Assembly (NCBI GenBank): GCA_017535785.1
Contig: JAFXTN010000037.1
Location: 396,738 to 460,737, forward strand
Origin: Butyrivibrio sp.
GTDB lineage: Bacteria; Bacillota; Clostridia; Lachnospirales; Lachnospiraceae
Direction of reading: 5' to 3'
DNA length: 64,000 nt
The stretch's first letter is position 1. Each line of letters starts with the position of its first letter. Under the pieces are notes generated by a model. The model did no database searches and was not told where the DNA came from. It saw only the letters and a list, made by a program, of their open reading frames with translations. Of this stretch, positions 1 through 64,000 are shown one piece after another. The position numbers and the translations under genes were made by a program.

Positions 1-1321
1 CTTCACCTGCTCTTGCTGCCTCTATAGAAGCGTTAAGCGCAAGGAGGTTTGTCTGAGAAGCGATGTCGAGGATGACATTTGTAAGTTCACTGATCTGAGC
101 AACCTTCTCACTGTCTTTAACCGACTGCTCGAGAACCTGTGAAAGGGTCTCCATCTTATTTCCGGTATTATCCTTCTTAGACTGTGCATCATTCTTGATA
201 TCAACAGCTTCGTTACGGATCTCTTCGGCTTTGGAAACACCTTCGTTTACTCCGGAATTGATATTATTGGTTGCATTTCTGACTTCATTAAGTCTCTGGT
301 CGATAGTTCCTGCAGTCTCAGATACGTTCTGCATACTTGCGGAAAGCTCTTCGAGAGCTGCGGATGTATTTGTGATATTATCACTTGCCAGATGGATCTG
401 TCTGGTCATGTTATCGGATGATTCTGTAAGAACAACGGTACCGTCCTTGACCTCTTTCAGAACTCCCTGCAAGGTTTCGATGAAGTGGTTGAATCCGTTC
501 TTTACATTAACAAGCTCGGATGAAGTTTCCGTCTGCAAACGAACGGTAAGATCACCCTTGTCATGATTGATATCATCAATGATATTATTGATCTCTGCAG
601 CGATGGAATTAACCTTTTTACCAACTGTTCTATAGTTAATGAAAAGAGAGATTGCGATAGCTGCTATGTAAATAAGAGTAACGATATTGACTAAAGCAAG
701 AGCGCTGTTGGTGCTGGCAGAAACTTTAGCCTTACTTTCTGCCTGACCTTTTTTGATCTCTTCATCCATTATTGAGAGCTGTTCTTTAAGACCTTCAAGG
801 TTTCCGGCTGCTTCACCGTAGACAACGGCTACGATAGTATCAACATCGCCCTTTTCTCCGGCTTCAATGACACGTACATATTCATCTCTGTACGGGGTAT
901 ATAATTCCTTGATCTTATTAGCTGCATCAAGTCCGACGGTATTTCCGCTAAATCCCGATATTACGGTAAACCCGCTTACCATACCTTCAACGGCTTCGTC
1001 CATTTCGGTAAGGCAGTTCTTCATCTCGGGGATCTTGGTCTCAAGCTGTCCAAGACCTTTGATCGTTTCGTACATGGCAGCCATAGCAAAGCCGTCATTA
1101 TCGATGATACGCATATCTACTTCAAAGACGCGTATATCATCCATTAGGCCTTCGATAAGCTCTGATGAATCCTGGGCTGTACTTGACATGTTGTTCATCT
1201 GAGCGATTACGGATACGATAGTCAATACAAACAAAAGAAGCAGAGCAACATAACTGATTACGTTCATTCCTGTAACTGTTTTGAAAAACGGGATTTTCTT
1301 TACTCTTGATTTTTCTTCCAT
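1..1321 (-). CDS. methyl-accepting chemotaxis protein, C-terminus cut by window edge
   Basis: Membrane chemoreceptor that would relay an external signal to CheA. The frame starts MEEKSRVKK at 1321, five bases after an AGAGG ribosome binding site, and is still open at base 1, so about 440 residues are visible. A membrane helix lies at about residues 15-40 and a second at about 205-228, enclosing a sensor region of roughly 165 residues. The last visible residues read [18 protein letters not shown], the conserved hairpin tip of the MCP signalling domain. The remaining signalling helix lies beyond the window. It is a monocistronic-looking gene with its own sigma-A-like promoter. The ligand cannot be told from sequence. 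Confidence 0.95.
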   Translation of the reverse strand, partial: MEEKSRVKKIPFFKTVTGMNVISYVALLLLFVLTIVSVIAQMNNMSSTAQDSSELIEGLMDDIRVFEVDMRIIDNDGFAMAAMYETIKGLGQLETKIPEMKNCLTEMDEAVEGMVSGFTVISGFSGNTVGLDAANKIKELYTPYRDEYVRVIEAGEKGDVDTIVAVVYGEAAGNLEGLKEQLSIMDEEIKKGQAESKAKVSASTNSALALVNIVTLIYIAAIAISLFINYRTVGKKVNSIAAEINNIIDDINHDKGDLTVRLQTETSSELVNVKNGFNHFIETLQGVLKEVKDGTVVLTESSDNMTRQIHLASDNITNTSAALEELSASMQNVSETAGTIDQRLNEVRNATNNINSGVNEGVSKAEEIRNEAVDIKNDAQSKKDNTGNKMETLSQVLEQSVKDSEKVAQISELTNVILDIASQTNLLALNASIEAARAGE

Positions 1322-1361
1322 ATCAGCCTCTCTTTCAGAAATAACGACGCGTTATACTAAA

Positions 1362-1389
1362 ATTATAACGTAATTACGATTCAAAACAA
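1362..1389 (-). promoter_or_regulatory. sigma-A-like promoter of the first chemoreceptor gene
   Basis: On the minus strand TTGTTT is followed after 16 bases by a perfect TATAAT, about 40 bases upstream of the chemoreceptor start at 1321. No convincing sigma-28 site was seen here, unlike the chemoreceptor at 13910. Confidence 0.5.
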
Positions 1390-1516
1390 TTGGCTTTCCG
1401 AAGAATTAAGAGCAATTTTCTAATTATTTTATACTTTTCCGAAAATGGCTTTACAAGGGGAATTTGCTATGCTATAATTTCATTCGTTGGTGCGAAATGC
1501 ACTGTTTATGATACCT

Positions 1517-1588
1517 AGGGGAATCATACAATGGCTAGTATCACGGTCTCCAAAACCGTTCATGCGGGTTCGAATCCTGCTTCCCCTG
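1517..1588 (+). tRNA. trnW: tRNA-Trp (anticodon CCA)
   Basis: Full cloverleaf: acceptor AGGGGAA pairs with TTCCCCT, D stem ATAC/GTAT, anticodon stem ACGGT/ACCGT around loop CTCCAAA (anticodon CCA), and T arm GCGGG-TTCGAAT-CCTGC. The discriminator is G, as is usual for tRNA-Trp. CCA is not encoded. It is followed at once by an intrinsic terminator. Confidence 0.95.
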
Positions 1589-1593
1589 TTAAT

Positions 1594-1626
1594 AAAAGCC
1601 TGAAAGCATGTAGCTTTCAGGCTTTT
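1594..1626 (+). terminator. intrinsic terminator after tRNA-Trp
   Basis: Stem AAAGCCTGAAAGC / GCTTTCAGGCTTT with a 5-base loop, running into TTTTT. It lies 6 bases after the tRNA. Confidence 0.85.
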
Positions 1627-1651
1627 TGTTTACGCTGTCTATTATATATTT

Positions 1652-2104
1652 TTATTCTTCTATCAGTCTTCTGTATAAGAAACCTTCTTTTACATATACT
1701 GCTGAAAAAGCTTCGTCTGTATAGCTTTCCTTTTGTACTGTGATAGTTCCGTCGGGATTTACGGATTCTTTTCCTTCATATTCTGCTGCAAAATTATTGA
1801 TCGCTATACGCACACCTATTAGGAGTATGGCGATAACTGTAACAAGAACCATTCCCACTATAGGTAGGATCTTTGTCTTTTCACCTCTGGGATCGGTATC
1901 GCCGATTCCTTTCAGTAATGTCGCCACGATACATATGGTGGCTATGATCCACAGCACATTGATGACAGTGGAACAGTCGAGATATATGTATTCCCGAAGC
2001 TCCAAGCCGTCCGGAACGGTGTTTTTAATAAACGTGATTGCAATTGTAAGTACAACAAGCGTAAATAACATAAAGCTTGCCGCGATCTTTCCTATTTTCC
2101 TCAT
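1652..2104 (-). CDS. small membrane protein of unknown function
   Basis: A protein of about 150 residues that I do not recognise. The start at 2104 (MRKIGKIAAS) is preferred over an in-frame ATG 30 bases further upstream because GGGGA sits 7 bases before it. Three hydrophobic helices are visible at about residues 5-27, 45-62 and 80-101. A soluble C-terminal tail of about 50 residues contains the segment NPDGTITVQKESYTDEAF, probably outside the membrane. It reads towards the tRNA-Trp terminator and is divergent from the flavin reductase gene. No family-defining motif was seen, so no function is proposed. Confidence 0.7.
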   Translation of the reverse strand: MRKIGKIAASFMLFTLVVLTIAITFIKNTVPDGLELREYIYLDCSTVINVLWIIATICIVATLLKGIGDTDPRGEKTKILPIVGMVLVTVIAILLIGVRIAINNFAAEYEGKESVNPDGTITVQKESYTDEAFSAVYVKEGFLYRRLIEE

Positions 2105-2227
2105 AATTTTTCCCCATAAGAACACCCTAAGCATTAATACTTAACTATTATACAAAATATAAATTTATTTTACAAGGAGAGTAACATGTAAAAATGTAAT
2201 AATAATATACATATAATTTTTATATAA

Positions 2228-2256
2228 TGAACAAAAGAGTTTGTTTGTGGTATACT
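2228..2256 (+). promoter_or_regulatory. promoter of the flavin reductase gene
   Basis: TGAACA, 17 bases, then TATACT preceded by TG (extended -10), 35 bases upstream of the start codon at 2291. Confidence 0.5.
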
Positions 2257-2290
2257 GTTCTCTAAATTTAAGCTTTATACAGAGGTGCTT

Positions 2291-2863
2291 ATGGCTAAAG
2301 AAATATGGAAACCCGGCAATATGCTTTATCCGATACCGGCTGTAATGGTCAGCTGCGGAAGGCCCGGAGAGAAACCTAATATAATAACTGTTGCGTGGGC
2401 AGGTAATATCTGCAGTAGCCCTGCGATGTTGTCTATATCCGTGCGAAAGGAACGGTTTTCCTACGATATTATTAAGGAAACCGGTGAGTTTGTTGTGAAT
2501 CTCACAAGCGCTTCGCTTACGAGAGCGGCGGACTGGTGCGGTGTCCGTTCGGGAAAAGATTTCGATAAATTTAAAGAGATGAAGCTTACACCTCAGAAAT
2601 CAGAGAAGGTATCGGCTCCCGGAATTGAGGAGAGCCCTGTTAACATCGAGTGTAAAGTTAAGTCGGTCGTTGAACTTGGAAGCCATGATATGTTCATTGC
2701 GGAAGTTGTCTGCGTTACTGTTGATGACAGATTCATGGACGAAAAGGGAAGATTTGACCTTAAAGCTGCGGATCTCGTTGCTTATTCACATGGGGAATAT
2801 TTTACGCTTGGCAAAAAACTGGGAAAATTCGGCTATAGCGTTGCCAAAAAGAGAAAGAGATGA
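2291..2863 (+). CDS. flavin reductase family protein (flavoredoxin-like)
   Basis: FMN-binding split-barrel protein of 190 residues in the flavin reductase/flavoredoxin family, which reduce or carry flavin with NAD(P)H in the cytoplasm. Typical family features are an N-terminal LYPIPAVMVSCG strand, the segment NIITVAWAGNICSSPAMLSISVR-like that builds the flavin site, EFVVNL, and a late VAYSHGEYFTLGKKLG tail. Start 2291 (MAKEIWKP) follows AGAGG by 5 bases; an earlier GTG overlaps that site and is unlikely. The stop overlaps the next start by four bases (ATGA), so the two are probably translationally coupled. The electron acceptor is unknown. Confidence 0.88.
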   Translation: MAKEIWKPGNMLYPIPAVMVSCGRPGEKPNIITVAWAGNICSSPAMLSISVRKERFSYDIIKETGEFVVNLTSASLTRAADWCGVRSGKDFDKFKEMKLTPQKSEKVSAPGIEESPVNIECKVKSVVELGSHDMFIAEVVCVTVDDRFMDEKGRFDLKAADLVAYSHGEYFTLGKKLGKFGYSVAKKRKR

Positions 2864-3399
2864 AATATTTTATTCTATATGTAAAACAAACATTGCGATT
2901 CGTACTTAAGCCATTGTCTTTTGTACCCGCGATCATAATGATGTGTGTTATTTTCATGTTTTCCGGACAGAACGGACAAGAGAGCGATCAGCTAAGTTAC
3001 AAGGTGGGCGTCAAGGTCTTTACCGTTGCCAATGAGACATTGGATAAAGGTTGGACAAGTGAGCACATTGAGGATCTTTCGCTTCGTTCGCAGCATTATA
3101 TAAGGAAGGCGGCTCATTTTACGGAGTACTTTTTACTTGCGGTATCGGTGGCGTTTCCTCTATATGTATATGGTTTGAGAGGGATCAGGCTCATGGTATT
3201 TGCAGGATTGTTCTGCGTGGGATATGCTGTGCTGGATGAATATCATCAATCCTTCATCGACGGGCGTACTCCCGGAGTTAAGGACGTATGCATAGACAGT
3301 GCGGGAGCTTTTCTTGGAACGATCGTTACCAGAATTGTCGGCTGGACGGGAAGGATGACGATATTTCGAAAACTGTCCAAAAAATATATTGACACATGA
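2860..3399 (+). CDS. VanZ family membrane protein
   Basis: Membrane protein of 179 residues with the VanZ-like core. Helices lie at about residues 14-36, 84-104, 108-125 and 140-158. The family signature is visible as SGQNGQESD after the first helix, RKAAHFTEYFLLA in the middle and LDEYHQSFIDGRTPGVKDVCIDSAG near the C-terminus. VanZ itself raises low-level teicoplanin resistance, but most family members have no known role. It overlaps the flavin reductase gene by ATGA, and its 3' end carries the promoter of the infC operon. Confidence 0.88.
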   Translation: MKYFILYVKQTLRFVLKPLSFVPAIIMMCVIFMFSGQNGQESDQLSYKVGVKVFTVANETLDKGWTSEHIEDLSLRSQHYIRKAAHFTEYFLLAVSVAFPLYVYGLRGIRLMVFAGLFCVGYAVLDEYHQSFIDGRTPGVKDVCIDSAGAFLGTIVTRIVGWTGRMTIFRKLSKKYIDT

Positions 3400-3418
3400 A
3401 TATTGACTGTGATATATT
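3389..3418 (+). promoter_or_regulatory. promoter of infC-rpmI-rplT
   Basis: TTGACA (3389-3394), 18 bases, TATATT (3413-3418). The -35 box lies inside the end of the VanZ gene. Transcription from here would give a leader of about 150 bases before infC. Confidence 0.55.
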
Positions 3419-3439
3419 ACTTTAGTATTTGAAAACAAA

Positions 3440-3552
3440 GCAGAGTATCCACTCTCACCCTGCGGCATTGCCAGTAGGCGTTAATAACTTTTCGATACAG
3501 ATTATTTTTCTGTGTGTGATTAGGTGGATGCATTGCGCATTCACCTTTTTTA
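3440..3552 (+). promoter_or_regulatory. leader with transcription attenuator before infC (L20-leader type)
   Basis: A 10-bp stem AGGTGGATGC / GCATTCACCT (3522-3546, one G-U) followed by TTTTTT forms an intrinsic terminator just upstream of infC. ATCCAC at 3447-3452 is exactly complementary to GTGGAT at 3524-3529 inside the terminator stem, so an antiterminator fold is possible. Firmicutes infC-rpmI-rplT operons are known to be controlled by L20 binding a leader of this layout. That this leader works the same way is inferred. Confidence 0.7.
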
Positions 3553-3573
3553 ATTATTTCGGAGGATAAGGCC

Positions 3574-4083
3574 ATTAGCGAGTTATTTATTAACGAACAG
3601 ATCAGAGCTAAAGAGGTTCGCGTGATCGGAATCGACGGCGAGCAGCTCGGAGTTATGTCAATTCAGGATGCCAGAAAGGTTGCTGATGACGAGGGTGTAG
3701 ATCTTGTAATGATCGCTCCCACCGCTAAGCCCCCTGTTTGCAGAGTTGTTGATTACGGTAAGTTTAAGTATGAGCAGCTTCGCAAAGAGAAGGAAGCTAA
3801 GAAGAAACAGAAGACTGTAGAGATCAAGGAGATCAGACTTTCTCCCAACATCGATACCAACGACCTTAATACCAAGGTCAATGCAGCCAAGAAATTCCTT
3901 GAGAAAGGAAACAGAGTTAAGATCACACTTCGTTTCCGCGGAAGAGAGATGGCTCACATGGGCGCAAGCGTTCATATTCTTACAGATTTTGCAGAGGCAC
4001 TTGCCGATGTAGCTGTTATTGAGAAGCAGCCCAAGGTTGAGGGACGTAGTATGACAATGTTCCTTGCCGAGAAGAAGAACTAA
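3574..4083 (+). CDS. infC: translation initiation factor IF-3
   Basis: IF-3 binds the 30S subunit, prevents early 50S joining and proofreads start codon and initiator tRNA. The 169-residue length fits the family. The N-terminal domain starts SELFINEQIRAKEVRVIG, a classic IF-3 opening. That part lies upstream of the first GTG (3622), so the true start is ATT at 3574, placed 8 bases after GGAGG. The linker is Lys-rich (KEKEAKKKQKTVEIKEIRL), and the C-terminal domain carries RFRGREMAH. An AUU start allows IF-3 to limit its own synthesis, as shown for E. coli infC. First gene of infC-rpmI-rplT, behind an attenuator. Confidence 0.97.
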   Translation: MSELFINEQIRAKEVRVIGIDGEQLGVMSIQDARKVADDEGVDLVMIAPTAKPPVCRVVDYGKFKYEQLRKEKEAKKKQKTVEIKEIRLSPNIDTNDLNTKVNAAKKFLEKGNRVKITLRFRGREMAHMGASVHILTDFAEALADVAVIEKQPKVEGRSMTMFLAEKKN

Positions 4084-4151
4084 GGTTTTTACCATTATTT
4101 TGGTTGAACATATATCATGATAATTAAAAACATTTTTAGGAGGATTTAGTT

Positions 4152-4352
4152 ATGCAGCAAAAGATGAAAACAAAGAGAGCTGCTGCCAAGAGATTTAAGG
4201 TTACAGGCACAGGCAAGCTCATGAGAAACAAAGCGTATAAGCGCCACATCTTGACAAAGAAGTCCACAAAGAGAAAGAGAAACTTAAGACATGCCGGACT
4301 TGTTGACGCTACAAATGTAAAGACAATGAAGAGTATTTTGCCTTACGCATAA
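4152..4352 (+). CDS. rpmI: 50S ribosomal protein L35
   Basis: Very basic 66-residue protein of the 50S subunit, with the family core [34 protein letters not shown] and a C-terminal SILPYA. The start follows AGGAGG by 7-8 bases. It sits between infC and rplT, the universal order in Firmicutes, and should be co-transcribed and co-regulated with them. Confidence 0.98.
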
Positions 4353-4400
4353 ATCAAGCGGTAAGAGTTTTGGTAGTTAAATTTTTAGGAGGATATATAG

Positions 4401-4757
4401 ATGGCAAGAGTTAAAGGCGCATTAAATGCCAAGAAGAAGCACAATAGAGTATTAAAGCTTGCAAAGGGATACAGAGGAGCAAGATCTAAGCAGTATAGAG
4501 TAGCTAAGCAGTCAGTTATGAGAGCTCTTACTTCAGCATTCGCTGGACGTAAGCAGAAGAAGAGAGATATGAGATCTCTTTGGATCACTCGTATCAACGC
4601 AGCTGCAAGAATCAACGGACTTTCATACAGCAACATGATGCATGGTCTTAAGCTTGCAGGCGTAGACATCAACAGAAAGATGCTTGCTGAGCTCGCAGTT
4701 AACGATCCTGAGGGATTCAAGACACTTGCTGAGCTTGCTAAGACAAAGATCGCGTAA
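4401..4757 (+). CDS. rplT: 50S ribosomal protein L20
   Basis: 118-residue 23S rRNA-binding protein needed for early 50S assembly; in Bacillus it is also the autogenous repressor of the infC operon. The N-terminal basic helix opens [23 protein letters not shown], followed by [18 protein letters not shown] and the globular C-terminal part with [24 protein letters not shown]. The start follows AGGAGGATATATAG. Last gene of the operon, with a terminator about 80 bases downstream. Confidence 0.98.
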
Positions 4758-4836
4758 TTGATTTTTTGTTGCAAACTTACGTTGTGTATTACAGGCGGCA
4801 ACGCCAATTGATATATATAGTTTTTTACGATAGAAT

Positions 4837-4872
4837 ATAGGAGTCTCGAATACCGAGACTTCTATTTTTTTA
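4837..4872 (+). terminator. terminator of the infC operon
   Basis: AGTCTCG / CGAGACT stem, extended by ATAG/CTAT on the outside, followed by TTTTTTT. It lies 80 bases after rplT. Confidence 0.8.
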
Positions 4873-4913
4873 TAGGATATTAGCCATGCAGGCAGTTTTT
4901 AGGAGGTAAATAA

Positions 4914-6353
4914 ATGGCTGTTTTAAACAATATCGAACCCAAAGAGGTTTTTCATTTTTTTGAGGAGATATGCAGTATTCCTCACGGCTCTCAGAACTTG
5001 CAGAAGATAAGTGATTATCTTGTTTCTTTTGCCAAGGAAAGAGGTATTGAAGTTTCTGTGGACCAGCATTTAAATGTTATCATGAAAGCGCCCGGAACCG
5101 CCGGTTATGAGGACAAAGATCCTATTATTTTGCAGGGACACATGGACATGGTTGCGGTTAAAAATCCGGACAGCGATATCGATCTTGTAAATGACGGACT
5201 CAGGGTTAAGACCGACGGAGAGTATGTATGGGCAGACGGAACAAGCCTTGGAGGCGATGACGGTATTGCCGTAGCATACATTCTGGCACTCCTTGATTCC
5301 AAGGAAATCCCTCATCCGCCGCTTGAGATCGTTATCACGACCGATGAAGAGATAGGCATGGTCGGTGCTGCGCTTCTTGATCTTTCAGGTCTAAAGAGTA
5401 AGCAGATGATCAACATCGACAATGAGGAAGAGGGCGTATTTATCACAAGCTGTGCGGGAGGAGCGGGATTCCGTTCTGAGCTTCCCGTAAAGAGAGAAGA
5501 GAAAACCGGTGTGAAGTGCAAAGTTTCTGTATCGGGACTTCTCGGAGGACATTCCGGGGAGATGATCGATAAGGGAAGAGGCAACGCCAACATCATCTGT
5601 TGCCGTGTCCTTCACGAAATGCTTGATGGTGTGGCATTCAATATCATCAGCGTAGACGGCGGAAGTGCGGACAATGCGATCCCTTCAGAGTGTACAAGCT
5701 ATATCATGGTTGACGAAAAAGATATTGATAAAGCAATAAGCTCCATCAAGAGCTCTTTTGACAATATAAAGGGCGAGCTTGAGCTCAAGGATCCCGGACT
5801 TGTTATTTCCATAGTAAAAGAGGGAAATGAGAAAATTTCTTGCATGGATGATAAGACGACGAGAGATCTTTTGAACATGGTAGAGATCATGCCTGACGGT
5901 GTGCAGGTTATGAGCGCAGCTATCGAAGGGCTTGTTGAGACATCTCTCAATATGGGTATGATCACTACCCTGGAAGATAAGGTGTACGTTGTTCAGGCAA
6001 TCCGAAGCAGCGTTGATTCAGCTAAGGAAGCGCTCAAGAGGAAGATCATGGACATTGCTGAGATGTTTGGATGCAAAGTTCTTGTTGCCGGTGAATATCC
6101 CGGATGGAAGTTCAGACAGCATTCAAAGCTTCGTGATCACATGGTTGAGGTCTATAAAAAGCTCTACGGAAAAGAGCCTAAACTGGAAGCTATTCACGCG
6201 GGTCTTGAATGTGGTATCTTAAGTAATAAGATCGATGATCTTGATTGTATCTCGATCGGTCCCGATATGCAGGACATTCATTCCGCAAAGGAGAAACTAT
6301 CGGTTCAGTCAACAGCCAGAGTGTGGGAATATCTCAAGGCGGTGCTTGCCTGA
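4914..6353 (+). CDS. pepD: aminoacyl-histidine dipeptidase (M20 family)
   Basis: Cytoplasmic zinc dipeptidase of the M20/PepD family that cleaves Xaa-His and related dipeptides. At 479 residues it has the usual length. The metal-binding residues are recognisable: QGHMDMVAV (His and Asp), DGTSLGGDDGIAVAY, TTDEEIGMVGA (catalytic Glu) and CAGG. The lid domain contains SGLLGGHSGEMIDKGRGNAN. The C-terminal IHAGLECGILSNKI and DIHSAKEKLSVQS complete the site. The start follows AGGAGGTAAATAA. It may be co-transcribed with the TetR gene 48 bases downstream. Role: peptide recycling or amino-acid use. Confidence 0.95.
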   Translation: MAVLNNIEPKEVFHFFEEICSIPHGSQNLQKISDYLVSFAKERGIEVSVDQHLNVIMKAPGTAGYEDKDPIILQGHMDMVAVKNPDSDIDLVNDGLRVKTDGEYVWADGTSLGGDDGIAVAYILALLDSKEIPHPPLEIVITTDEEIGMVGAALLDLSGLKSKQMINIDNEEEGVFITSCAGGAGFRSELPVKREEKTGVKCKVSVSGLLGGHSGEMIDKGRGNANIICCRVLHEMLDGVAFNIISVDGGSADNAIPSECTSYIMVDEKDIDKAISSIKSSFDNIKGELELKDPGLVISIVKEGNEKISCMDDKTTRDLLNMVEIMPDGVQVMSAAIEGLVETSLNMGMITTLEDKVYVVQAIRSSVDSAKEALKRKIMDIAEMFGCKVLVAGEYPGWKFRQHSKLRDHMVEVYKKLYGKEPKLEAIHAGLECGILSNKIDDLDCISIGPDMQDIHSAKEKLSVQSTARVWEYLKAVLA

Positions 6354-6401
6354 GAGAAAGGCTGTTGATCGAAAACAAAGCTTATAAAAGAGGAAAGAAA
6401 A

Positions 6402-6962
6402 TTGGATAATTTAAAGATCAGGATAATTGACGAAGTGATCCGTCAATTCAACGAAAAAGGGATGAAGTTTACCATGGATGACATATCCGCGGCGCTTCAT
6501 ATCAGTAAGAAGACTATCTACAAGGAATTCAAGGATAAGGATCAGCTCTTTATGGAAACCGTGGATTACGGTTTCTCGGCTCTTAAGGAAAAAGAGGCTC
6601 AGATAATAGCCGATGATTCCCTGGGGCTTGTTGAGAAGCTTTCAAAGCTTATAACCTGTCTTCCCGATAAGTATCAAAACATTGATTATAGGTTGATCTA
6701 TCAGTTAAAGGACAAGCATCCGGAGATCTATGAGAAGTTTACGGGACGGATCTCCAGAGACTGGAAGGACACCGAGATCCTAATAAAAGAGGCTATGGAC
6801 AGAGGACTTATAAGAGAAGTTCCGATCACGGTCGTAAAGCTCATGCTTGAAGGTGCTGTTGAGAAGTTCCTTGGAACCGAGGATCTTACTAAGGCAAGGA
6901 TAGACTATGAGGCTTCGCTTGAGATGATGATAGACATCCTGCTAAATGGTATCAGTGCCTGA
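6402..6962 (+). CDS. TetR/AcrR family transcriptional regulator
   Basis: 186-residue one-component repressor-like protein. The N-terminal helix-turn-helix is clear: MKFTMDDISAALHISKKTIYKEFKDKDQLF at about residues 20-50. The helical C-terminal half is the ligand and dimer domain, with no recognisable specificity. The start is TTG at 6402, chosen because AGAGGAAAG lies just upstream and the next in-frame ATG would remove the start of the HTH. It is followed by a strong terminator shared with the convergent DUF1858 gene. Target genes are unknown; the preceding peptidase gene may simply share its transcript. Confidence 0.92.
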   Translation: MDNLKIRIIDEVIRQFNEKGMKFTMDDISAALHISKKTIYKEFKDKDQLFMETVDYGFSALKEKEAQIIADDSLGLVEKLSKLITCLPDKYQNIDYRLIYQLKDKHPEIYEKFTGRISRDWKDTEILIKEAMDRGLIREVPITVVKLMLEGAVEKFLGTEDLTKARIDYEASLEMMIDILLNGISA

Positions 6963-6980
6963 ATATGATCAGACAAATAA

Positions 6981-7013
6981 AAAGAGTAGTGGCCGATGGC
7001 TACTACTCTTTAT
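6981..7013. terminator. bidirectional terminator between TetR and DUF1858 genes
   Basis: 13-bp stem AAGAGTAGTGGCC / GGCTACTACTCTT with a 3-base loop, A-rich on the left and TTTATT on the right, so it can end transcripts from both convergent genes. Confidence 0.8.
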
Positions 7014-7030
7014 TCATGCAGTAATAAATA

Positions 7031-7342
7031 TTATGCGTTGTGCTCGATAAGGTAATCATTAAGGGCATCCACGATCTCTTCTCCGTCGATTCCGTGAACC
7101 GCACATGCTTCAGCAAGTGACTCCATCTGAGATGCGGGGCAGTAGATGCAGCCCATTCCGCACTCCATAAGGAACTGTGCTGCAAGAGGGTGCTTTGCTA
7201 TAAGATCGCCTACGATCATATCTGCAGTAACGAGAGCCTCGTTAACGGCAGTCTCTTCGTTCTTTACTTCTTCGTTAGCCAAAATAGTCTCCTCACTTTC
7301 GTTCTCTGTATCATTTCCAAAGAATAAATCTTTTAAGCTCAT
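7031..7342 (-). CDS. DUF1858 domain protein (hybrid-cluster-associated redox disulfide type)
   Basis: 103-residue cytoplasmic protein. The C-terminal 60 residues are a DUF1858 domain: ADMIVGDLIAKHPLAAQFL then GMGCIYCPASQMESLAEACAVHGID. The CxxC pair (CIYC) is the signature of the subgroup often named hybrid cluster protein-associated redox disulfide domain. The N-terminal 40 residues are acidic and probably disordered. Start 7342 (MSLKDLFFGND) is preferred over a longer frame because AAGGAG lies 9 bases upstream. No hybrid cluster protein gene is in this window. A role in redox or iron-sulfur chemistry is only inferred from the family. Confidence 0.88.
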   Translation of the reverse strand: MSLKDLFFGNDTENESEETILANEEVKNEETAVNEALVTADMIVGDLIAKHPLAAQFLMECGMGCIYCPASQMESLAEACAVHGIDGEEIVDALNDYLIEHNA

Positions 7343-7489
7343 AGAGTGAACTCCTTTTGCACAAAAAAGATTGCGCGAAATCATTTTAGCGCACACTATC
7401 TTTCCCTGCAAGTCCTTTTTTTATTGTTCATAATTCTTTTATTTTTGATGTTATAATAAGAATTATTAATTCGAGAAAAAGGGGAGTTT

Positions 7490-8212
7490 ATGTCAAAAAA
7501 TATTTTTATAACCAATGATGACGGTATAGAATCTGACGGAATTGCAAGACTTGCTGAGGTTGCAAAAGAATTTGGCGATGTGTGGATAGTTGCGCCCGAG
7601 AGCCAAAGAAGTGCGGCTTCTCACAGCATAACTTTAAGACACCCTATCGATGTACATCCGTTCAGCGATTTCCCTGTTGAGGGAGTGCATGCTTTTTCCT
7701 GCAGCGGAACGCCCGGAGATTGCGTGAGAGTTGGGACGCTCAATATCATGCCTAAAAAGCCGGATGTTGTGCTTTCAGGGATCAATTTCGGTTATAACGT
7801 AGCTTCTGACATTCAGTATTCCGCAACGGCAGGAGCGGCCTTTGAAGGCGAATTTCAGGGGTATCTTTCTATCGCGCTTTCTGAGGGAATAACAGGCTGC
7901 CATGAGGTTACAGACAAGTATCTTAGAGATATATTAAAAGAGCTTATGGATAAGCCCTATGTTCCGGGGCAGATATGGAATGTCAATTTTCCGCACTGCA
8001 GATTGGAAGAGTGTAAAGGCGTTTTATACGACAGGCTTGTATCAAGGAAGGCGTTTTATACAGACAGATACAGGGCTGTGGAGGAATTTTCCAACGGCGG
8101 TGTAAGCCTTATGGTCGATGGTATCTATTCTCCGGAGCATGAAGATTTGACAGACTTCGGTGCAGTATTAGATAATTACGTATCTGTAGGTGTTGTAAAA
8201 AATCTTAGCTGA
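7490..8212 (+). CDS. surE: 5'/3'-nucleotidase SurE
   Basis: Metal-dependent nucleoside monophosphate phosphatase of 240 residues, close to the family norm. The signature ITNDDGIESDGIARLAE at the N-terminus provides the metal-binding Asp pair; PESQRSAASHSIT, CSGTPGDCVRVG and LSGINFGYNVASDIQYSATAGAAFEG are the other conserved blocks of the active site. The start follows a GGGGAG site. SurE proteins recycle nucleotides, and some also cleave short polyphosphate. No regulatory partner is obvious here. Confidence 0.96.
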   Translation: MSKNIFITNDDGIESDGIARLAEVAKEFGDVWIVAPESQRSAASHSITLRHPIDVHPFSDFPVEGVHAFSCSGTPGDCVRVGTLNIMPKKPDVVLSGINFGYNVASDIQYSATAGAAFEGEFQGYLSIALSEGITGCHEVTDKYLRDILKELMDKPYVPGQIWNVNFPHCRLEECKGVLYDRLVSRKAFYTDRYRAVEEFSNGGVSLMVDGIYSPEHEDLTDFGAVLDNYVSVGVVKNLS

Positions 8213-8279
8213 TCATTATCAAAAACAAACACTATAGGCATAAGACATGGACATACAGCTGTTTATAAAAGGAGAAAAT

Positions 8280-10541
8280 ATGAAAAAGAAAATAGTATCA
8301 TGTATTTTGGCCGTGGCGCTGATCACGTCAGGCTGTTCTTTGGGTAAGGATATCGGTGAAACAAACGGTATATCCATCTCAGGAAACCAAGAGGGAGAGA
8401 ATGCTGGCGTAGATGAGCAAGGACAGACTTCCTCTGAAGACGGCTCACAGCAGAGCGCAGATGTAAACATAAGTGTTTCTGCAGGCCCCACACTTCTTGG
8501 TGATTCTGAAGAAAAGTACTACGACGAAAATCTCGTTCCGCAGATCCCAAGCTACAGTGTAAATGAAGATCTTTCAAATGTTGTTATAAGCTCTCGTCAG
8601 GAATACCATTGGAATCCTGAGCGTGCGAGTGAATATAATGATGTTAACGCTAACAGGGCAGCACTCGCCAAGAATAATTTTGTTGTTATACGCGAGGCTG
8701 ACTGCGAATTCTTTGATGTATACGAAGGCAATCGATATAATCAGACACCTAACTTTATTACGGTCGATTCCCTTATGCACACCTATCACTTGTATTTTTC
8801 ATATCTGATGAAGCAGTGTGAAAAGGGCAAGCTTTCGGATGACCTTAAAACGCTCAGCGCGCAGATGCTTGAAACATCTAAGAAACAGTATGAAGAGTGT
8901 AAAGGCACTGATTTTGAAGGCGCGGCGCTCAGAAACCTTGAGTTCTTCTATATAGGAAGCAAGCTCCTGGATGACGGCGTTTCTGCTCCTGTCAGCGACA
9001 GCTCTTTTGACAGTGTTGTAAACGGCGTGATAGATAAGATAAACAGCGCTGAGGGCATTGAGGTATGCCCGATCACAGAGCTTAATGAGGATTATTCTCA
9101 GTATAAGCCGAGGGGCTACTACGAGGGCGATGAGCAGCTTGAGAAGTATTTCAGAGCTATGATGTGGTACGGAAGAGTTGCATTTGCTCTTGATAAAGAG
9201 GATATGGTGAGAAGTGCGATCCTTCAGAGCATTGCGATAGGCGAAGGCAAGGAAACATGGGAAGAGATCTACAGCATCACTTCATTCTTTGCAGGAAGCT
9301 CAGACGATCCCGGATATGTTCAGATGTCAGAGATAGTAAACAGCTGCTTTGGCGGCAATGACATTGCGTCCGTTAAGGACAATAAAGATGGCTTTAATAA
9401 AGTCATGAGCGCGGTAAAAGAGATTCAGGCTCCCGCGATCAATTCTGTTGCAGTAGAGGACGGAGAAGAGAGTGTTATCCCTTCATACAGATTTATGGGA
9501 CAGAGATTCTCGATCGACGCTGCGATCATGCAGAAGCTTATCTACAGTGCGGTAAAAGAAAACAGCACAGGTGAGAAGCGTATGCTTCCCGATGCTCTTG
9601 ATACGGCTGCGGCACTTGGCTCAGACAAGGCTATGGAGATACTTGAAAGCCAGGGTGCGACGGAATATCAGAATTATAAAGAGAATATGGAGACTGTCAA
9701 AGGCCTCTTTAATAACGATGATCCCGCTATATGGAATGCAAGCCTCTACTCAGGATGGCTCAATACGCTCAGACCTCTCTTTGAAGAGAAGGGCGAGGGA
9801 TATCCTTCATATATGCAGAATCCGGAGTGGACCAAGAAGAACCTTGAGACCTATGCCGGCTCATACGCTGAGCTTAAGCACGACACCATCCTCTATGTGA
9901 AGCAGAACATGGCGGAGATGGGTGACGGCGACGAAGAGACTCTTGATGACAGAGGCTTTGTAGACACACAGCCTGTTGTATTTAGCAGATTTAAATTCCT
10001 TTCAGAGAAGACCAAGGAAGGACTCGATAGATTCGGCATTCTTGATGATCAGAAAAAAGAGGACCTTGATAAGCTTTCTGAGATCGCGGGAACTCTTTTG
10101 ACAATTTCGGAAAAAGAGCTTAAGAATGAGAAGCTTTCCGATGAAGACTATGAGTTTATAAGATGCTACGGCGGATATCTTGAGCACTTCTGGAAAGAAG
10201 CTTCCAATGAGGGCGGAGAATCAGTAACAACCAGTGATCAGGCTCCTTGCCCTATCATCGCCGATATAGCAACAGATCCAAACGGAAGTGTTCTTGAAGT
10301 CGGAACAGGCTTTGCTGACACAATATATGTAGTATTCCCGATCGACGGTGAGCTTCATCTCGGAAGCGGAAGCGTTTATTCGTTCTATCAGTTTGAACAG
10401 CCTATTGACGAGAGACTTACTGATGATGAGTGGAGAGACAGACTTCGTGGCGGACACATGGATGAAAATTGGAACTGGGTTGAAAATTCGAACCAGCCCA
10501 CTTCACCTGATTGGACATCAAGCTACAAAGTAGGACAATGA
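8280..10541 (+). CDS. DUF3160 domain lipoprotein
   Basis: 753-residue secreted lipoprotein. Start 8280 follows AAAAGGAG and opens a type II signal peptide, MKKKIVSCILAVALITSGCS, with the lipidated Cys at residue 20. An acidic Ser/Gly-rich linker reaches about residue 75. The rest is DUF3160: FVVIREADCEFFDVYEGN, NFITVDSLMHTYHLYFSYLM and the C-terminal half with CPIIADIATDPNGSVLEVGTG. DUF3160 proteins are common in clostridia and spirochaetes but have no established activity. Its stop overlaps the CapA-like gene (ATGA), so the two probably act together at the cell surface. Confidence 0.88.
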   Translation: MKKKIVSCILAVALITSGCSLGKDIGETNGISISGNQEGENAGVDEQGQTSSEDGSQQSADVNISVSAGPTLLGDSEEKYYDENLVPQIPSYSVNEDLSNVVISSRQEYHWNPERASEYNDVNANRAALAKNNFVVIREADCEFFDVYEGNRYNQTPNFITVDSLMHTYHLYFSYLMKQCEKGKLSDDLKTLSAQMLETSKKQYEECKGTDFEGAALRNLEFFYIGSKLLDDGVSAPVSDSSFDSVVNGVIDKINSAEGIEVCPITELNEDYSQYKPRGYYEGDEQLEKYFRAMMWYGRVAFALDKEDMVRSAILQSIAIGEGKETWEEIYSITSFFAGSSDDPGYVQMSEIVNSCFGGNDIASVKDNKDGFNKVMSAVKEIQAPAINSVAVEDGEESVIPSYRFMGQRFSIDAAIMQKLIYSAVKENSTGEKRMLPDALDTAAALGSDKAMEILESQGATEYQNYKENMETVKGLFNNDDPAIWNASLYSGWLNTLRPLFEEKGEGYPSYMQNPEWTKKNLETYAGSYAELKHDTILYVKQNMAEMGDGDEETLDDRGFVDTQPVVFSRFKFLSEKTKEGLDRFGILDDQKKEDLDKLSEIAGTLLTISEKELKNEKLSDEDYEFIRCYGGYLEHFWKEASNEGGESVTTSDQAPCPIIADIATDPNGSVLEVGTGFADTIYVVFPIDGELHLGSGSVYSFYQFEQPIDERLTDDEWRDRLRGGHMDENWNWVENSNQPTSPDWTSSYKVGQ

Positions 10542-12049
10542 TGAGATCAACCGGAAAATTGTTTTCTGTAATTAAAAAATATAAATGGCTACTGCTATCC
10601 TTTGGGATAGTAGTAGCTATTTGCGTTGTACTTCTCCTTGTCGGAAATGATCACATCCCTTCCTGGGTCAACTGGAAGGATAAAGAGATCTCTTTTGACA
10701 GTGCTGAAGATGAGGGATATTCAGGAGTAGAGATAAGCTTAAGAAATAAAAAGCTCCGGGTCTTAAATAAAAACGGCGAGATCACCTTTACGTCGGAAAA
10801 GGGCTTTAAAGTGCAGGATGTGTTCGCGACGGACATAGACAGAGACGGCGATAAGGAGATGATAGCTCTTTTGTGGAAACGGGGTAAGTATGGGAAACAC
10901 AGGCCTTTTTGGGTAAAGAGCGATGAAAAGAGCTATTCCCAGCATATCTTTTTATATGATCTAAATCCCGACGGAAGCGTTGCGCATAAATGGGGCGCGT
11001 CTGAGATCGGAGTGGATGCGCTCAACATGAAAGTCATGGAGAAGAATGCTTCGATCCTTCTTATCGAGGACAAAGACAAAAAGTGTACGCTTTGGACCTG
11101 GGAAGGCTGGGGGCTTAAGAATATCGAAAACGAAGTCAGCGTAGCGGCGTTCGGAGATAATCTCATCCATGAGCCGATTTATGAGCATGCGAGAAACGTT
11201 GAAGACGGAAGCTTTGACTTCTTGTATGAGCCGTTTATCAAGGAGATACAGGACGCGGATATCGCGGCTTTAAACGCTGAAACGGTGCTTGTCGATAACG
11301 AGTCTATGGTCGGAGGCTATCCAAGCTTCGGCTCTCCCTTGGAAGTCGGAGAAGCTATCAAAAAAGCAGGCTTTGATGTAGCGTCATGTGCCAACAATCA
11401 TGTGCTCGACAGGGGACTTACGGGAATCGATATCACAACTTCTTTTTACAAGGACAACGAGATAACCTGTGTGGGCATTCAGAGTAGCGATGATGCAGAT
11501 TACAGGCCGTATGAGATCATCAGTAAAAACGGGATAAGGATAGCGCTGTTTTCATATACCTATGGAACAAATGCAGGCGATATCTCTAAGGATCACCCAA
11601 ATGTGGTGCATTATCTTCCAAAGTACATAGAAGCATCGGAGCAGGACAGTAGCAACAATAAGCTTTCGGATGATGCGGATAAGCTTGTAGAAGATCTTAA
11701 GTCTGCGAGGGAAGAAGTTGATTTCGTGATAGTATTTGCGCACTGGGGAGAAGAATATAACAAGGAGATAACTAAGGAGCAGGAGTGGTATACGAAGCTC
11801 TTTGCCATGGGAGGCGCGGATGTTATCTTAGGCTCGCACCCTCATGTCGTTCAGGAGACTAAGATGGTTGAAAGACCTGACGGAGGAGATATGCTTGTTT
11901 ATTACTCTCTTGGAAATTTCAGGGCCGTGCAGGGGCAGAGCGAAGATACCAAGAAGGGTGCCGAGGCTTATTTTACCATCGGATATTCTTTTGACGGTGT
12001 GGAGATACTAAACTACGAGACCAAAGAGATAGATGCATATTGGAAATAA
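10538..12049 (+). CDS. CapA-family (poly-gamma-glutamate synthesis type) metallophosphatase-like protein
   Basis: Membrane-anchored protein of about 503 residues. One helix (about residues 19-38) is followed by an extracellular region of about 150 residues containing VFATDIDRDGDKEMIALLW, a calcium-binding FG-GAP-like strand. The CapA/PGA_cap domain follows: VAAFGDNLIHEPIY, DIAALNAETVL, PSFGSPLEVGEAIKKAGFDV, CANNHVLDRGLTGI and VILGSHPHVVQETKMV, with the metal-binding Asp, Asn and His residues present. CapA proteins take part in poly-gamma-glutamate export, but many homologues act elsewhere at the envelope. Start: two adjacent ATGs at 10538 and 10541, coupled to the preceding stop. No capBC genes are nearby, so polyglutamate synthesis is not implied. 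Confidence 0.88.
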   Translation: MMRSTGKLFSVIKKYKWLLLSFGIVVAICVVLLLVGNDHIPSWVNWKDKEISFDSAEDEGYSGVEISLRNKKLRVLNKNGEITFTSEKGFKVQDVFATDIDRDGDKEMIALLWKRGKYGKHRPFWVKSDEKSYSQHIFLYDLNPDGSVAHKWGASEIGVDALNMKVMEKNASILLIEDKDKKCTLWTWEGWGLKNIENEVSVAAFGDNLIHEPIYEHARNVEDGSFDFLYEPFIKEIQDADIAALNAETVLVDNESMVGGYPSFGSPLEVGEAIKKAGFDVASCANNHVLDRGLTGIDITTSFYKDNEITCVGIQSSDDADYRPYEIISKNGIRIALFSYTYGTNAGDISKDHPNVVHYLPKYIEASEQDSSNNKLSDDADKLVEDLKSAREEVDFVIVFAHWGEEYNKEITKEQEWYTKLFAMGGADVILGSHPHVVQETKMVERPDGGDMLVYYSLGNFRAVQGQSEDTKKGAEAYFTIGYSFDGVEILNYETKEIDAYWK

Positions 12050-12074
12050 GGAAATAAAGGGCATAAAAAGGTCA

Positions 12075-12110
12075 TAAAAAGGGCGCCGCATGAGAAATTC
12101 ATGCGACGCC
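12075..12110 (-). terminator. terminator of the chemoreceptor gene at 12117
   Basis: Minus-strand stem GGCGTCGCATGA / TCATGCGGCGCC (one mismatch, 5-base loop) followed by TTTTT, 7 bases beyond the chemoreceptor stop. Confidence 0.75.
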
Positions 12111-12116
12111 TTAAGT

Positions 12117-13910
12117 TTAGTTCTGTTCGCTCGGAAGCTGAACCTTGAAGTATTTAACGTTGGTTGTGAGCTCTTCTGCAATCTTCTGAAGATCCTGAGC
12201 CTGTTCAACAACTGATTCCATATTGGTATCAAGTTCCATGAGAGAAGCGCTTGTCTGCTGAGTTGAAGCGGCATTCTCTTCGGAGATACTTGAAAGAGAT
12301 TCAACGGAGCTAAGGATGCTGTTCTTGTCGGAACTCATCTGTTCAACGAGAGAAGCGATGTGCTTGTTGCCTTCTTCTGTCTCTTTGAGGAGCTGAAGCA
12401 TCTGATCGAAGGATTCGCTCATTTCCTCAAGGGCAGCAGCCTCATTGGTCGTAGCTTCCTTGATGCTCTCTGTGAGCTCTTTATTGGTATTGGAATAATC
12501 TGTAATGGTTGAGAGCATGTTGGTGATCTCTCCCGCGAGATTATTGGTATCGCCTGCAAGGTTCTTGATGTTATCAGCAACAACAGAGAAACCTCTTCCC
12601 GCTTCACCTGCTCTTGCAGCCTCGATAGAAGCGTTTAGAGCAAGGAGGTTGGTCTGGCTTGCTATTGAAATGATAGACTCGGCTGCGGTAGAGATCTGCT
12701 CAACAACGTTAGCAGTCTCGTTAACGGACTCAGCAACCTTGGTAGCCATCTCATCTGTCTTCTGATCCTGGATCTTGATCTGCTCAAGCTGGTCCTTAAC
12801 CTTAGAGGATTCGCCGTATACAAGGCGTCCTTTTTCAAGGTTCGAATTAGCGGATTCAAGAACGCTCTCAACTGAAGAACCGATATTGATCGTAATTGAA
12901 GATGTACTCTGAACATCCTGTGCCATTGCCGTTGCGCCGGAAGCAAGATCGTTGACTGCAGAGCTTATGTCTGTAGTTGTTCTCTGTGAACTTGCGATCG
13001 AATCCTTTGCAAGCTCGGCCTTGCTGTTTACGGTGTCGGCGTGATCTATGACTTTAACGAGGGCGTTTCTGAGTTCGTGACGCATTCCTTCAAGTGCAGA
13101 TCCTATCTTATTAAAGTCTTTTACAATACTTGTAGGATAGATCTTGGTAACAAAGTCACCTGAAGCAACTCTTTCAACGGACTTGGTTATCTTCTTAAGG
13201 CTGTTGACTATGTTGATGAGCATAACGAATGTGAATAAGAGTAGTAAAGCCGCGATGATACCGAAGATCATTGAGCTTGCAACTATCTTCTTGGTAATAT
13301 TGACCTTATTTATGCCCTTTTCTTCCTGAGCCCATATTTCAGCGATATCAACCATACCGTTAAGGGCATTTCTTGCGGCATCAAAGTTATCGGAGAGTCT
13401 CTTTATCTCGCCGGAACCTGCGTTATATTCCTCGCCGCTGAGCAGTGTGTTCTTGTAGTCATCCTGCCAAGCCTGAAAATATGTATTGAAAGTTTCATGT
13501 AACTGTGAAAATGTCATGCCATCCTCGGAAGTGATGCCATTATATAGATAAGCATCCTTCTGGGCGAGAGCAGTTGCTTCATCTACTCTTTGCGCAGTCT
13601 CATCTATATTAGTCGCAACATCTTCCATATAACCGGTAAGAGCGGACATGCTGGCATACTTAAAGTTGGCAATGTATCTGGTTATAGAAAGCATTGCCTG
13701 ATGCATATCTCTGTCAGCATTAATGAGATCCGAATTGATCGTGTAGAGCATATCATAATACATCTCTTCATCACTCTTGTTAATGCTTGTCATCTGAACA
13801 TTGCTGAAAATGATACTTGCTATAAGTGCAATGATAAGAGGAAATGTGATAAGAAGTAAGATGGTGGACATGCCGGCACGAAAACCTGAATTCCTTTTCT
13901 TCTCTTTCAT
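12117..13910 (-). CDS. methyl-accepting chemotaxis protein
   Basis: Complete 597-residue chemoreceptor. Membrane helices lie at about residues 14-36 and 212-236, framing a mostly helical sensor region of about 175 residues (four-helix-bundle type). A HAMP domain follows, then the cytoplasmic coiled coil with the tip [24 protein letters not shown]-like sequence. The tail [18 protein letters not shown] has no CheR-binding pentapeptide. A sigma-28-type promoter lies just upstream, which links it to the flagellar regulon. The ligand is unknown. Confidence 0.96.
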
Positions 13911-13951
13911 GGAAATACCCCCGTATTCATAAAAAAGTGGTGTTTATACAA

Positions 13952-13978
13952 TTATCGGCTATTTTTTATAAAAAGTTA
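13952..13978 (-). promoter_or_regulatory. sigma-28 (flagellar) type promoter of the chemoreceptor gene
   Basis: On the minus strand TAAC, 15 bases, then GCCGATAA, close to the sigma-D/FliA consensus TAAA-N15-GCCGATAA, about 42 bases upstream of the start codon. Confidence 0.7.
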
Positions 13979-13992
13979 ATAGGTTTCATGCA

Positions 13993-16692
13993 TTATTTAT
14001 TTATCTTTTCTCTGATCTGTTCATTCGTAGCTTCGATCTCTTCCCACAATTCCCGCGCCGACATCCTGATAGCGCCCGATCCGAACACGATGATCTGCTC
14101 GATAGCGTCGGAAGTTGCGACTTTGACGCGGTATTTTTTACTTATGATATGAGCGGCTTTTTCTATGTACTGATCCGCGGTCTCGGCTTCTTTTGTATAA
14201 ATGACAGTGAGATTGCCCTGCTTCTCGACGTGCTCCTTGCCGCCGCGAACCCTGTAGGCGTCAAATACCAGGATGAGTTCCTCTCTACGGTAGCCCTGGA
14301 AATTGGACAAGATATCGATAAGAGAATCCCTGGCCGCCTTGATGTCGGTCATTGCGAGGTCTTTTAGCTTAGGAGAAGCATAGATAATATTGTATCCGTC
14401 TATCAAAAGAAATTCCTTATTCGGATCTTCGTCCTTCTTGCCCTGATTGCTGTGCTTTTTCTCTTTTTCCTGCTCAACTTCATAATCCCTTACGCTTTCA
14501 TCCGGGGTAAAAGAGCTTTCGTCAAATTCCGTTTTGGAGTTTCCGACTCTGGGCTTTACCTTTCCGTAGGTCCTTTCAAAGATAGCCTTGAGCTCATCCT
14601 CCGCAGCAAAGTAGTCTTTTTGCTTCTCGGAAAAAGAGCGGGTATCTTCCTTGGATTCTCTTCTTGCCTGAAGCTTGCGAAGAGCCTCCATATCTATGTT
14701 GTCGACAAGATCCGTTGAAGCGCTGTTTGAAGAATCCTTGCTCCAGCCGGTGTCTACGTGCATGTGCCCTCTGACTTCATCCCAAGGAATGATCGTAGCA
14801 GCTCCGTGCTGGCAAAAAACAGAAGATGACGGATTATCCGTATCAAGATCGGGATAGTAGTCATATTCTTCGAGAACTTCCTCAGTGTTGTGGCAGGGGC
14901 TGTAGCCGCTGAGCGTTGTGAAGATACGTCCCTCGCCGTGAGTGTAGGATGACAGCTCCTGAGCGTAATTTCCAAGGCAAGCCACAGGGACTGTACCTGT
15001 TATCACGGAAAAAGAGCCTTCTATGGTAGGAACAGATACGGTGCCGTTCATTCGTTGCATGTCATTGAGGGCACGTCCCACGCTGTCTCCGGGGATCTCA
15101 AGTCTGTATTCGAGAATCGGTTCGAGCAAAACAGAATCGGCCTGCATAAGTCCCTGCCTTACGGCTCTGTAGGTGGCCTGTCTGAAATCGCCGCCCTCTG
15201 TGTGCTTTTCGTGAGCTCTTCCTGCGATGAGTGTGATCTTTACATCAGTAAGCTCGGAACCTGTGAGGACTCCGAGATGCTTTTTTTCCGCAAGGTGAGT
15301 GAGGATGAGCCTCTGCCAGTTGAGCGCAAGCTCATCTGTACTACAATTACTGTCAAAAGAGATCCCGCTTCCGGGTTCTGTCGGCTCAATAAGAAGATGC
15401 ACTTCGGCATAGTGGCGGAGCGGCTCAAAGTGGCCTACGCCTTCGACGGGGCCTGCGATAGTTTCTTTATATACGATGTGCGCAGGTCCAAAGTCTGCGT
15501 CTATATCAAATCTTGTCTTTAATATATGGCGAAGGATTTCCTTTTGAACTTCGCCCATTACACGAACCTCTATAGATTTAGTCTCTTCCGAGAAAGAAAC
15601 GCGGAGCATGGGCTCCTCTTCCTCGAGATTTTTAAGGTCGTTGTAGACGGTGATGGGATTGATATCCTCGGGAAGTAGAAGTGCGCAGGAAAGGATCGGA
15701 TGAAGGACCTCCGATACAGTGTCGCCTTCAAGGCTTCCAAGGCCTGCTCCGGGAGAAGTACTCTTTAATCCCGTGACAGAACATATCATTCCGGCTTCCG
15801 CGGTTTGCACCGCTTCAAATTTATCACCTGCGTATATCCTTATCTGATCGACCTTATCATCGCCGATGACATCTCTTACGTGAAGAGTTCCGCTTGTTAT
15901 CTTCATGTGAGTCAGTCTGTTTCCCGAAGGATCACGGCTTATCTTAAATACTCTGGCACCGAAGGGGGCATCGGCCACAGCTTTTCCTTCTGATGATCCG
16001 GAGCCGGTACCTATGAACGGAGCAAGCTCCGATACGAGATCCATAAGCTCTTTTACCCCTTCCGATCTAAGGGCGGAGCCAAAGAGAATGGGGAAGCATT
16101 CTCTGTTTTTTACAAGAGTGTAGACGTCGGATTGCTCTATCTTTTTCCCATTTAGATAATCTGAGAGAAGCGCTTCATTACACATGGCGAGCTCTTCCCG
16201 GATATCGTGATCGTCAATACCGCTACTTAGATCAATGCATGATGAAGAAAGCGAAGACCTTATATCCTCAAGGCAGCGCTCTTTGTCAGCAAGTGGCTGA
16301 TCCATCTTATTTACGAATATGACTGTTGGAATGTTGTAGTGCTTAAGAAGCTTATACAGGAGCTTTACCTGTCCCGTCACGCCGTCTGCGGCGCTTATCA
16401 TAAGGATAGCGATATCAAGCACCTGAAGCGTTCTCTCCATCTCCGGAGAAAAATCGGTATGACCCGGAGTGTCGAGAAGATCGAATCTGGTTTCGTTATA
16501 TTCAAATACAGCCTGCTTGGAAAAGATGGTTATCCCGCGGGCTCTTTCAAGTTCGTATGTGTCAAGAAAAGTGTCCTTGTGGTCGACTCTTCCTGCTTTT
16601 CTGATGGCTCCGGACAAGAACAGTATCGCTTCGGAGAGCGTCGTCTTTCCGGCATCAACGTGGGCCAGTATGCCCATTGTCAGGTTGTGCAT
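13993..16692 (-). CDS. Tet(M)-like EF-G-type GTPase fused to a C-terminal Rae1/YacP-like NYN nuclease domain
   Basis: 899-residue cytoplasmic translation GTPase. All G motifs are present: AHVDAGKTTL, RARGITIF, DTPGHTDF, NKMDQ and GSAL. EF-G/Tet(M) domains II-V follow, with VYKETIAGPVEGVGHFEPLRHYAEVHL and SGYSPCHNTEEVLEEYDYYP. A charged linker (about residues 665-760) leads to an NYN domain (about 761-899) closely resembling Bacillus YacP/Rae1: FLLIDGYNIIYASPKLKDLA, ELILVFDAYRV, YTKEAETADQYIEK, VATSD and IRMSARELWEEIE. Rae1 cleaves mRNA in the ribosomal A site. The start at 16692 (MHNLTMG) follows GGAAGGA; an in-frame ATG 33 bases upstream lacks a site. Chromosomal context argues for a housekeeping or stress role, not acquired tetracycline resistance. 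Confidence 0.9.
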   Translation of the reverse strand: MHNLTMGILAHVDAGKTTLSEAILFLSGAIRKAGRVDHKDTFLDTYELERARGITIFSKQAVFEYNETRFDLLDTPGHTDFSPEMERTLQVLDIAILMISAADGVTGQVKLLYKLLKHYNIPTVIFVNKMDQPLADKERCLEDIRSSLSSSCIDLSSGIDDHDIREELAMCNEALLSDYLNGKKIEQSDVYTLVKNRECFPILFGSALRSEGVKELMDLVSELAPFIGTGSGSSEGKAVADAPFGARVFKISRDPSGNRLTHMKITSGTLHVRDVIGDDKVDQIRIYAGDKFEAVQTAEAGMICSVTGLKSTSPGAGLGSLEGDTVSEVLHPILSCALLLPEDINPITVYNDLKNLEEEEPMLRVSFSEETKSIEVRVMGEVQKEILRHILKTRFDIDADFGPAHIVYKETIAGPVEGVGHFEPLRHYAEVHLLIEPTEPGSGISFDSNCSTDELALNWQRLILTHLAEKKHLGVLTGSELTDVKITLIAGRAHEKHTEGGDFRQATYRAVRQGLMQADSVLLEPILEYRLEIPGDSVGRALNDMQRMNGTVSVPTIEGSFSVITGTVPVACLGNYAQELSSYTHGEGRIFTTLSGYSPCHNTEEVLEEYDYYPDLDTDNPSSSVFCQHGAATIIPWDEVRGHMHVDTGWSKDSSNSASTDLVDNIDMEALRKLQARRESKEDTRSFSEKQKDYFAAEDELKAIFERTYGKVKPRVGNSKTEFDESSFTPDESVRDYEVEQEKEKKHSNQGKKDEDPNKEFLLIDGYNIIYASPKLKDLAMTDIKAARDSLIDILSNFQGYRREELILVFDAYRVRGGKEHVEKQGNLTVIYTKEAETADQYIEKAAHIISKKYRVKVATSDAIEQIIVFGSGAIRMSARELWEEIEATNEQIREKINK

Positions 16693-16822
16693 AATAATAC
16701 ATCCTTCCGTAAAAACAAATGGCATCTTTTATTATGCATTATATCGGGCAGGGTAGTAAACAATTATTGCGGAAAGCGTGATTATAGCCCGAAGTATCTT
16801 GAAAAAAGAGGTGCGGAAGTGT

Positions 16823-16853
16823 AAAATTATTGAAATACTATATCAATAATTTT
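16823..16853. promoter_or_regulatory. inverted repeat in front of the zinc-ribbon gene
   Basis: Perfect 11-bp arms AAAATTATTGA and TCAATAATTTT around 9 bases, ending directly at the AGGGGGT ribosome binding site of the gene at 16868. It could be an operator or an AU-rich 5' hairpin; I cannot tell which. Confidence 0.45.
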
Positions 16854-16867
16854 AGGGGGTACATTTA

Positions 16868-17410
16868 ATGAAAACATGTCCTAATTGCGGCACACAGATG
16901 GCCGATGAAGCTAAATTTTGCGAGAGCTGCGGCGTAAGTCTTGAGCAGAATAATGCAGGAGCTCAGGCAGCACAGCCTGTAGATAATAATCAGGGCGCTC
17001 CTATGAACGGTCCCGCACCTGTGCCTATGCAGCCGGTAGCACCTCAGTACAACGGATATCAGCAGTACTACGATCCCAAGGATCACACAGCTGAATTTGA
17101 TCCCAGAGATATCGCAGACAATAAGTTTTTTGCTACATGTGCATATCTTTTTGGAATATTCGGGATCATCATTGCGCTTATCGTAAACAACTCATCTTTT
17201 GCAAGATTCCATGCAAAGCAGGCTGTTAAATATGAGATCTGCGCGCTCGTGGTTCTTATCCCGATGATCATTCCTTTCCTTGGATGGTTTATTTCAGGAT
17301 GTTGTTTCCTCGCATTGTTTGTAGTAAAGATCATTGCGATCGTAAATGTTCTTAAAGGAAAGGCTGTAGAGCTTCCTATCATCAGCGAGATCGGATTCTT
17401 AAAGGGCTGA
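16868..17410 (+). CDS. zinc-ribbon membrane protein (DUF4870-like tail)
   Basis: 180-residue protein. A zinc ribbon opens it: CPNCGTQMADEAKFCESCG, two CxxC knuckles at about residues 4-22. A Gln/Pro/Ala-rich linker runs to about residue 65. The C-terminal part has helices at about residues 82-103, 118-137 and 140-158 separated by NNSSFARFHAKQAVKYE, a segment typical of DUF4870/TM2-like small membrane proteins. Function is unknown; such proteins are common in clostridia. The start follows AGGGGGT by 7 bases, and a terminator lies directly after it. Confidence 0.85.
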   Translation: MKTCPNCGTQMADEAKFCESCGVSLEQNNAGAQAAQPVDNNQGAPMNGPAPVPMQPVAPQYNGYQQYYDPKDHTAEFDPRDIADNKFFATCAYLFGIFGIIIALIVNNSSFARFHAKQAVKYEICALVVLIPMIIPFLGWFISGCCFLALFVVKIIAIVNVLKGKAVELPIISEIGFLKG

Positions 17411-17438
17411 TGCGTTTATAAGAATATGACTTATATTC

Positions 17439-17473
17439 CCGGTTCTTCTTAATGAAAGAAGAGCCGGTTTTTT
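17439..17473 (+). terminator. terminator after the zinc-ribbon gene
   Basis: 12-bp stem CCGGTTCTTCTT / AAGAAGAGCCGG (one G-U) followed by TTTTTT. Confidence 0.85.
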
Positions 17474-17952
17474 GATTATCTGATAACAGGAAAACGGTGC
17501 AAAGTAAACTTCTTATGACTTTCTTAAGATTTGCGGCAGACTTTCTTAAGTTTGGACTAAAGCTATTTACATTGCTTTTTTGCGGTGATAATCTACGCTC
17601 ATCGGAAACGTGAACACGACAACCTGTTTTTACATATCATCACGTCGCGCAGGACGATCGTTCTGCATTGCTCATTTTCGGAGCAATTTTCCAGACACCA
17701 GCTTGTACGGATTCATCTTGGCAACCTGTTTTAGAATACTTGTTTACTTACACATCTATGCGCGGGTGTGGGATTCCCGACGCTCTTTCGTTCCGGAAGG
17801 CCTTGGCAGGGCGGATAAACTGCCGGAGCTTACTGTGAATGTCTATAAATCCTACAAGTTGGTGAATAATAAAAAATCTTTTCAGACCGAAATCCTGATG
17901 ATATCATAATGGTAAAAAGAAGACCATTATTATGTCTTGAGAGATTTTGGGT
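17474..17952 (+). other. gene-free upstream region of the sigma-factor operon
   Basis: No convincing gene. It holds a 12-bp direct repeat GACTTTCTTAAG at 17517-17528 and 17539-17550 (period 22 bp), a terminator-like hairpin ATTGCTC / GAGCAAT plus TTT at 17667-17690, two copies of CAACCTGTTTT (17620 and 17722), and the inverted repeat ATAATGGT / ACCATTAT at 17906-17930. The spacing suggests regulation, perhaps with a small RNA ending near 17690. The open frame 17610-17909 lacks a usable ribosome binding site. Confidence 0.4.
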
Positions 17953-18522
17953 ATGGATCCTGATAAAAAAACACTTCCAACTGACGACGAATTATATAAC
18001 GGATATTTAGGCGGAAACGCACAGGCGGGCGATGAGCTTATGCTTCGCTACGGTGATGCGCTTACGGCTTATCTTTTTTCATTTATAGGTGATCATCATG
18101 ATGCCGAGGATCTGATGCTCGATTCATTTGCATCTATACTTGTTCGTAAACCCAAGATCGGAGAGGGCTGCTTTAAGGCATATTTATTTAAGACCGCCAG
18201 ACATAAGGCGTGCCGCCTCTGGAGAAAAAAGCTTAAGCAAAACGAGTTCAGTCTTCCCGATGACATAATCTCGGAAGAAGTTTCCCCCGAGAGAAAGACA
18301 GTTATTGATGAAAATATCAGTGCACTTCACAAGTGCCTGAATCTCATACCTACGCAGTACAGAGAGGCGCTTTGGCTTAAATATGCTATGGATCTGAGCT
18401 ACGATCAGGCCGCGCAGATCATGGCCTGCAGTAGAAAGAAGATCGACAATCTTCTCATGAACGGGAAGAAGACACTTAGGAAAGAGCTTGAAAGAGAAGG
18501 AATAACACGCTATGAGATCTGA
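17953..18522 (+). CDS. RNA polymerase sigma factor, ECF-like (sigma-70 family)
   Basis: 189-residue sigma factor with regions 2 and 4 only. Region 2: AYLFSFIGDHHDAEDLMLDSFASILV. Region 4: CLNLIPTQYREALWLKYAMDLSYDQAAQIMACSRKKIDNLLMNGKKTL, with the HTH at about residues 148-172. The start is ATG at 17953; an in-frame TTG two codons earlier is possible, and neither has a strong ribosome binding site. The downstream genes encode small membrane proteins and a PrsW-type protease, so this sigma factor is probably held at the membrane and released by a signal. Its target promoters are unknown. Confidence 0.93.
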   Translation: MDPDKKTLPTDDELYNGYLGGNAQAGDELMLRYGDALTAYLFSFIGDHHDAEDLMLDSFASILVRKPKIGEGCFKAYLFKTARHKACRLWRKKLKQNEFSLPDDIISEEVSPERKTVIDENISALHKCLNLIPTQYREALWLKYAMDLSYDQAAQIMACSRKKIDNLLMNGKKTLRKELEREGITRYEI

Positions 18523-18826
18523 GGAAAGAGTACAGGAACTGCACCGCAAAATGGCTGTGCTTCAAAAAAAGAAAGCGCAAAAAGCGATCATGATACAGAC
18601 AGCAGTGGCTTTTGCTGCGTGCTTGGCTCTGGCGATAACATCGGCTGTTATGATAGCCCGTCTTCCGGCTGCTTATTCAGTGGGCGTGCCGGGCAGCATG
18701 ACGGGAAGTGTCTTTGCTGAGAACGGAGCTCTCGGATATATCATGGTTGCGATCATTTCATTGTGTCTTGGAATTGCATTTACACTTTTTTGCGTTCTTC
18801 TGAGAAAAAGAATGAAGGAAGAATGA
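18512..18826 (+). CDS. small membrane protein overlapping the sigma factor gene, candidate anti-sigma factor
   Basis: 104 residues. The cytoplasmic N-terminus is basic and helical (SEERVQELHRKMAVLQKKK), then two helices at about residues 30-50 and 72-95. The start lies inside the end of the sigma gene (11-base overlap), which indicates translational coupling and a shared purpose. It is related in sequence and layout to the protein at 20222. Anti-sigma function is inferred from position and topology only; no ZAS or RsiW motif (HxxxCxxC) is present. Confidence 0.7.
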   Translation: MRSEERVQELHRKMAVLQKKKAQKAIMIQTAVAFAACLALAITSAVMIARLPAAYSVGVPGSMTGSVFAENGALGYIMVAIISLCLGIAFTLFCVLLRKRMKEE

Positions 18827-18830
18827 GTCT

Positions 18831-19478
18831 ATGATCGATGTTATTGACACCGCCGTTCAGATAGTAGTACTTCTTATCTGTCTGGCGATCTCGATGTATT
18901 TCATAGTTAAGACCAAAGAAAAATCATGGGTGCTCATGCACCTGTATTATTTGAGCTATCTTCTTGGCAATCTGTATTGGCAGGCAGTTGCCTTTTATTA
19001 CGGGGCCACACCGGAGATTTCGGTCGTTTCAGACCTTAGCTGGTATGCTTCGTATATCTTTCTGTGCCTTTTCCTTTTTATGGAATGTGAAAAGCATCTG
19101 GGAAAAGATTTTAATTCCAAAGCTAAATGCACAGGGATAAAGCGCATTATCCCGTTTCTTCCGATCCCCTTCGTGTCGGGGATGGCTCTTTTGTATATGA
19201 AATACGGAAAGATTGTAAGTAACGTTATATATGCGATACTGATGGCAGTCCTTTTGTATAATGCGATCCGTAATATTCTTTGCTTCAATGACAGATATAT
19301 ACGTTACATCAGCTTCGTCGTAATACTTAATTGTTTAGCTGAGTATGGCTCATGGACGTTTTCTTTTTATTACTATGATATAAGTACCTGGGCCAATCCG
19401 TACTATTGGTTCAATGCGCTTATAGCGGTCATTTTCCTTATTTATTTGATAGTAAAAAAGAGGGAGGTGGCAAGATGA
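18831..19478 (+). CDS. seven-helix membrane protein of unknown function
   Basis: 215-residue, very hydrophobic protein that I do not recognise. About seven helices can be placed: residues 5-24, 33-52, 61-80, 98-115, 122-141, 152-172 and 185-205. The loops are short, and there is no clear catalytic motif. It lies 4 bases after the candidate anti-sigma gene and overlaps the PrsW gene by ATGA, so it belongs to the sigma operon. A sensor role is possible but only a guess. Confidence 0.65.
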   Translation: MIDVIDTAVQIVVLLICLAISMYFIVKTKEKSWVLMHLYYLSYLLGNLYWQAVAFYYGATPEISVVSDLSWYASYIFLCLFLFMECEKHLGKDFNSKAKCTGIKRIIPFLPIPFVSGMALLYMKYGKIVSNVIYAILMAVLLYNAIRNILCFNDRYIRYISFVVILNCLAEYGSWTFSFYYYDISTWANPYYWFNALIAVIFLIYLIVKKREVAR

Positions 19479-20104
19479 CATACATGGAAAACACGTTCAT
19501 CTGTCTGGCGGCGCCGCTCTTTTTGGCAATCCTTTGTCTTAAGGAAAGTTGGCGAAGGGCGCTTACATTTCTTCTTGCGGGCATGATATGTTGCCTTTTA
19601 TCGGCATATGTCAGCAGCTTTTTTGCTGCGGTCTTTAATGTCGACCATGCGACGGCATCTCACGCTGTGGCGCCGGCTGTTGAAGAATGTATCAAGTTTT
19701 TGCCGATCCTTTTTTACTTAGTCATATTTGAAGCGGGAAAAGAGGATTCGATAAACGGAGTGATCCTTGTATCCGTTGGCTTTGCGACATTTGAAAATGT
19801 ATGCTTTTTGACTTCGTACGGAACAAAAGATCTTTTGAGCATCATGCTGAGGGGCTTTGGAACCGGTGCGATGCATGTTCTTTGCGGTACGGCGATAGCG
19901 ATAGGTCTTTTCTCTCTTTGGGATAGGGCTTGGATCAGAGTGATGGGAACCGTTGCAGCTTTGTGCTTTACGATAACCTTCCATGCGATCTTCAATATCA
20001 TGGTCAGCACAAACGGTATCAGTCTTTGGATAGCAAGTGCGATCCCGATGGCGCTTATTATCATTGTTTTTGCGCTTTCTCAGAAAAATATCGGACTAAA
20101 ATGA
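19475..20104 (+). CDS. PrsW-family intramembrane glutamic protease
   Basis: 209-residue polytopic membrane protease-like protein. The PrsW signatures are visible: VEECIKFLP (Glu-Glu pair in a helix), VGFATFENVCFL, GAMHVLCGTAIAIGLF and FHAIFNI. PrsW in Bacillus cuts the anti-sigma factor RsiW in response to stress and so frees SigW. Here it is encoded in one operon with a sigma factor and small membrane proteins, so it probably cleaves one or both of those. Start 19475 lies 7 bases after GGAGG and overlaps the previous stop (ATGA). Confidence 0.85.
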   Translation: MTYMENTFICLAAPLFLAILCLKESWRRALTFLLAGMICCLLSAYVSSFFAAVFNVDHATASHAVAPAVEECIKFLPILFYLVIFEAGKEDSINGVILVSVGFATFENVCFLTSYGTKDLLSIMLRGFGTGAMHVLCGTAIAIGLFSLWDRAWIRVMGTVAALCFTITFHAIFNIMVSTNGISLWIASAIPMALIIIVFALSQKNIGLK

Positions 20105-20221
20105 TGGATCTGAATAAAAAAATAAATTTTTTTCAAAATCTCCTTAGGAGTTTTGCAATTATCTGACACTATATAAGTGAGAGGGATAATTGTACGCTTT
20201 AAAAGGAGGTTTTTTATTTTG

Positions 20222-20536
20222 ATGACAGGGGAAGAGAGAGTTGCGGAACTTCATAGGAGGATGAAAGGACTTAGGCGAAAGAGAGAAAGCAGGTTGATGA
20301 ATGCCATGGGCGTGGTCAGCACTGCGTTATTTGCATGTCTTTTTGTCATGATCCAGAATCTGGGAGTCGGACAATACGGAACAACTTATAATCTATACAG
20401 CGGTTCAAGTCTTCTTTATGAAGACGCGGGGGGATATGTGCTCACAGCGATCGTTGCTTTTGTAGTGGGAACGATCGTAACGGTGTTGTGCGTTCGAAAG
20501 CACAATAAGGACAAAGAAAATGAGGAAGAAAAGTAA
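20222..20536 (+). CDS. small membrane protein, paralogue of the candidate anti-sigma factor
   Basis: 104 residues, with the same plan as the protein at 18512: N-terminal TGEERVAELHRRMKGLRRKRE, then helices at about residues 28-48 and 72-94, and a charged tail. The shared EERVxELHRxM opening points to a duplication. AAAAGGAGG lies 12 bases before the ATG, and a TTG directly in front (20219) would be better spaced and may be the real start. It is separated from the PrsW gene by 117 bases that include a short inverted repeat (CTCC/GGAG with A/T flanks at 20135-20154). Confidence 0.65.
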   Translation: MTGEERVAELHRRMKGLRRKRESRLMNAMGVVSTALFACLFVMIQNLGVGQYGTTYNLYSGSSLLYEDAGGYVLTAIVAFVVGTIVTVLCVRKHNKDKENEEEK

Positions 20537-20609
20537 CTGTAGCCATATAAAGTATTTGCTCCGATCATCCGATATATCTTTTGAAGAGTGGCGTAAGCCC
20601 CTTCTGTCT

Positions 20610-20629
20610 ACATCATTTTGATGTTTTTT
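20610..20629 (+). terminator. weak terminator candidate
   Basis: Six-base stem ACATCA / TGATGT around TTT, running into TTTTTT, about 75 bases after the sigma operon. Confidence 0.4.
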
Positions 20630-20801
20630 AATCCGAAACCACAATATTTATGGCAAAATAAATCATTTTGCTGGTTATTCTTGATTATTTTTGTTATAGT
20701 GAATATATCAAGAGTTATTTTTTATCGATATTCCAATCATTTATTTATGTGGTCAATCGGTTGTGCGCGGATATATCGGTATTTTGAGGAGAAGAAGTGA
20801 T

Positions 20802-21497
20802 ATGGTGATTGCGAAAAGAGAGCAGGCAGTCATTGATCAGTCAGAGAACAAGATTATTGAACTAATCTATCAGGAAATCTATGATCATAAAGCAAATATC
20901 TACAAGTGGTTTAAACGCTGCTTTGACATTATTGCGTCGGGAGTAGCGCTTATATTGCTTTCACCGATTTTTGTCATTACCGCATTGGCTATACTTATGG
21001 AAGACGGAGGCCCTATATTCTTTACCCAGCTTCGTGCCGGCAAGAATATGAAGCCGTTTAAGATATACAAATTCCGCAGCATGTACAGAAATGCTGAGGC
21101 GCAGTTCCAGCGCATGCAGGAGCGCAACGAGCAGACCGGACATGCATTTAAGATAAAAGACGACCCGAGAGTGACCAACGTCGGACGTTTTATCCGTAAA
21201 TATTCAATTGACGAGCTTCCGCAGCTTATCAACATCATCAAGGGCGATATGAGTATCGTTGGTCCCAGACCCATCCTTGTTGATCAGATGGAAGCCTGCA
21301 ATGCTTACGAGAAGCAGAGACTCGTTGTAAAGCCCGGTCTTACCTGCTATTGGCAGGTTGGCGGAAGAGCCAACATCAAATGGGATGAGTGGGTTGAGCT
21401 TGATCTTAAATACATCAAGGATATGGGAGTTGTGACGGATATTAAACTCATTCTAAAGACAATCCCTGTAGTTTTCGAGTCTGAAGGCGCATATTAA
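20802..21497 (+). CDS. undecaprenyl-phosphate sugar-phosphate transferase (bacterial sugar transferase family)
   Basis: 231-residue initiating glycosyltransferase that would load the first sugar phosphate onto undecaprenyl phosphate for exopolysaccharide or glycan synthesis. One membrane segment (about residues 40-62, CFDIIASGVALILLSPIFV) is followed by the catalytic domain: PIFFTQLRAGKNMKPFKIYKFRSM, DDPRVTNVGRFIRKYSIDELPQL, GDMSIVGPRP and KPGLTCYWQVGGR. Start 20802 follows GAGGAG by 10 bases. No glycosyltransferase cluster is attached, so it stands alone. Confidence 0.92.
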   Translation: MVIAKREQAVIDQSENKIIELIYQEIYDHKANIYKWFKRCFDIIASGVALILLSPIFVITALAILMEDGGPIFFTQLRAGKNMKPFKIYKFRSMYRNAEAQFQRMQERNEQTGHAFKIKDDPRVTNVGRFIRKYSIDELPQLINIIKGDMSIVGPRPILVDQMEACNAYEKQRLVVKPGLTCYWQVGGRANIKWDEWVELDLKYIKDMGVVTDIKLILKTIPVVFESEGAY

Positions 21498-21547
21498 TCT
21501 TGATTTTAATAATACTCAGATAATATAATAGTAAAAGTCGATAATAA

Positions 21548-21575
21548 CCCGGCAATTCATGTTGCCGGGATTTTT
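21548..21575 (+). terminator. terminator after the sugar transferase gene
   Basis: CCCGGCAA / TTGCCGGG stem with a 6-base loop, then ATTTTT. Confidence 0.85.
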
Positions 21576-21592
21576 GTACGGAGAATCAGGTT

Positions 21593-23032
21593 ATGACATC
21601 ATTTGAGACATCAAACAGAAAAGAAGCGATCAAATACAGATTATCACTCAAGGAGTGTCTTATAGGGGAACCCGGCTTTTATAGCAAGGTTGCTATGGTT
21701 GCCATTCCCATGATAGTTCAGAATACACTTTCAAATATCGTAGGACTTTTGGATAATGTCATGGTCGGACAGGTGGGTACCATACCCATGTCTGCGGTCG
21801 CGATCGTCAATCAGATACTCTTTATATTTTACCTGTGCATATGGGGCTCACTTGCGGGAGCCGGGATATTCAGTACGCAGTTTTTCGGAAAAGGAGATAT
21901 GGATGGAGTCAGATACTCTATCAGATACAAGCTCTTAACTGCTGCTGTGATATGTACAGTGGCAGTTATTTTTTTGTTTAATACATCAAACTATCTTGTG
22001 TCACTGTATATAGCTGAAGGAACGGAGGCTGCCGTAAGAACGCAGACTCTCAGCTTCGGAGTATCTTACTTAAATATCATGCTCATAGGACTTATACCTT
22101 TTAGCTTTACACAGGCGTACGCAAGCGCGATGAGAGAGTCGGGAAAGACTACGCTTCCTATGATCGCAAGTATGATAGCTATGGGAGTTAATTTTATTTT
22201 TAATCTGCTCCTTATCTTTGGTCTTTTGGGATTCCCGAAAATGGGAGTTCTTGGTGCCGCAGTAGCAACAGTCATATCCAGATTTGTGGAGTTTTTCATA
22301 GTTGTTTACGGAGCGCATAAGCCAAACGGACAATACGGCTTTTTCAAAGGACTTTACAGCGGATTTCGTATTCCAAAGGAGCTGATCTGGCCTATAATGT
22401 CGAGATCGCTTCCTCTTTTGTGCAACGAGTTTTTGTGGAGCCTTGCTCAGGCTGCGCTTCTTAGGGCATATTCATTGAGAGGCATTTCGATAATCGCAGC
22501 GATGAACATAAGCGGAACACTGGCTCAGATATTTAACGAGGTCTTTTTATCGATCGGAAACTCTACCGGTATCATCGTCGGACAGGAGCTTGGTGCGGGA
22601 AGGCTTGTTTCCGCAAGACGTACGGCATTTAGAATGGCATTTCTCAGCTTTTTAAGTACACTTGTAATGGGTGGACTGCTTGCGCTTGTTGCACCGTTCA
22701 TACCGCAGTTTTACAGCGTAGAACCCGAGATAAAGTACATGGCAACGAGATGTATCTTGGTAGTTGCGCTGTGCATGCCCATCCATTCATATGCAAACGT
22801 ATCGTATTTCACGCTCAGATCGGGCGGAAAGACAGCGATCACCGTTGCTTTTGACAGTTGCTTTGCCTGGGCTGTATCTGTGCCCGCGGCTTTTATCATA
22901 AGCAAATACACGACAATACCTGTTGTGACGGTATTCCTCATTGTTTCGCTGATCGAGTTCGGAAAGTGCATTATAGGTTTCATACTTGTAAAGAGCGGCG
23001 TATGGGTAAGAAATATCGTAGGACAAGCGTAA
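21593..23032 (+). CDS. MATE family efflux transporter
   Basis: 479-residue, twelve-helix cation-coupled multidrug exporter. Two homologous halves are visible; the first opens KVAMVAIPMIVQNTLSNIVGLLDNVMVGQVG and contains GAGIFSTQFFGKGD. The second opens with SRSLPLLCNEFLWSLAQAALL and has GNSTGIIVGQELGAGRL. The substrate is unknown. It lies 40 bases upstream of the radical SAM gene with no terminator between, so the two are likely co-transcribed. A second MATE gene of similar type is at 55702. Confidence 0.94.
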   Translation: MTSFETSNRKEAIKYRLSLKECLIGEPGFYSKVAMVAIPMIVQNTLSNIVGLLDNVMVGQVGTIPMSAVAIVNQILFIFYLCIWGSLAGAGIFSTQFFGKGDMDGVRYSIRYKLLTAAVICTVAVIFLFNTSNYLVSLYIAEGTEAAVRTQTLSFGVSYLNIMLIGLIPFSFTQAYASAMRESGKTTLPMIASMIAMGVNFIFNLLLIFGLLGFPKMGVLGAAVATVISRFVEFFIVVYGAHKPNGQYGFFKGLYSGFRIPKELIWPIMSRSLPLLCNEFLWSLAQAALLRAYSLRGISIIAAMNISGTLAQIFNEVFLSIGNSTGIIVGQELGAGRLVSARRTAFRMAFLSFLSTLVMGGLLALVAPFIPQFYSVEPEIKYMATRCILVVALCMPIHSYANVSYFTLRSGGKTAITVAFDSCFAWAVSVPAAFIISKYTTIPVVTVFLIVSLIEFGKCIIGFILVKSGVWVRNIVGQA

Positions 23033-23072
23033 AGAGCGTATGGCGCCGTGACAGTCATATCACAGGAAAAAG

Positions 23073-23996
23073 ATGGCAAGAAAACTTTCAACATACCTAA
23101 AAGAACTATACGGTGAAAAGATATACAGACTATCTCTGCAGTCTGGGTGCACCTGCCCCAACAGAGATGGTTCTATCGTGATGCCTGACGGAAGCAGGCT
23201 TACTGGCGGATGCACTTTTTGCTCTGAAGGCGGAAGCGGCGAATTTGCTGCGGAAGTTGCACCTATCGAGGATCAGATAGAGGAAGCCAAGAAGCGCATC
23301 AAAGCTAAGACGGATGCTAAGAGCTTTATCGCTTATTTTCAGTCGTATACAAACACCTACGGAGATATAAACAGGTTAAAAGAGCTGTATACTAAGGCAG
23401 CTTTGAGAGATGATATCAAGATCCTTTCGATAGGGACAAGACCTGATTGCGTTGGCCCCGAAGTGATCGGGATGCTCAAGGAGCTTAAGAAGATAAAGCC
23501 TGTTTGGATAGAGCTGGGACTTCAGACTATACATGAAAAGACCGCGCTTGAGATCCACAGAGGTTATACTCTCGATGTGTTTGAGGATGCATATAAAAGG
23601 CTTAAGGACGCGGGGATAGAGGTTATCGTTCATGTCATCATGGGCCTTCCCGGGGAGAGCAAAGAGGATATGCTTGAGACTATAAAATATCTGTCAGCGC
23701 TCGATCCTGTCCTTGATGGCATTAAGATACAGAATCTTCAGCTTTTAAAAGGGACACAGATGTATGAAGATTACAAAAATACCCGATTAGATGACAAAAA
23801 TAAGTATGCGTTCATGTCCATGGAGGAGTATACTGATTTTGTATATGCTTGTTTAGCTCTTTTGCCCAAAGAGACGGTAGTACATCGTATGACGGGCGAC
23901 GGACCCAGGAGCTTACTGGTTGAACCCAAGTGGTCTACGGACAAAAAACGAGTTTTAAATATGCTTACTAAGAAGTGTGACGGTTTGCTGTTGTGA
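23073..23996 (+). CDS. TIGR01212-family radical SAM protein (YhcC-like)
   Basis: 307-residue radical SAM protein. The N-terminal cluster region is CTCPNRDGS followed by GGCTFCSEGGSGEF; the Cys spacing CxCx...CxxC differs from the plain CxxxCxxC and is typical of the YhcC/Elp3-like group. IGTRPDCVGPEVI, ELGLQTIHEKTALEIHRGYT and VIVHVIMGLPGESKEDM are conserved family blocks. The substrate of the family is not established. The start is 3-4 bases after GGAAA. It may be co-transcribed with the MATE gene. Confidence 0.92.
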   Translation: MARKLSTYLKELYGEKIYRLSLQSGCTCPNRDGSIVMPDGSRLTGGCTFCSEGGSGEFAAEVAPIEDQIEEAKKRIKAKTDAKSFIAYFQSYTNTYGDINRLKELYTKAALRDDIKILSIGTRPDCVGPEVIGMLKELKKIKPVWIELGLQTIHEKTALEIHRGYTLDVFEDAYKRLKDAGIEVIVHVIMGLPGESKEDMLETIKYLSALDPVLDGIKIQNLQLLKGTQMYEDYKNTRLDDKNKYAFMSMEEYTDFVYACLALLPKETVVHRMTGDGPRSLLVEPKWSTDKKRVLNMLTKKCDGLLL

Positions 23997-24060
23997 AAAC
24001 ACGAGTCGGACAGACATAGAGAAATACTCCGGCCCCATTAACAGAAAGTGAGGACAGAGG

Positions 24061-24927
24061 ATGAAAAAGACAGTTTTAGCGGCGACTTTAGTTCTTTTGA
24101 TGAGCCTTGGTGCATGTGCGTTTGAGGCTCCCGGCAAGGAAGTTAATTACAAATATGAAGTTGATGAGAATTTCAAGATAGATCCGGGAGTTCTTTCTTT
24201 TACAGCGCTCAAGGCATCTGCGGAAGATGCATTTGTGCTGGAGACCGAGAATCATACTTTTGTAATGGATACCGGTACAAACAAAAAAGGCAAGAAAGTA
24301 GTGGAACTGCTTAAGTCTCACGGTGTTGAGAAGATAGATGCCGTTTTTATCTCACATTACGACAAGGACCATGTCGGCGGTGCTGACAGAGTCATTGACA
24401 ACTTTGATATCGGTGCGGTTTATACCACATACAGATCAAAGGCGACCGATGAGATGACGGAATATTATGCCGCATTAAAAAGAAAAGGCATGAATGAGAC
24501 CGTTGTTACGGAAGAGACTACGTTTGAAGCGGATGGAATGACATTTACAATTTATCCTGCTCTTTCCAAAACCTATGCTGAAGATATCAGCAACAACTCA
24601 TCACTAGCGGTAAAGGTCACGAATGGAAATAAATCCATTCTATTTACGGGTGATGCGCTTGAAGAGCGAATAGATGAGCTTGTTAAGACAGACGGGCTTG
24701 AGTGCGATATCCTGAAGGTACCGCATCACGGCAGATATAAAGCCAATATCAAGCAGCTTGTCGATCATGTTAAGCCCGAGTATGCGGTGATCACTTCAAG
24801 TAAAGGCGATCCGGCCGCTCCGGAAGTAGTTGATGCGCTTGAGCAGGCAGGTGCCAAGATATATTACACAAGAGATGATCCGATCACGTTCACGATAACG
24901 GCGGACAACATAGAAGTTTCGCGATAA
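24061..24927 (+). CDS. surface lipoprotein with ComEC-type metallo-beta-lactamase domain
   Basis: 288 residues. The signal peptide MKKTVLAATLVLLMSLGAC ends in a lipobox, so the protein should be anchored outside the cell. The MBL domain holds FISHYDKDHVGGADR (HxDxDH metal motif), ILFTGDALEER and VPHHGRYKAN, matching the C-terminal hydrolase domain of ComEC and related secreted nucleases. Activity on extracellular DNA or another phosphodiester is plausible but unproven. The gene follows the radical SAM gene by 64 bases and ends in a strong terminator. Confidence 0.88.
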   Translation: MKKTVLAATLVLLMSLGACAFEAPGKEVNYKYEVDENFKIDPGVLSFTALKASAEDAFVLETENHTFVMDTGTNKKGKKVVELLKSHGVEKIDAVFISHYDKDHVGGADRVIDNFDIGAVYTTYRSKATDEMTEYYAALKRKGMNETVVTEETTFEADGMTFTIYPALSKTYAEDISNNSSLAVKVTNGNKSILFTGDALEERIDELVKTDGLECDILKVPHHGRYKANIKQLVDHVKPEYAVITSSKGDPAAPEVVDALEQAGAKIYYTRDDPITFTITADNIEVSR

Positions 24928-24943
24928 ATAAGGCGTTTTTTAC

Positions 24944-24985
24944 AAAGCATGTCAGTATGTATTTACATAACTGACATGCTTTTTC
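24944..24985 (+). terminator. terminator after the MBL lipoprotein gene
   Basis: AAAGCATGTCAGT / ACTGACATGCTTT stem with a second inner ATGT/ACAT pairing, followed by TTTTTC. Confidence 0.85.
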
Positions 24986-25039
24986 TTTGGAAGGATTTTA
25001 CTTCCATTTTTATCTTAAAAATAGTAGAATTATAGCGTT

Positions 25040-26377
25040 ATGGATTTGTTTGAATATATGCGTGAAAACAATATGGAAAAAGAGTCTCCGCTTGCCGCAA
25101 GAATGCGCCCCAGAACCCTTGACGAAGTCGTGGGACAGCAGCACATTATTGCTAAAGACAAGCTTCTTTATCGAGCTATTTCTGCAGATAAACTTAGTTC
25201 CATAATTCTTTACGGTCCTCCCGGAACGGGAAAGACCACTCTCGCCAAGGTCATAGCCAATACGACCAAGGCGGAATTCACCCAGATAAATGCCACCATA
25301 GCCGGCAAGAAAGACATGGAAGAGGTGGTAAAAAAGGCCAAGGACAACCTTGGTATGTATGGTAAGAAGACCATACTGTTCATAGACGAGATACACAGAT
25401 TCAACAAGGGACAGCAGGATTATCTACTACCCTTTGTTGAGGACGGAACTGTGATACTTATAGGAGCAACCACCGAGAACCCCTATTTTGAGGTGAACGG
25501 GGCTCTTATATCTAGATCGGTTATCTTTGAGCTCAAGCCCCTTACGGCAGATGACATCAAGACACTCCTTAACAGGGCTGTTACTGATTCAGAGCGCGGA
25601 ATGGGCAGCTACAAAGCGGTTCTTGAGCCCGACGCCGCAGACTTTTTGGCAGATCTTGCAGACGGAGATGCAAGACATGCATTAAATGCCATAGAGCTGG
25701 GTATCATGACCACCGAGCGAAGCGAGGACGGTCTTATACATATAACCAAGGAAGTTGCAGAGGAGTGCATACAGAAGAAGGTCGCCAGATACGATAAGGA
25801 CGGTGACAATCACTACGACACGATATCTGCTTTTATCAAGAGCATGAGAGGCTCCGATCCGGATGCTGCCGTTTATTACCTGGCACGCATGCTTAACGCC
25901 GGAGAGGATCCCAAGTTTATCGTAAGGCGTATGATGGTCTGTGCTTCCGAGGACGTTGGAAATGCAGATCCGCAGGCACTTCAGGTTGCTGTCGCAGCTT
26001 CACTTGCAGTCGAGAGGCTCGGAATGCCTGAAGCACGAATCACACTTGCGCAGGCAGCAAGCTATATCGCAACGGCGCCTAAGAGTAACGCCGCGATCAT
26101 GGCAATAGATGACGCCATGAGGGCGGTCAGGGATACCGGTAACCTTCCGATACCACCGCATCTTCAGGATGCGCATTACAAGTCCGCAGCCAAGCTGGGA
26201 CATGGGATTGGTTACAAATATGCCCACGATTATCCTAACAACTATGTCGAACAGCAATATCTTCCCTACGAGCTTAACGGCAAGGAATTCTACAGTCCTT
26301 CAGGGAACGGATATGAGAACAAGATAAAAGAACATATGAAAAAAATTAAAGGACAAGGGAAAAAGACAGATCCATGA
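25040..26377 (+). CDS. rarA: replication-associated recombination protein A (MgsA/RarA AAA+ ATPase)
   Basis: 445-residue AAA+ ATPase that acts at stalled replication forks. Walker A is GPPGTGKTTLAKVIA (about residues 57-71), Walker B LFIDEIHRF, sensor 1 GATTENP; the C-terminal tetramerisation domain contains DYPNNYVEQQYLP. The N-terminus MDLFEYMRENNMEKESPLAARMRP is typical of clostridial RarA and supports the start at 25040, although no ribosome binding site precedes it and a TAGAAT box lies only 9 bases upstream. It overlaps the next gene by ATGA. Confidence 0.96.
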   Translation: MDLFEYMRENNMEKESPLAARMRPRTLDEVVGQQHIIAKDKLLYRAISADKLSSIILYGPPGTGKTTLAKVIANTTKAEFTQINATIAGKKDMEEVVKKAKDNLGMYGKKTILFIDEIHRFNKGQQDYLLPFVEDGTVILIGATTENPYFEVNGALISRSVIFELKPLTADDIKTLLNRAVTDSERGMGSYKAVLEPDAADFLADLADGDARHALNAIELGIMTTERSEDGLIHITKEVAEECIQKKVARYDKDGDNHYDTISAFIKSMRGSDPDAAVYYLARMLNAGEDPKFIVRRMMVCASEDVGNADPQALQVAVAASLAVERLGMPEARITLAQAASYIATAPKSNAAIMAIDDAMRAVRDTGNLPIPPHLQDAHYKSAAKLGHGIGYKYAHDYPNNYVEQQYLPYELNGKEFYSPSGNGYENKIKEHMKKIKGQGKKTDP

Positions 26378-28176
26378 AAAGAAAAAAGCGCAGATTGCGT
26401 ACAGGGAAAAGAGCCCGCCGGAATAGAAGATTAGTGATCCTGACAGGTTTAGCCGCAGTTGCTGCGCTTGTTTTTGTTGTTGTAATGATAGCTACGCTTA
26501 TCATCAACATGAGAAAGCCCGGTGAAGAGCTTGCTTCGGAGCCTGTACTTGAGGCTTCCTTGGAGGAGCAGGAGACCAGGCAGGTCGAGTATGTACATCC
26601 GTCCATATTAAAAGATATCGTGGAGGCAGGTAAATCTGTTTCCAGAGCACTCTCCGAGAGACCCGCAACAGTTGAGATGACTCCCGAAAACACAGCGGAG
26701 TTTGCCAAGATCGACAACTGCAGCATAGGAGAAGGCGGCAAGGTTGAGATCGCCGTTAAATCCGAGGGTATCCCCAAGAGTGATGATAAATACTATTATC
26801 TCTTTGAACAGGCAACCTACGATGATGAGTTTTCGCCCGAGCTTGAGCCTATTTCCAAGATATATAAGGGCGACGATACATCTTTTTCCGTAGATCTTAA
26901 AAAGGGTGCCGCAGATTCCAGACTCTTCTCTAAATTCAGAGTCGGAGTCAAGAAGGACGGTCAGTTTGTCAGCATAAGCCACCCTAAGTATATAACCAAT
27001 CCCGGAGCATGCGCGGGTGGAAACTACGGCGGAATGCCTCATAGTTCCATTAAGGGATTGCTTCCTTATCCGCTTAGGCTCTCTGAGCTTTCGGACCTCG
27101 GAGTAAATTACTGCTCATATAATATTCCGCTTTCACATATCCTCACAACATCGGGAGGAATTGATTATACATACGGCGGTGTCACATATCATTTCAATGC
27201 GCAGGTCATGAACAATTACGATGATCTGTTCAGGAAGCTCAACAGCATGGGAATAGATATTGCGGCCATCATATTAAATGACGCAAGTACCGCTGCTTTC
27301 CCTGAGATAACACATCCAAGCGCAAGAAGCGGATCCACCGCACCTTACTATATGTTTAATGCATCTGATGAAAGAGGCGTTAAGGCATGTGCGGCGATAG
27401 GAAGCTTTTTGGCAAACCGATACTCTGGCTCGGGACACGGCAATGTCAGCATGTGGATCATAGCCAACGAGGTCAATGCAAGAAAAGAATATAACTTTAT
27501 GCAGCACGTTGATGTAGGCACTTATACAGCTGCTTACACAAGAGCGTTCAGAGTCTTTTACAATGCTATAAAGAGCCAGAACGCAGGTGCCAAGGTTTAT
27601 ATACCGATAGATCAGAGATGGACATACAACACAGAGAAGACCGGAGACTACGATGCCAAGGATGTACTTGATATCTTTTCATCATCCATTTCCGAATACG
27701 GAAACATCGACTGGGGACTTGCATCACATCCGTATTCCTTCCCCAACGGAAACACGGCATTCTGGAATCCTTCCAAGTATGTCACTCATTCTGAATCAAC
27801 TCCATGTATCACAATGGAGAACATAGAAGTCCTTACCGGATACATGCAGAGAGAGAATATGCTTGATACGCAGGGAAGAGTGAGATCCATCATCCTTAGT
27901 GAGGTCGGTTATTCTTCGACATCCGGAGAAGCTGTTCAGGCAGCGGCCTTTGCTTATGCCTATACCAAGATGGTGCAAAACGGTCATATTGATGCGCTCA
28001 TGCTTTCAAGACAGGTGGATGCCGGAGATGAGATCGCAGCACTCGGCCTTGCCCTCGGTCTTGAGAATACCGGCGGCGGACACAAGATGATCTACAATGT
28101 ATTCAAATACATAGATACCGATAAGCGAAACGAGGTAGTGGCATTCGCTTATGATATAGTAGGAAAAACGTTCTAG
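26374..28176 (+). CDS. DUF5722 membrane-anchored protein
   Basis: 600-residue protein. A strongly basic N-terminus (about 20 residues) precedes one helix at about residues 22-46; the rest should be extracellular. The family-like core includes NPGACAGGNYGGMPHSS, LGVNYCSYNIPLSHIL, NDASTAAFPEITHPSA, WIIANEVNARKEYNFM and WGLASHPYSFP. The Asn-Glu (ANEVN) in a TIM-barrel-like context and the ILSEVGYSS strand with a second Glu look like a retaining glycoside hydrolase pair, but no substrate is known. It is coupled to rarA by overlap and followed 13 bases later by the malic enzyme gene. Confidence 0.82.
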   Translation: MKRKKRRLRTGKRARRNRRLVILTGLAAVAALVFVVVMIATLIINMRKPGEELASEPVLEASLEEQETRQVEYVHPSILKDIVEAGKSVSRALSERPATVEMTPENTAEFAKIDNCSIGEGGKVEIAVKSEGIPKSDDKYYYLFEQATYDDEFSPELEPISKIYKGDDTSFSVDLKKGAADSRLFSKFRVGVKKDGQFVSISHPKYITNPGACAGGNYGGMPHSSIKGLLPYPLRLSELSDLGVNYCSYNIPLSHILTTSGGIDYTYGGVTYHFNAQVMNNYDDLFRKLNSMGIDIAAIILNDASTAAFPEITHPSARSGSTAPYYMFNASDERGVKACAAIGSFLANRYSGSGHGNVSMWIIANEVNARKEYNFMQHVDVGTYTAAYTRAFRVFYNAIKSQNAGAKVYIPIDQRWTYNTEKTGDYDAKDVLDIFSSSISEYGNIDWGLASHPYSFPNGNTAFWNPSKYVTHSESTPCITMENIEVLTGYMQRENMLDTQGRVRSIILSEVGYSSTSGEAVQAAAFAYAYTKMVQNGHIDALMLSRQVDAGDEIAALGLALGLENTGGGHKMIYNVFKYIDTDKRNEVVAFAYDIVGKTF

Positions 28177-28189
28177 AGGAGAAGACATT

Positions 28190-29338
28190 ATGAACAACGC
28201 AGAAAAAGCACTTAAGATGCATGAAGAATGGAATGGAAAGCTTGAGATATTATCCAAAGCAAAAGTTAATTCAAAAGAGGATCTTGCAATAGCATACACA
28301 CCCGGTGTTGCAGAGCCTTGTAAGCTTATCGCAGAGGATAAGAGTCTTGCTTACAAATATACGATAAAATCCAATACCATCGCTGTAGTATCAGACGGAA
28401 GTGCGGTTTTGGGACTTGGAAACATCGGACCTTACGCAGCAATGCCCGTTATGGAAGGAAAGGCAGTTCTCTTTAAGGAATTCGGCGGAGTTAACGCTGT
28501 TCCGATCTGCCTCGACACACAGGATACAGAGGAGATCATCAAGGCCGTTACTTACCTTGCACCCGGCTTTGGCGGAATCAATCTTGAGGATATTTCTGCA
28601 CCGAGATGCTTTGAAATAGAAGAAAGACTTAAAGAAAAACTCGACATTCCCGTATTCCACGACGATCAGCACGGAACAGCCATCGTTGTTCTTGCGGGTA
28701 TTATCAACGGACTTAAGGTAGTAGGTAAGAAAAAGGAAGACTGTAAGGTTGTTGTAAACGGAGCGGGAAGTGCAGGAATCGCGATCACAAAGCTCCTTCT
28801 TCGCTACGGCTTTAAGAACGTTACAATGTGTGATAAGTCAGGTATCCTTCATAAGAAATCTGCAGATCTTAACTGGATGCAGGAGAAGATGATGGATGTT
28901 ACGAATCCCGATCAGCAGACGGGAAGCCTTGCGGATGCACTTAAGGGAGCTGACGTATTTGTCGGCGTTTCCGCACCCGGTATCGTGACCAAAGAGATGG
29001 CTCAGGGAATGAACAAGGATGCTATCATGTTTGCCATGGCCAATCCCGTTCCCGAGATCATGCCGGACCTTGCCAAGGAAGCAGGAATCAGAGTTATCGG
29101 AACAGGAAGAAGTGATTTCCCCAACCAGGTAAATAACGTTCTTGTATTCCCCGGAATCTTCCGCGGAGCGCTTGAAGGCGGAGCTAAGCAGATTACCGAA
29201 GAGATGAAGCTTGCGGCAGCAGAAGCCCTTGCCGGGCTTGTTGCGGAAGATGAACTCTCTGATGTGAACATTCTCCCCGCAGCGTTCGATCCCAGAGTTG
29301 CGGATGTTATTTCAGCAGCAGTTAAGGCACATATTTAA
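28190..29338 (+). CDS. NAD(P)-dependent malic enzyme
   Basis: 382-residue oxaloacetate-decarboxylating malate dehydrogenase: malate + NAD(P)+ to pyruvate + CO2 + NAD(P)H. Family blocks: [61 protein letters not shown] (metal-binding Asp residues) and [17 protein letters not shown] (Rossmann GxGxxG). Length matches the short bacterial form without a phosphotransacetylase tail. GAGGAG precedes the start by 8 bases. Cofactor preference cannot be read reliably. Confidence 0.95.
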
Positions 29339-29353
29339 TTTGGAGGCATCACT

Positions 29354-29872
29354 GTGAGTTCACAGTATCTTACTTTATATAAGATGATAGTTCTGTACAT
29401 GCTTAAGCGATGCGATGTACCGCTTAGCAAGGCACAGATATACGATTTTATCTTAGAGAACGAATACACTACATTTCTGACACTACAAGAGGTCTTTTCC
29501 GAGCTTGCGGTGTCAAAGCTCATTATAGAAAAGACGGTAGCAAACAGAACCTTCCTTGAGATCACATCGGAAGGAGATGAGACGCTTAAGTTTTTCGGAA
29601 ACAGGATCAATCCTTCGATCAGGCAGCAGATAGATGAGTATCTTCGTGCCAACAGTATGAAGCTTAGAAACGAAGCTTCCATACTTGCGGATTACAGGAA
29701 AACAGGCGACAACGAATACACCGCTCACCTTGTTGCAAGAGAGAACGGGCAGGACATAGTTGAGCTTAACTTCCCGGTTCCTACGGAAGAGATCGCTCAG
29801 AGTATCTGCAACAACTGGCAGGAAAAGAATCAGGAGATTTATCAGTTCCTTGTTTCACAACTTATGCTGTGA
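29354..29872 (+). CDS. DUF4364 family protein (PadR-like winged helix)
   Basis: 172-residue cytoplasmic protein common in Lachnospiraceae and other clostridia. The N-terminal 75 residues are a winged-helix-like segment (MIVLYMLKRCDVPLSKAQIYDFIL ... ELAVSKLI). The C-terminal part VARENGQDIVELNFPVPTEEIAQSICNNWQEK is diagnostic of DUF4364. The start is GTG at 29354, 7 bases after GGAGG. It may be a transcriptional regulator; no target is known. It sits 15 bases after the malic enzyme gene and so may share its transcript. Confidence 0.85.
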   Translation: MSSQYLTLYKMIVLYMLKRCDVPLSKAQIYDFILENEYTTFLTLQEVFSELAVSKLIIEKTVANRTFLEITSEGDETLKFFGNRINPSIRQQIDEYLRANSMKLRNEASILADYRKTGDNEYTAHLVARENGQDIVELNFPVPTEEIAQSICNNWQEKNQEIYQFLVSQLML

Positions 29873-29979
29873 ATAAGTCTTACCAAAAATAAGCATAAAA
29901 TAACAAGTACATACATTCATAATTAAATGCCATGAGACTAGAATAATTCATATAAGAGATTATATGGGAGGTCCATGGC

Positions 29980-32367
29980 ATGAAGTATGGCTATTTTGAC
30001 AACGATAATAAAGAATATGTGATCGACAGGATTGACCTGCCGACATCCTGGACAAATTATCTCGGCGTCGAGAAATTTGCCACAGTCATAAATCATACGG
30101 CCGGCGGCTATTCATTCTACGATAGCCCCGAGTATCACAGAATCAGTAGATTTCACGGAAACAGCATTCCGATGGACAGACCGGGATATTATGTATATCT
30201 CAGGGATGCCGATTCATCCGACTATTTCACAATTTCATGGCAGCCTGTAGCAAAGGCGCTTGATAAAGCTAAATATACCTGCAGACACGGCTTATCATAT
30301 ACCGTTTATGAGTGTGAATATGACGGGCTTAAGTGTTCTCAGAAGATGAGCGTTCCGTTATCCGAGAACGTTCTTTTATGGGACGTCAGGGTAAAAAACA
30401 CTGAGAATAAGGTCAGAAACCTTTCTATATTTTCATATCTTGAATTCTCATTCCATTCAATAGCAATTGATAATCAGAATTTCCAGATGAGCTTGTACTG
30501 TGCGGGCGCTTCATATGAAGACGGAATAATAGAAGAAGATCTTCATTATGAGCCTGACGGATTCCAGTACTTTGCTTCAAACTTCGATCCCGACGGATAT
30601 GACTGCGAAAGAGATATTTTCCTCGGAATGTATCACACAGAAGATAATCCCGTGGCAGTCGAGACCGGCAAGTGTTCATCTTCCGAGCAAAAGGGCGGAA
30701 ATCACTGCGGAAGTCTTCAAAAGAACTTTAGCCTTAATCCCGGAGAAGAAGTAAGATTTATCTTCATGCTCGGAGAAGGTGACAGGAGCGAAGGAAAAAG
30801 AGTAAAAGAAAAATACAGCGATCTTGCCAATGTAGACAGAGCCTATGAAGAGCTTGCAAAGTATTGGGATAAGAAAATATCCAAGCTTGTTATCGATACT
30901 CCCAGCGAAGGCATGAACACAATGATAAATACATGGACTTTGTATCAGTCCGAGATCAATGTTATGTTCTCAAGATTTGCTTCGTTTATAGAGCTTGGCG
31001 GAAGAACGGGACTTGGATACAGAGACACCGCTCAGGATGCTATGACGATACCGCATTCCAATCCCGAGAAATGTAAAGAGAGAATAATGCAGCTCTTAAA
31101 CGGTCTTGTTTCCGAAGGCTACGGACTGCATCTTTTCGATCCCGCATGGTTTGAAGAAGAACCCGAGTCCGATGGATTTAAGTCACCGACGGTTATTCCG
31201 GTATCTGCAAGCGACAGAGTTCACTCCAAGGAAGACGCCTGCGCGGATGACGCCCTCTGGCTTGTTCCCGCAATTACAGAGTACATAAAAGAGACGGGAG
31301 ATCTCGGATTTGCCGACATGGTACTTCCGTACGCGGACGGCCCCGAGGGAACAGTCTATGAACACATGAAAAAGATCCTTGATTTTTCCGAAAGAGAAGT
31401 CGGTCAAAACGGCGTGTGCAAGGGACTTAGAGCAGACTGGAACGACTGCCTTAACCTTGGCGGCGGAGAGAGTGCAATGGTAAGCTTCCTTCATCACTGG
31501 GCACTTACTCATTTCATAGAGCTTGCGAATAAACTCGGAAAAAGCGAAGATGCAGAGCATTACGGCAAAGTAGCCGATAAGCTTAAGGTATTAAGTAACG
31601 AAGTCCTCTGGGATGAAGAGTGGTTTATAAGAGGTATAACCAAGAACGGTAAGAAGATCGGAACCTCCAAGGACGAAGAAGGAAGAGTACACCTTGAGTC
31701 CAACGCCTGGGCGGTTCTTTCAGGAGCGGCAACGGGAGCCAAGGCTTTAAAGGCAATGGAAGCTGTTGATAAATATCTTTTTACCGAGTGGGGAATACTT
31801 TTAAATACTCCTCCGTACACCAAGATAGATCCGTCTATCGGCTTTATCACCAAGGTGTTCCCGGGACTTAAAGAAAACTCATCGGTATTTTCTCATCCCA
31901 ATCCTTGGGCTTGGGCAGCCGAGTGTGTTCTCGGAAACGGAAACACCGCAATGAAATTCTATGATGCGCTTTGTCCTTATTATCAGAACGACAAGATAGA
32001 GACAAGAGAGGCCGAGCCTTATTCATATTGCCAGTTCATCATGGGACCTTCACATAAACAGTTCGGAAGAGCGAGACATCCGTTTATGACGGGCTCCGGA
32101 GGATGGTCATATTTCTCGGCAACAAGATATATTCTGGGAATCAGACCTTCGTATGACGAGCTTGTGATAGATCCTTGCATACCCGATATCTGGGCAGGCT
32201 TTAAGGTTGAAAGGATCTGGCGCGGAGCAAAATATTCTATAGAGATAACAAATCCCGACCATGTTCAAAAGGGAGTTAAAAAGATCATATTTGACGGCGA
32301 AGAAGTGGCTAAGATACCGGCTTGCGAGGCAGGCACCGACCATAGCGTCAAAGTAGTAATGGGTTAA
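29980..32367 (+). CDS. GH94 disaccharide phosphorylase, closest in sequence style to N,N'-diacetylchitobiose phosphorylase
   Basis: 795-residue inverting phosphorylase that would split a beta-linked disaccharide with phosphate into a sugar 1-phosphate and a free sugar. Opening MKYGYFDNDNKEYVI and AGGYSFYDSPEYHRISRF are GH94 hallmarks; the catalytic acid Asp is in GLRADWNDCLNLGGGESAM. The blocks SRFASFIELGGRTGLGYRDTAQD and CKGLRADWND match chitobiose phosphorylase from memory better than cellobiose phosphorylase. The next gene is a phosphohexomutase, which would take the sugar 1-phosphate into glycolysis or cell-wall metabolism. No signal peptide, so the substrate is imported first, probably by the transporter at 36822-40359. 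The start follows GGGAGG by about 8 bases. Confidence 0.9.
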   Translation: MKYGYFDNDNKEYVIDRIDLPTSWTNYLGVEKFATVINHTAGGYSFYDSPEYHRISRFHGNSIPMDRPGYYVYLRDADSSDYFTISWQPVAKALDKAKYTCRHGLSYTVYECEYDGLKCSQKMSVPLSENVLLWDVRVKNTENKVRNLSIFSYLEFSFHSIAIDNQNFQMSLYCAGASYEDGIIEEDLHYEPDGFQYFASNFDPDGYDCERDIFLGMYHTEDNPVAVETGKCSSSEQKGGNHCGSLQKNFSLNPGEEVRFIFMLGEGDRSEGKRVKEKYSDLANVDRAYEELAKYWDKKISKLVIDTPSEGMNTMINTWTLYQSEINVMFSRFASFIELGGRTGLGYRDTAQDAMTIPHSNPEKCKERIMQLLNGLVSEGYGLHLFDPAWFEEEPESDGFKSPTVIPVSASDRVHSKEDACADDALWLVPAITEYIKETGDLGFADMVLPYADGPEGTVYEHMKKILDFSEREVGQNGVCKGLRADWNDCLNLGGGESAMVSFLHHWALTHFIELANKLGKSEDAEHYGKVADKLKVLSNEVLWDEEWFIRGITKNGKKIGTSKDEEGRVHLESNAWAVLSGAATGAKALKAMEAVDKYLFTEWGILLNTPPYTKIDPSIGFITKVFPGLKENSSVFSHPNPWAWAAECVLGNGNTAMKFYDALCPYYQNDKIETREAEPYSYCQFIMGPSHKQFGRARHPFMTGSGGWSYFSATRYILGIRPSYDELVIDPCIPDIWAGFKVERIWRGAKYSIEITNPDHVQKGVKKIIFDGEEVAKIPACEAGTDHSVKVVMG

Positions 32368-32386
32368 TTATGAGGAGGATGATAAA

Positions 32387-33811
32387 ATGATCAAATTCGG
32401 TACAGGCGGATGGCGAGCCATCATAGGTGATGAGTTCATAAGAAGTAATATAGAGCTTCTTGCTAAAGCCCTTGCAACCAAGATGAAAGACGAAGGCGTC
32501 GCATCAAAAGGAATAGTAATAGGATATGACAGGAGATTCCTTTCAAAAGAAGCAATGCAGTGGTCAGCACGAGTTTTTGCAAAGGAAGGGATAAAGGCTT
32601 ATCTCATAAACAAGTCTGTTCCAACACCCGTAGTTATGTTCTATGTTATGAAGCATGAGCTTTCTTACGGAATGATGGTAACCGCGAGCCACAATCCCGC
32701 TCTTTATAACGGTATAAAAGTATTTACCGCCGGCGGAAGGGATGCTGATGAGATCCAGACAGCACAGATAGAAGAGTATATCAAGAAGGTAGATACAGGC
32801 GAACCGGTTGAATACATGGAATACGATGCCGGCAAAGAGGCGGGACTCATAAATGAGATATATCCTCTAAATGAATATATAGACAGCATCATTTCCAGAA
32901 TAGATATGGATGCCATCAAGGAAAAGAGCCTTCGAGTTGTCTTGGATCCTATGTACGGCGTAAGTGAGACATCTCTTAGGATAACTCTTCAGACGGCAAG
33001 ATGTGAGGTTGAGACTATCCACGACAGACACGATACACTCTTTGGAGGTAAGCTTCCCGCACCTACGGCGGCTACTCTTCATCAGCTTCAAAATGTCGTT
33101 ACTGACGGACATTATGATATAGGTATCGCAACCGACGGAGACGCCGACAGAATAGGTGTCATCGACGATAAGGGCAGATTCTTACATCCCAATGAGATAA
33201 TGGCTCTTTTGTATTACTATCTCGAAGAGTTCAAAGGCTGGAAGGGTCCTGTTGTAAGAAATGTCTGCACGACACATGTCCTTGACAGGATGGCTGAGGA
33301 ATACGGCGAAAAGTGCTACGAGGTTCCTGTTGGCTTTAAGCATATCTCAGCTAAGATGAATGAGACGGATGCGGTTATCGGAGGAGAATCATCGGGAGGC
33401 CTTACCGTACGAGGACATATCAAGGGAAAAGACGGTGTGTATGCCGCAATGCTCCTTGTAGAGATGATCGCTGTTACCGGTAAAAAGATGTCTGAGATCA
33501 TAGAGGACCTTGAGAAAAAATATGGAAAGATCGCGATGGAAGAAAACGACTATCACTTCACACAGGAGAAAAAGGAAGAGATCATGGACAGACTCCTTAT
33601 CAAAAAGGAGCTTCCGGAGTTTTCCTTTGATGTGGATAAGGTGAGCTATCTCGACGGCAGCAAGGTTTACTTTAAGAATGGCGGCTGGATAATAGCAAGA
33701 TTTTCAGGCACAGAGCCGCTTCTTAGGATCTATTCCGAGATGCCGGACACCGAAGATGCAAAGAAGCTTTGTAAATTATACGAGGAGTTTTTGGAACTGA
33801 AGCATGAATAA
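32387..33811 (+). CDS. phosphoglucomutase/phosphomannomutase family protein
   Basis: 474-residue alpha-D-phosphohexomutase. Active-site phosphoserine loop TASHNP, metal loop DGDADR, sugar-binding loop GESSGG and phosphate-binding FSGTEPLLR are all present; the N-terminus is FGTGGWRA. It interconverts sugar 1- and 6-phosphates; which hexose cannot be told. Placement directly after the GH94 gene (19 bases) suggests it handles the phosphorylase product. AGGAGG precedes the start. Confidence 0.94.
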   Translation: MIKFGTGGWRAIIGDEFIRSNIELLAKALATKMKDEGVASKGIVIGYDRRFLSKEAMQWSARVFAKEGIKAYLINKSVPTPVVMFYVMKHELSYGMMVTASHNPALYNGIKVFTAGGRDADEIQTAQIEEYIKKVDTGEPVEYMEYDAGKEAGLINEIYPLNEYIDSIISRIDMDAIKEKSLRVVLDPMYGVSETSLRITLQTARCEVETIHDRHDTLFGGKLPAPTAATLHQLQNVVTDGHYDIGIATDGDADRIGVIDDKGRFLHPNEIMALLYYYLEEFKGWKGPVVRNVCTTHVLDRMAEEYGEKCYEVPVGFKHISAKMNETDAVIGGESSGGLTVRGHIKGKDGVYAAMLLVEMIAVTGKKMSEIIEDLEKKYGKIAMEENDYHFTQEKKEEIMDRLLIKKELPEFSFDVDKVSYLDGSKVYFKNGGWIIARFSGTEPLLRIYSEMPDTEDAKKLCKLYEEFLELKHE

Positions 33812-34358
33812 TAAAAACTTATTTGATACTTTATATAAAGACTTCCTAAGCCCTGAGAATCTGGCGAATATATCATCTGACAAAACCTATGAAGAGATGA
33901 TACTCATGCTTGATTCCTACGAGGAGAACAAAGAATTATACATCCCCGAAAATATAGTATATGATTATTATAAAGGGGACTTTGAAACATTTCTTGATGC
34001 TGTTAGAGTGGTTGATGAGTCCTGGGCTGACATATACAAACCAGGTGACAGGATTTACTGTGGTTTCTGCGGGGGCAGAGTTGTCAGCTTTTGTATGATC
34101 GAAGATATGGGAATGTATGAGGAAGAAGGTATTACCTACAAGGTCGGAGGGCCCGGATGCGTAGGAACGATCCCCGAATTCAGGAAAAAAGGGATCGGTC
34201 TTAAGATGATCGATAAGGCGACCCTGATCCTTAAAGAGCTTGGATACGACATAAGCTATGTGCATTACACGGGAGTTGCTCCCTGGTATGCCAAGCTTGG
34301 GTATAAGACCATCATCAAGTGGAATAAAGAGGGTAAATGGGAAAGCATGAGGGGTTAA
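33804..34358 (+). CDS. GNAT family N-acetyltransferase
   Basis: 184-residue protein. The acetyl-CoA loop is visible as VGTIPEFRKKGIGLKMIDKATLIL (R/Q-x-x-G-x-G/A type), followed by YVHYTGVAPWYAKLGYKTI, the usual C-terminal strand pair. The acceptor is unknown; in this setting acetylation of an amino sugar is conceivable but not shown. It overlaps the mutase gene by 8 bases and the kinase gene by 22, so it belongs to the same transcript. Confidence 0.87.
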   Translation: MNNKNLFDTLYKDFLSPENLANISSDKTYEEMILMLDSYEENKELYIPENIVYDYYKGDFETFLDAVRVVDESWADIYKPGDRIYCGFCGGRVVSFCMIEDMGMYEEEGITYKVGGPGCVGTIPEFRKKGIGLKMIDKATLILKELGYDISYVHYTGVAPWYAKLGYKTIIKWNKEGKWESMRG

Positions 34359-35983
34359 ATAAAAAGAAGAGAGGCTTGTTTAGGGGTAAGCTTGGCTTAT
34401 CCTCTTTACAGCGCTCTCTTTTTCTTATATTCATGGCATCGTGGATACTTCCGATCGCGGTGCTGTCTGCATTTATCTTTATTCAATATCAGGATGCATA
34501 TGTAAAAAGAACCGAAAGAGAAATGGTAAATGAAGCCAAGGTCTCAGCGGTACTCATAAAATCTCAGATTGACGATGCAAGCTACAAGCTTCATAAAGAG
34601 TCGGTCGGAGGTGAGTGGGAGAGGCGCTCGCGAAATGAGAAATTCCTTGTCTGGGCAAGATCCGAGCTAAACAGGAAATTCTATATGGACGGGCACTATT
34701 CCTGTGTTGCACTCTACTATGAAGACGGTGAATCACCGAGTGCATATGTCGGAAAGAACGGCTACGAATATGATAAGTACATAGAATATATAGAGCCGGT
34801 GATCAAGGATAAGATCGAAAAAAAAGAAAAGGGAACCAAGGTGGTAGTTGCCAATAACAGGATATACCTTGTTCAGAATCTTTTTTATTCCGCATATGAC
34901 AGGCGCTACGCCACGATAGTTGCCGGTCTCGATAAGCAAAAGCTCTTTGCGGATATTCCGATAGATACATCCAGCGCCATTTATATTTCTTTTGACGATG
35001 AAAAAGAATTTATTACCTATAGGGATTCGGATAAAGAAATTGAAGAAGATAAGAAGGAAGTGCTTGAGTATCTTTCTTCCGGAAAAGACATCTATAGGAG
35101 AAACTTCAATATAATACCTTATTTCAGAAGGTACTATGAGGGCTACAGATGTGCTACCACCAGCATGTATTATGAGATGCAGTTCTTTTATCTGCAGAAT
35201 TCAAAAGACCTGTATTATGAGCTTTTTAGGATCAACATCATCGTATTTATCACGATAATAGGAATGATACCGATCATGCTGCTTTCCTATTACTACATGA
35301 AAAAGAATACCGAGTATACCCAGAAGATGATGACGAAAGATGCGCAGATAGCGGCGCTTCAGGCGCAGATCAATCCTCATTTTCTTAATAATACTTTGGA
35401 GATGATGAACTGGCAGGCGAGAATGTCGGGAGATGTCGAGGTCAGCAAGATGATAGAGTCGCTTGCGACAGTGCTTGATTCGGGCATCAACAGAGATAAT
35501 GATAAGCTTGTTCGCCTTGCGGATGAGCTTAGATGCGGCGATGCATTTTTGTATATCATGAGCATGAGATTCGGAGAAAGACTTAAGGTTGAAAAGCTTA
35601 TCGACAGCTCAACTCTTGGAACTTACGTGCCGCAGCTCATCCTGCAGCCGATACTTGAAAATGCAATAAAGCACGGTGTTGAGAGCGTCAACAGAGGAAC
35701 CGTGTGGCTTAATATTTTTGAAGAAAACAACGAGCTGATCATAGATGTTATCAACAGCGGAAAAGATATTTCGAATGAGGATGTGGACAGGATCAGAAAG
35801 ATCATCAGCGGCGAGCTTAAGCTCAAAAAGAGTGAGCCCGGAACACATACATCCATCGGTATCTATAATGTTAATAAGAGGATCGAGCTGATCTTTGGGG
35901 AAGAATACGGACTGAGTGTAAGCAAGTCCGGTGATAACAACATGCAGTTTAGAATGGTCATGCCGATCAGTAAGGGAGATTGA
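34337..35983 (+). CDS. YesM/LytS-type sensor histidine kinase
   Basis: 548-residue membrane kinase. Two helices at about residues 24-48 and 292-317 enclose an extracellular sensor region of about 245 residues. The cytoplasmic part has the His_kinase domain: QAQINPHFLNNTLEMMNW (phosphoacceptor His), YVPQLILQPILENAIKHGV (N box) and SIGIYNVNKRIELIFG (G box). No HAMP domain is obvious. It pairs with the AraC-type regulator that starts one base after its stop. This pair type commonly controls polysaccharide import genes in Firmicutes, which fits the Lpl-type transporter downstream. Confidence 0.92.
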   Translation: MGKHEGLNKKKRGLFRGKLGLSSLQRSLFLIFMASWILPIAVLSAFIFIQYQDAYVKRTEREMVNEAKVSAVLIKSQIDDASYKLHKESVGGEWERRSRNEKFLVWARSELNRKFYMDGHYSCVALYYEDGESPSAYVGKNGYEYDKYIEYIEPVIKDKIEKKEKGTKVVVANNRIYLVQNLFYSAYDRRYATIVAGLDKQKLFADIPIDTSSAIYISFDDEKEFITYRDSDKEIEEDKKEVLEYLSSGKDIYRRNFNIIPYFRRYYEGYRCATTSMYYEMQFFYLQNSKDLYYELFRINIIVFITIIGMIPIMLLSYYYMKKNTEYTQKMMTKDAQIAALQAQINPHFLNNTLEMMNWQARMSGDVEVSKMIESLATVLDSGINRDNDKLVRLADELRCGDAFLYIMSMRFGERLKVEKLIDSSTLGTYVPQLILQPILENAIKHGVESVNRGTVWLNIFEENNELIIDVINSGKDISNEDVDRIRKIISGELKLKKSEPGTHTSIGIYNVNKRIELIFGEEYGLSVSKSGDNNMQFRMVMPISKGD

Positions 35984-35984
35984 T

Positions 35985-36737
35985 ATGAAGAAGGTAGTCA
36001 TCATAGATGATGAGCCCATCATTGTACAGGGGTTGTCAAAGGGCATTGAATGGGACAAATACGGATGCGAGGTCGTTGGAACGGCAGGCGACGGAGTCGA
36101 GGGAAAAAGAGTTATCGAAGAGCTTCATCCCGATATCCTTTTCCTTGATATATGTATGCCTCAGATGGACGGCCTTACAATGATAGCAGGACTTAAGTCC
36201 GAGCATTCGGATATGCAGATCGCAATTTTAACGGGCTTCAGAGATTTTGAATATGCGCAGAAAGCGATCAACCTGGGCGTTTGCAGGTTTTTATTAAAGC
36301 CCTCCAATATGGATGAGATCGATGAAGCGATAACTCACATGGTAGAGATGTCAAACAAGGCAAAGGGCCCGGATGGATCAGCGGTCGAAGGTGAAGCCTT
36401 GGAAGAGAAGACTGCGGATAATTTTATTGTCAGAAATGCTCTTAATTATATAGAAGAACATTACAACGAGAAGATTCTTTTGTCCGATGTCGCAGACAAG
36501 GTCTATGTTAGCCAGTGGCATCTCAGTAAGCTCCTTAATAAGGAGACTGAAAAGAACTTCTCCGAGATCTTAAATTCTGTTCGCATAAAAAAGGCAGCAG
36601 AGCTTTTAAAAGATCCTTCGAAGAGGATAAGCGATGTTGCGGAGGAAGTCGGATTCTTGGATGTAGCCCATTTTTCAAGGGTTTTCAAGAAGGTAAAAGG
36701 CATATCCGCAAACGAATACAGAAATCACACAAAATAG
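35985..36737 (+). CDS. YesN-type response regulator (receiver + AraC DNA-binding domain)
   Basis: 250 residues. Receiver domain with VVIIDDEP, the phosphorylated Asp in ILFLDICMPQMDG (about residue 55) and LLKPSNMDEID. The C-terminal AraC domain holds two HTH units (LLSDVADKVYVSQWHLSKLLNKE and ISDVAEEVGFLDVAHFSRVFKKVKGISANEYR). Start 35985 follows AAGGGAG by 8 bases; a longer frame within the kinase gene is less likely. It should activate the promoter at 36762 in response to an extracellular carbohydrate sensed by its partner kinase. Confidence 0.94.
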   Translation: MKKVVIIDDEPIIVQGLSKGIEWDKYGCEVVGTAGDGVEGKRVIEELHPDILFLDICMPQMDGLTMIAGLKSEHSDMQIAILTGFRDFEYAQKAINLGVCRFLLKPSNMDEIDEAITHMVEMSNKAKGPDGSAVEGEALEEKTADNFIVRNALNYIEEHYNEKILLSDVADKVYVSQWHLSKLLNKETEKNFSEILNSVRIKKAAELLKDPSKRISDVAEEVGFLDVAHFSRVFKKVKGISANEYRNHTK

Positions 36738-36761
36738 TACAAAAATGAACAAAATGGTGCC

Positions 36762-36790
36762 GTGACTTAGAGATTTGCAGACTCTACAAT
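36762..36790 (+). promoter_or_regulatory. promoter of the sugar transporter operon
   Basis: GTGACT, 17 bases, TACAAT, 31 bases before the first permease gene. It lies directly downstream of the AraC-type regulator gene. Confidence 0.55.
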
Positions 36791-36821
36791 ATTCTTAGAG
36801 AAGTAAAAAAGGGGGCTGCAA

Positions 36822-37763
36822 ATGTCTAAGACTAAGAAACGAGCAAGTCTAAAGAAAACTATATTTCTGACAAGCATGGTCTTGCCGGGGGCAATATGGT
36901 TTTTTTTCTTGAGATATCTTCCTATGGCGGGAATTGTTCTCGCATTCAAGAACTATAAAGTTTATCCCAAAAATCCAACATTCTGGAATAATCTGATGCA
37001 TTCTGCGTGGTCAGGTTTAAAGAACTTCGAGTTTTTATTCGCCACAACGGATTCCTGGATATATATCAGAAACACTATCTGTTATAACGTTGTATGGATC
37101 GCATTGGGGCTGGTGATCGCAGTTGCTTTCGCAATCATGCTGCATGAGCTTACAAATAAGTTTGTTGCAAAGACTTACCAGACACTTATGTTTTTCCCAT
37201 ATTTCTTAAGCTGGGTTGTAGCAAGTTATTTCCTGCTTGCATTCCTTGATCCTACAAAGGGACTTATCGATCATTTCCTTATGGCCAAAGGTCTTGAAAA
37301 GATAGACTGGTACAATACGCCAAAGTATTGGCCGTTTATCCTGACGATATGTAATCTTTGGAAGAATATAGGATATTCATCAATCCTGTATCTGGCAGCC
37401 ATAACCGGAATAGATACGACGCAGTACGAAGCGGCGGCTATCGACGGAGCTACCAAGTGGCAGCAGATATTCTACGTGACAATTCCTAACTTAAGACCGA
37501 TGATCTGCATTCTTCTTATCATGAATGTCGGCAAGATCTTCAATTCCGATTTTGGTCTGTTCTACACGGTACCTCTTAATTCGGGATCTCTTTTCTCGGC
37601 GACGCAGGTTATCGATACCTATATTTACAGAGTTTTGACGGCAACCAATAATATCGGAATGTCGACGGCGGGAGGTCTTTTGCAAAATGCCGTAGGCTTC
37701 GTGTGCATTATGTTTGCCAATAAGGTGGTAAAAAAGATTGATGAGGACAGCGCACTGTTCTAA
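36822..37763 (+). CDS. ABC sugar transporter permease, LplB/UgpA type
   Basis: 313-residue inner-membrane permease with six helices and the coupling EAA loop EAAAIDGATKWQQIFYVTIPNLRP (about residues 204-227). Lpl-type opening: GAIWFFFLRYLPMAGIVLAFKNY. It works with the permease 10 bases downstream and the binding protein after that. No ATPase gene is present in the block, as is common for this class, which uses a shared MsmX-like ATPase. The start follows AAAGGGGG. Confidence 0.94.
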   Translation: MSKTKKRASLKKTIFLTSMVLPGAIWFFFLRYLPMAGIVLAFKNYKVYPKNPTFWNNLMHSAWSGLKNFEFLFATTDSWIYIRNTICYNVVWIALGLVIAVAFAIMLHELTNKFVAKTYQTLMFFPYFLSWVVASYFLLAFLDPTKGLIDHFLMAKGLEKIDWYNTPKYWPFILTICNLWKNIGYSSILYLAAITGIDTTQYEAAAIDGATKWQQIFYVTIPNLRPMICILLIMNVGKIFNSDFGLFYTVPLNSGSLFSATQVIDTYIYRVLTATNNIGMSTAGGLLQNAVGFVCIMFANKVVKKIDEDSALF

Positions 37764-37772
37764 GGAGGATAT

Positions 37773-38693
37773 ATGGCTAACGCTAAGACTAAAAGAAGAA
37801 GGATAAATTCCATATCCGTTCCGGCAGAAATAATATGCCATATCGTGCTTATTCTGTTCTGTCTTTTGTGTATCGTGCCGTTTATATTTGTTGTGATAAT
37901 CTCTTTCACATCACAGGAGAGCATAAGGGCGATAGGATATTCTTTTATCCCAAAGACAACGTCGCTGGAAGCATATAACTATGTTATGAAGCTGGGAGAC
38001 CAGCTGTGGAGATCGTATTTCAACAGCTTCTTCATCACGATAGTTGGAACGATACTTACGATGCTCGTTACTATACTTTATTCCTACGGGCTTTACAGAA
38101 AGGATTTCAAATTCAGGAAGTTCTTTACCTTCTGGGCGTTCTTTACAATGCTCTTCGGAGGTGGACTTGCACCTACATACGTTGTTTGTAAGACGGTGCT
38201 TGGACTTTCTGACAGCTACTGGGCGGTCATAATACCGATGCTCCTCAATCCGTTCAATATCATTGTCATGAGGACTTTTTTCCAGAGTTCGATCCCCGAG
38301 GAGCTTATAGATGCTGCTGCGATCGACGGAGCAGGCGAATATACGACACTTTTTAAGATCATCATTCCCATTTCAAAACCGGGAATAGCAACGGTCGGAT
38401 TGTTATCGGCACTGGCGTATTGGAACGAGTGGTTCATTCCAATGCTATATATAAGAGAAGCTAAGTTCTTCCCGCTTCAGTATCTGCTCATGCAGATGCA
38501 GACAAAGGTAGATTTCCTTGTGAAGAACTCATCCATGATCGGTGCGGAGGCAAGCAATATCGTAAGCGATCTTCCGTCTGATTCACTTAGGATGGCGCTG
38601 GTTGTTCTTATCGTAGTTCCCATCGCTTGTGCGTATCCTTTTTTCCAGAGATACATTGTTTCGGGACTTACGATAGGTTCGGTAAAAGGATGA
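37773..38693 (+). CDS. ABC sugar transporter permease, LplC/YtcP type
   Basis: 306-residue permease, the second half of the membrane channel. Six helices and the EAA loop EELIDAAAIDGAGEYTTLFKIIIPISKPG are visible; the segment VPFIFVVIISFTSQESI is typical of the YtcP group. The C-terminus RYIVSGLTIGSVKG is a family hallmark. AAGGAGG precedes the start by 5 bases. The two permeases and the binding lipoprotein form one operon. Confidence 0.94.
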   Translation: MANAKTKRRRINSISVPAEIICHIVLILFCLLCIVPFIFVVIISFTSQESIRAIGYSFIPKTTSLEAYNYVMKLGDQLWRSYFNSFFITIVGTILTMLVTILYSYGLYRKDFKFRKFFTFWAFFTMLFGGGLAPTYVVCKTVLGLSDSYWAVIIPMLLNPFNIIVMRTFFQSSIPEELIDAAAIDGAGEYTTLFKIIIPISKPGIATVGLLSALAYWNEWFIPMLYIREAKFFPLQYLLMQMQTKVDFLVKNSSMIGAEASNIVSDLPSDSLRMALVVLIVVPIACAYPFFQRYIVSGLTIGSVKG

Positions 38694-38736
38694 TGTTAAT
38701 GATGCACGAGACGTGCTTTAAAAAAAGGAGGGTTAT

Positions 38737-40359
38737 ATGAAGAAGAAACTAATGGCAGTATTGTTATCATGTACTATGGTACTGGCTGCAGTCGGATGTG
38801 GGGCTTCAGGAGGCAGTGCACCTAGTTCCGGCGGCGCAGGTGATGCAGATCAGGGTTCTGCGGTTAACGCTGAGCAGGCTGCTCCTGCAGAAGTTGATGC
38901 GGCTTCTCTTGAGCCTGTTACTCTTAAGATGTATTTCCACGGCAGTAACGTAACTGATGACAGTAAAGTACTTGAAGAGGTTAACGCATATCTTAAAGAT
39001 AAGATCAATGTTACTCTTGAGCCTATCTGGGGTACTTGGGGTGACTTTGATCAGAATGCGGTGCTTGCGCTTCAGGGTGGAGACGATATCGATATTTACT
39101 TTACATGCTCTTGGAGTGCTGATGAGTACAACAAGTTTGCCAGAGACGGTTATTGGGTAAGACTTGATAATCCCGAGAACAACCTCATTGAGAAGTACGG
39201 ACAGGACCTCTGGAAGCTCCTTCCCGAAGTTCTTATAAACGGTGCTACTATCAATGGTTCTGACGGATACGGCGTATATGCGGTTCCCGGATACAAGGAT
39301 ATCGCAACTCAGAACTGCTGGGACGTAAACGTAGATCTTCTTGAGAAATACGGATACACACTTGATGATATCAAGAACACCGACTATTACGGATTTGAAG
39401 AGATCATAAAGAAGGTAAAAGAAGGTGAAGGCAATGATTTCTATCCTCTTCTTATAGAGGGTGCGGTTCTTGAGAGAATGGTAGATAACACTATCATCGT
39501 TACAGGTGACAGCGCAACAGGAAACTTCATGTCTTATTATCTTGATCCTACAGACGTTTCAAAGCCCGGCAAGTACGGCAACAAGCTTGTAAACAAGTTT
39601 GAGACAGAAGAATTCAAGAAGTTCGTAGACCAGACAAGAAAGTATTACCTTGAAGGATTCATCGATCCTGCAATGGGTAACAAGAATCAGGCTAACGATA
39701 CAAGAACAAACAAGCAGCTTTCAGGTGAATACCTCATCGGAACACAGTCATATTCACTCGGATATGAGCTTCAGGCTTCACAGGAGAGAGGAATCCACGT
39801 AGAGATGGTTCCTTGCACAGACGCTTATGTTGATACAACATCTTCACAGGGCGCTATGATGGCTATCTCAACAGCTTCCAAGAATCCTGACAGAGCTATG
39901 ATGTTCCTTAATCTCTTAAATACAGATCCTACACTTATGACACTTCTTAACTACGGTGTTCAGGATATCCACTATACAAAGAACGATGACGGAACTATCA
40001 CATTCACAGATAAGAGAGCTGATTATCAGCCTTGGACAAATGGTGTCGGAAACGTAACTATCCTTCCTCCTACAGACGCTCAGGGCACAGATTTCTGGAA
40101 TGGATTCAAGTCATATTACGGAGCAGCAAAAGAGATCCCGATCCTCGGATATGCTTATGATTCTTCACAGGTAGAATCACAGATGGGTGCCGTTGCAAAC
40201 GTAGTTGATGAATATATGCTTTCACTCTGCACAGGAACGGTTGATCCCGATGAGAAGCTTCCTGAGTTCCTTAAGAAGCTTGATGATAACGGAATCAAGG
40301 GAATCATCGATGATGCTAACAGCCAGCTTGATACATTTATGGCGGCTAAAGGGCAGTAA
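38737..40359 (+). CDS. extracellular solute-binding lipoprotein of the Lpl-type sugar transporter
   Basis: 540-residue binding protein. The signal peptide MKKKLMAVLLSCTMVLAAVGC ends in a lipobox; a Gly/Ser/Ala linker follows, then an SBP family 1 fold (VTLKMYFHGSN, DDIDIYFTCSWSADEYNKFARDGYW, GYGVYAVPGYKDIATQNCW). Long SBPs of this size usually bind oligosaccharides. The codon use is strongly biased to a small set, like the ribosomal genes, so high expression is likely. AAGGAGGG precedes the start. The substrate may be the beta-disaccharide cut by the GH94 enzyme. Confidence 0.94.
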   Translation: MKKKLMAVLLSCTMVLAAVGCGASGGSAPSSGGAGDADQGSAVNAEQAAPAEVDAASLEPVTLKMYFHGSNVTDDSKVLEEVNAYLKDKINVTLEPIWGTWGDFDQNAVLALQGGDDIDIYFTCSWSADEYNKFARDGYWVRLDNPENNLIEKYGQDLWKLLPEVLINGATINGSDGYGVYAVPGYKDIATQNCWDVNVDLLEKYGYTLDDIKNTDYYGFEEIIKKVKEGEGNDFYPLLIEGAVLERMVDNTIIVTGDSATGNFMSYYLDPTDVSKPGKYGNKLVNKFETEEFKKFVDQTRKYYLEGFIDPAMGNKNQANDTRTNKQLSGEYLIGTQSYSLGYELQASQERGIHVEMVPCTDAYVDTTSSQGAMMAISTASKNPDRAMMFLNLLNTDPTLMTLLNYGVQDIHYTKNDDGTITFTDKRADYQPWTNGVGNVTILPPTDAQGTDFWNGFKSYYGAAKEIPILGYAYDSSQVESQMGAVANVVDEYMLSLCTGTVDPDEKLPEFLKKLDDNGIKGIIDDANSQLDTFMAAKGQ

Positions 40360-40590
40360 AGCTTTAATGATATACGGATTGCTCCACAGCTAAAGCTGTT
40401 TTCGCAATCCTACAAAAATCACGCTGTGGGAGTAGCACTAGGTTCGTACCTCACCAAGTGCTACTGGCCTCGGAATCCGCGTTATCACGCTACTTCCTCA
40501 TTTTTGTTCGGGTCGTTAATTAAAAACAGTCCCCCTTCATGCAAGCATGAGGGGGACTGTTTTAATTACGACACCTATATCATTAAAGCT
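40360..40590 (+). repeat. structured repeat element, copy 1
   Basis: Bounded by a perfect 15-bp inverted repeat AGCTTTAATGATATA / TATATCATTAAAGCT. Inside are a hairpin-in-stem GGATTGC-TCC-ACAGC-TAAA-GCTGT-TTTC-GCAATCC (40376-40410), a stem AGTAGCACT / AGTGCTACT in the middle, and a long hairpin (40512-40572) whose apex is TCATGCAAGCATGA. Copy 2 at 58847 keeps the layout, the outer ATGATATA arms and the apex but has different paired bases in the stems. The right end overlaps the 3' end of tRNA-Thr, and the long hairpin can serve as a terminator in both directions. Confidence 0.75.
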
Positions 40591-40659
40591 GCTGACGAGA
40601 ATCGAACTCGTGACCTCCGCACTACCAATGCGACGCACTACCGACTGTGCTACAACAGC
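40587..40659 (-). tRNA. trnT: tRNA-Thr (anticodon GGT)
   Basis: Minus-strand cloverleaf: acceptor GCTGTTG / CAGCAGC, D stem GCAC/GTGC, anticodon stem around TTGGTAG (anticodon GGT), T arm ACGAG-TTCGATT-CTCGT. The discriminator is T and CCA is not encoded. Its 3' end runs into the terminal repeat of the structured element, whose long hairpin with T-run probably terminates the tRNA transcript. Confidence 0.93.
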
Positions 40660-40718
40660 TTGGGACTCATGAGAGCCACGAACATAATTGTAGCAATAGA
40701 AGATAGGCTTGTCAATTG

Positions 40719-40752
40719 AAAAATGGGGTGTCCTTGTTATCAAGGACACCCC
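40719..40752 (-). terminator. terminator of the GDSL hydrolase gene
   Basis: 12-bp perfect stem GGGGTGTCCTTG / CAAGGACACCCC, loop of 4; on the minus strand it is followed by ATTTTT. It lies 7 bases after the stop at 40760. Confidence 0.88.
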
Positions 40753-40759
40753 ATCATTT

Positions 40760-41707
40760 TTATACGTCTGTTCCTATTACCGACATGTAGTAGGAGTAAA
40801 GATTCTTGTAAGTTGAACGGTTGTAATGAAGCCCGTCAGAAGCGGAAAATCCGTTCTGCTTAAGGAAACTGTAGCCGTCGATCCATTTGATACGAGGATC
40901 GAGTTCTCTTTGAAGTCTTGCGTTGAACTTCTCGATCTGTTCGTTGGATACTGTAGAACAATCACCTACGGGAGTTACTGCAGCGTAGTAAACCGTAATA
41001 CCCTGTGCTTCCCATGCATCGATGTTGCTGTTTACAAGATTGATGTACTTGGAAGCGTTTGCAAGGTCATTTACACCGAAGTTGATGACCATTGTTGTGC
41101 CCGCGCCGGCGTTTTCCTGGATCTGAGGCATTGCAGTGTTCTTGAACCAGTAGTAGCCCTCGCCGACCTTGGCTACATAAGCTTTATCATTGGAACCTAC
41201 AGCCATCTGAAGCTGAACGGTTCTGGAATCACCTACGAAAAGGTAAGGAATACCGGGGAGATCCTGTGACACGTAATTACCGATAACATATGCAACAGTG
41301 TCGTTATAGCTGATCTCATACCAACCGTTGTTGGTTGTTCCGGTAACAGAAACACAATTACCCCAACCGAGTTTACCGATCGCATTGTATTCTGTACCTG
41401 CTCCGTCGCGTACATTAACGGTTTCGGTAATGTACATGGTTACGGGAGCTTCTAACTTAGTAACTGTAAAAGGTGTTGATACTTCATAAGCAGCTGCGTC
41501 TTCGGGCTGTTCTGCTACAGGTGCTTCTTGCTGCTGATCTTGAACAGGTGCTTCAGAAGTTTCTATAGAAGCAACTTCAAGATTGTCTTCTGCATGAATT
41601 GCTGTTGCGTCTGCCAGAAATCCTAATGCGAATATCATGGCAAATGCTGCTACAAAGGGGCTTTTCGCTATTAAGTTGTTTGTTTTTTCGTTAGCTTTTT
41701 TCTTCAT
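40760..41707 (-). CDS. secreted SGNH/GDSL hydrolase with SH3-like domain
   Basis: About 315 residues. A type I signal peptide (basic MKKKANEKTN start, hydrophobic stretch, ATAIHA cleavage region), an acidic Gln/Pro/Glu linker, then a bacterial SH3 domain (ETVNVRDGAGTEYNAIGKL ... NNGWYEISYNDTVAYVIGNYV, about residues 90-145). The C-terminal SGNH hydrolase has FVGDSRTVQLQMA (nucleophile Ser), VINFGVNDL (Asn block) and SDGLHYN (Asp/His). Such enzymes deacetylate or de-esterify wall polymers or glycans. An in-frame ATG five codons upstream (41722) is an alternative start; neither has a strong ribosome binding site. Confidence 0.9.
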   Translation of the reverse strand: MKKKANEKTNNLIAKSPFVAAFAMIFALGFLADATAIHAEDNLEVASIETSEAPVQDQQQEAPVAEQPEDAAAYEVSTPFTVTKLEAPVTMYITETVNVRDGAGTEYNAIGKLGWGNCVSVTGTTNNGWYEISYNDTVAYVIGNYVSQDLPGIPYLFVGDSRTVQLQMAVGSNDKAYVAKVGEGYYWFKNTAMPQIQENAGAGTTMVINFGVNDLANASKYINLVNSNIDAWEAQGITVYYAAVTPVGDCSTVSNEQIEKFNARLQRELDPRIKWIDGYSFLKQNGFSASDGLHYNRSTYKNLYSYYMSVIGTDV

Positions 41708-41764
41708 AACACTAATTTCCATAATTTCTAAGCATTGTACATGATGATCAATTTGATGTCAAAT

Positions 41765-41793
41765 TTGACTGTTAAGTAACAAACTTTTATAGT
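41765..41793 (+). promoter_or_regulatory. sigma-A promoter of glmS
   Basis: TTGACT, 17 bases, TATAGT, about 87 bases upstream of the glmS start. The short leader contains no glmS ribozyme core. Confidence 0.7.
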
Positions 41794-41879
41794 AAATCAG
41801 TTGATTGAGATGATTATGCGTCAGTAGCCTTGAAACGGGCCATTCGCATATCTACTAAAGCATATTGATAGGAGATATT

Positions 41880-43703
41880 ATGTGCGGAATTATCGGTTAT
41901 ATAGGTAAGAGAAGTACCAAAGATATACTTCTTGATTCACTTGAACTTTTGGAATACAGAGGATACGACAGCGCGGGAATAGCTCTTTTCCCCGGTGAGG
42001 CTGATGCGCCTTTTGTTAAGAAGGTTGCAGGTCGTGTATCTAAATTAAGAGAGCTTTGTGCATCAGATACAGAAGAGGCATGTGCAGGTATCGGACATAC
42101 ACGTTGGGCTACTCACGGCGGCGTTAGCGATGCCAATGCTCACCCTCACAATCAGGGCAGAGTAACTCTCGTACATAACGGAATCATAGAAAACTACAAG
42201 GAGCTTATTAAAGAGTACGATCTTAAGGATAAGCTCGTTTCAGAGACAGATACAGAGGTTGCTGCGGCTATCATGGATCATTTCTATGACGGAGATGCCG
42301 AGAAGGCTATCAGATCTACTATCAGCGTATTAAAGGGAACATTTGCTTTCGCGGTTCTTTTTGCTGATCAGCCCGGCAAGATCTATGCGGCTCGTAACGT
42401 AAGCCCTATCGTCGTTGCTATGACTGAGCACGGCGCTATGCTTGCTTCGGACGTTGCAGCTCTCGGCGTTCATGCCAAAGAGTATGCATTCCTTCCCGAG
42501 TATCACATCGCATGCCTTTCATCCAAGGGCATAGTGGTACACGATGAGAAGAAGCATGAGGTTCCTCTTCAGCTTATGACTATCGACTGGGATACCAACC
42601 GTGGTGGCAAGGGCGGATATGCTTTCTATATGGAAAAAGAGATCCATGAGCAGCCCGATGCTATCAGAGACACTATCATGCCTCATATAGTAGAAGGTAG
42701 AACAACATTTACTGCAGAGGGTATTCCTCATTCTCTTTTCAGAGAGAATCAGAATATCATCGTTATCGCTTGCGGAACAGCTATGCATGCGGGACTTATC
42801 GGACAGCAACTCTTCCATACACTTGCCAATATCCACACAGATGTTGCTGTTGCATCCGAATTTACTTATACAAACCCTGTTATCAAGCCCGGAACTTTGG
42901 TTATCGCGGTTTCTCAGTCAGGTGAGACCATCGATACACTCGAGGCTATCAAATATGCCAAGAAGAGAGGCGCTAAGGTCCTTTCTATAGTTAATGTAAA
43001 GGGATCTACAATTGCCGATAACAGTGACTATTGCATTTATACACAGGCAGGACCTGAGATCGCGGTTGCAAGTACGAAGGCATTTACAAGCCAGATCTCG
43101 ATCTTCTATCTGCTTGCTATTCATACCGCTAGACTTAACGGTATGCTCGAGCCTGAAGAGATGAAGGCTTACCTTGATGAGCTTATGACAGTTCCCGATG
43201 CTATCGAGCAGATCCTTGAGAAAAAAGAATTTGTAAAGAAGATGGCAAACAAGTTCATTCATGCCGATAATGCATTCATGATCGGTAGAGGTCTTGACTA
43301 TTCACTTCTTCTTGAGGGATCACTTAAGCTTAAGGAGATATCATACGTTCACTCAGAGGCTTATGCTTCAGGTGAGCTTAAGCACGGAACGATCGCACTT
43401 ATCACTGACGGAGTGCCTGTAGTTGCTCTTGTAACTCAGAGCTTGCTTGCATCCAAGGAATACTCCAATATCAGAGAGGTTCAGTCGCGTGGTGCCAGCA
43501 TGATCCTTATTACAAAAGAGTCTCTTTATAAGGATATGAACATCCCTGAGGATGACACATTTATCCTTCCCGAGATGAGCGATATGTTCATGCCGTTCAC
43601 AGCAGCCGTAGTAATGCAGCTCATAGCTTATTACACATCCTATACCAAGGGATTTGACGTTGATAAGCCGAGAAACCTCGCTAAGGTTGTTACTGTTGAG
43701 TAA
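41880..43703 (+). CDS. glmS: glutamine--fructose-6-phosphate aminotransferase (isomerizing)
   Basis: 607-residue enzyme making glucosamine 6-phosphate from fructose 6-phosphate and glutamine, first step of UDP-GlcNAc synthesis. The N-terminal glutaminase begins MCGIIGYIG, so Cys2 is the nucleophile after Met removal; TRWATHGGVSDANAHPH and HNGIIENY follow. Two SIS sugar-isomerase domains contain IIVIACGTAMHAGLIGQQ, AVSQSGETIDTLEAIKYAK and the C-terminal KPRNLAKVVTVE. Start 41880 follows GGAG by 5 bases; an upstream ATG is excluded because Cys must be residue 2. Confidence 0.97.
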   Translation: MCGIIGYIGKRSTKDILLDSLELLEYRGYDSAGIALFPGEADAPFVKKVAGRVSKLRELCASDTEEACAGIGHTRWATHGGVSDANAHPHNQGRVTLVHNGIIENYKELIKEYDLKDKLVSETDTEVAAAIMDHFYDGDAEKAIRSTISVLKGTFAFAVLFADQPGKIYAARNVSPIVVAMTEHGAMLASDVAALGVHAKEYAFLPEYHIACLSSKGIVVHDEKKHEVPLQLMTIDWDTNRGGKGGYAFYMEKEIHEQPDAIRDTIMPHIVEGRTTFTAEGIPHSLFRENQNIIVIACGTAMHAGLIGQQLFHTLANIHTDVAVASEFTYTNPVIKPGTLVIAVSQSGETIDTLEAIKYAKKRGAKVLSIVNVKGSTIADNSDYCIYTQAGPEIAVASTKAFTSQISIFYLLAIHTARLNGMLEPEEMKAYLDELMTVPDAIEQILEKKEFVKKMANKFIHADNAFMIGRGLDYSLLLEGSLKLKEISYVHSEAYASGELKHGTIALITDGVPVVALVTQSLLASKEYSNIREVQSRGASMILITKESLYKDMNIPEDDTFILPEMSDMFMPFTAAVVMQLIAYYTSYTKGFDVDKPRNLAKVVTVE

Positions 43704-43748
43704 TAGCGGATATTTAATATGAGAAGCTAAATCATATAGATATAAAAC

Positions 43749-43792
43749 AAAAGACTCGATCCACTGCCATTGGCGGAGGGCCGGGTCTTTTT
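43749..43792 (+). terminator. terminator of glmS
   Basis: Long imperfect stem starting AAAAGACTCG and closing with CGGGTCTTTT, inner GCC/GGC pairs, followed by TT and A/T-rich sequence. Confidence 0.75.
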
Positions 43793-43937
43793 AAATATTA
43801 TAAAGATTTAATACATTCCGTACTTTTATAGATGTAAAATATAATTGTGCATAATATTTTGCTGAAAATTGGATAAGTTATTGAGTTTTTTGGGGGCAAT
43901 GTGGGAGTAATTGATTAACCTTGTGAGGTGGATGATT

Positions 43938-46412
43938 ATGAACAAAAAGAAGACTCGTAGTGGCAAAGGTAACTTATTTCAATCGGTAAAAGGAAAAATC
44001 CTGATCATGGGTGCACTGGGAATAGCGGCAGCTCTTATCATTGGACTGCTCGGTGTCACATCCATAAACAGGAACGGTCAGAACAGCGAGGTTGTTTCTC
44101 TTGTAAATGAGATCAACGTCTTGCAGTCTCAGAATCTGGCCAATGATGCTCTTTATCAGTACTACGTTGATGAGAGCTATCTTGATGCCACCTTGTCCAA
44201 CCTGGATGAGATGGATCTAAAGGCAAATCAGTTAAAAGCAATAGCTGACAGGGCATATGCAGGTAATGTAGATGCCATTATCACCAATGTTTCCAAGGAC
44301 AAAGCCAATTATGGCGAGATAAAGTCAATACATTCAGAGCGTGGATATGACAGTTCCATCGGTAAGTTCAAGGAATTTACGGATGCAAGTACCGATCTTT
44401 CCGACAGCTTTAAAAACCTTGTAAATAACAATGAGTGGCTCGAGATCCCATGGATCGATTCCACTTTCGGAGTAGAGGGCACACCTGTAACAGTGGACGG
44501 AAAGAACTATACGATGGTCGCTTACGAAAGAGAACTACCGGTAGCGGGAAAGCGTGACAAGCTCGCATTCCGTCTCGGAGGAACTTTTACCTATAAGGGC
44601 GATTACTTCGTTAAGAATGTTCAGCTTGTAAACGGAGCGGAAGTTCTTGATATAGATCTTTCTACATTTGATACCATGGAAAAATCAGGTGATGGCCTTG
44701 CAGAAGCGGATTTCGCTGAATTTGGCGGAGCAACGGCGATAAAGGTCACAGGTAAGTATGATGAAGCCAATGCCAGATGGGAAGAGGCTTCTACGAGTAT
44801 TCCGGTAAAAGAATATGACATCGAGAAATATCCCGTACTTAAATATGAGATGTATCTTGATAATTCAGTTATAAATCCGGGCGGTGAGTATAAATACGGC
44901 GGCTCCATATCCGGAGTATATGACTTTGAAACCAATCTTGAAGAACTGGATACGATGGTAGGTGCCTACAGTAAGCTTGTAGTTGAGGGAAAAGATGTTT
45001 CGGCCAACCTTGCGGAGATAGAAGAGAGAATAGCCGAGATAGAAGCCAATATACCCAAATATACAACAGATCCTTCGCTCGCTGACATCTCACTTGCTTC
45101 TTTGAGCGCCAAGAAAGCCATTTTCGAAGAGCTCAAGACAATAGATGAGAGGACACTTGCGATAAAGGCTGATAACAGTGTGATTAACGGTGAACTCAGT
45201 GAACTTTGCGCACAGGTCCAGGGCGATGCTGTTGCACAGATGAATGCAGTAAGATCAAGCGTAACCGTTATAGTTATCCTGGTCCTTATCATCAGTATCG
45301 TTATCCTACTTCTCATCCTTGCAAGGGTTAGCACAGGTATAAATAAGAGCGTTAATAATTTCAGTACCGCTATTGATGAGATAGCAGGCGGAAATATCTC
45401 GGCAAGAGCCAATGCTGAAGGTAAAGATGAATTTGCACTCTTTGCTTCGAGTCTTAACGGATTCATGGATACGCTGGAAGGAACCATCGGTAAGGTAAAA
45501 GAGCTTACGGGTGTGCTTGCGGATTCCGGATTACAGCTTGAAGAGAGCGCAAACAAGACCAAGATCGTTGCCGGCGAGATAAATGAGACCATAAGTGAGA
45601 TCTCAAAGGGAGCCGGGGAGCAGGCTGTAGATATCGAGTCATCCTCACAGAAGGTTGTTGATATAGGAAACAATATTAAAGAGATCCTTTCAAGTGTATC
45701 GGGACTATCCGAAAAGTCAGGAGATATGAGCAGTGCCGGAAAAGAAGCTTCTGCAAACATGGATACATTGAACAGATCCAGTGTTTCTACAAATGAAGCA
45801 TTCGGAAGGATCGTTGAACAGGTTAACAAGACTGATGAATCCGTAGGAAAGATCCAGGATGCGGTAAGCCTTATAGCATCTGTTGCCAATCAGATAAATC
45901 TTTTGTCTCTTAATGCAAGTATTGAGGCGGCAAGAGCCGGAGAAGCCGGACGAGGCTTTGCGGTAGTTGCGAGTGAGATATCCAATCTTGCCGATCAGAC
46001 CAATGAATCAACTACCATTATCGAGGGCATCATCAAGGATCTTACAGAGGAATCCAGCCGTACCGTTGAGACGATCAATGAAGTTACGGAGCGCATCGAA
46101 GAACAGAAGGATAGCATAAACAATACAAGCAATATTTTCGGCGATGTAAGTACAGGTATCGATTTTACCAGAGAAGCGGTTTCCAAAGTGCTTCAGCAGG
46201 CGGAAGAATGTGAGAAGTCAGGAGAGACGGTTGTCGATCTTATGACCAATCTTTCTGCGATATCACAGGAGAATGCGGCATCTGCAGAGACAACGTCAAC
46301 AGCGATGACAAAGCTCAATATGGAGACGGCAAAGCTTGCAGAGACAAGTGCAGAGCTTAAGAGCCTGGCCGATAACCTAAAAGAAGATCTGGAGTTCTTC
46401 AGGATTGGATGA
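43938..46412 (+). CDS. methyl-accepting chemotaxis protein with large sensor region
   Basis: 824-residue chemoreceptor. Helices at about residues 20-41 and 437-460 enclose an extracellular region of almost 400 residues, far larger than in the other two chemoreceptors here; it contains an all-helical start and a beta-rich middle ([26 protein letters not shown]). The HAMP and signalling domain follow, with [23 protein letters not shown]-like tip. Start 43938 (MNKKKTR) lies 8 bases after GAGGTGG. No sigma-28 site was found upstream. The large insertion suggests a binding-protein-like or multi-domain ligand sensor. Confidence 0.95.
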
Positions 46413-46433
46413 TTTATCGGATGAGAGATAATA

Positions 46434-46467
46434 GAAAAAGGATTTCGGGATTACCCGAAATCCTTTT
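46434..46467. terminator. bidirectional terminator between the chemoreceptor and CAP genes
   Basis: 15-bp perfect stem AAAAAGGATTTCGGG / CCCGAAATCCTTTTT, loop of 4. T-runs follow on both strands, matching the convergent genes. Confidence 0.9.
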
Positions 46468-46490
46468 TTATATATAAGAATATAAGCTCT

Positions 46491-47003
46491 TTACTTTGCA
46501 AATACCTGTATCTGATAGCAGTTGCCGTTATAGTTGGTAAGAAAAGCTCCGCCGTAGTACTCCCAATAAGGCTTTAGCATGTTCTCACGATGGCTTTCGC
46601 TGTTTACGTATGCTTCGAATATATACTCGACATATTCTTCGCCGCTGTCATTAGAAAAATCCCAATCATCAAGGATCTTGGCGATATTTTCACTTCCTCG
46701 CTCATACTTCGTATCAAGCCCGAGATCGGTGTATACAGTCTTATAACTGTCACCGTTCGGCCTCGTGTGATCGAAGTTGACCGGAAGCTCATATAAACGA
46801 ACATCCGCAACATCGAGAAGATCGTCATTTAATTCAAGTGCATCAAGCCCGTTTTCCGCCCTGAATGCATTGATCTTTTGGAGCATGATCAGATCGTAGA
46901 TATCCGGAGGATTGGAAGTTTTAGCATAGGCACTTCCCTTGAAAACGAAAACAGAGCATGTGATCATCAATAGACTAAGGATCATACGTATTGTCTTTTT
47001 CAT
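46491..47003 (-). CDS. secreted CAP (SCP/PR-1) domain protein
   Basis: 170 residues. The signal peptide runs MKKTIRMILSLLMITCSVFV to SAYA. The rest is a CAP domain: LMLQKINAFRAENGLDALELN-like opening, FDHTRPNGDSY (catalytic-like His), GSENIA, FEAYVNSESHRENMLKPYWEYYGGAF and a C-terminal YQIQVFAK strand. CAP proteins are secreted and bind sterols, metals or peptides in other organisms; the bacterial role is unclear. It is a single gene convergent with the chemoreceptor gene. Confidence 0.92.
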   Translation of the reverse strand: MKKTIRMILSLLMITCSVFVFKGSAYAKTSNPPDIYDLIMLQKINAFRAENGLDALELNDDLLDVADVRLYELPVNFDHTRPNGDSYKTVYTDLGLDTKYERGSENIAKILDDWDFSNDSGEEYVEYIFEAYVNSESHRENMLKPYWEYYGGAFLTNYNGNCYQIQVFAK

Positions 47004-47186
47004 AGCTTTTACCTTTATTCGGGCCTTACTATGATGTCATCCGACAGTAGTTACAATCCCCATTCCCAACTTTTTTCTTTTACCTAAATTAATGATACTT
47101 GTGTTTTTGTACCCAAATCAAATAAATAAATCATAAAAATCTATAAACTTTTTAGACAGGTAGAACAGCGCCGGAAAAGTCAAGAC

Positions 47187-47215
47187 TTGTTATTTACTGA
47201 AGTCTGAGGCATTAT
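47187..47215 (+). promoter_or_regulatory. possible promoter of the phosphofructokinase gene
   Basis: TTGTTA, 17 bases, CATTAT, 86 bases upstream of the start codon. No other structure was noticed in this 300-base intergenic region. Confidence 0.35.
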
Positions 47216-47300
47216 TATTTTAGTTGTGTGAAGATTACGGGATCAAGACCGTGATATATAAAAGAAACTACACAAAATCTAACTAAGTTGGGAGGGACTC

Positions 47301-48566
47301 ATGAATAACGTCATAATCGGACAGTCAGGTGGGCCTACGGCCGCTATCAATGCGTCTGTGGCCGGCGCTTACGTACGCGCCAAGGAACTCGGAGCACCAA
47401 AGGTATTCGGTATGCTCCATGGTATTGAAGGTCTTATCAACGGACACATCGTCGATCTGGATAATTATCTGTCAGATACGACCAATGTGGAGTTGCTTAA
47501 GAGGACACCCGCTGCGGTACTCGGAACTTGTAGATACAAGCTTCCTGTAGCAAGTAAGAATGAAGATGACTACATCAAGATCTTCGACGTTCTTGAGAAG
47601 AACAATATCGATATGGTTTTCTATATCGGTGGTAACGATTCAATGGATACTATCATGCAGTTGTCGGATTATGCAAAAGAAAAGGGTAAATCCCAGCGTT
47701 TTATCGGCATACCTAAGACTATCGACAATGATCTTCCTATAACCGATCATTGCCCCGGCTTTGGTTCTGCAGCCAAATATATTGCGACCAGCGTTAAAGA
47801 GCTGATCCGCGACAATCAGGCAGCTGACAAAAGAAATCCTGCAACCGTTATCGTAGAGATCATGGGAAGAAATGCGGGATGGCTTGCGGCAGCAGCATCT
47901 CTTTCAAAATCTGATGATTGCTCGGGACCCGATGCGATCTTTCTTCCGGAGAGACCTTTTGACATGGACAAGTTCATGGATCAGATGAAGGAACTCTCTT
48001 CCAAGGGTAAGCCTATCCTTATTGTAATTTCAGAGGGAATCAAACTTGCCGACGGCACATATGTGTGCGAGCTTGGTGGCAAGGTTGCAACGGATACATT
48101 TGGACATAAGCAGATGAGCGCAGCTTGTAAGGTTCTTGCGGATAAGCTTTCTTCAGAGCTTGGCCTTCGTACAAGAACTGTAGAGCTCAGCACTCTTCAG
48201 AGAGCAGCTTCTCACATGGCATCACTTACAGACGTAAGAGAGGCTTATCAGTGCGGATACGAGGCGCTCAATGCAGCTTCCGCAGGTGAGACAGGAAAGA
48301 TGATCATCATGAAGAGAGCGATGTATCAGGACTTTGGTAAGGAAGAGTGGAGCAGCGATTGCCCTTACATCTGTACTTACGGAACATACGACATACATTC
48401 TATTGCAAACTGCGAGAAGATGATCCCCGACGAGTGGATCACACCCGACGGATGCGGGCTTACAGAGCAGTTTGACAAGTATGCACGTCCTCTTATCTTC
48501 GGCGAGATGATGCCTATCATATCAGGCGGACTTCCCAGACACCTCGTTATCAATGAGGCTGTGTGA
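47301..48566 (+). CDS. pfp: 6-phosphofructokinase, PPi-dependent type
   Basis: 421-residue phosphofructokinase that phosphorylates fructose 6-phosphate. N-terminal NVIIGQSGGPTAAINAS replaces the usual ATP-type GGxxPG opening, and YIGGNDSMDTI (Asp in place of the second Gly of the ATP site) and IPKTIDNDLP are typical of PPi-using enzymes; PGFGSAAKYIA and EIMGRNAGWLAAA are the substrate blocks. PPi use is inferred from these residues. The start follows GGGAGG by 8 bases. It is a single gene with a strong terminator. Confidence 0.92.
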   Translation: MNNVIIGQSGGPTAAINASVAGAYVRAKELGAPKVFGMLHGIEGLINGHIVDLDNYLSDTTNVELLKRTPAAVLGTCRYKLPVASKNEDDYIKIFDVLEKNNIDMVFYIGGNDSMDTIMQLSDYAKEKGKSQRFIGIPKTIDNDLPITDHCPGFGSAAKYIATSVKELIRDNQAADKRNPATVIVEIMGRNAGWLAAAASLSKSDDCSGPDAIFLPERPFDMDKFMDQMKELSSKGKPILIVISEGIKLADGTYVCELGGKVATDTFGHKQMSAACKVLADKLSSELGLRTRTVELSTLQRAASHMASLTDVREAYQCGYEALNAASAGETGKMIIMKRAMYQDFGKEEWSSDCPYICTYGTYDIHSIANCEKMIPDEWITPDGCGLTEQFDKYARPLIFGEMMPIISGGLPRHLVINEAV

Positions 48567-48607
48567 TGTTTTAGTAAATTGAATTAAGAGTAGAGAATGA
48601 TCTAAAG

Positions 48608-48636
48608 CTCCGCGGAAATTTTCCGCGGAGTTTTTT
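48608..48636 (+). terminator. terminator of the phosphofructokinase gene
   Basis: CTCCGCGGAA / TTCCGCGGAG stem followed by TTTTTT. Confidence 0.9.
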
Positions 48637-48650
48637 GTTGATTTAAATCA

Positions 48651-48720
48651 CGTTTAACGTTTAACGTTAAAAAGTTTGTTGTTCATAACAAAAAGACCGT
48701 CGTTCATCACATTGGTGTTG
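48651..48720 (+). promoter_or_regulatory. regulatory repeat copy A (paired LytTR-type boxes)
   Basis: A ~70-bp sequence present again at 49137. It starts with GTTTAACGTT repeats (palindrome TTTAACGTTAAA at 48660-48671) and carries GTTCAT boxes at 48681-48686 and 48702-48707, exactly 21 bp apart. Paired 9-bp boxes two helical turns apart with a GTT core are the known architecture of AgrA/ComE-type LytTR targets. A LytTR regulator is encoded at 51633. A candidate -10 TATAGA lies at 48747. Confidence 0.65.
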
Positions 48721-48848
48721 TAATTGTTTTTAAATGATTGATACGCTATAGAAAATCGTTAATTTTTTATTGGTTCATAGTTAACAAAAAAACCGATAAA
48801 GAAATCAGTATTGACGAAAAAAAGGAAAGTGAGGAGAACTGTAGTATT

Positions 48849-49124
48849 ATGGAAAATCTGATCATTGTTTTCATTCATGTTATTTTATTGGCCCTATGGC
48901 TATTTACAACGTGTAAATTTTGGAAAAAAATACGTGGAAAAAAGCATAATTATGAGCGCATTGAAGATGTTTATGAAATAGCTTTGTTTGATATATCCAT
49001 AATTTTATTACTCATGTATGTGGCGATGATGTCTTTTGGAGTGGGAGTATGGAGCTGTGTTTGTTTGGTCGCGGCCATATGTTTAAGCGCTGTAAATACA
49101 AATATAAAGCAGGTGATGGATTAG
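48849..49124 (+). CDS. small three-helix membrane protein in the LytTR-controlled locus
   Basis: 91 residues starting MENLIIVFIHVIL. Helices lie at about residues 3-20, 47-65 and 67-84, with a basic loop (KKIRGKKHNYERIEDVYE) between the first two. GAGGAG lies about 12 bases upstream, longer than usual. A longer frame begins at 48738 but would start inside the putative promoter. It is too short, and lacks the His/Cys pair, to be an AgrB peptidase. Function is unknown; immunity, export or peptide maturation are possible roles in this setting. Confidence 0.6.
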   Translation: MENLIIVFIHVILLALWLFTTCKFWKKIRGKKHNYERIEDVYEIALFDISIILLLMYVAMMSFGVGVWSCVCLVAAICLSAVNTNIKQVMD

Positions 49125-49136
49125 GAATGGAAATAG

Positions 49137-49206
49137 CATTTAACGTTTATCGTTAAAAAACTTGTCGTTCATAACAAAAATCTGTCGTTCATCCCATTGA
49201 TGTTGA
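49137..49206 (+). promoter_or_regulatory. regulatory repeat copy B (paired LytTR-type boxes)
   Basis: Second copy of the 70-bp repeat, about 80-85% identical to copy A. GTTCAT boxes lie at 49167-49172 and 49187-49192 (20 bp apart); both copies share TTTAACGTTTA and CATTG(A/G)TGTTG flanks. It is placed upstream of the dehydratase-like operon, so both transcripts should respond to the same regulator. Confidence 0.65.
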
Positions 49207-49451
49207 AAAACCTTTTGGCAGCAATTAAGCTTGGTTTGTAAGGCATTCAATGTCTTACCATAACATTATGGGGGAAGTCAAAACACAATGAACATTTTTT
49301 AAATGTACATGAATAACAAAGTCTCTAACATCATTATTGATATAAGTGGATAAAACCAAAACTACTATAACCTGATTATTATTTTTATCCATAATGTTAT
49401 GCCCAAGGCGGACCGGAGTATGTCGTGATACTCCGGTCTTAATTAAACGGA
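49207..49451 (+). promoter_or_regulatory. long leader before the dehydratase-like gene with inverted repeats and a hairpin
   Basis: No gene of its own. CATAACATTATG (49259-49270) and CATAATGTTATG (49390-49401) are exact reverse complements and each is itself nearly palindromic, so they are either two operator sites or the arms of a large stem. A perfect 11-bp hairpin GACCGGAGTAT / ATACTCCGGTC follows at 49411-49438, ending in TTAATT, just 26 bases before the start codon. This suggests control at the leader level, but the mechanism is unknown. Confidence 0.5.
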
Positions 49452-49463
49452 TTGGACGGAGAG

Positions 49464-51119
49464 ATGCAAAAGGATAAGTGTTCGGTCAAAGAAAGCTATA
49501 TGTTTGAATCCATATACGAGACTTTGGCCAAAGAAAAGCTTAGCAACTTTTACAAGGACGTATGTATCTTAACAAGCCGCTACGAAGAAAACGGCGGAGA
49601 ATGTGTTAATATCAGAAGGATCAAGAAGCAGTTTAAGGAATATCTCAAAGGGGAAATAAGAGATATCAGTCAGACACTTCTTATCACGGATATAAATGAA
49701 CAAAGAGCAGGGGTTTTTGAATTCTGGGATCTGTACCCGGATTCACAATATAAACAGTATATAGACCGCTTTTTTGAAAAGTATTACTATGAGAGATTCA
49801 TCGCCAAGTATAAGCTTTGGCATGAGAAGATCCATAGGACAATGGACCTTGGCTATGCATATCTTTTGGAAGTTATAAAGAATTATCTTTCCGATACAGA
49901 TAAGCTGATATGTAAGGGCATTGTAAAAAAAGCTGATGAATACATCCTAAATGAAGTTGAATTCATCGGGGATAAAAGAAACAGCGGAAAATGCATAGTC
50001 AGATGCAAGATCAATGAAGACTATGTTATTTATAAGCCCGAGAACGGAAGGATATTTGAACTGTATGGTAAACTTATAAAGCTTATAAGTGCCGACGACG
50101 ATTACAGGATCTTGAACATTGTTCAGGGAAACAAATATTTTTGGGCCGAGCAGCTTAGCAATGATAATTGTGATGATATAAGCGAGGTAAAAGAGTTTTA
50201 CAAAAACGCAGGATTTATGCTCGTTACAGCATATCTGATGAATGCAGTCGGTATCTGCGAAGAGAAGATTTTCTCCGTAGGGAAATATCCTGTTATGATC
50301 GATGCCGAGACGATCTCTTCGATGGATCTTTTTTCTAAAAAGGTGACCAAAGGGAAAAAGCTTTTTGACAGATCGGTATTTAAGACCGCGATCATTCCTA
50401 TGCATTACAGCAAGGAAAACAAAGATATTATTGAGCATAATGCTTTGGGAGATGTTATATTCTTAGCTCGCTCCGAGAGTGAAGTGATATATGAATTTAC
50501 ATCCAAGGCGATAGAGCGATGGAAAGTCAGAAAATACGAGGGTAAGCATACACATCTACCTAAATTGTTCGGTGATAGCATTCCCGTTTGGGAGTATGTC
50601 GATGATGTTATAACCGGATTTGAAGAAGGCTATGATAATATCATGAGTAGTCTTCCCACTGTATATAAGCTTTTAAAAGATTATGAGAATACCAAGATAA
50701 GAATAAGCTTAAGAAAATCCGAAGTTTATCATGATATGCTGAAAAAGCTGAATTCACCTGAGCTTTTAAAGGATAAAGAGACTACGCAGGATTATCTAAG
50801 ATTTGCTTTTGCAGACAACAGTATAGATGAGTATTCACTTAAGCATGAGATACAGCAGTTGATGAGAGGAGACGTCCCTTATTTTACAACGCTTTTAAAG
50901 GACAGGACGGTATACACTCAGGAATGGGACAGGGCGCTTAAAAGACGCTACGGATCTCCGATAGAATGCATTATGAATAGGCTCGATGATTTTTCTAAAG
51001 AAGATAAAGAAAGACAGATCGATTTCATAAGGAGTGCTTTTGATTATGAACGCTGCAGCTTAGCTTATTTTGATAAAGACAATAATACAGAAAGTGTGGT
51101 GAATGAATGGACATTATGA
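49464..51119 (+). CDS. stand-alone LanM-type dehydratase-like protein (DUF4135), catalytic motif degenerate
   Basis: 551-residue cytoplasmic protein resembling the N-terminal dehydratase half of class II lanthipeptide synthetases. VIYKPENGR (Lys191) matches the kinase-like Lys block; YFWAEQLSND, then MNAVGICEEKIFSVGKYP and MIDAETIS match the block usually reading NGTDxHxENIIAxGxxPVLIDLET. In that block Asp, His and Asn are replaced by Gly263, Cys265 and Lys268; the later Asp280 is kept. There is no C-terminal LanC cyclase domain. It may be a pseudo-enzyme or a binding or regulatory relative. The start at 49464 has GGAG close by; a TTG at 49452 is an alternative. It overlaps the next gene by 13 bases. 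Confidence 0.75.
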   Translation: MQKDKCSVKESYMFESIYETLAKEKLSNFYKDVCILTSRYEENGGECVNIRRIKKQFKEYLKGEIRDISQTLLITDINEQRAGVFEFWDLYPDSQYKQYIDRFFEKYYYERFIAKYKLWHEKIHRTMDLGYAYLLEVIKNYLSDTDKLICKGIVKKADEYILNEVEFIGDKRNSGKCIVRCKINEDYVIYKPENGRIFELYGKLIKLISADDDYRILNIVQGNKYFWAEQLSNDNCDDISEVKEFYKNAGFMLVTAYLMNAVGICEEKIFSVGKYPVMIDAETISSMDLFSKKVTKGKKLFDRSVFKTAIIPMHYSKENKDIIEHNALGDVIFLARSESEVIYEFTSKAIERWKVRKYEGKHTHLPKLFGDSIPVWEYVDDVITGFEEGYDNIMSSLPTVYKLLKDYENTKIRISLRKSEVYHDMLKKLNSPELLKDKETTQDYLRFAFADNSIDEYSLKHEIQQLMRGDVPYFTTLLKDRTVYTQEWDRALKRRYGSPIECIMNRLDDFSKEDKERQIDFIRSAFDYERCSLAYFDKDNNTESVVNEWTL

Positions 51120-51397
51120 AACATGGTATTACTATTCAGAGATTAGCATTTACCTTTGCTTTGATCGCAGCGGTACTTCTTTCGGCAATTAACAAAAATG
51201 ATGGCTTTTATATATCAAATTATGTTATTTTGTCGGCATTTTCGTTGTTGTTTATTTACAGGATACTTTTCCAGGAAAACAGAAAAAATTATTCAAAAAT
51301 GATTTTTGATTTGGAACCACATGAAAAGGCGCTTGCAGGATTAAACGCAGGGTTGGTGATAGCCTGGTTTTTATGCCAGATAAGCTATTTTCAATAG
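51107..51397 (+). CDS. small membrane protein overlapping the dehydratase-like gene
   Basis: 96 residues, three helices at about residues 11-26, 35-51 and 75-93, with a basic loop RILFQENRKNYSKM after the second. It overlaps the end of the dehydratase-like gene (a second ATG at 51116 forms an ATGA overlap), so translation is coupled. I do not recognise the family. It has the size and layout of a bacteriocin immunity or peptide-handling protein, which is only a suggestion from context. Confidence 0.6.
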   Translation: MDIMKHGITIQRLAFTFALIAAVLLSAINKNDGFYISNYVILSAFSLLFIYRILFQENRKNYSKMIFDLEPHEKALAGLNAGLVIAWFLCQISYFQ

Positions 51398-51425
51398 AGC
51401 AAAAAGATGGAAGGAGGAATGTAAA

Positions 51426-51497
51426 ATGATGAACTATGTTTTTGGTTGTATCATGTCAGTTTGTTTAGTTTCATGGGGTGAATTTTTCAAGAAATAA
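51426..51497 (+). CDS. 23-residue peptide gene, candidate signal or RiPP precursor
   Basis: ATG at 51426 is preceded by GGAAGGAGG with 8-base spacing, the best ribosome binding site in the locus. The peptide has a hydrophobic N-terminal two thirds with Cys8, Ser11, Cys13 and Ser16, then Trp17-Gly-Glu and the end FFKK. It is the last gene of the dehydratase-like operon, directly before a terminator, and the Agr-like sensor and regulator follow. No AgrB-like protease is present. It could be a pheromone, a modified peptide or a small membrane-active peptide. Confidence 0.6.
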   Translation: MMNYVFGCIMSVCLVSWGEFFKK

Positions 51498-51502
51498 ATA
51501 AT

Positions 51503-51551
51503 CCCCAGAAGAGATTTTTGCTTGAGGTTTTCTTATAGGGGCGTTTTTTTT
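51503..51551 (+). terminator. terminator of the dehydratase-like/peptide operon
   Basis: Imperfect stem CCCC...AAGA / TCTT...GGGG closed by a large loop, followed by TTTTTTTT. Confidence 0.6.
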
Positions 51552-51552
51552 G

Positions 51553-51580
51553 ATCAGGAGTCGATTATTCGACTCCTGAT
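51553..51580. promoter_or_regulatory. perfect inverted repeat upstream of the LytTR regulator gene
   Basis: 12-bp arms ATCAGGAGTCGA / TCGACTCCTGAT around TTAT, with no T-run after it on either strand. It lies 52 bases before the regulator start. An operator or a 5' hairpin is possible; a plain terminator is unlikely on its own. Confidence 0.45.
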
Positions 51581-51632
51581 GTGCTATTATGGACAATAGG
51601 GATAGAAAAACGTTTATGACGGGGAGAGTATT

Positions 51633-52355
51633 ATGTTCACAATAGCTATATGCGATGATGATGAGAGGATCAGAGGGTTCATACAAGATTGTGCCAATGA
51701 CTTCTTTTCTGTATCGGGAGCTCAGTACAATTTTATTATTTGTAAAAACGGAGAGGAACTGTTAAAAAAGATATCCTCTGTGAGTGAACCGATCAACATT
51801 CTGTTTCTTGATGTCGAGATGCCGGGGAAAACAGGTATTGAGATAAAGGATATTCTTGCAAATAATTCTATAGTTGAAAAGATTGTTTTTATTACCAGTC
51901 ATATAGAGGCAATGCAACAGGCTTTCGGGCTCAGAGTGGTGGGATTCATGAATAAACCGCTTGAAAAAAAGCTTGTCTGTGAGTGGATCAAAAATATCTA
52001 TACTGAATACAGCAGCAGGGAAGGCATTACATTTGGAGATACGTTTTATCAATATGAGGACATCCTTTATATAAGATCAGACGGAAACTATATCATCGCC
52101 AAATTGTCTAACGGAAAAGAAACATCATCTGAAAGGATGGGAGTAGCATCCTTCATTAAGAAGCTTGGAAATAGATTCGTTCGTATCCATAGGTCGTATA
52201 TAGTTAATTTATCTCATGTTCAACGAATCAAATATAATGAGATATGCATCGACAATGAAGAGACACTTCCTCTTGGAAGAAGCTTCTCGGAAAATGTAAA
52301 GAATGAATATGATGATTATGTACTAGCTAAAGTTAAAGGACGTATGGGATGGTAG
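51633..52355 (+). CDS. LytTR-family response regulator (AgrA-like)
   Basis: 240 residues. Receiver domain: AICDDDERIRG, phosphorylated Asp60 in ILFLDVEMPGKTG, VFITSHIEAMQQAFGLRVVGFMNKPL. C-terminal LytTR DNA-binding domain: DILYIRSDGNYIIAKLSNGKE and RFVRIHRSYIVNLSHVQRI. LytTR proteins bind paired GTT-core boxes about 21 bp apart, exactly what the repeats at 48651 and 49137 offer. The start follows GGGGAG by 8 bases. It overlaps the partner kinase gene by 7 bases. Confidence 0.95.
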   Translation: MFTIAICDDDERIRGFIQDCANDFFSVSGAQYNFIICKNGEELLKKISSVSEPINILFLDVEMPGKTGIEIKDILANNSIVEKIVFITSHIEAMQQAFGLRVVGFMNKPLEKKLVCEWIKNIYTEYSSREGITFGDTFYQYEDILYIRSDGNYIIAKLSNGKETSSERMGVASFIKKLGNRFVRIHRSYIVNLSHVQRIKYNEICIDNEETLPLGRSFSENVKNEYDDYVLAKVKGRMGW

Positions 52356-53617
52356 TATTTTTACTGAATAGTTTATTTATTTTCTTTGATTTATGTATAT
52401 ATCTGATAATCTATAGAGTGATCTTTGGTGCTAAATATAAGAAAAACGCATATATTTCAATACTTATCATTTTGGGGGTAAGTATCGGAATAGAGGCGTT
52501 ATCTTTAATGAATGGAAGTGTGATCAATAATGCTACAAAAACAATACTTGCCGGCATCATAATTCCGTTCCTGTTTAATGGGAAGATCCTCAAGTGGTTG
52601 GGGCTGTATTTTCCTATCTTCGGTATTCCTACGACAGTAGCATCAATAGTCAATACCTGGATTGATTCCATCAATACTATTTCTCAGAAGAGCATGTTGG
52701 ATTATTACTCAACAAGATTTCTGAATGTTTTTGTTATGTGCGGACTTTTGTATTTTGTGTACAAAACGAGGAAAAATACGCATGGTATAGAACTAAGCAC
52801 ATTTCAGATAGTTCTTTTGAATATTTGTACCCTGCTCGTGGGTATTACGCTTGCCGAAAAAGAGACCATGTATTCGGTGGGCAGTGAGATAAAAACCGGT
52901 TTATATGTGAATACAGTGACCATAATGAGCCTTGTTTTTTATATGCTCACAATGTATTCGATATATCTTGAAAAATCCCGTATGCATGAGAGATTTATAT
53001 CGGAAAGTCGGCAGAATACGCTAAGATCGCAAAAAGAACAGATAGATGCGATCTTGGAGAGTGAGAGAAAGCTTAGTACCTGCAGACACGATTTTAAGGC
53101 ACATATATATGCACTCAGTTCGCTGGCGGAGGCAGGTGATACGGAAGGCCTTAAGAAGTATTGCAACGGACTTGTGGAGGATAGTAAGAACTTCAGTAAG
53201 CCAATTATTTCGGGAAATGTTGCTGTTGACGGAATACTTGGGCGTTGTATCGATACGTGCAGGGAAAAAGGTATAAACTTTACTTATCAGGTCGCACTTC
53301 TTAAGCAAAACAAAGCGGATGATCATGAGCTTTGCGTTATTTTTTCAAATATCATGAACAATGCGATCGAAGCCTGCGAAAGCGGTGATGAGATAAAGCT
53401 TGTGTGCTATCCGTACAATGATGTTTTGTGTATCCTGCAAAAGAATCCGCTCCACAGGGAGCTAAAATATGAAAACGGAAAGCTTGTCACGACCAAAGAA
53501 GAAAAGGAACTTCACGGCCACGGTCTCGAGAACATCAAGACTGTCATCAAAAAGTATAACGGACACATGGATATAAGGGTAGAGGACGGATATTTCAACG
53601 TAGAACTGATACTCTAA
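52349..53617 (+). CDS. Agr-type sensor histidine kinase (HPK10, GHKL)
   Basis: 422 residues. Six helices fill about residues 1-205 (peptide-sensor type), followed by a short coiled linker and the kinase domain: TCRHDFKAHIYAL (phosphoacceptor His247), IFSNIMNNAIEACESG (N box) and HGHGLENIKTVIKKYNG (G box). Kinases of this class (AgrC, VirS, ComD) sense secreted peptides. It pairs with the regulator it overlaps, and the likely ligand is derived from the 23-residue peptide encoded upstream; this last point is inference. Confidence 0.93.
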   Translation: MVVFLLNSLFIFFDLCIYLIIYRVIFGAKYKKNAYISILIILGVSIGIEALSLMNGSVINNATKTILAGIIIPFLFNGKILKWLGLYFPIFGIPTTVASIVNTWIDSINTISQKSMLDYYSTRFLNVFVMCGLLYFVYKTRKNTHGIELSTFQIVLLNICTLLVGITLAEKETMYSVGSEIKTGLYVNTVTIMSLVFYMLTMYSIYLEKSRMHERFISESRQNTLRSQKEQIDAILESERKLSTCRHDFKAHIYALSSLAEAGDTEGLKKYCNGLVEDSKNFSKPIISGNVAVDGILGRCIDTCREKGINFTYQVALLKQNKADDHELCVIFSNIMNNAIEACESGDEIKLVCYPYNDVLCILQKNPLHRELKYENGKLVTTKEEKELHGHGLENIKTVIKKYNGHMDIRVEDGYFNVELIL

Positions 53618-53764
53618 ACGCCTTCCTGTGAATTATCTGAATTCATAAAAAATTTACTGTTAATTCGGTATGAAATATTAGATAATAATAGTAGACGTTT
53701 TATAGTGAAAAATGGTTTGCTATTATATAATTTGAAGGGTTATCGGTTCGAAAGGAGACTTTAT

Positions 53765-55519
53765 ATGGAAGGCATGAGTACTCAGGACATTCTTAACGGA
53801 CAGGATCTATCTACTGCAAATGTTGACGACCTTTTGGCGGCAATGAAAGCTGAAGAGAATGCCGCAGCGGCTGCTGCGAGCGCGGAGGCGGAAACCGCTG
53901 AAGCACCTGCGCCTGAAACGCCTGCAGAGGAGGCTCCAAAGCCCAAGAGAACTCGTAAGAAAGCGGCTGAGCCTACTCCTGAAGCTGAGACAGTATCTGA
54001 AGCCGATATACCCGATCTTGATGAGATAATTGCCGAAGAAAAGGCTAAAACCGCAGCAGCGGAGGCTGCTGTTGATGCTGATATTCCTGCAAGTCCCGCA
54101 GAAACCGCTGAAGCCGATGCAATGGCAGCAATGGCTGCTATGGCAGGCGAAGCAGTGGCTGAACCGGCGGCGGAAGCTGTTGATATTGATGCTATGTTGG
54201 CTGCAAGCGGAAGTGAAGCTACCGGAGCGGAGATTCCTGCGATGGAAGAACCTGCACCTGAGGCGGCGCCCGTAGACGTTGATGCTATGCTTGCCGCTAT
54301 GGCGAATGCAGAGACGGCCTCGGATGTTGATGCTCTTATGGCAGCAGCGGCGGCTGAAGCATCCGCAGAACCTGCACCTGAGGAAGCACCTGATATTACA
54401 GCAGAAATGCCTGCTGATGCTATTGCGGAGCCCGTGGCAGAAGCGCCCGCAGACGGCGCAACAGATATAGATGCGATGCTTGCGGCTATGGGAGCAAGCG
54501 ATGTTGCAAATGAAGCACTTGCACAGGCAATGCCCGAGCTCGCACCGGAAGCAGCTGCTGCAGAGGCTGCACCCGATATTGATAATTCCGCTTTGGCGGA
54601 CGACGCGCTTGATCTGGGCGCCGCACCGGCAACAGATGAGCAGGCATCTGAGTTGGAAGTACTTGGATCAGCATTGACAACAGAAGAACAGGCAGCTGAG
54701 CTTGAAGCGCTCGTAGCTGCATCGGAAGCTGCAATGCCGTCAGAAGAGCCTGCACCGGAAGCAGCACCTGATATTGCAGCAGAAGAGCCTGCACCGGAGG
54801 CTGTTCCTGATATCGCGGCAGAAGCTCTTGCAGAGCCTTCACCCGAAACAATGGAAATCCCCGATATCGAGGAGCCTGTTCTTGCAGAGCCCGTGATAGA
54901 AGAGCCTGCATTAGAGGAGCCTTCGCTCGGAGACGTTGTTGCGCAGGAGACGGCGGCAGAAGCGATTGCACCTGACGCCGGAGCTGCAGAAATACAGATG
55001 CCTGATGTGGCAGCACCTGAGGCCGGAGCGCCGGAAGCAATTGCTCCTGAGGCAGCAACTGCAGATGCAGCCGAGATGGATGCCCTTATGGCTGCAATGG
55101 CGGCTGCTGAGAGCGACGCCGCTATGGCAGAAAACGCAGGTCAGAGTCTTGATGATATCCTGAATGCGGAAGTTGATGCGCTCACAGAGCCTGTGGAAGA
55201 AGAGCCTTACGATTCCGGAATGACGATGGCAGATGCCGTTGCCGGAGCGGTTACAGATATAGAGAGCTTCCTTGATACCGAGGATTATGAATATACAGTA
55301 GTAAGCAGCGGTGCCAAGACTCTTATCATCATCAAGACCAATGAGAGTAACGCACTTGCGGTTACTTATGAAAACGGCGAATTCGAATCTCTGCAGCCCG
55401 GATACAGCAAGGAAGATAAGCGTGGCTACAGTGATATCATGAATGCCTTTGTCAAAGAGACTATCTCATCCGGAGGAAGCTTCGAGATCAAGAGGCATAA
55501 AGGCAACAAGTTCGTATAA
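53765..55519 (+). CDS. Ala/Glu/Pro-rich protein with repeated acidic short motifs
   Basis: 584 residues. Residues 1-480 are low complexity (Ala, Glu, Pro, Asp) and probably extended or disordered, with a basic patch KPKRTRKKA near 59-67. A short motif recurs: NVDDLLAAM (19), DIDAMLAAS (140), DVDAMLAAM (171), DVDALMAAA (187), DIDAMLAAM (234), EMDALMAAM (437). These resemble the EIDALL peptide at the N-terminus of FliM/FliN-type switch proteins. A folded C-terminal domain (about 483-584) contains YTVVSSGAKTLIIIKTNESNALAVTYENGEFE. No signal peptide or helix. Start 53765 follows AAAGGAG. I do not recognise the family. Confidence 0.75.
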   Translation: MEGMSTQDILNGQDLSTANVDDLLAAMKAEENAAAAAASAEAETAEAPAPETPAEEAPKPKRTRKKAAEPTPEAETVSEADIPDLDEIIAEEKAKTAAAEAAVDADIPASPAETAEADAMAAMAAMAGEAVAEPAAEAVDIDAMLAASGSEATGAEIPAMEEPAPEAAPVDVDAMLAAMANAETASDVDALMAAAAAEASAEPAPEEAPDITAEMPADAIAEPVAEAPADGATDIDAMLAAMGASDVANEALAQAMPELAPEAAAAEAAPDIDNSALADDALDLGAAPATDEQASELEVLGSALTTEEQAAELEALVAASEAAMPSEEPAPEAAPDIAAEEPAPEAVPDIAAEALAEPSPETMEIPDIEEPVLAEPVIEEPALEEPSLGDVVAQETAAEAIAPDAGAAEIQMPDVAAPEAGAPEAIAPEAATADAAEMDALMAAMAAAESDAAMAENAGQSLDDILNAEVDALTEPVEEEPYDSGMTMADAVAGAVTDIESFLDTEDYEYTVVSSGAKTLIIIKTNESNALAVTYENGEFESLQPGYSKEDKRGYSDIMNAFVKETISSGGSFEIKRHKGNKFV

Positions 55520-55530
55520 CGAAGAGTAAT

Positions 55531-55568
55531 AGGGGCTGGCTCTTAGAGAGCGAGGCCCCTCTTTTTTT
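55531..55568 (+). terminator. terminator after the Ala/Glu-rich protein gene
   Basis: AGGGGC...CTCT / AGAG...GCCCCT stem, then CTTTTTTT. Confidence 0.85.
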
Positions 55569-55701
55569 ATGCTGCATTTACGTTATTTCACATTAAATGA
55601 TAAGTTCTGTTGCTTTTTTAGATGGATTTCCATATGGAGAAATAGTAGAATATAAAAACTACACTTCAAAAGTATTGTATAGACCGCGAGAGGAAGACAA
55701 A

Positions 55702-57090
55702 ATGAAGGAAAAGAAAAGTTTATTTGGAGATTTTGCATTTTATAAAAGTGCACTTGCGATAGCAGTTCCAATTATGTTGCAGGCACTTATTCAGAACATG
55801 GTATCGCTTATAGATAATTTTATGGTCTCGGGGCTTGGAGATATCTCCATGTCCGGAGTTAACGTTGCAGGCCAGATACTGTTTGTTTTTATGGTATTTG
55901 TAAATACAATAACCATGGCAGGCGGAATCTTCCTGACACAGTTTTTCGGGGCAAAAGACAAGGTGGGAATGCAGCAGGCGTTTATATTCAAAGTGCTTTT
56001 GGGAATGTCTGCTTTCATACCGTATTTCTTTGTTTGCCGTGTTTTCCCAAGACAGGTACTGTCACTTATGCTCATAGGAAATTCACAGGCACCGCTCATC
56101 CTTGACGAAGCGGTAAGATATATACGCATAATGTTCTGGATGGGACCGTTGATGACTATGTCCGTAAGCATTGCCAGCTCCTTAAGAGACATGGGAAGAG
56201 TAAAGGCTCCGCTTGTGGTCACAGTCATAGCGACTCTGACAAATACAGTATTTAACTATATACTTATCTACGGACGCTTCGGTTTCCCTGCACTTGGTGT
56301 AAGGGGCGCAGCGGTTGCGACAGTTATCGCAAGAACTGTGGAGTTTTTGATCTTTGTAGGCATATATATCAAGGTGAAACCTGAGTTTGCCATAAGCTTA
56401 CGAGGCGGATTTAAGGTTGACTTCAGGCTCTTTGGCGAGATACTCAAGAAGGGCGCGCTCATGCTCTTTTGCGAGATGACATGGGTTATCTCCGAGACGG
56501 TAAATACCGCTATCTTCAACAGCAGAGGTGGCGCTGAGGTCGTATCCGGCATGTCGGCGAGCTTTGCGATAGCCAATCTCTTTTTCGTGGCATTCGGAGG
56601 AATCTACTCGGCAACGAGTGTCATGATAGGAAAGACGCTTGGAGAAGGAAATCTTGAAAAAGCCCGTGATCAAAAGAACTGGCTTTTATCCGGTTCGATC
56701 GTATTTGGATGTATAATGACACTGGTAGGTTTTGTTACCATTGCTCTTGTACCCGTCGTATTCGGAAGACTCAGCCCGGAGGCGGTGAGCATAACCAAGA
56801 GGATGGTAGTCGTACTTGCACTGTTCATGCCTGTTTGGGTTTATATCAACGCACAGCAGGCGGTTGCAAGATCCGGAGGAGACACCAAGATGGGCGCCGT
56901 CGGAGATGCGACAGTAACCCTTATAATACTGATGCCTATGATACTTATCCTTGGAATATACACAAGCATCGGCCCTATTCAGCTTTTTATCTACATCAAG
57001 CTTGTTGATTTTATCAAGGTGACAATATTCTATTTCTGGCTGAAAAAAGAGCGCTGGCTTAAGAACCTCGCAGAGGGACACGCCGCGTAA
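55702..57090 (+). CDS. MATE family efflux transporter
   Basis: 462-residue twelve-helix exporter. First half: ALAIAVPIMLQALIQNMVSLIDNFMVSGLG and GGIFLTQFFGAKDK. Second half: GALMLFCEMTWVISETVNTAIFNSRGG and ATSVMIGKTLGEGNLEKA. Similar to, but clearly distinct from, the MATE protein at 21593. Start 55702 follows AGAGGAAG; an earlier ATG 105 bases upstream is unlikely. The gene ends 21 bases before the ABC exporter gene with no terminator, so the two exporters form a likely operon. Confidence 0.94.
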   Translation: MKEKKSLFGDFAFYKSALAIAVPIMLQALIQNMVSLIDNFMVSGLGDISMSGVNVAGQILFVFMVFVNTITMAGGIFLTQFFGAKDKVGMQQAFIFKVLLGMSAFIPYFFVCRVFPRQVLSLMLIGNSQAPLILDEAVRYIRIMFWMGPLMTMSVSIASSLRDMGRVKAPLVVTVIATLTNTVFNYILIYGRFGFPALGVRGAAVATVIARTVEFLIFVGIYIKVKPEFAISLRGGFKVDFRLFGEILKKGALMLFCEMTWVISETVNTAIFNSRGGAEVVSGMSASFAIANLFFVAFGGIYSATSVMIGKTLGEGNLEKARDQKNWLLSGSIVFGCIMTLVGFVTIALVPVVFGRLSPEAVSITKRMVVVLALFMPVWVYINAQQAVARSGGDTKMGAVGDATVTLIILMPMILILGIYTSIGPIQLFIYIKLVDFIKVTIFYFWLKKERWLKNLAEGHAA

Positions 57091-57111
57091 ATACTTAAAA
57101 CGGAGACATAC

Positions 57112-58845
57112 ATGGATCTTATCAAGAAATTTATACCTTACTATAAACCATATATCGGAGTATTTTTGTTCGACCTTTTCTGCGCCACGGTCTTATCTGT
57201 TATAGACCTTGTTTTTCCGCAGTTTATAAGGATACTCAGAACAACACTTTTCTTGGAAGAACCCGCGATCATCATAAAGAGGATCTGGTTGATCGGACTT
57301 GTTTTGCTTGTGATGTATTTCATCAGATTCCTCTGCAGATGGTACGTGACCTATTGGGGCCATATGATGGGCGCCAAGATGGAATCGGGCATGCGAAAAG
57401 AGCTGTTTGAGCGCTTTGAAGCATTCTCTTTTTCCTACTATGACACTCACAATACCGGCGAGATGATGAGTAAGCTTGTCTCGGATCTTTTCGATATTTC
57501 CGAGCTTGCGCACCACGGCCCCGAGAATATATTTATTTCTTTTGTAAAAATAGTCGGATCGATCATTTTACTACTTCGGATAAATGTGCCGATGACGCTT
57601 TGCCTGGTCGCAGTAGTGCTTGTTATGGCTGTTTTTTCCGTAAGCCGCAACAAGAAGATGAGAGCGACATTTTCTGATAACAGGAAAAAGGTTGCCGGCA
57701 TCAATTCATCTCTTCAGGATACTCTGGGCGGTATCAAGGTCGTTAAATCCTTTACCGGTGAGGAGATCGAGGAAAAGAAATTTGATAAGAGCAACCTCGC
57801 TTTCCTTGAATCCAAAAGAGACAATTACAGGCAGATGGCTCTTTTCCATTCGGGAAACAACTTCTTTGAGGGCCTTTTGTTTGTAACTGTTATCGTTGCG
57901 GGCGGCGTGCTAATTGCCAAGAAGCAGATGTCTGTAGAGGATCTGGCTATCTATGCTCTCTACATCAACATCTTCATCAATCCCGTCAACGTACTTGTCG
58001 AGTTTACCGAGCAGCTTCAGAAGGGTCTTGCGGGCTTTGGAAGATTTTGCGAGGTTATGGATACGATGCCTGAAATCGTTGATAAAGAGGGGGCAAAAGA
58101 GCTTTCTAAGGTGGAAGGCGTTATCGACTACGAAGATGTCTCTTTTGCCTACGGAGAAGAGGACAGCGTCCTCGATCACATAAACCTTCACGTTGATAAG
58201 GGCAGAAATATAGCGATCGTCGGTCCATCCGGCGGTGGAAAGACCACGCTTTGCTCGCTTCTTCCCAGGTTCTATGATGTTACCGGCGGAAGCGTTAAGG
58301 TCGACGGGATAGATATCCGCGACGTGACGCAGAGATCGCTTCGCTCGTTTATCGGTATTGTGCAGCAGGATGTATATCTTTTTAACGGGACAGTAAGAGA
58401 GAATATTGCGTACGGTAAGCCCGATGCCACATTTGAAGAGATCAGGGAAGCTGCTGAGAAGGCGGATCTTCTTGAGTTTATCGATTCTCTTCCGAATGGC
58501 TTTGATACTCTTGTCGGTGAGCGCGGGGCAAGACTTTCCGGAGGTCAGAAGCAGAGGATAGCGATAGCAAGAGTGTTCCTTAAGAATCCTCCGATCCTTA
58601 TCCTTGATGAGGCTACGAGCGCTCTTGATAACGAGAGCGAGAGATATGTCCAGGACAGCCTTGAAAAGCTTGCCAAGGGCAGGACCACCATTACGATCGC
58701 GCATAGATTATCTACGATACTCGGCGCGGATGAGATCATTGTGCTTGGAAACAACGGCATCGAAGAGCGCGGAACGCACAAAGAGCTCGTAAAGACCGGC
58801 GGCCTGTATGAAAAGTACTACCGCATGCAGCTCGGAAAAATCTAG
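57112..58845 (+). CDS. ABC exporter, fused permease and ATPase
   Basis: 577-residue half-transporter that works as a dimer. Six membrane helices fill about residues 1-310, followed by the ATPase: IVGPSGGGKTTLCSLLPRFYD (Walker A), IGIVQQDVYLFNGTVRENIAYG (Q loop), ARLSGGQKQRIAIARVFLKNPPILILDEATSALD (signature and Walker B) and IAHRLST (H loop). There is no C39 peptidase domain. The substrate is unknown: drug, lipid or peptide. A role in exporting the peptide of the LytTR locus 6 kb upstream cannot be excluded but has no direct support. Confidence 0.95.
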   Translation: MDLIKKFIPYYKPYIGVFLFDLFCATVLSVIDLVFPQFIRILRTTLFLEEPAIIIKRIWLIGLVLLVMYFIRFLCRWYVTYWGHMMGAKMESGMRKELFERFEAFSFSYYDTHNTGEMMSKLVSDLFDISELAHHGPENIFISFVKIVGSIILLLRINVPMTLCLVAVVLVMAVFSVSRNKKMRATFSDNRKKVAGINSSLQDTLGGIKVVKSFTGEEIEEKKFDKSNLAFLESKRDNYRQMALFHSGNNFFEGLLFVTVIVAGGVLIAKKQMSVEDLAIYALYINIFINPVNVLVEFTEQLQKGLAGFGRFCEVMDTMPEIVDKEGAKELSKVEGVIDYEDVSFAYGEEDSVLDHINLHVDKGRNIAIVGPSGGGKTTLCSLLPRFYDVTGGSVKVDGIDIRDVTQRSLRSFIGIVQQDVYLFNGTVRENIAYGKPDATFEEIREAAEKADLLEFIDSLPNGFDTLVGERGARLSGGQKQRIAIARVFLKNPPILILDEATSALDNESERYVQDSLEKLAKGRTTITIAHRLSTILGADEIIVLGNNGIEERGTHKELVKTGGLYEKYYRMQLGKI

Positions 58846-58846
58846 A

Positions 58847-59022
58847 ATGATATACGAATTGCTCCATGGCAAAAGCCATTCTCGCAATTCTGCAAATATT
58901 CGGAAATCGCTGATTTGCATTGCAAACAGCTTTTTTTCATCATATTTGTTAGGGTCACTAATGCCCAAAAGTTTATTCATGCAAGCATGAAAACTTTTTG
59001 GGCATTGTGACGCCTATATCAT
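58847..59022 (+). repeat. structured repeat element, copy 2
   Basis: Second copy of the element at 40360. Outer arms ATGATATA / TATATCAT; hairpin-in-stem GAATTGC-TCC-ATGGC-AAAA-GCCAT-TCTC-GCAATTC (58856-58890); a terminator-like hairpin GCTGATTTGC / GCAAACAGC plus TTTTTTT at 58909-58937; and a long hairpin (58954-59011) with the same apex TCATGCAAGCATGA. Stem bases differ from copy 1 but remain paired. It starts 2 bases after the ABC exporter stop and ends 28 bases before the LacI gene. Confidence 0.75.
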
Positions 59023-59049
59023 AGTATAATATTATTCAGAGGCAAATAT

Positions 59050-60039
59050 ATGGTATCGATAAAAGACGTGGCCAAGGAGGCGGGAGTTGCTATTTCAACG
59101 GTCTCCAAGGTTTTAAACAACTATCCGAATGTAAGTGAAGCAACAAGGAAAAAAGTTAATGAAGTGGTGGACAGGCTCGGCTTTGTTCCCAACACCGTAG
59201 CTGCAACGCTTTCATCCAAGAAAGCCGGCAGAGTGGCGCTTCTTATACGACTCGGTCAGCGCAGTAATTCAAGAGATGAGATCAATATGCAGTATATTTC
59301 AGGTGCGGTGCACAAGGCAAAAGAGCTGCAGATGGATGTTATCACTGTTTTCATGTCCATGATAGAGGATATGACCGTTGCAGAAGTCACAAATTACTTT
59401 GTTTCACAGGGAATAAAGGGACTTATAATCTATGGCATGACGACCAAGGATAAGGTCCTTCATAAGCTCATTGAGAGTGGTAATTTCAAGATAGTTGTTG
59501 TTGATGCGCCTATGGTAAATGAGACGACATCATCGGTCAGCGTCGATCAGGCAAAGGCTCAGTACGATATAGCCAAGAAGACAATCACAGAGAATAAGAG
59601 CAAGAAGGTTCTCTATATTTCCGGAGATGAGTACGGATACGTCACCGGAGAGAGACTTGAAGGGATCAAGAAGCTCTGCGATGAAAAGAAGCTTAAGCTT
59701 ACCGTGAAAAACGGCAAGTTCTCCGAGCTTACGGCCAGAGAGATAACCATGAAATTTGCCAAGAACAATGACATAGTCGTATGCGCTTCCGACCTTATGG
59801 CTATAGGAGCCATGAAGGCACTTATTGATATGGATATATTCAGGCCGGTATGCGGTTTTGACGGCATCATGCTTATGGGCTACGTAGGAAAACAGATGAA
59901 TACCGTAAAGCAGGACTTTGCGGATATTTCAGGGATTGCCCTTGAGGAACTGGCAGGGCTTATGAACGGAGAGAAAGGCCGCAAGATAGTGGCTTCTCAT
60001 GAGCTTGTGCGAATGAAATATGAAGATATCATTTATTGA
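59050..60039 (+). CDS. LacI family transcriptional regulator
   Basis: 329 residues. N-terminal HTH and hinge: VSIKDVAKEAGVAISTVSKVLNNYPNVSEATRKKV (residues 2-36), then a periplasmic-binding-protein-like effector domain (LLIRLGQRSNSRDEINMQYISGAV ... VVCASDLMAIGAMKALIDM). The next gene is glycogen phosphorylase, whose upstream region holds two palindromes of LacI/CcpA type (core AAACGTTT). This regulator is the obvious candidate to bind them, though CcpA could also. The start follows CAGAGG by 7-8 bases. Confidence 0.93.
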   Translation: MVSIKDVAKEAGVAISTVSKVLNNYPNVSEATRKKVNEVVDRLGFVPNTVAATLSSKKAGRVALLIRLGQRSNSRDEINMQYISGAVHKAKELQMDVITVFMSMIEDMTVAEVTNYFVSQGIKGLIIYGMTTKDKVLHKLIESGNFKIVVVDAPMVNETTSSVSVDQAKAQYDIAKKTITENKSKKVLYISGDEYGYVTGERLEGIKKLCDEKKLKLTVKNGKFSELTAREITMKFAKNNDIVVCASDLMAIGAMKALIDMDIFRPVCGFDGIMLMGYVGKQMNTVKQDFADISGIALEELAGLMNGEKGRKIVASHELVRMKYEDIIY

Positions 60040-60078
60040 ATAAGGATTTCTATTCAATGTAAATTTATAAAGTTGCAC

Positions 60079-60137
60079 TTGCAGAAAACGTTTTCCTATG
60101 GTACAGTACCGATGTAGAGTTTTGGAAAACGTTTTCC
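60079..60137 (+). promoter_or_regulatory. glgP promoter with two LacI-type operators
   Basis: Promoter TTGCAG (60079), 17 bases, TACAGT (60102). Operator 1 GAAAACGTTTTC (60084-60095) lies within the promoter spacer; operator 2 GGAAAACGTTTTCC (60124-60137) lies just after the expected transcription start. Their centres are 41 bp apart, about four helical turns, which favours binding on one face or looping. Repression by a LacI-family protein is the natural reading. Confidence 0.75.
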
Positions 60138-60174
60138 GAAATCAATTTACCTGATTTAGAGAGGAGAAGAAAAA

Positions 60175-62481
60175 ATGTCCAAGCACACGAATATGCAGCG
60201 CGACGTATTGGTTCTCAATCTTGAGGAGCAGCTTGACGGAATTGCAGGAGAATTATTTGGAAAAACACTTAAGGAATGCACAGATAAGGAGACATACTAT
60301 GTGCTTCTTGAGATGACTACACGTCTTATGGACGTTACTGAACTTAGTAACGGCGAGAAGAAGATTTACTACATTTCAATGGAGTTCCTTATCGGTAAAC
60401 TTCTTTCCAATAATCTTATAAATTTACGTGTATACGACAGGGTTAATGCCATCCTTGAAAAGAACGGCAAATCCCTTGCACAGATAGAGGAGTGCGAGCC
60501 CGAGCCTTCACTTGGAAACGGCGGACTTGGAAGACTTGCGGCATGCTTCCTTGATTCCATCGCTACACTCGGACTTTCCGGAGAGGGAATCGGACTTTGC
60601 TATCACTACGGACTTTTCAAGCAGGTATTTAAAGATCACCTTCAGAATGCGGAAAAGAATGACTGGATCGAGGATATGAACTGGCTTGAGAAGACGGATA
60701 CCACCTTCGAAGTTTCTTTTGGCAAGAAAAAGGTCGTATCAAGGCTCTACAATATGAACATCGCGGGCTACGATACAGGTGTTAACAAGCTTCGTCTTTT
60801 TGATATTGAGAGCATTGATGAAAGCCTCGTTAAAAAGGGCATCGATTTCGACAAGACCAAGATCGAAAAGAATCTTACTCTTTTCCTCTATCCCGATGAT
60901 TCGGATGAGGCCGGTAATTTACTTAGAATATATCAGGAGTATTTCCTTGTTTCCAACGCGGCTCAGCTTATTTTGAGAGAGCAGAAGGAGCGTCAGTACG
61001 ACCTTCATGAGCTTCACAATCATGCGGTTATTCAGATCAACGATACGCATCCTACAATGATAATCCCCGAGCTTATCAGGATTCTCGTTGAGGATAAGGC
61101 GTTTAACATTGACGAAGCGATAAGCGTTGTAAGTAAGACCTGCGCTTACACCAACCACACAATCCTTGCCGAGGCGCTCGAGACATGGCCTCTCGCATAC
61201 ATGGAGAAGGTTGTTCCGCAGCTCGTTCCGTATATAAAAGAGCTTGATAAGAGAGTTAAGGCTAAGCACAAGAACCCCAAGGTTCATATCATTGACAAGG
61301 ATAAAAAGGTTCACATGGCCTTTATCGATATCCACTACGGCTTCTCAATCAACGGTGTTGCCGCTATTCATACTGATATCCTTAAGGACAGTGAGCTCAA
61401 TGACTTCTACAAGATCTATCCCGAGAAGTTCAATAATAAGACCAACGGTATCACCTTCAGAAGATGGCTTATGTCCTGCAACCATCCGCTTACCGATTTC
61501 CTTTCAAAGACGATCGGCGACGGCTTCAAGAAGGACGCACTTAAGCTTGAAAAGCTCCTTGATCATATTGATGAACAGGAAGTCCTTGATGAGCTCGATT
61601 CCATAAAGAAGGGCAAGAAAAAAGAGCTTGCTGAGTATCTTAAGAAGCATGAAAATGTCGAGGTTGATCCCGATTCAATCTTCGATATTCAGGTTAAGAG
61701 ACTTCATGAGTACAAGAGACAGCAGATGAATGCTCTTTATATTATTCACAAGTATCTTGAGATCAAGGGCGGCAAGAAGCCTACACGCCCGATCACATTT
61801 ATCTTCGGCGCCAAGGCTGCACCTGCTTATGTTATAGCAAAAGACATCATTCACCTCATTCTTGTTCTTTCCGAGATCGTGAACAACGATCCCGATGTAA
61901 ACAAGTACATGAAGGTTATCATGGTTGAGAACTACAACGTTACTTACGCAGAGAAGCTTATCCCTGCGTGTGATGTTTCTGAGCAGATCTCACTTGCATC
62001 AAAGGAAGCTTCCGGAACAAGTAACATGAAGTTCATGCTTAACGGTGCGGTCACACTCGGAACCGATGACGGAGCCAACGTGGAGATCCATGAGCTTGTA
62101 GGAGATGACAATATCTACATTTTCGGAGTAAAGGCCGATGAAGTTATTAAGCACTACAAGAAAGCCGATTACGTATCCAAGGACTATTATAAAAAGAGTC
62201 CTGTGATAAAAGAGGCTGTGGATTTCATTGTAAGTAAGAAGTGCCTTGCGGTCGGTCACAAGGAGAACCTTGAAAGACTCTACAAAGAGCTCATAAACAA
62301 AGATTGGTTCATGACACTTTTGGATCTTGAGAGCTATATCAAGAAAAAGGATGAGATCTTTGCAGATTATGAGAACCGCGATAAGTGGAAGAAGATGATG
62401 CTTACAAATATCGCCAAGGCAGGCTACTTCTCATCGGACAGAACGATAAACGATTACAATAAAGACATTTGGCATTTATGA
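60175..62481 (+). CDS. glgP: glycogen/starch/alpha-glucan phosphorylase
   Basis: 768-residue GT35 phosphorylase releasing glucose 1-phosphate from storage or dietary alpha-glucan. Conserved blocks: [77 protein letters not shown] and [20 protein letters not shown], which contains the PLP-binding Lys. Somewhat shorter than many bacterial forms (about 800). GAGAGGAG precedes the start by 7-8 bases. Two LacI-type operators upstream indicate catabolite or specific repression. Confidence 0.96.
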
Positions 62482-62498
62482 TGCATTTGATCTAAGCG

Positions 62499-62545
62499 GG
62501 CTATCCATAGATTAAATCTATGGATAGCCTATTATATTTTATATT
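62499..62545 (+). terminator. terminator of glgP
   Basis: 15-bp near-perfect palindrome GGCTATCCATAGATT / AATCTATGGATAGCC followed by T/A-rich sequence (TATTATATTTTAT). Confidence 0.7.
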
Positions 62546-62614
62546 ATACCTACTGATGCGATAGGCTTATACTCATCTCATTAAACTGGCAACTATTGGA
62601 AGGAGACAACATAG

Positions 62615-63730
62615 ATGAGTAAGATTCAGACACCATATCGTTATGACTTTGTAGGAAGCTTTTTAAGGCCTCAGGCACTTAAGGATGCCAAGGCTTCTTT
62701 TCAGGAAGGAAAGATCACACAGGAAGAGTACGACAAGATAGTAAATGATGAGATCACCAAGGTAGTAGCCAAGCAGAAAGAGCTTGGATATCACATAATC
62801 ACTGACGGAGAGTTCAGAAGAACCTTCTGGCACCTCGATTTCATGTGGGGATTTGAAGGCGTTGAGCACAAGGCAACAGGAAACGGAGTTCCCTTTAACG
62901 GAGAGCTCGCTGTTCTTGACGACACATATCTTGTAGGAAAGATCAAAGCAAAGGCACATCCCTTTGTTGAGTACTTCAAATTCCTCAAGCAGTTTGAAGA
63001 TGAAAATACAGTAGCAAAGTACACGATCCCTGCGCCTGCACAGACTTTCCAGCAGATGATCGTACCTGCAAACTTTGAGAGAACAAGACAGTTCTATCCC
63101 GACAACAAGGAGCTTATCAAGGACGTTGCGGCAGCTTACAGAGACGTTATCAAGCAGTTTTACGATGCGGGCTGCAGAAACCTTCAGTTCGATGACTGCA
63201 CATGGGGAGCAATCGTCGGAGACGCCGCTAAGCTCAGATACAAATCACTTGGCATAGATCTTGAAGAAGTACAGGATCAGCTTCTTGAAGTTAATAACCT
63301 TGCACTTGAAGGAAAGCCTGCCGACATGGTTATCACATCACATATCTGCAGAGGTAACTATCATTCAACATATTTCACAAGCGGTCCTTACGACACAGTA
63401 GCGGATCACGTATTTGCAAAAGAGAATGTGAATGCTCTTTTCCTTGAGTATGATGATGAGAGATCCGGCGGCTTCGCACCTCTTTCCAAGGTATCGGATG
63501 ATAAGAAAGTAGTACTCGGCCTTATCACAACAAAGTCACCCGTCCTTGAAGACAAGGAAAAAGTGATCGCAAGAATCCACGAGGCAGCAAAGTACATCCC
63601 GCTCGATCGCTTATATTTAAGCCCTCAGTGCGGCTTCGCATCCTGCGAGATCGGCAACAAACTCACAGAAGAAGAGCAGTGGGCTAAACTCAAACTCGTA
63701 AAAGAAATCGCCGAAGAAGTCTGGGGATAA
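62615..63730 (+). CDS. cobalamin-independent methionine synthase-like protein (MetE C-terminal type, YxjG/YxjH-like)
   Basis: 371-residue methyltransferase-like protein comprising only the catalytic half of MetE. Opening RYDFVGSFLRPQALKDA, GYHIITDGEFRRTFWHLDFMWG, LQFDDCTWG, then the zinc ligands SHICRGN (His and Cys) and SPQCGFASCE (Cys). Such short homologues (Bacillus YxjG/YxjH) make methionine using an uncertain methyl donor. It lacks the N-terminal folate-binding half of MetE. GGAAGGAG precedes the start by 8 bases. No S-box or T-box is present in the 85-base upstream region. Confidence 0.92.
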   Translation: MSKIQTPYRYDFVGSFLRPQALKDAKASFQEGKITQEEYDKIVNDEITKVVAKQKELGYHIITDGEFRRTFWHLDFMWGFEGVEHKATGNGVPFNGELAVLDDTYLVGKIKAKAHPFVEYFKFLKQFEDENTVAKYTIPAPAQTFQQMIVPANFERTRQFYPDNKELIKDVAAAYRDVIKQFYDAGCRNLQFDDCTWGAIVGDAAKLRYKSLGIDLEEVQDQLLEVNNLALEGKPADMVITSHICRGNYHSTYFTSGPYDTVADHVFAKENVNALFLEYDDERSGGFAPLSKVSDDKKVVLGLITTKSPVLEDKEKVIARIHEAAKYIPLDRLYLSPQCGFASCEIGNKLTEEEQWAKLKLVKEIAEEVWG

Positions 63731-64000
63731 TACTTTCAATCCACGTTTTCGGGGTCACACCCCATCCCCCGGCGCACGCCCCTTTGCAGCGGTCCGCGAG
63801 CAGTAATTAAAACATAAATGCGAGTCTAAGAGAGAGCTGTAAAATTCATGAGCCTCAGGCTGCGCTCCTTAACTTCTTCTTACGGCGCGTTGTCTGAGCA
63901 AGGCCCATGTGGGCCGCCACGGTCAGTCATTTGCATTTTTTCACCATCAGAAAACCTACATTTTCTCAGATGTTCCAGCAGCTTTTCTTTTATTACTCAT
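63731..64000. other. gene-free tail of the window
   Basis: No supported gene. GC-rich short inverted repeats are present (GGGGTCACACCCC near 63752, GGCCCATGTGGGCC at 63902-63915). On the minus strand a 21-codon frame (63855-63920) ends in a Lys/Arg-rich stretch but has no ribosome binding site. The region may continue into something beyond the window. Confidence 0.4.

Follow-up and report, generated by a model that had tools for sequence, protein, structure and literature searches.

A LanM dehydratase domain with an eroded active site in a probable Agr-like peptide-pheromone locus

Why does the dehydratase domain of a LanM enzyme, stripped of its cyclase and of key active-site residues, lie beside a short peptide, a sensor kinase and a response regulator? 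The locus that raises this question is part of a 64,000-nucleotide stretch of Butyrivibrio DNA (the window), whose host is a rumen-type bacterium. A sequence-only reading had listed paired boxes, a 91-aa protein, a DUF4135 protein, a 96-aa protein, a peptide, a LytTR regulator and a kinase, and all of these were found at the positions given, on one strand. That inventory was incomplete in having overlooked a structured leader at 49258-49439. The features are:

48651..48723, + strand: candidate regulator box 1, a GTTCAT pair with starts spaced by 21 nt, 5' of the 91-aa gene (repeat and pattern counts)
48849..49124, + strand: 91-aa membrane protein gene, accessory, in 2/5 loci (window and L003), no Pfam or NCBIfam family over cut-off
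49131..49208, + strand: candidate regulator box 2, a GTTCAT pair with starts spaced by 20 nt, 5' of the putative leader RNA/DUF4135 operon, in 5/5 loci
49258..49439, + strand: structured 5' leader RNA with a closing helix, conserved interior and 3' hairpin (alignments and fold scores)
49464..51119, + strand: 551-aa DUF4135 protein, a cyclase-less LanM dehydratase domain, active site eroded (profile matches)
51107..51397, + strand: 96-aa membrane protein gene, sharing its first 13 nt with the DUF4135 gene, in 5/5 loci
51426..51497, + strand: 23-aa peptide MMNYVFGCIMSVCLVSWGEFFKK with a GGAGG Shine-Dalgarno; peptide ORF in 5/5 loci, sequence highly variable
51633..52355, + strand: LytTR response regulator (LytTR and receiver profiles), D60 invariant in 5/5 loci
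52349..53617, + strand: GHKL sensor kinase with six hydrophobic segments, conserved in its C-terminal half and tracking peptide type over residues 1-215

We consider it probable that these genes form an Agr-like, self-inducing peptide-pheromone system built from different parts, in which the DUF4135 protein is a non-dehydrating pseudo-enzyme that serves the circuit. In the Pfam/NCBIfam profile search the regulator matched LytTR (E 3.5e-15) and receiver (E 5.8e-11) profiles, and the sensor kinase next to it, listed earlier as HPK10, is GHKL by profile (E 3.1e-19). The 91-aa protein and the window form of the 96-aa protein have three hydrophobic segments each. The claim that LanC, LanT and AgrB are absent also stood: no cyclase, AgrB or C39 transporter was seen in the window locus, and its gene set has neither a transporter nor a protease nor AgrB linked to it.

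Orthologous loci were found at five sites in 4 of 79 genomes of the genus (the window, L003, L004, L021 and L022). The sample is thus one genus, four genomes and five loci, two of which share one MAG, G036, which has 5% contamination and is probably a mixed bin. The DUF4135 protein, the 96-aa protein, the peptide ORF, the regulator and the kinase occur in the same order in 5/5 loci, and none of the five lacks the peptide or the regulator pair. Synteny of the small proteins with these genes, which the sequence-only reading had suggested checking, therefore holds for the 96-aa protein (5/5) and fails for the 91-aa protein (2/5). Outside these loci, the neighbourhoods of the seven next most similar kinases (L108-L114), inspected by eye, contain neither DUF4135 nor the 96-aa protein; 449 pattern stretches examined in IMG/VR yielded no relatives; and all 146 records from a plasmid search were below 60% identity, the ten listed being annotated LanM or SivM.

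The peptide is the sole ORF of 18-35 aa among the window's 15 GGAGG-N4..10-ATG starts; its counterpart in L003, a locus of Butyrivibrio sp. X503, has 27 residues. All five peptides carry at least two Ser and at least two Cys, are hydrophobic (GRAVY 0.9 to 1.15) and have a Trp three or four residues after a Cys (C-x-x-x-W in 3/5, C-x-x-W in 2/5), followed one or two positions later by an acidic residue. The sequence-only reading had proposed that the kinase senses this peptide, and co-variation of the peptide with the N-terminal half of the kinase makes this most likely. L004 and L022 are nearly identical in the DUF4135 protein (99%), the 96-aa protein (99%), the regulator (100%) and the C-terminal half of the kinase (98%), whereas their peptides share 17% and their kinase N-terminal halves 63% identity. 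Accordingly, 256 of their 325 DNA differences lie in the peptide with its spacer and in the kinase N-terminal half (878 of 4161 columns), and dS is 0.93 in that half of the kinase versus 0.16 in the regulator, 0.13 in the kinase C-terminal half and 0.06 in the DUF4135 gene. L003 and L022, in turn, share 96% identity in the peptide and 99% in the kinase N-terminal half. A peptide and a kinase membrane half that are swapped together while the remainder stays 98-100% identical bear the mark of a pheromone-receptor pair. The strongest evidence for this mosaic comes from three closely related loci. The window peptide is nearest that of L004 (48% versus 17% to L003; informative sites 7 versus 1, p 0.07), and its kinase N-terminal half also sides with L004 over L003 (36 versus 16 sites, p 0.008), while residues 1-300 of its DUF4135 protein side with L003 over L004 (45 versus 15, p 0.0001). 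The DUF4135 protein is thus not matched to peptide type.

There are at least two other ways to read this peptide. It could be a microprotein that stays in the membrane of its own cell and tunes the kinase through helix packing and carries no signal between cells; the peptide is short and hydrophobic and has no linked export gene. We regard this as very improbable, since close relatives that exchange peptide and sensor behave as cell-cell pherotypes do and a private partner would have little cause to be swapped; in addition, the window peptide, the one scanned, has no 19-residue stretch that reaches the membrane threshold. Alternatively, the peptide could be an unusual AgrD that is matured in trans. 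A CxxxW thiolactone is known from LamD of Lactobacillus plantarum, the Cys-then-Trp spacing with its nearby acidic residue is common to all five peptides, and each of the four genomes has a single AgrB (PF04647), at one place on another contig and none in the locus. In all four genomes, however, that AgrB has an AgrD over cut-off 3.9 kb away. TIGR04223, searched at E up to 10, gave no match at the locus and hit only other contigs in the four genomes (10 of 14 control genomes gave sub-cut-off matches). The peptide also lacks a charged leader, and at E 1 the window peptide matched nothing in NCBIfam. Maturation in trans is therefore decidedly unlikely. The 96-aa protein was considered as a stand-in for AgrB, which has a catalytic dyad, and rejected: the five-sequence alignment contains no invariant Cys or His, and the protein does not track peptide type. 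Its predicted model has three helices (pLDDT 72); the L021 form has two hydrophobic segments versus three in the window form. Its profile finds weak matches (E up to 1) in 47/79 genomes, the best outside the five loci at 1.9e-4.

Agr systems combine a six-segment GHKL kinase, a LytTR regulator, paired boxes and a peptide that co-varies with the kinase sensor. The present locus resembles them in the kinase and regulator, in boxes about two helical turns apart and, across the five loci, in a variable peptide that co-varies with the sensor. It differs in having no AgrB and no AgrD by profile, and in that no processing enzyme changes along with the peptide.

What the LanM-derived protein contributes can be approached through its active site. 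The protein matches DUF4135 (PF13575, E 2e-51) and has dehydratase-domain homology to PDB 6st5 (E 9.7e-22) and 5dzt (E 3e-12). Its residues 45-531 align with positions 22-520 of the 932 in the LanM profile TIGR03897 at 238 bits; because this score is below the cut-off of 304 and the match ends at 520, only the N-terminal half of a LanM is present. A LanC-like cyclase falls outside the match, and the window locus has no LanC-sized ORF. In all five proteins (538-551 aa) the equivalent of CylM H254 is R and that of H349 is lost, the latter position varying freely (C, S, D, N, Q). The N352 equivalent is lost in 4/5, T512 is changed in 4/5 and D347 is lost in 2/5, including the window, and kept in 3/5, while D252, K274, D364 and R506 are kept in 5/5. 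For comparison, 48 loci were screened for frames matching at E 1e-5, no shorter than 480 aa and not truncated by the fetched stretch; 30 loci supplied at least one and 18 none, giving 31 frames, 22 of them distinct. D252, H254, K274, D347, H349, N352, D364 and R506 are all retained in 21 of these 22 LanMs, and T512 in 20. The five genes are under purifying selection (dN/dS 0.07-0.17 in the six pairs with computable dS). Since the active site is eroded and selection is nevertheless purifying, the DUF4135 protein is probably a pseudo-enzyme that acts as an effector or binding protein, and the loss of key catalytic residues suggests that it probably serves the signalling circuit and not antibiotic production. 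An AlphaFold model of the protein was unusable (pLDDT 34). Origin of the five from the resident LanM of about 998 aa was also considered and set aside: FastTree on the dehydratase domain sets them apart from it at the end of a long branch (1.7), a placement that we do not trust.

The earlier idea that the peptide's Ser/Thr residues are handled in LanM fashion fares poorly here, as all five proteins lack residues needed for normal CylM activity, and we demote it to a rival on the basis of this residue table. It would amount to a minimal RiPP pathway in which the DUF4135 protein still phosphorylates and/or dehydrates Ser of the peptide and spontaneous or in-trans cyclisation on Cys perhaps follows, giving a modified pheromone. 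The Ser and Cys content of all five peptides and the four retained residues fit such a pathway. Mutation of residues lost here impaired or abolished CylM activity, yet activity remained in some single mutants: H349A and H254A reached near or full activity when incubation was prolonged, and the in vitro product of N352A was modified in part (the mutants described in PMC4550811). Given these mutants and the retention of K274, D364 and R506 in 5/5 and D347 in 3/5, the protein may have residual or altered activity. The dehydratase domains of CylM, HalM2 and NukM function when cut free of their cyclases, and CcaM needs no leader to act (PMC10676384). CcaM and other LanMbC dehydratases also resemble the present protein as DUF4135 outside canonical LanM, for which leader-independent action is possible; as described there, CcaM differs in needing its own class III cyclase domain and working with a YcaO, neither of which occurs here (PMC10676384). 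All four genomes also contain, elsewhere, a full LanM cluster with an apparent C39-type transporter (by eye). Against the pathway stand the lost or changed residues, the free variation at H349 where 21 of 22 LanMs are intact, the independence of the DUF4135 sequence from peptide type and the missing leader sequence of the peptide, and we hold it to be quite unlikely. The locus shares dehydratase-domain homology with the LanMs LicM2 and CylM and differs from them in lacking the cyclase, the catalytic residues, a LanA-type precursor and LanT; no leader-bearing precursor or C39 transporter was seen by eye among the ORFs of the five loci. Huo 2020 (ChemBioChem) reportedly concerns, by its title, a RiPP dehydratase from Lachnospiraceae, the same bacterial family as the host.

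A pseudo-enzyme in a peptide-signalling circuit has a precedent, and the claim that no described system resembles this one stands only in part: the set without cyclase, AgrB or recognisable AgrD is its own, but a LanM-like Agr effector has been published. CA_C0082 of Clostridium acetobutylicum is a degenerate LanM-like effector of Agr quorum sensing that is dispensable for signal synthesis, and genes of its family lie mostly downstream of agrBD-agrCA and, in C. acetobutylicum, under Agr control (PMC10301443). Both cases present a degenerate LanM-derived protein, its catalytic residues missing, beside a peptide, a kinase and a regulator. Compared by the description in that paper, CA_C0082 proteins are 670-728 aa long, retain a cyclase domain that has no zinc, have an incomplete dehydratase domain and are mostly encoded beside agrBDCA, whereas the proteins here are the dehydratase domain alone and would share an operon with the peptide, without AgrB or a recognisable AgrD (PMC10301443).

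The paired boxes suggest how such a circuit might be closed. They lie in a repeat whose arms match at 86% over 50 nt (48645-48694 versus 49131-49180) and 82% over 33 nt (48691-48723 versus 49176-49208), with GTTCAT starting at 48681 and 48702 and at 49167 and 49187. The paired pattern was seen twice in the window versus 0.04 expected, and 0 of 100 shuffles gave two. Genome-wide, the looser pattern was searched in the window's own genome; with the final C fixed, these are the only two sites in that 2.9-Mb assembly, which is 90.8% complete; the reversed pattern, run as a control, has none. A stricter form found six sites in the four genomes, all inside the orthologous loci (reversed-pattern controls 0), so the boxes proved to be an element of these loci only in both searches. 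The second half-site of box 2 is GTTCGT in L004 and L022. No sigma-70-like promoter is listed downstream of either box, the region count being 20 versus 19.8 in shuffles.

We propose that the short hydrophobic Cys/Trp peptide would exit the cell and be recognised by the membrane half of its cognate kinase, whereupon the LytTR regulator would bind the paired GTTCAT boxes. These could switch on the putative operon of leader RNA, DUF4135 protein, 96-aa protein and peptide, and also the locus-specific small membrane proteins, to which one locus would add a lantibiotic-protection-type ABC transporter. The DUF4135 protein, derived from a LanM dehydratase domain, would either act as an effector or bind or escort the peptide, and would not dehydrate it.

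The box-led accessory membrane genes differ from locus to locus, as might be expected if the peptide were an autoinducing bacteriocin, both toxin and inducer, with the 91-aa, 144-aa and 96-aa proteins and the L004 ABC transporter as immunity. The L004 ATPase is nearest the lantibiotic-protection family TIGR03740 (233 bits, under the 309.75 cut-off) and is accompanied by two ABC-2-type permeases, which score 26.1 and 24.2 bits, slightly short of the 27 that Pfam requires. We consider the bacteriocin unlikely: no accessory box-led gene was found in 19 kb of L022, and the shared 96-aa protein is 97-99% identical despite different peptides, unlike a specific immunity protein.

The pheromone circuit may have a further component in the leader RNA. 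Its closing helix has 13 pairs (49259-49271 with 49389-49401) around a conserved interior, followed by a 3' hairpin (49410-49439). Across the five loci 110 of 147 core positions are invariant, the fold z-scores are -3.42 and -5.18, and four pairs are changed on both sides, every one in the 3' hairpin. A model search of the 79 genomes, with stricter filters above 40 genomes, matched the five loci only. Rfam over window positions 46000-54500 at E up to 1 gave four matches, none above its gathering score and none overlapping the leader. As a small coding gene the leader was rejected: short frames on either strand are apparently lost in L021 (by eye). A fuller picture, possible but doubtful, is an AgrB-less pheromone system that recruited a dead LanM dehydratase domain to bind its peptide or serve as its effector, an event separate from, and a mirror image of, the one behind the CA_C0082 family, with the regulator-driven leader RNA as a second, RNAIII-like output.

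If the pseudo-enzyme reading is right, this is a second case in which peptide signalling is coupled to a LanM descendant that has lost its active site, here one built from the opposite LanM half to the one best kept in the published Clostridium case. Repeated reuse of LanM remnants as quorum-sensing effectors thereby becomes testable, and the locus raises the question of how a pheromone arises when no gene for its export or maturation is linked. Automated RiPP-mining programs keyed to DUF4135 might mistake the locus for a lanthipeptide cluster. A short DUF4135 protein and a full LanM co-occur in 4/4 carriers, with any match in 10/79 genomes, a count confounded by kinship. Other short DUF4135 frames were seen in L012 (514 aa; D347, H349 and N352 kept), G103:C23 (a 517-aa frame), G911:C19 and G1072:C151.

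All of the elements that the sequence-only reading had described are present in the window, in order and on the + strand, as established by ORF and profile evidence and by the repeats themselves. The locus lies on contig C16 of a 2.9-Mb assembly that is 90.8% complete, and from its sequence we read it as a novel form of peptide-pheromone signalling that includes a LanM remnant eroded in its catalytic residues.

Features of the window locus, in order
48604-48634, terminator-like hairpin at the 3' end of the upstream phosphofructokinase-like gene (gene named by eye)
+ strand, box 1 (paired GTTCAT repeat, candidate regulator site)
+ strand, gene for a 91-aa small membrane protein
+ strand, box 2 (as box 1)
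49246-49463, + strand, leader, a structured RNA 5' of the DUF4135 gene
+ strand, gene for the DUF4135 protein (551 aa, LanM-dehydratase-like, no cyclase), overlapping the next gene by 13 nt
+ strand, gene for a 96-aa small membrane protein
+ strand, peptide ORF, 23 aa, preceded by GGAGG
+ strand, LytTR regulator gene
+ strand, GHKL kinase gene

A CCCC/GGGG hairpin with a T run was seen by eye 3' of the peptide ORF (it is absent from the hairpin scan's list), and the regulator/kinase pair therefore probably has a separate transcript.

With the window DUF4135 protein as query, 10 of 79 genus genomes (source genome included) gave matches at E 1e-5, and four (G000, G028, G036 and G070) carry the short form, at five loci: the window locus and its orthologues L003, L004, L021 and L022. 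The short proteins of these other four loci are 84, 79, 79 and 60% identical to that of the window, L021 being the lowest (60%). Ortholog-level matches of the 96-aa protein (E at most 1e-40, against 1.9e-4 for the next match) and of the kinase (E at most 1e-247, against 4e-33 for the next match) fall at exactly the same five loci among the 79 genomes. No ortholog-level match beyond these loci turned up in samples of 397 genomes of the family, 392 of the order and 391 of the class. Two of the loci belong to one MAG, G036 (5% contamination); they sit on separate contigs and their neighbours are duplicated, which makes a mixed bin probable.

The peptide gene is conserved and its product varies: at all five loci an ATG-initiated ORF of 22-27 codons with a GGAGG Shine-Dalgarno sequence lies directly 3' of the 96-aa gene. 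Each peptide has two Cys, one of which is followed by a Trp at a distance of three or four residues; a GG leader is found in none of the five.

Peptides of the five loci
Window, MMNYVFGCIMSVCLVSWGEFFKK
L004, MGYQIMSCIMSMCLFSWGELIY
L003, MGYIQSIFISCAYWEGVCDAVKALLNV
L022, MGFIQSIFISCAYWEGVCDAVKALLNV
L021, MSFLVWLSSSCFCFADWSDIFGSLF

L003, L004 and L022 are closely related (96-aa protein 97-99%, regulator 99-100% and kinase C-half 96-98% identity). L003 and L022 also agree in the peptide (96%) and in kinase residues 1-215, the membrane sensor part or N-half (99%), whereas L004 compared with either gives 17-21% and 63%. In the same comparison, DNA identity has two dips, one at 51400-51580 (56-61%) and one running from 52383 to about 53010 (51-89%); between the two, in the regulator, it stays at 88-100%. 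The kinase N-half has a dS of 0.93 between L004 and L022 (from a purpose-written Nei-Gojobori script, as for dN/dS below), against 0.16 for the regulator, 0.13 for the kinase C-half and 0.06 for DUF4135. The window provides a second test. Its peptide is closest to that of L004 (48%; informative sites 7 vs 1, p 0.07, too few for significance), and the window kinase N-half groups with L004 over L003 (36 vs 16 sites, p 0.008); DUF4135 residues 1-300 group with L003 (45 vs 15, p 0.0001), and the remaining segments show no preference between the two. The peptide and kinase N-half follow the pattern of pheromone/receptor allele groups, a reading that is well supported, though by few loci, and the DUF4135 and 96-aa proteins lie outside the varying unit. 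It had been proposed that the peptide is sensed by the kinase and perhaps handled by the LanM-like protein, and this proposal is supported in part; the evolution of peptide and kinase, in these few loci, supports the pheromone/receptor part, and the eroded active site argues against an intact LanM-type enzyme.

The DUF4135 protein aligns over query residues 71-523 with the LicM2 dehydratase domain and over 161-525 with that of CylM. The CylM positions compared are those where mutation abolished or impaired activity (PMC4550811).

CylM positions and their state at the five loci
D252, kept at all five
H254, R at all five
K274, kept at all five
D347, G in the window and L003, D in the other three
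H349, C, S, D, N and Q across the five
N352, K in four, N in L021
D364 and R506, both kept at all five
T512, S, R, R, R and T across the five

The comparison set held 22 distinct LanMs from 30 of 48 loci, the other loci having no complete frame or no match; D252, H254, K274, D347, H349, N352, D364 and R506 are intact in 21 of the 22, and T512 in 20. The outlier, a short 514-aa DUF4135 frame at L012 (G012:C28), has the D252, H254 and T512 positions changed with D347, H349 and N352 intact, and may represent either a fragment or an independent dehydratase that lacks a cyclase. A dN/dS of 0.07-0.17 (six comparisons with computable dS; the four with L021 are saturated) indicates that DUF4135 is not decaying. 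Judged by its residues, the protein is best read as a pseudo-enzyme, which may retain binding of nucleotide or peptide; this reading is weakened by the CylM single mutants H349A, N352A and H254A, which retained some in vitro activity (PMC4550811).

Between box 2 and DUF4135, the leader recurs at the other loci (7781-8000 in L003, 7778-7997 in L004, 10299-10520 in L022 and 10013-10297 in L021). Its core comprises 147 positions, 140 of them invariant in four loci and 110 in all five; L021 shares 113 and has about 80 extra nt internally. The 13-pair closing helix never varies, so covariation neither backs nor contradicts it. In the 3' hairpin (49410-49439) all 12 pairs are kept at the five loci, with both-side changes at 4 (RNAalifold counts 3 such pairs). 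L021 disrupts two small inner helices, in which 86.7 and 85% of cells are paired. Fold z-scores are -3.42 (window) and -5.18 (L021). The leader has no match in Rfam, and its model finds the five loci only among the 79 genus genomes. Control of DUF4135 translation and an RNA output are both possible roles.

When a final C is required, the paired box has two exact sites in its own genome, both at the window locus (reversed-pattern control, 0). A more stringent version of the pattern has six sites in four genomes, all within these loci (controls, 0); it does not pick up box-1-type sites.

Genes behind the same box at the other loci
L003, 144-aa and 91-aa small membrane genes
L004, a 144-aa gene, then a 77-aa gene with an ABC transporter
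L021, a 146-aa small membrane gene
L022, none in 19 kb apart from the DUF4135 operon

The closest family of the L004 ABC ATPase is lantibiotic-protection TIGR03740, with a score under the cut-off. This distribution of boxes suggests that the system controls mainly itself and a variable protection-like module. In L003, L004, L021 and L022 the interval between the phosphofructokinase-like gene and DUF4135 is a hot spot of gene turnover, where small membrane genes, an ABC transporter of the lantibiotic-protection type or ORFs resembling Rpn/PD-(D/E)XK proteins (family by eye) are found. All five loci share their flanks (names by eye), the phosphofructokinase-like gene on one side and an Ala-rich protein, then a MATE-like transporter, on the other. 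The Ala/Glu-rich repeat protein 3' of the kinase (window 53765-55519) is retained at all five with varying length and has no above-cut-off Pfam family. Upstream of the locus lies a CAP-domain protein (46491-47003, - strand; Pfam 6.7e-9) with a signal-peptide-like start by eye.

In searches of the open-access literature, several of them covering the top 10-15 of up to 378 papers, no title or abstract among the matches listed described this gene set. The key precedent is the work on CA_C0082 (Humphreys et al. 2023, PMC10301443), which describes LanM-like homologues without catalytic residues, directly 3' of an agr cluster in all species but one; in C. acetobutylicum, CA_C0082 is under Agr control, dispensable for active signal and necessary for granulose. 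The two systems share their logic, but the Butyrivibrio locus has the opposite LanM domain and a different gene order; it also differs in having neither AgrB nor a recognisable AgrD. All four carrier genomes have a separate AgrB elsewhere, with AgrD 3.9 kb from it; each also has a further LanM, about 1000 aa long, apparently in a full cluster. The canonical AgrB (L131 in G000:C2, and L132, L133 and L134) adjoins its own regulator; the kinase sits between AgrB and AgrD, which are not directly adjacent, with identical spacing in the four genomes. The apparently complete class II lanthipeptide clusters (L023 in G000:C22, and L024, L025 and L026), described from ORF translations without profiles, contain the ~998-aa LanM, a flavin-reductase-like protein, a C39-type transporter, a protease-like protein and several ORFs that resemble precursors and have leaders of the GAGD/GSGD type, and are adjoined by a LytTR/GHKL pair of their own.
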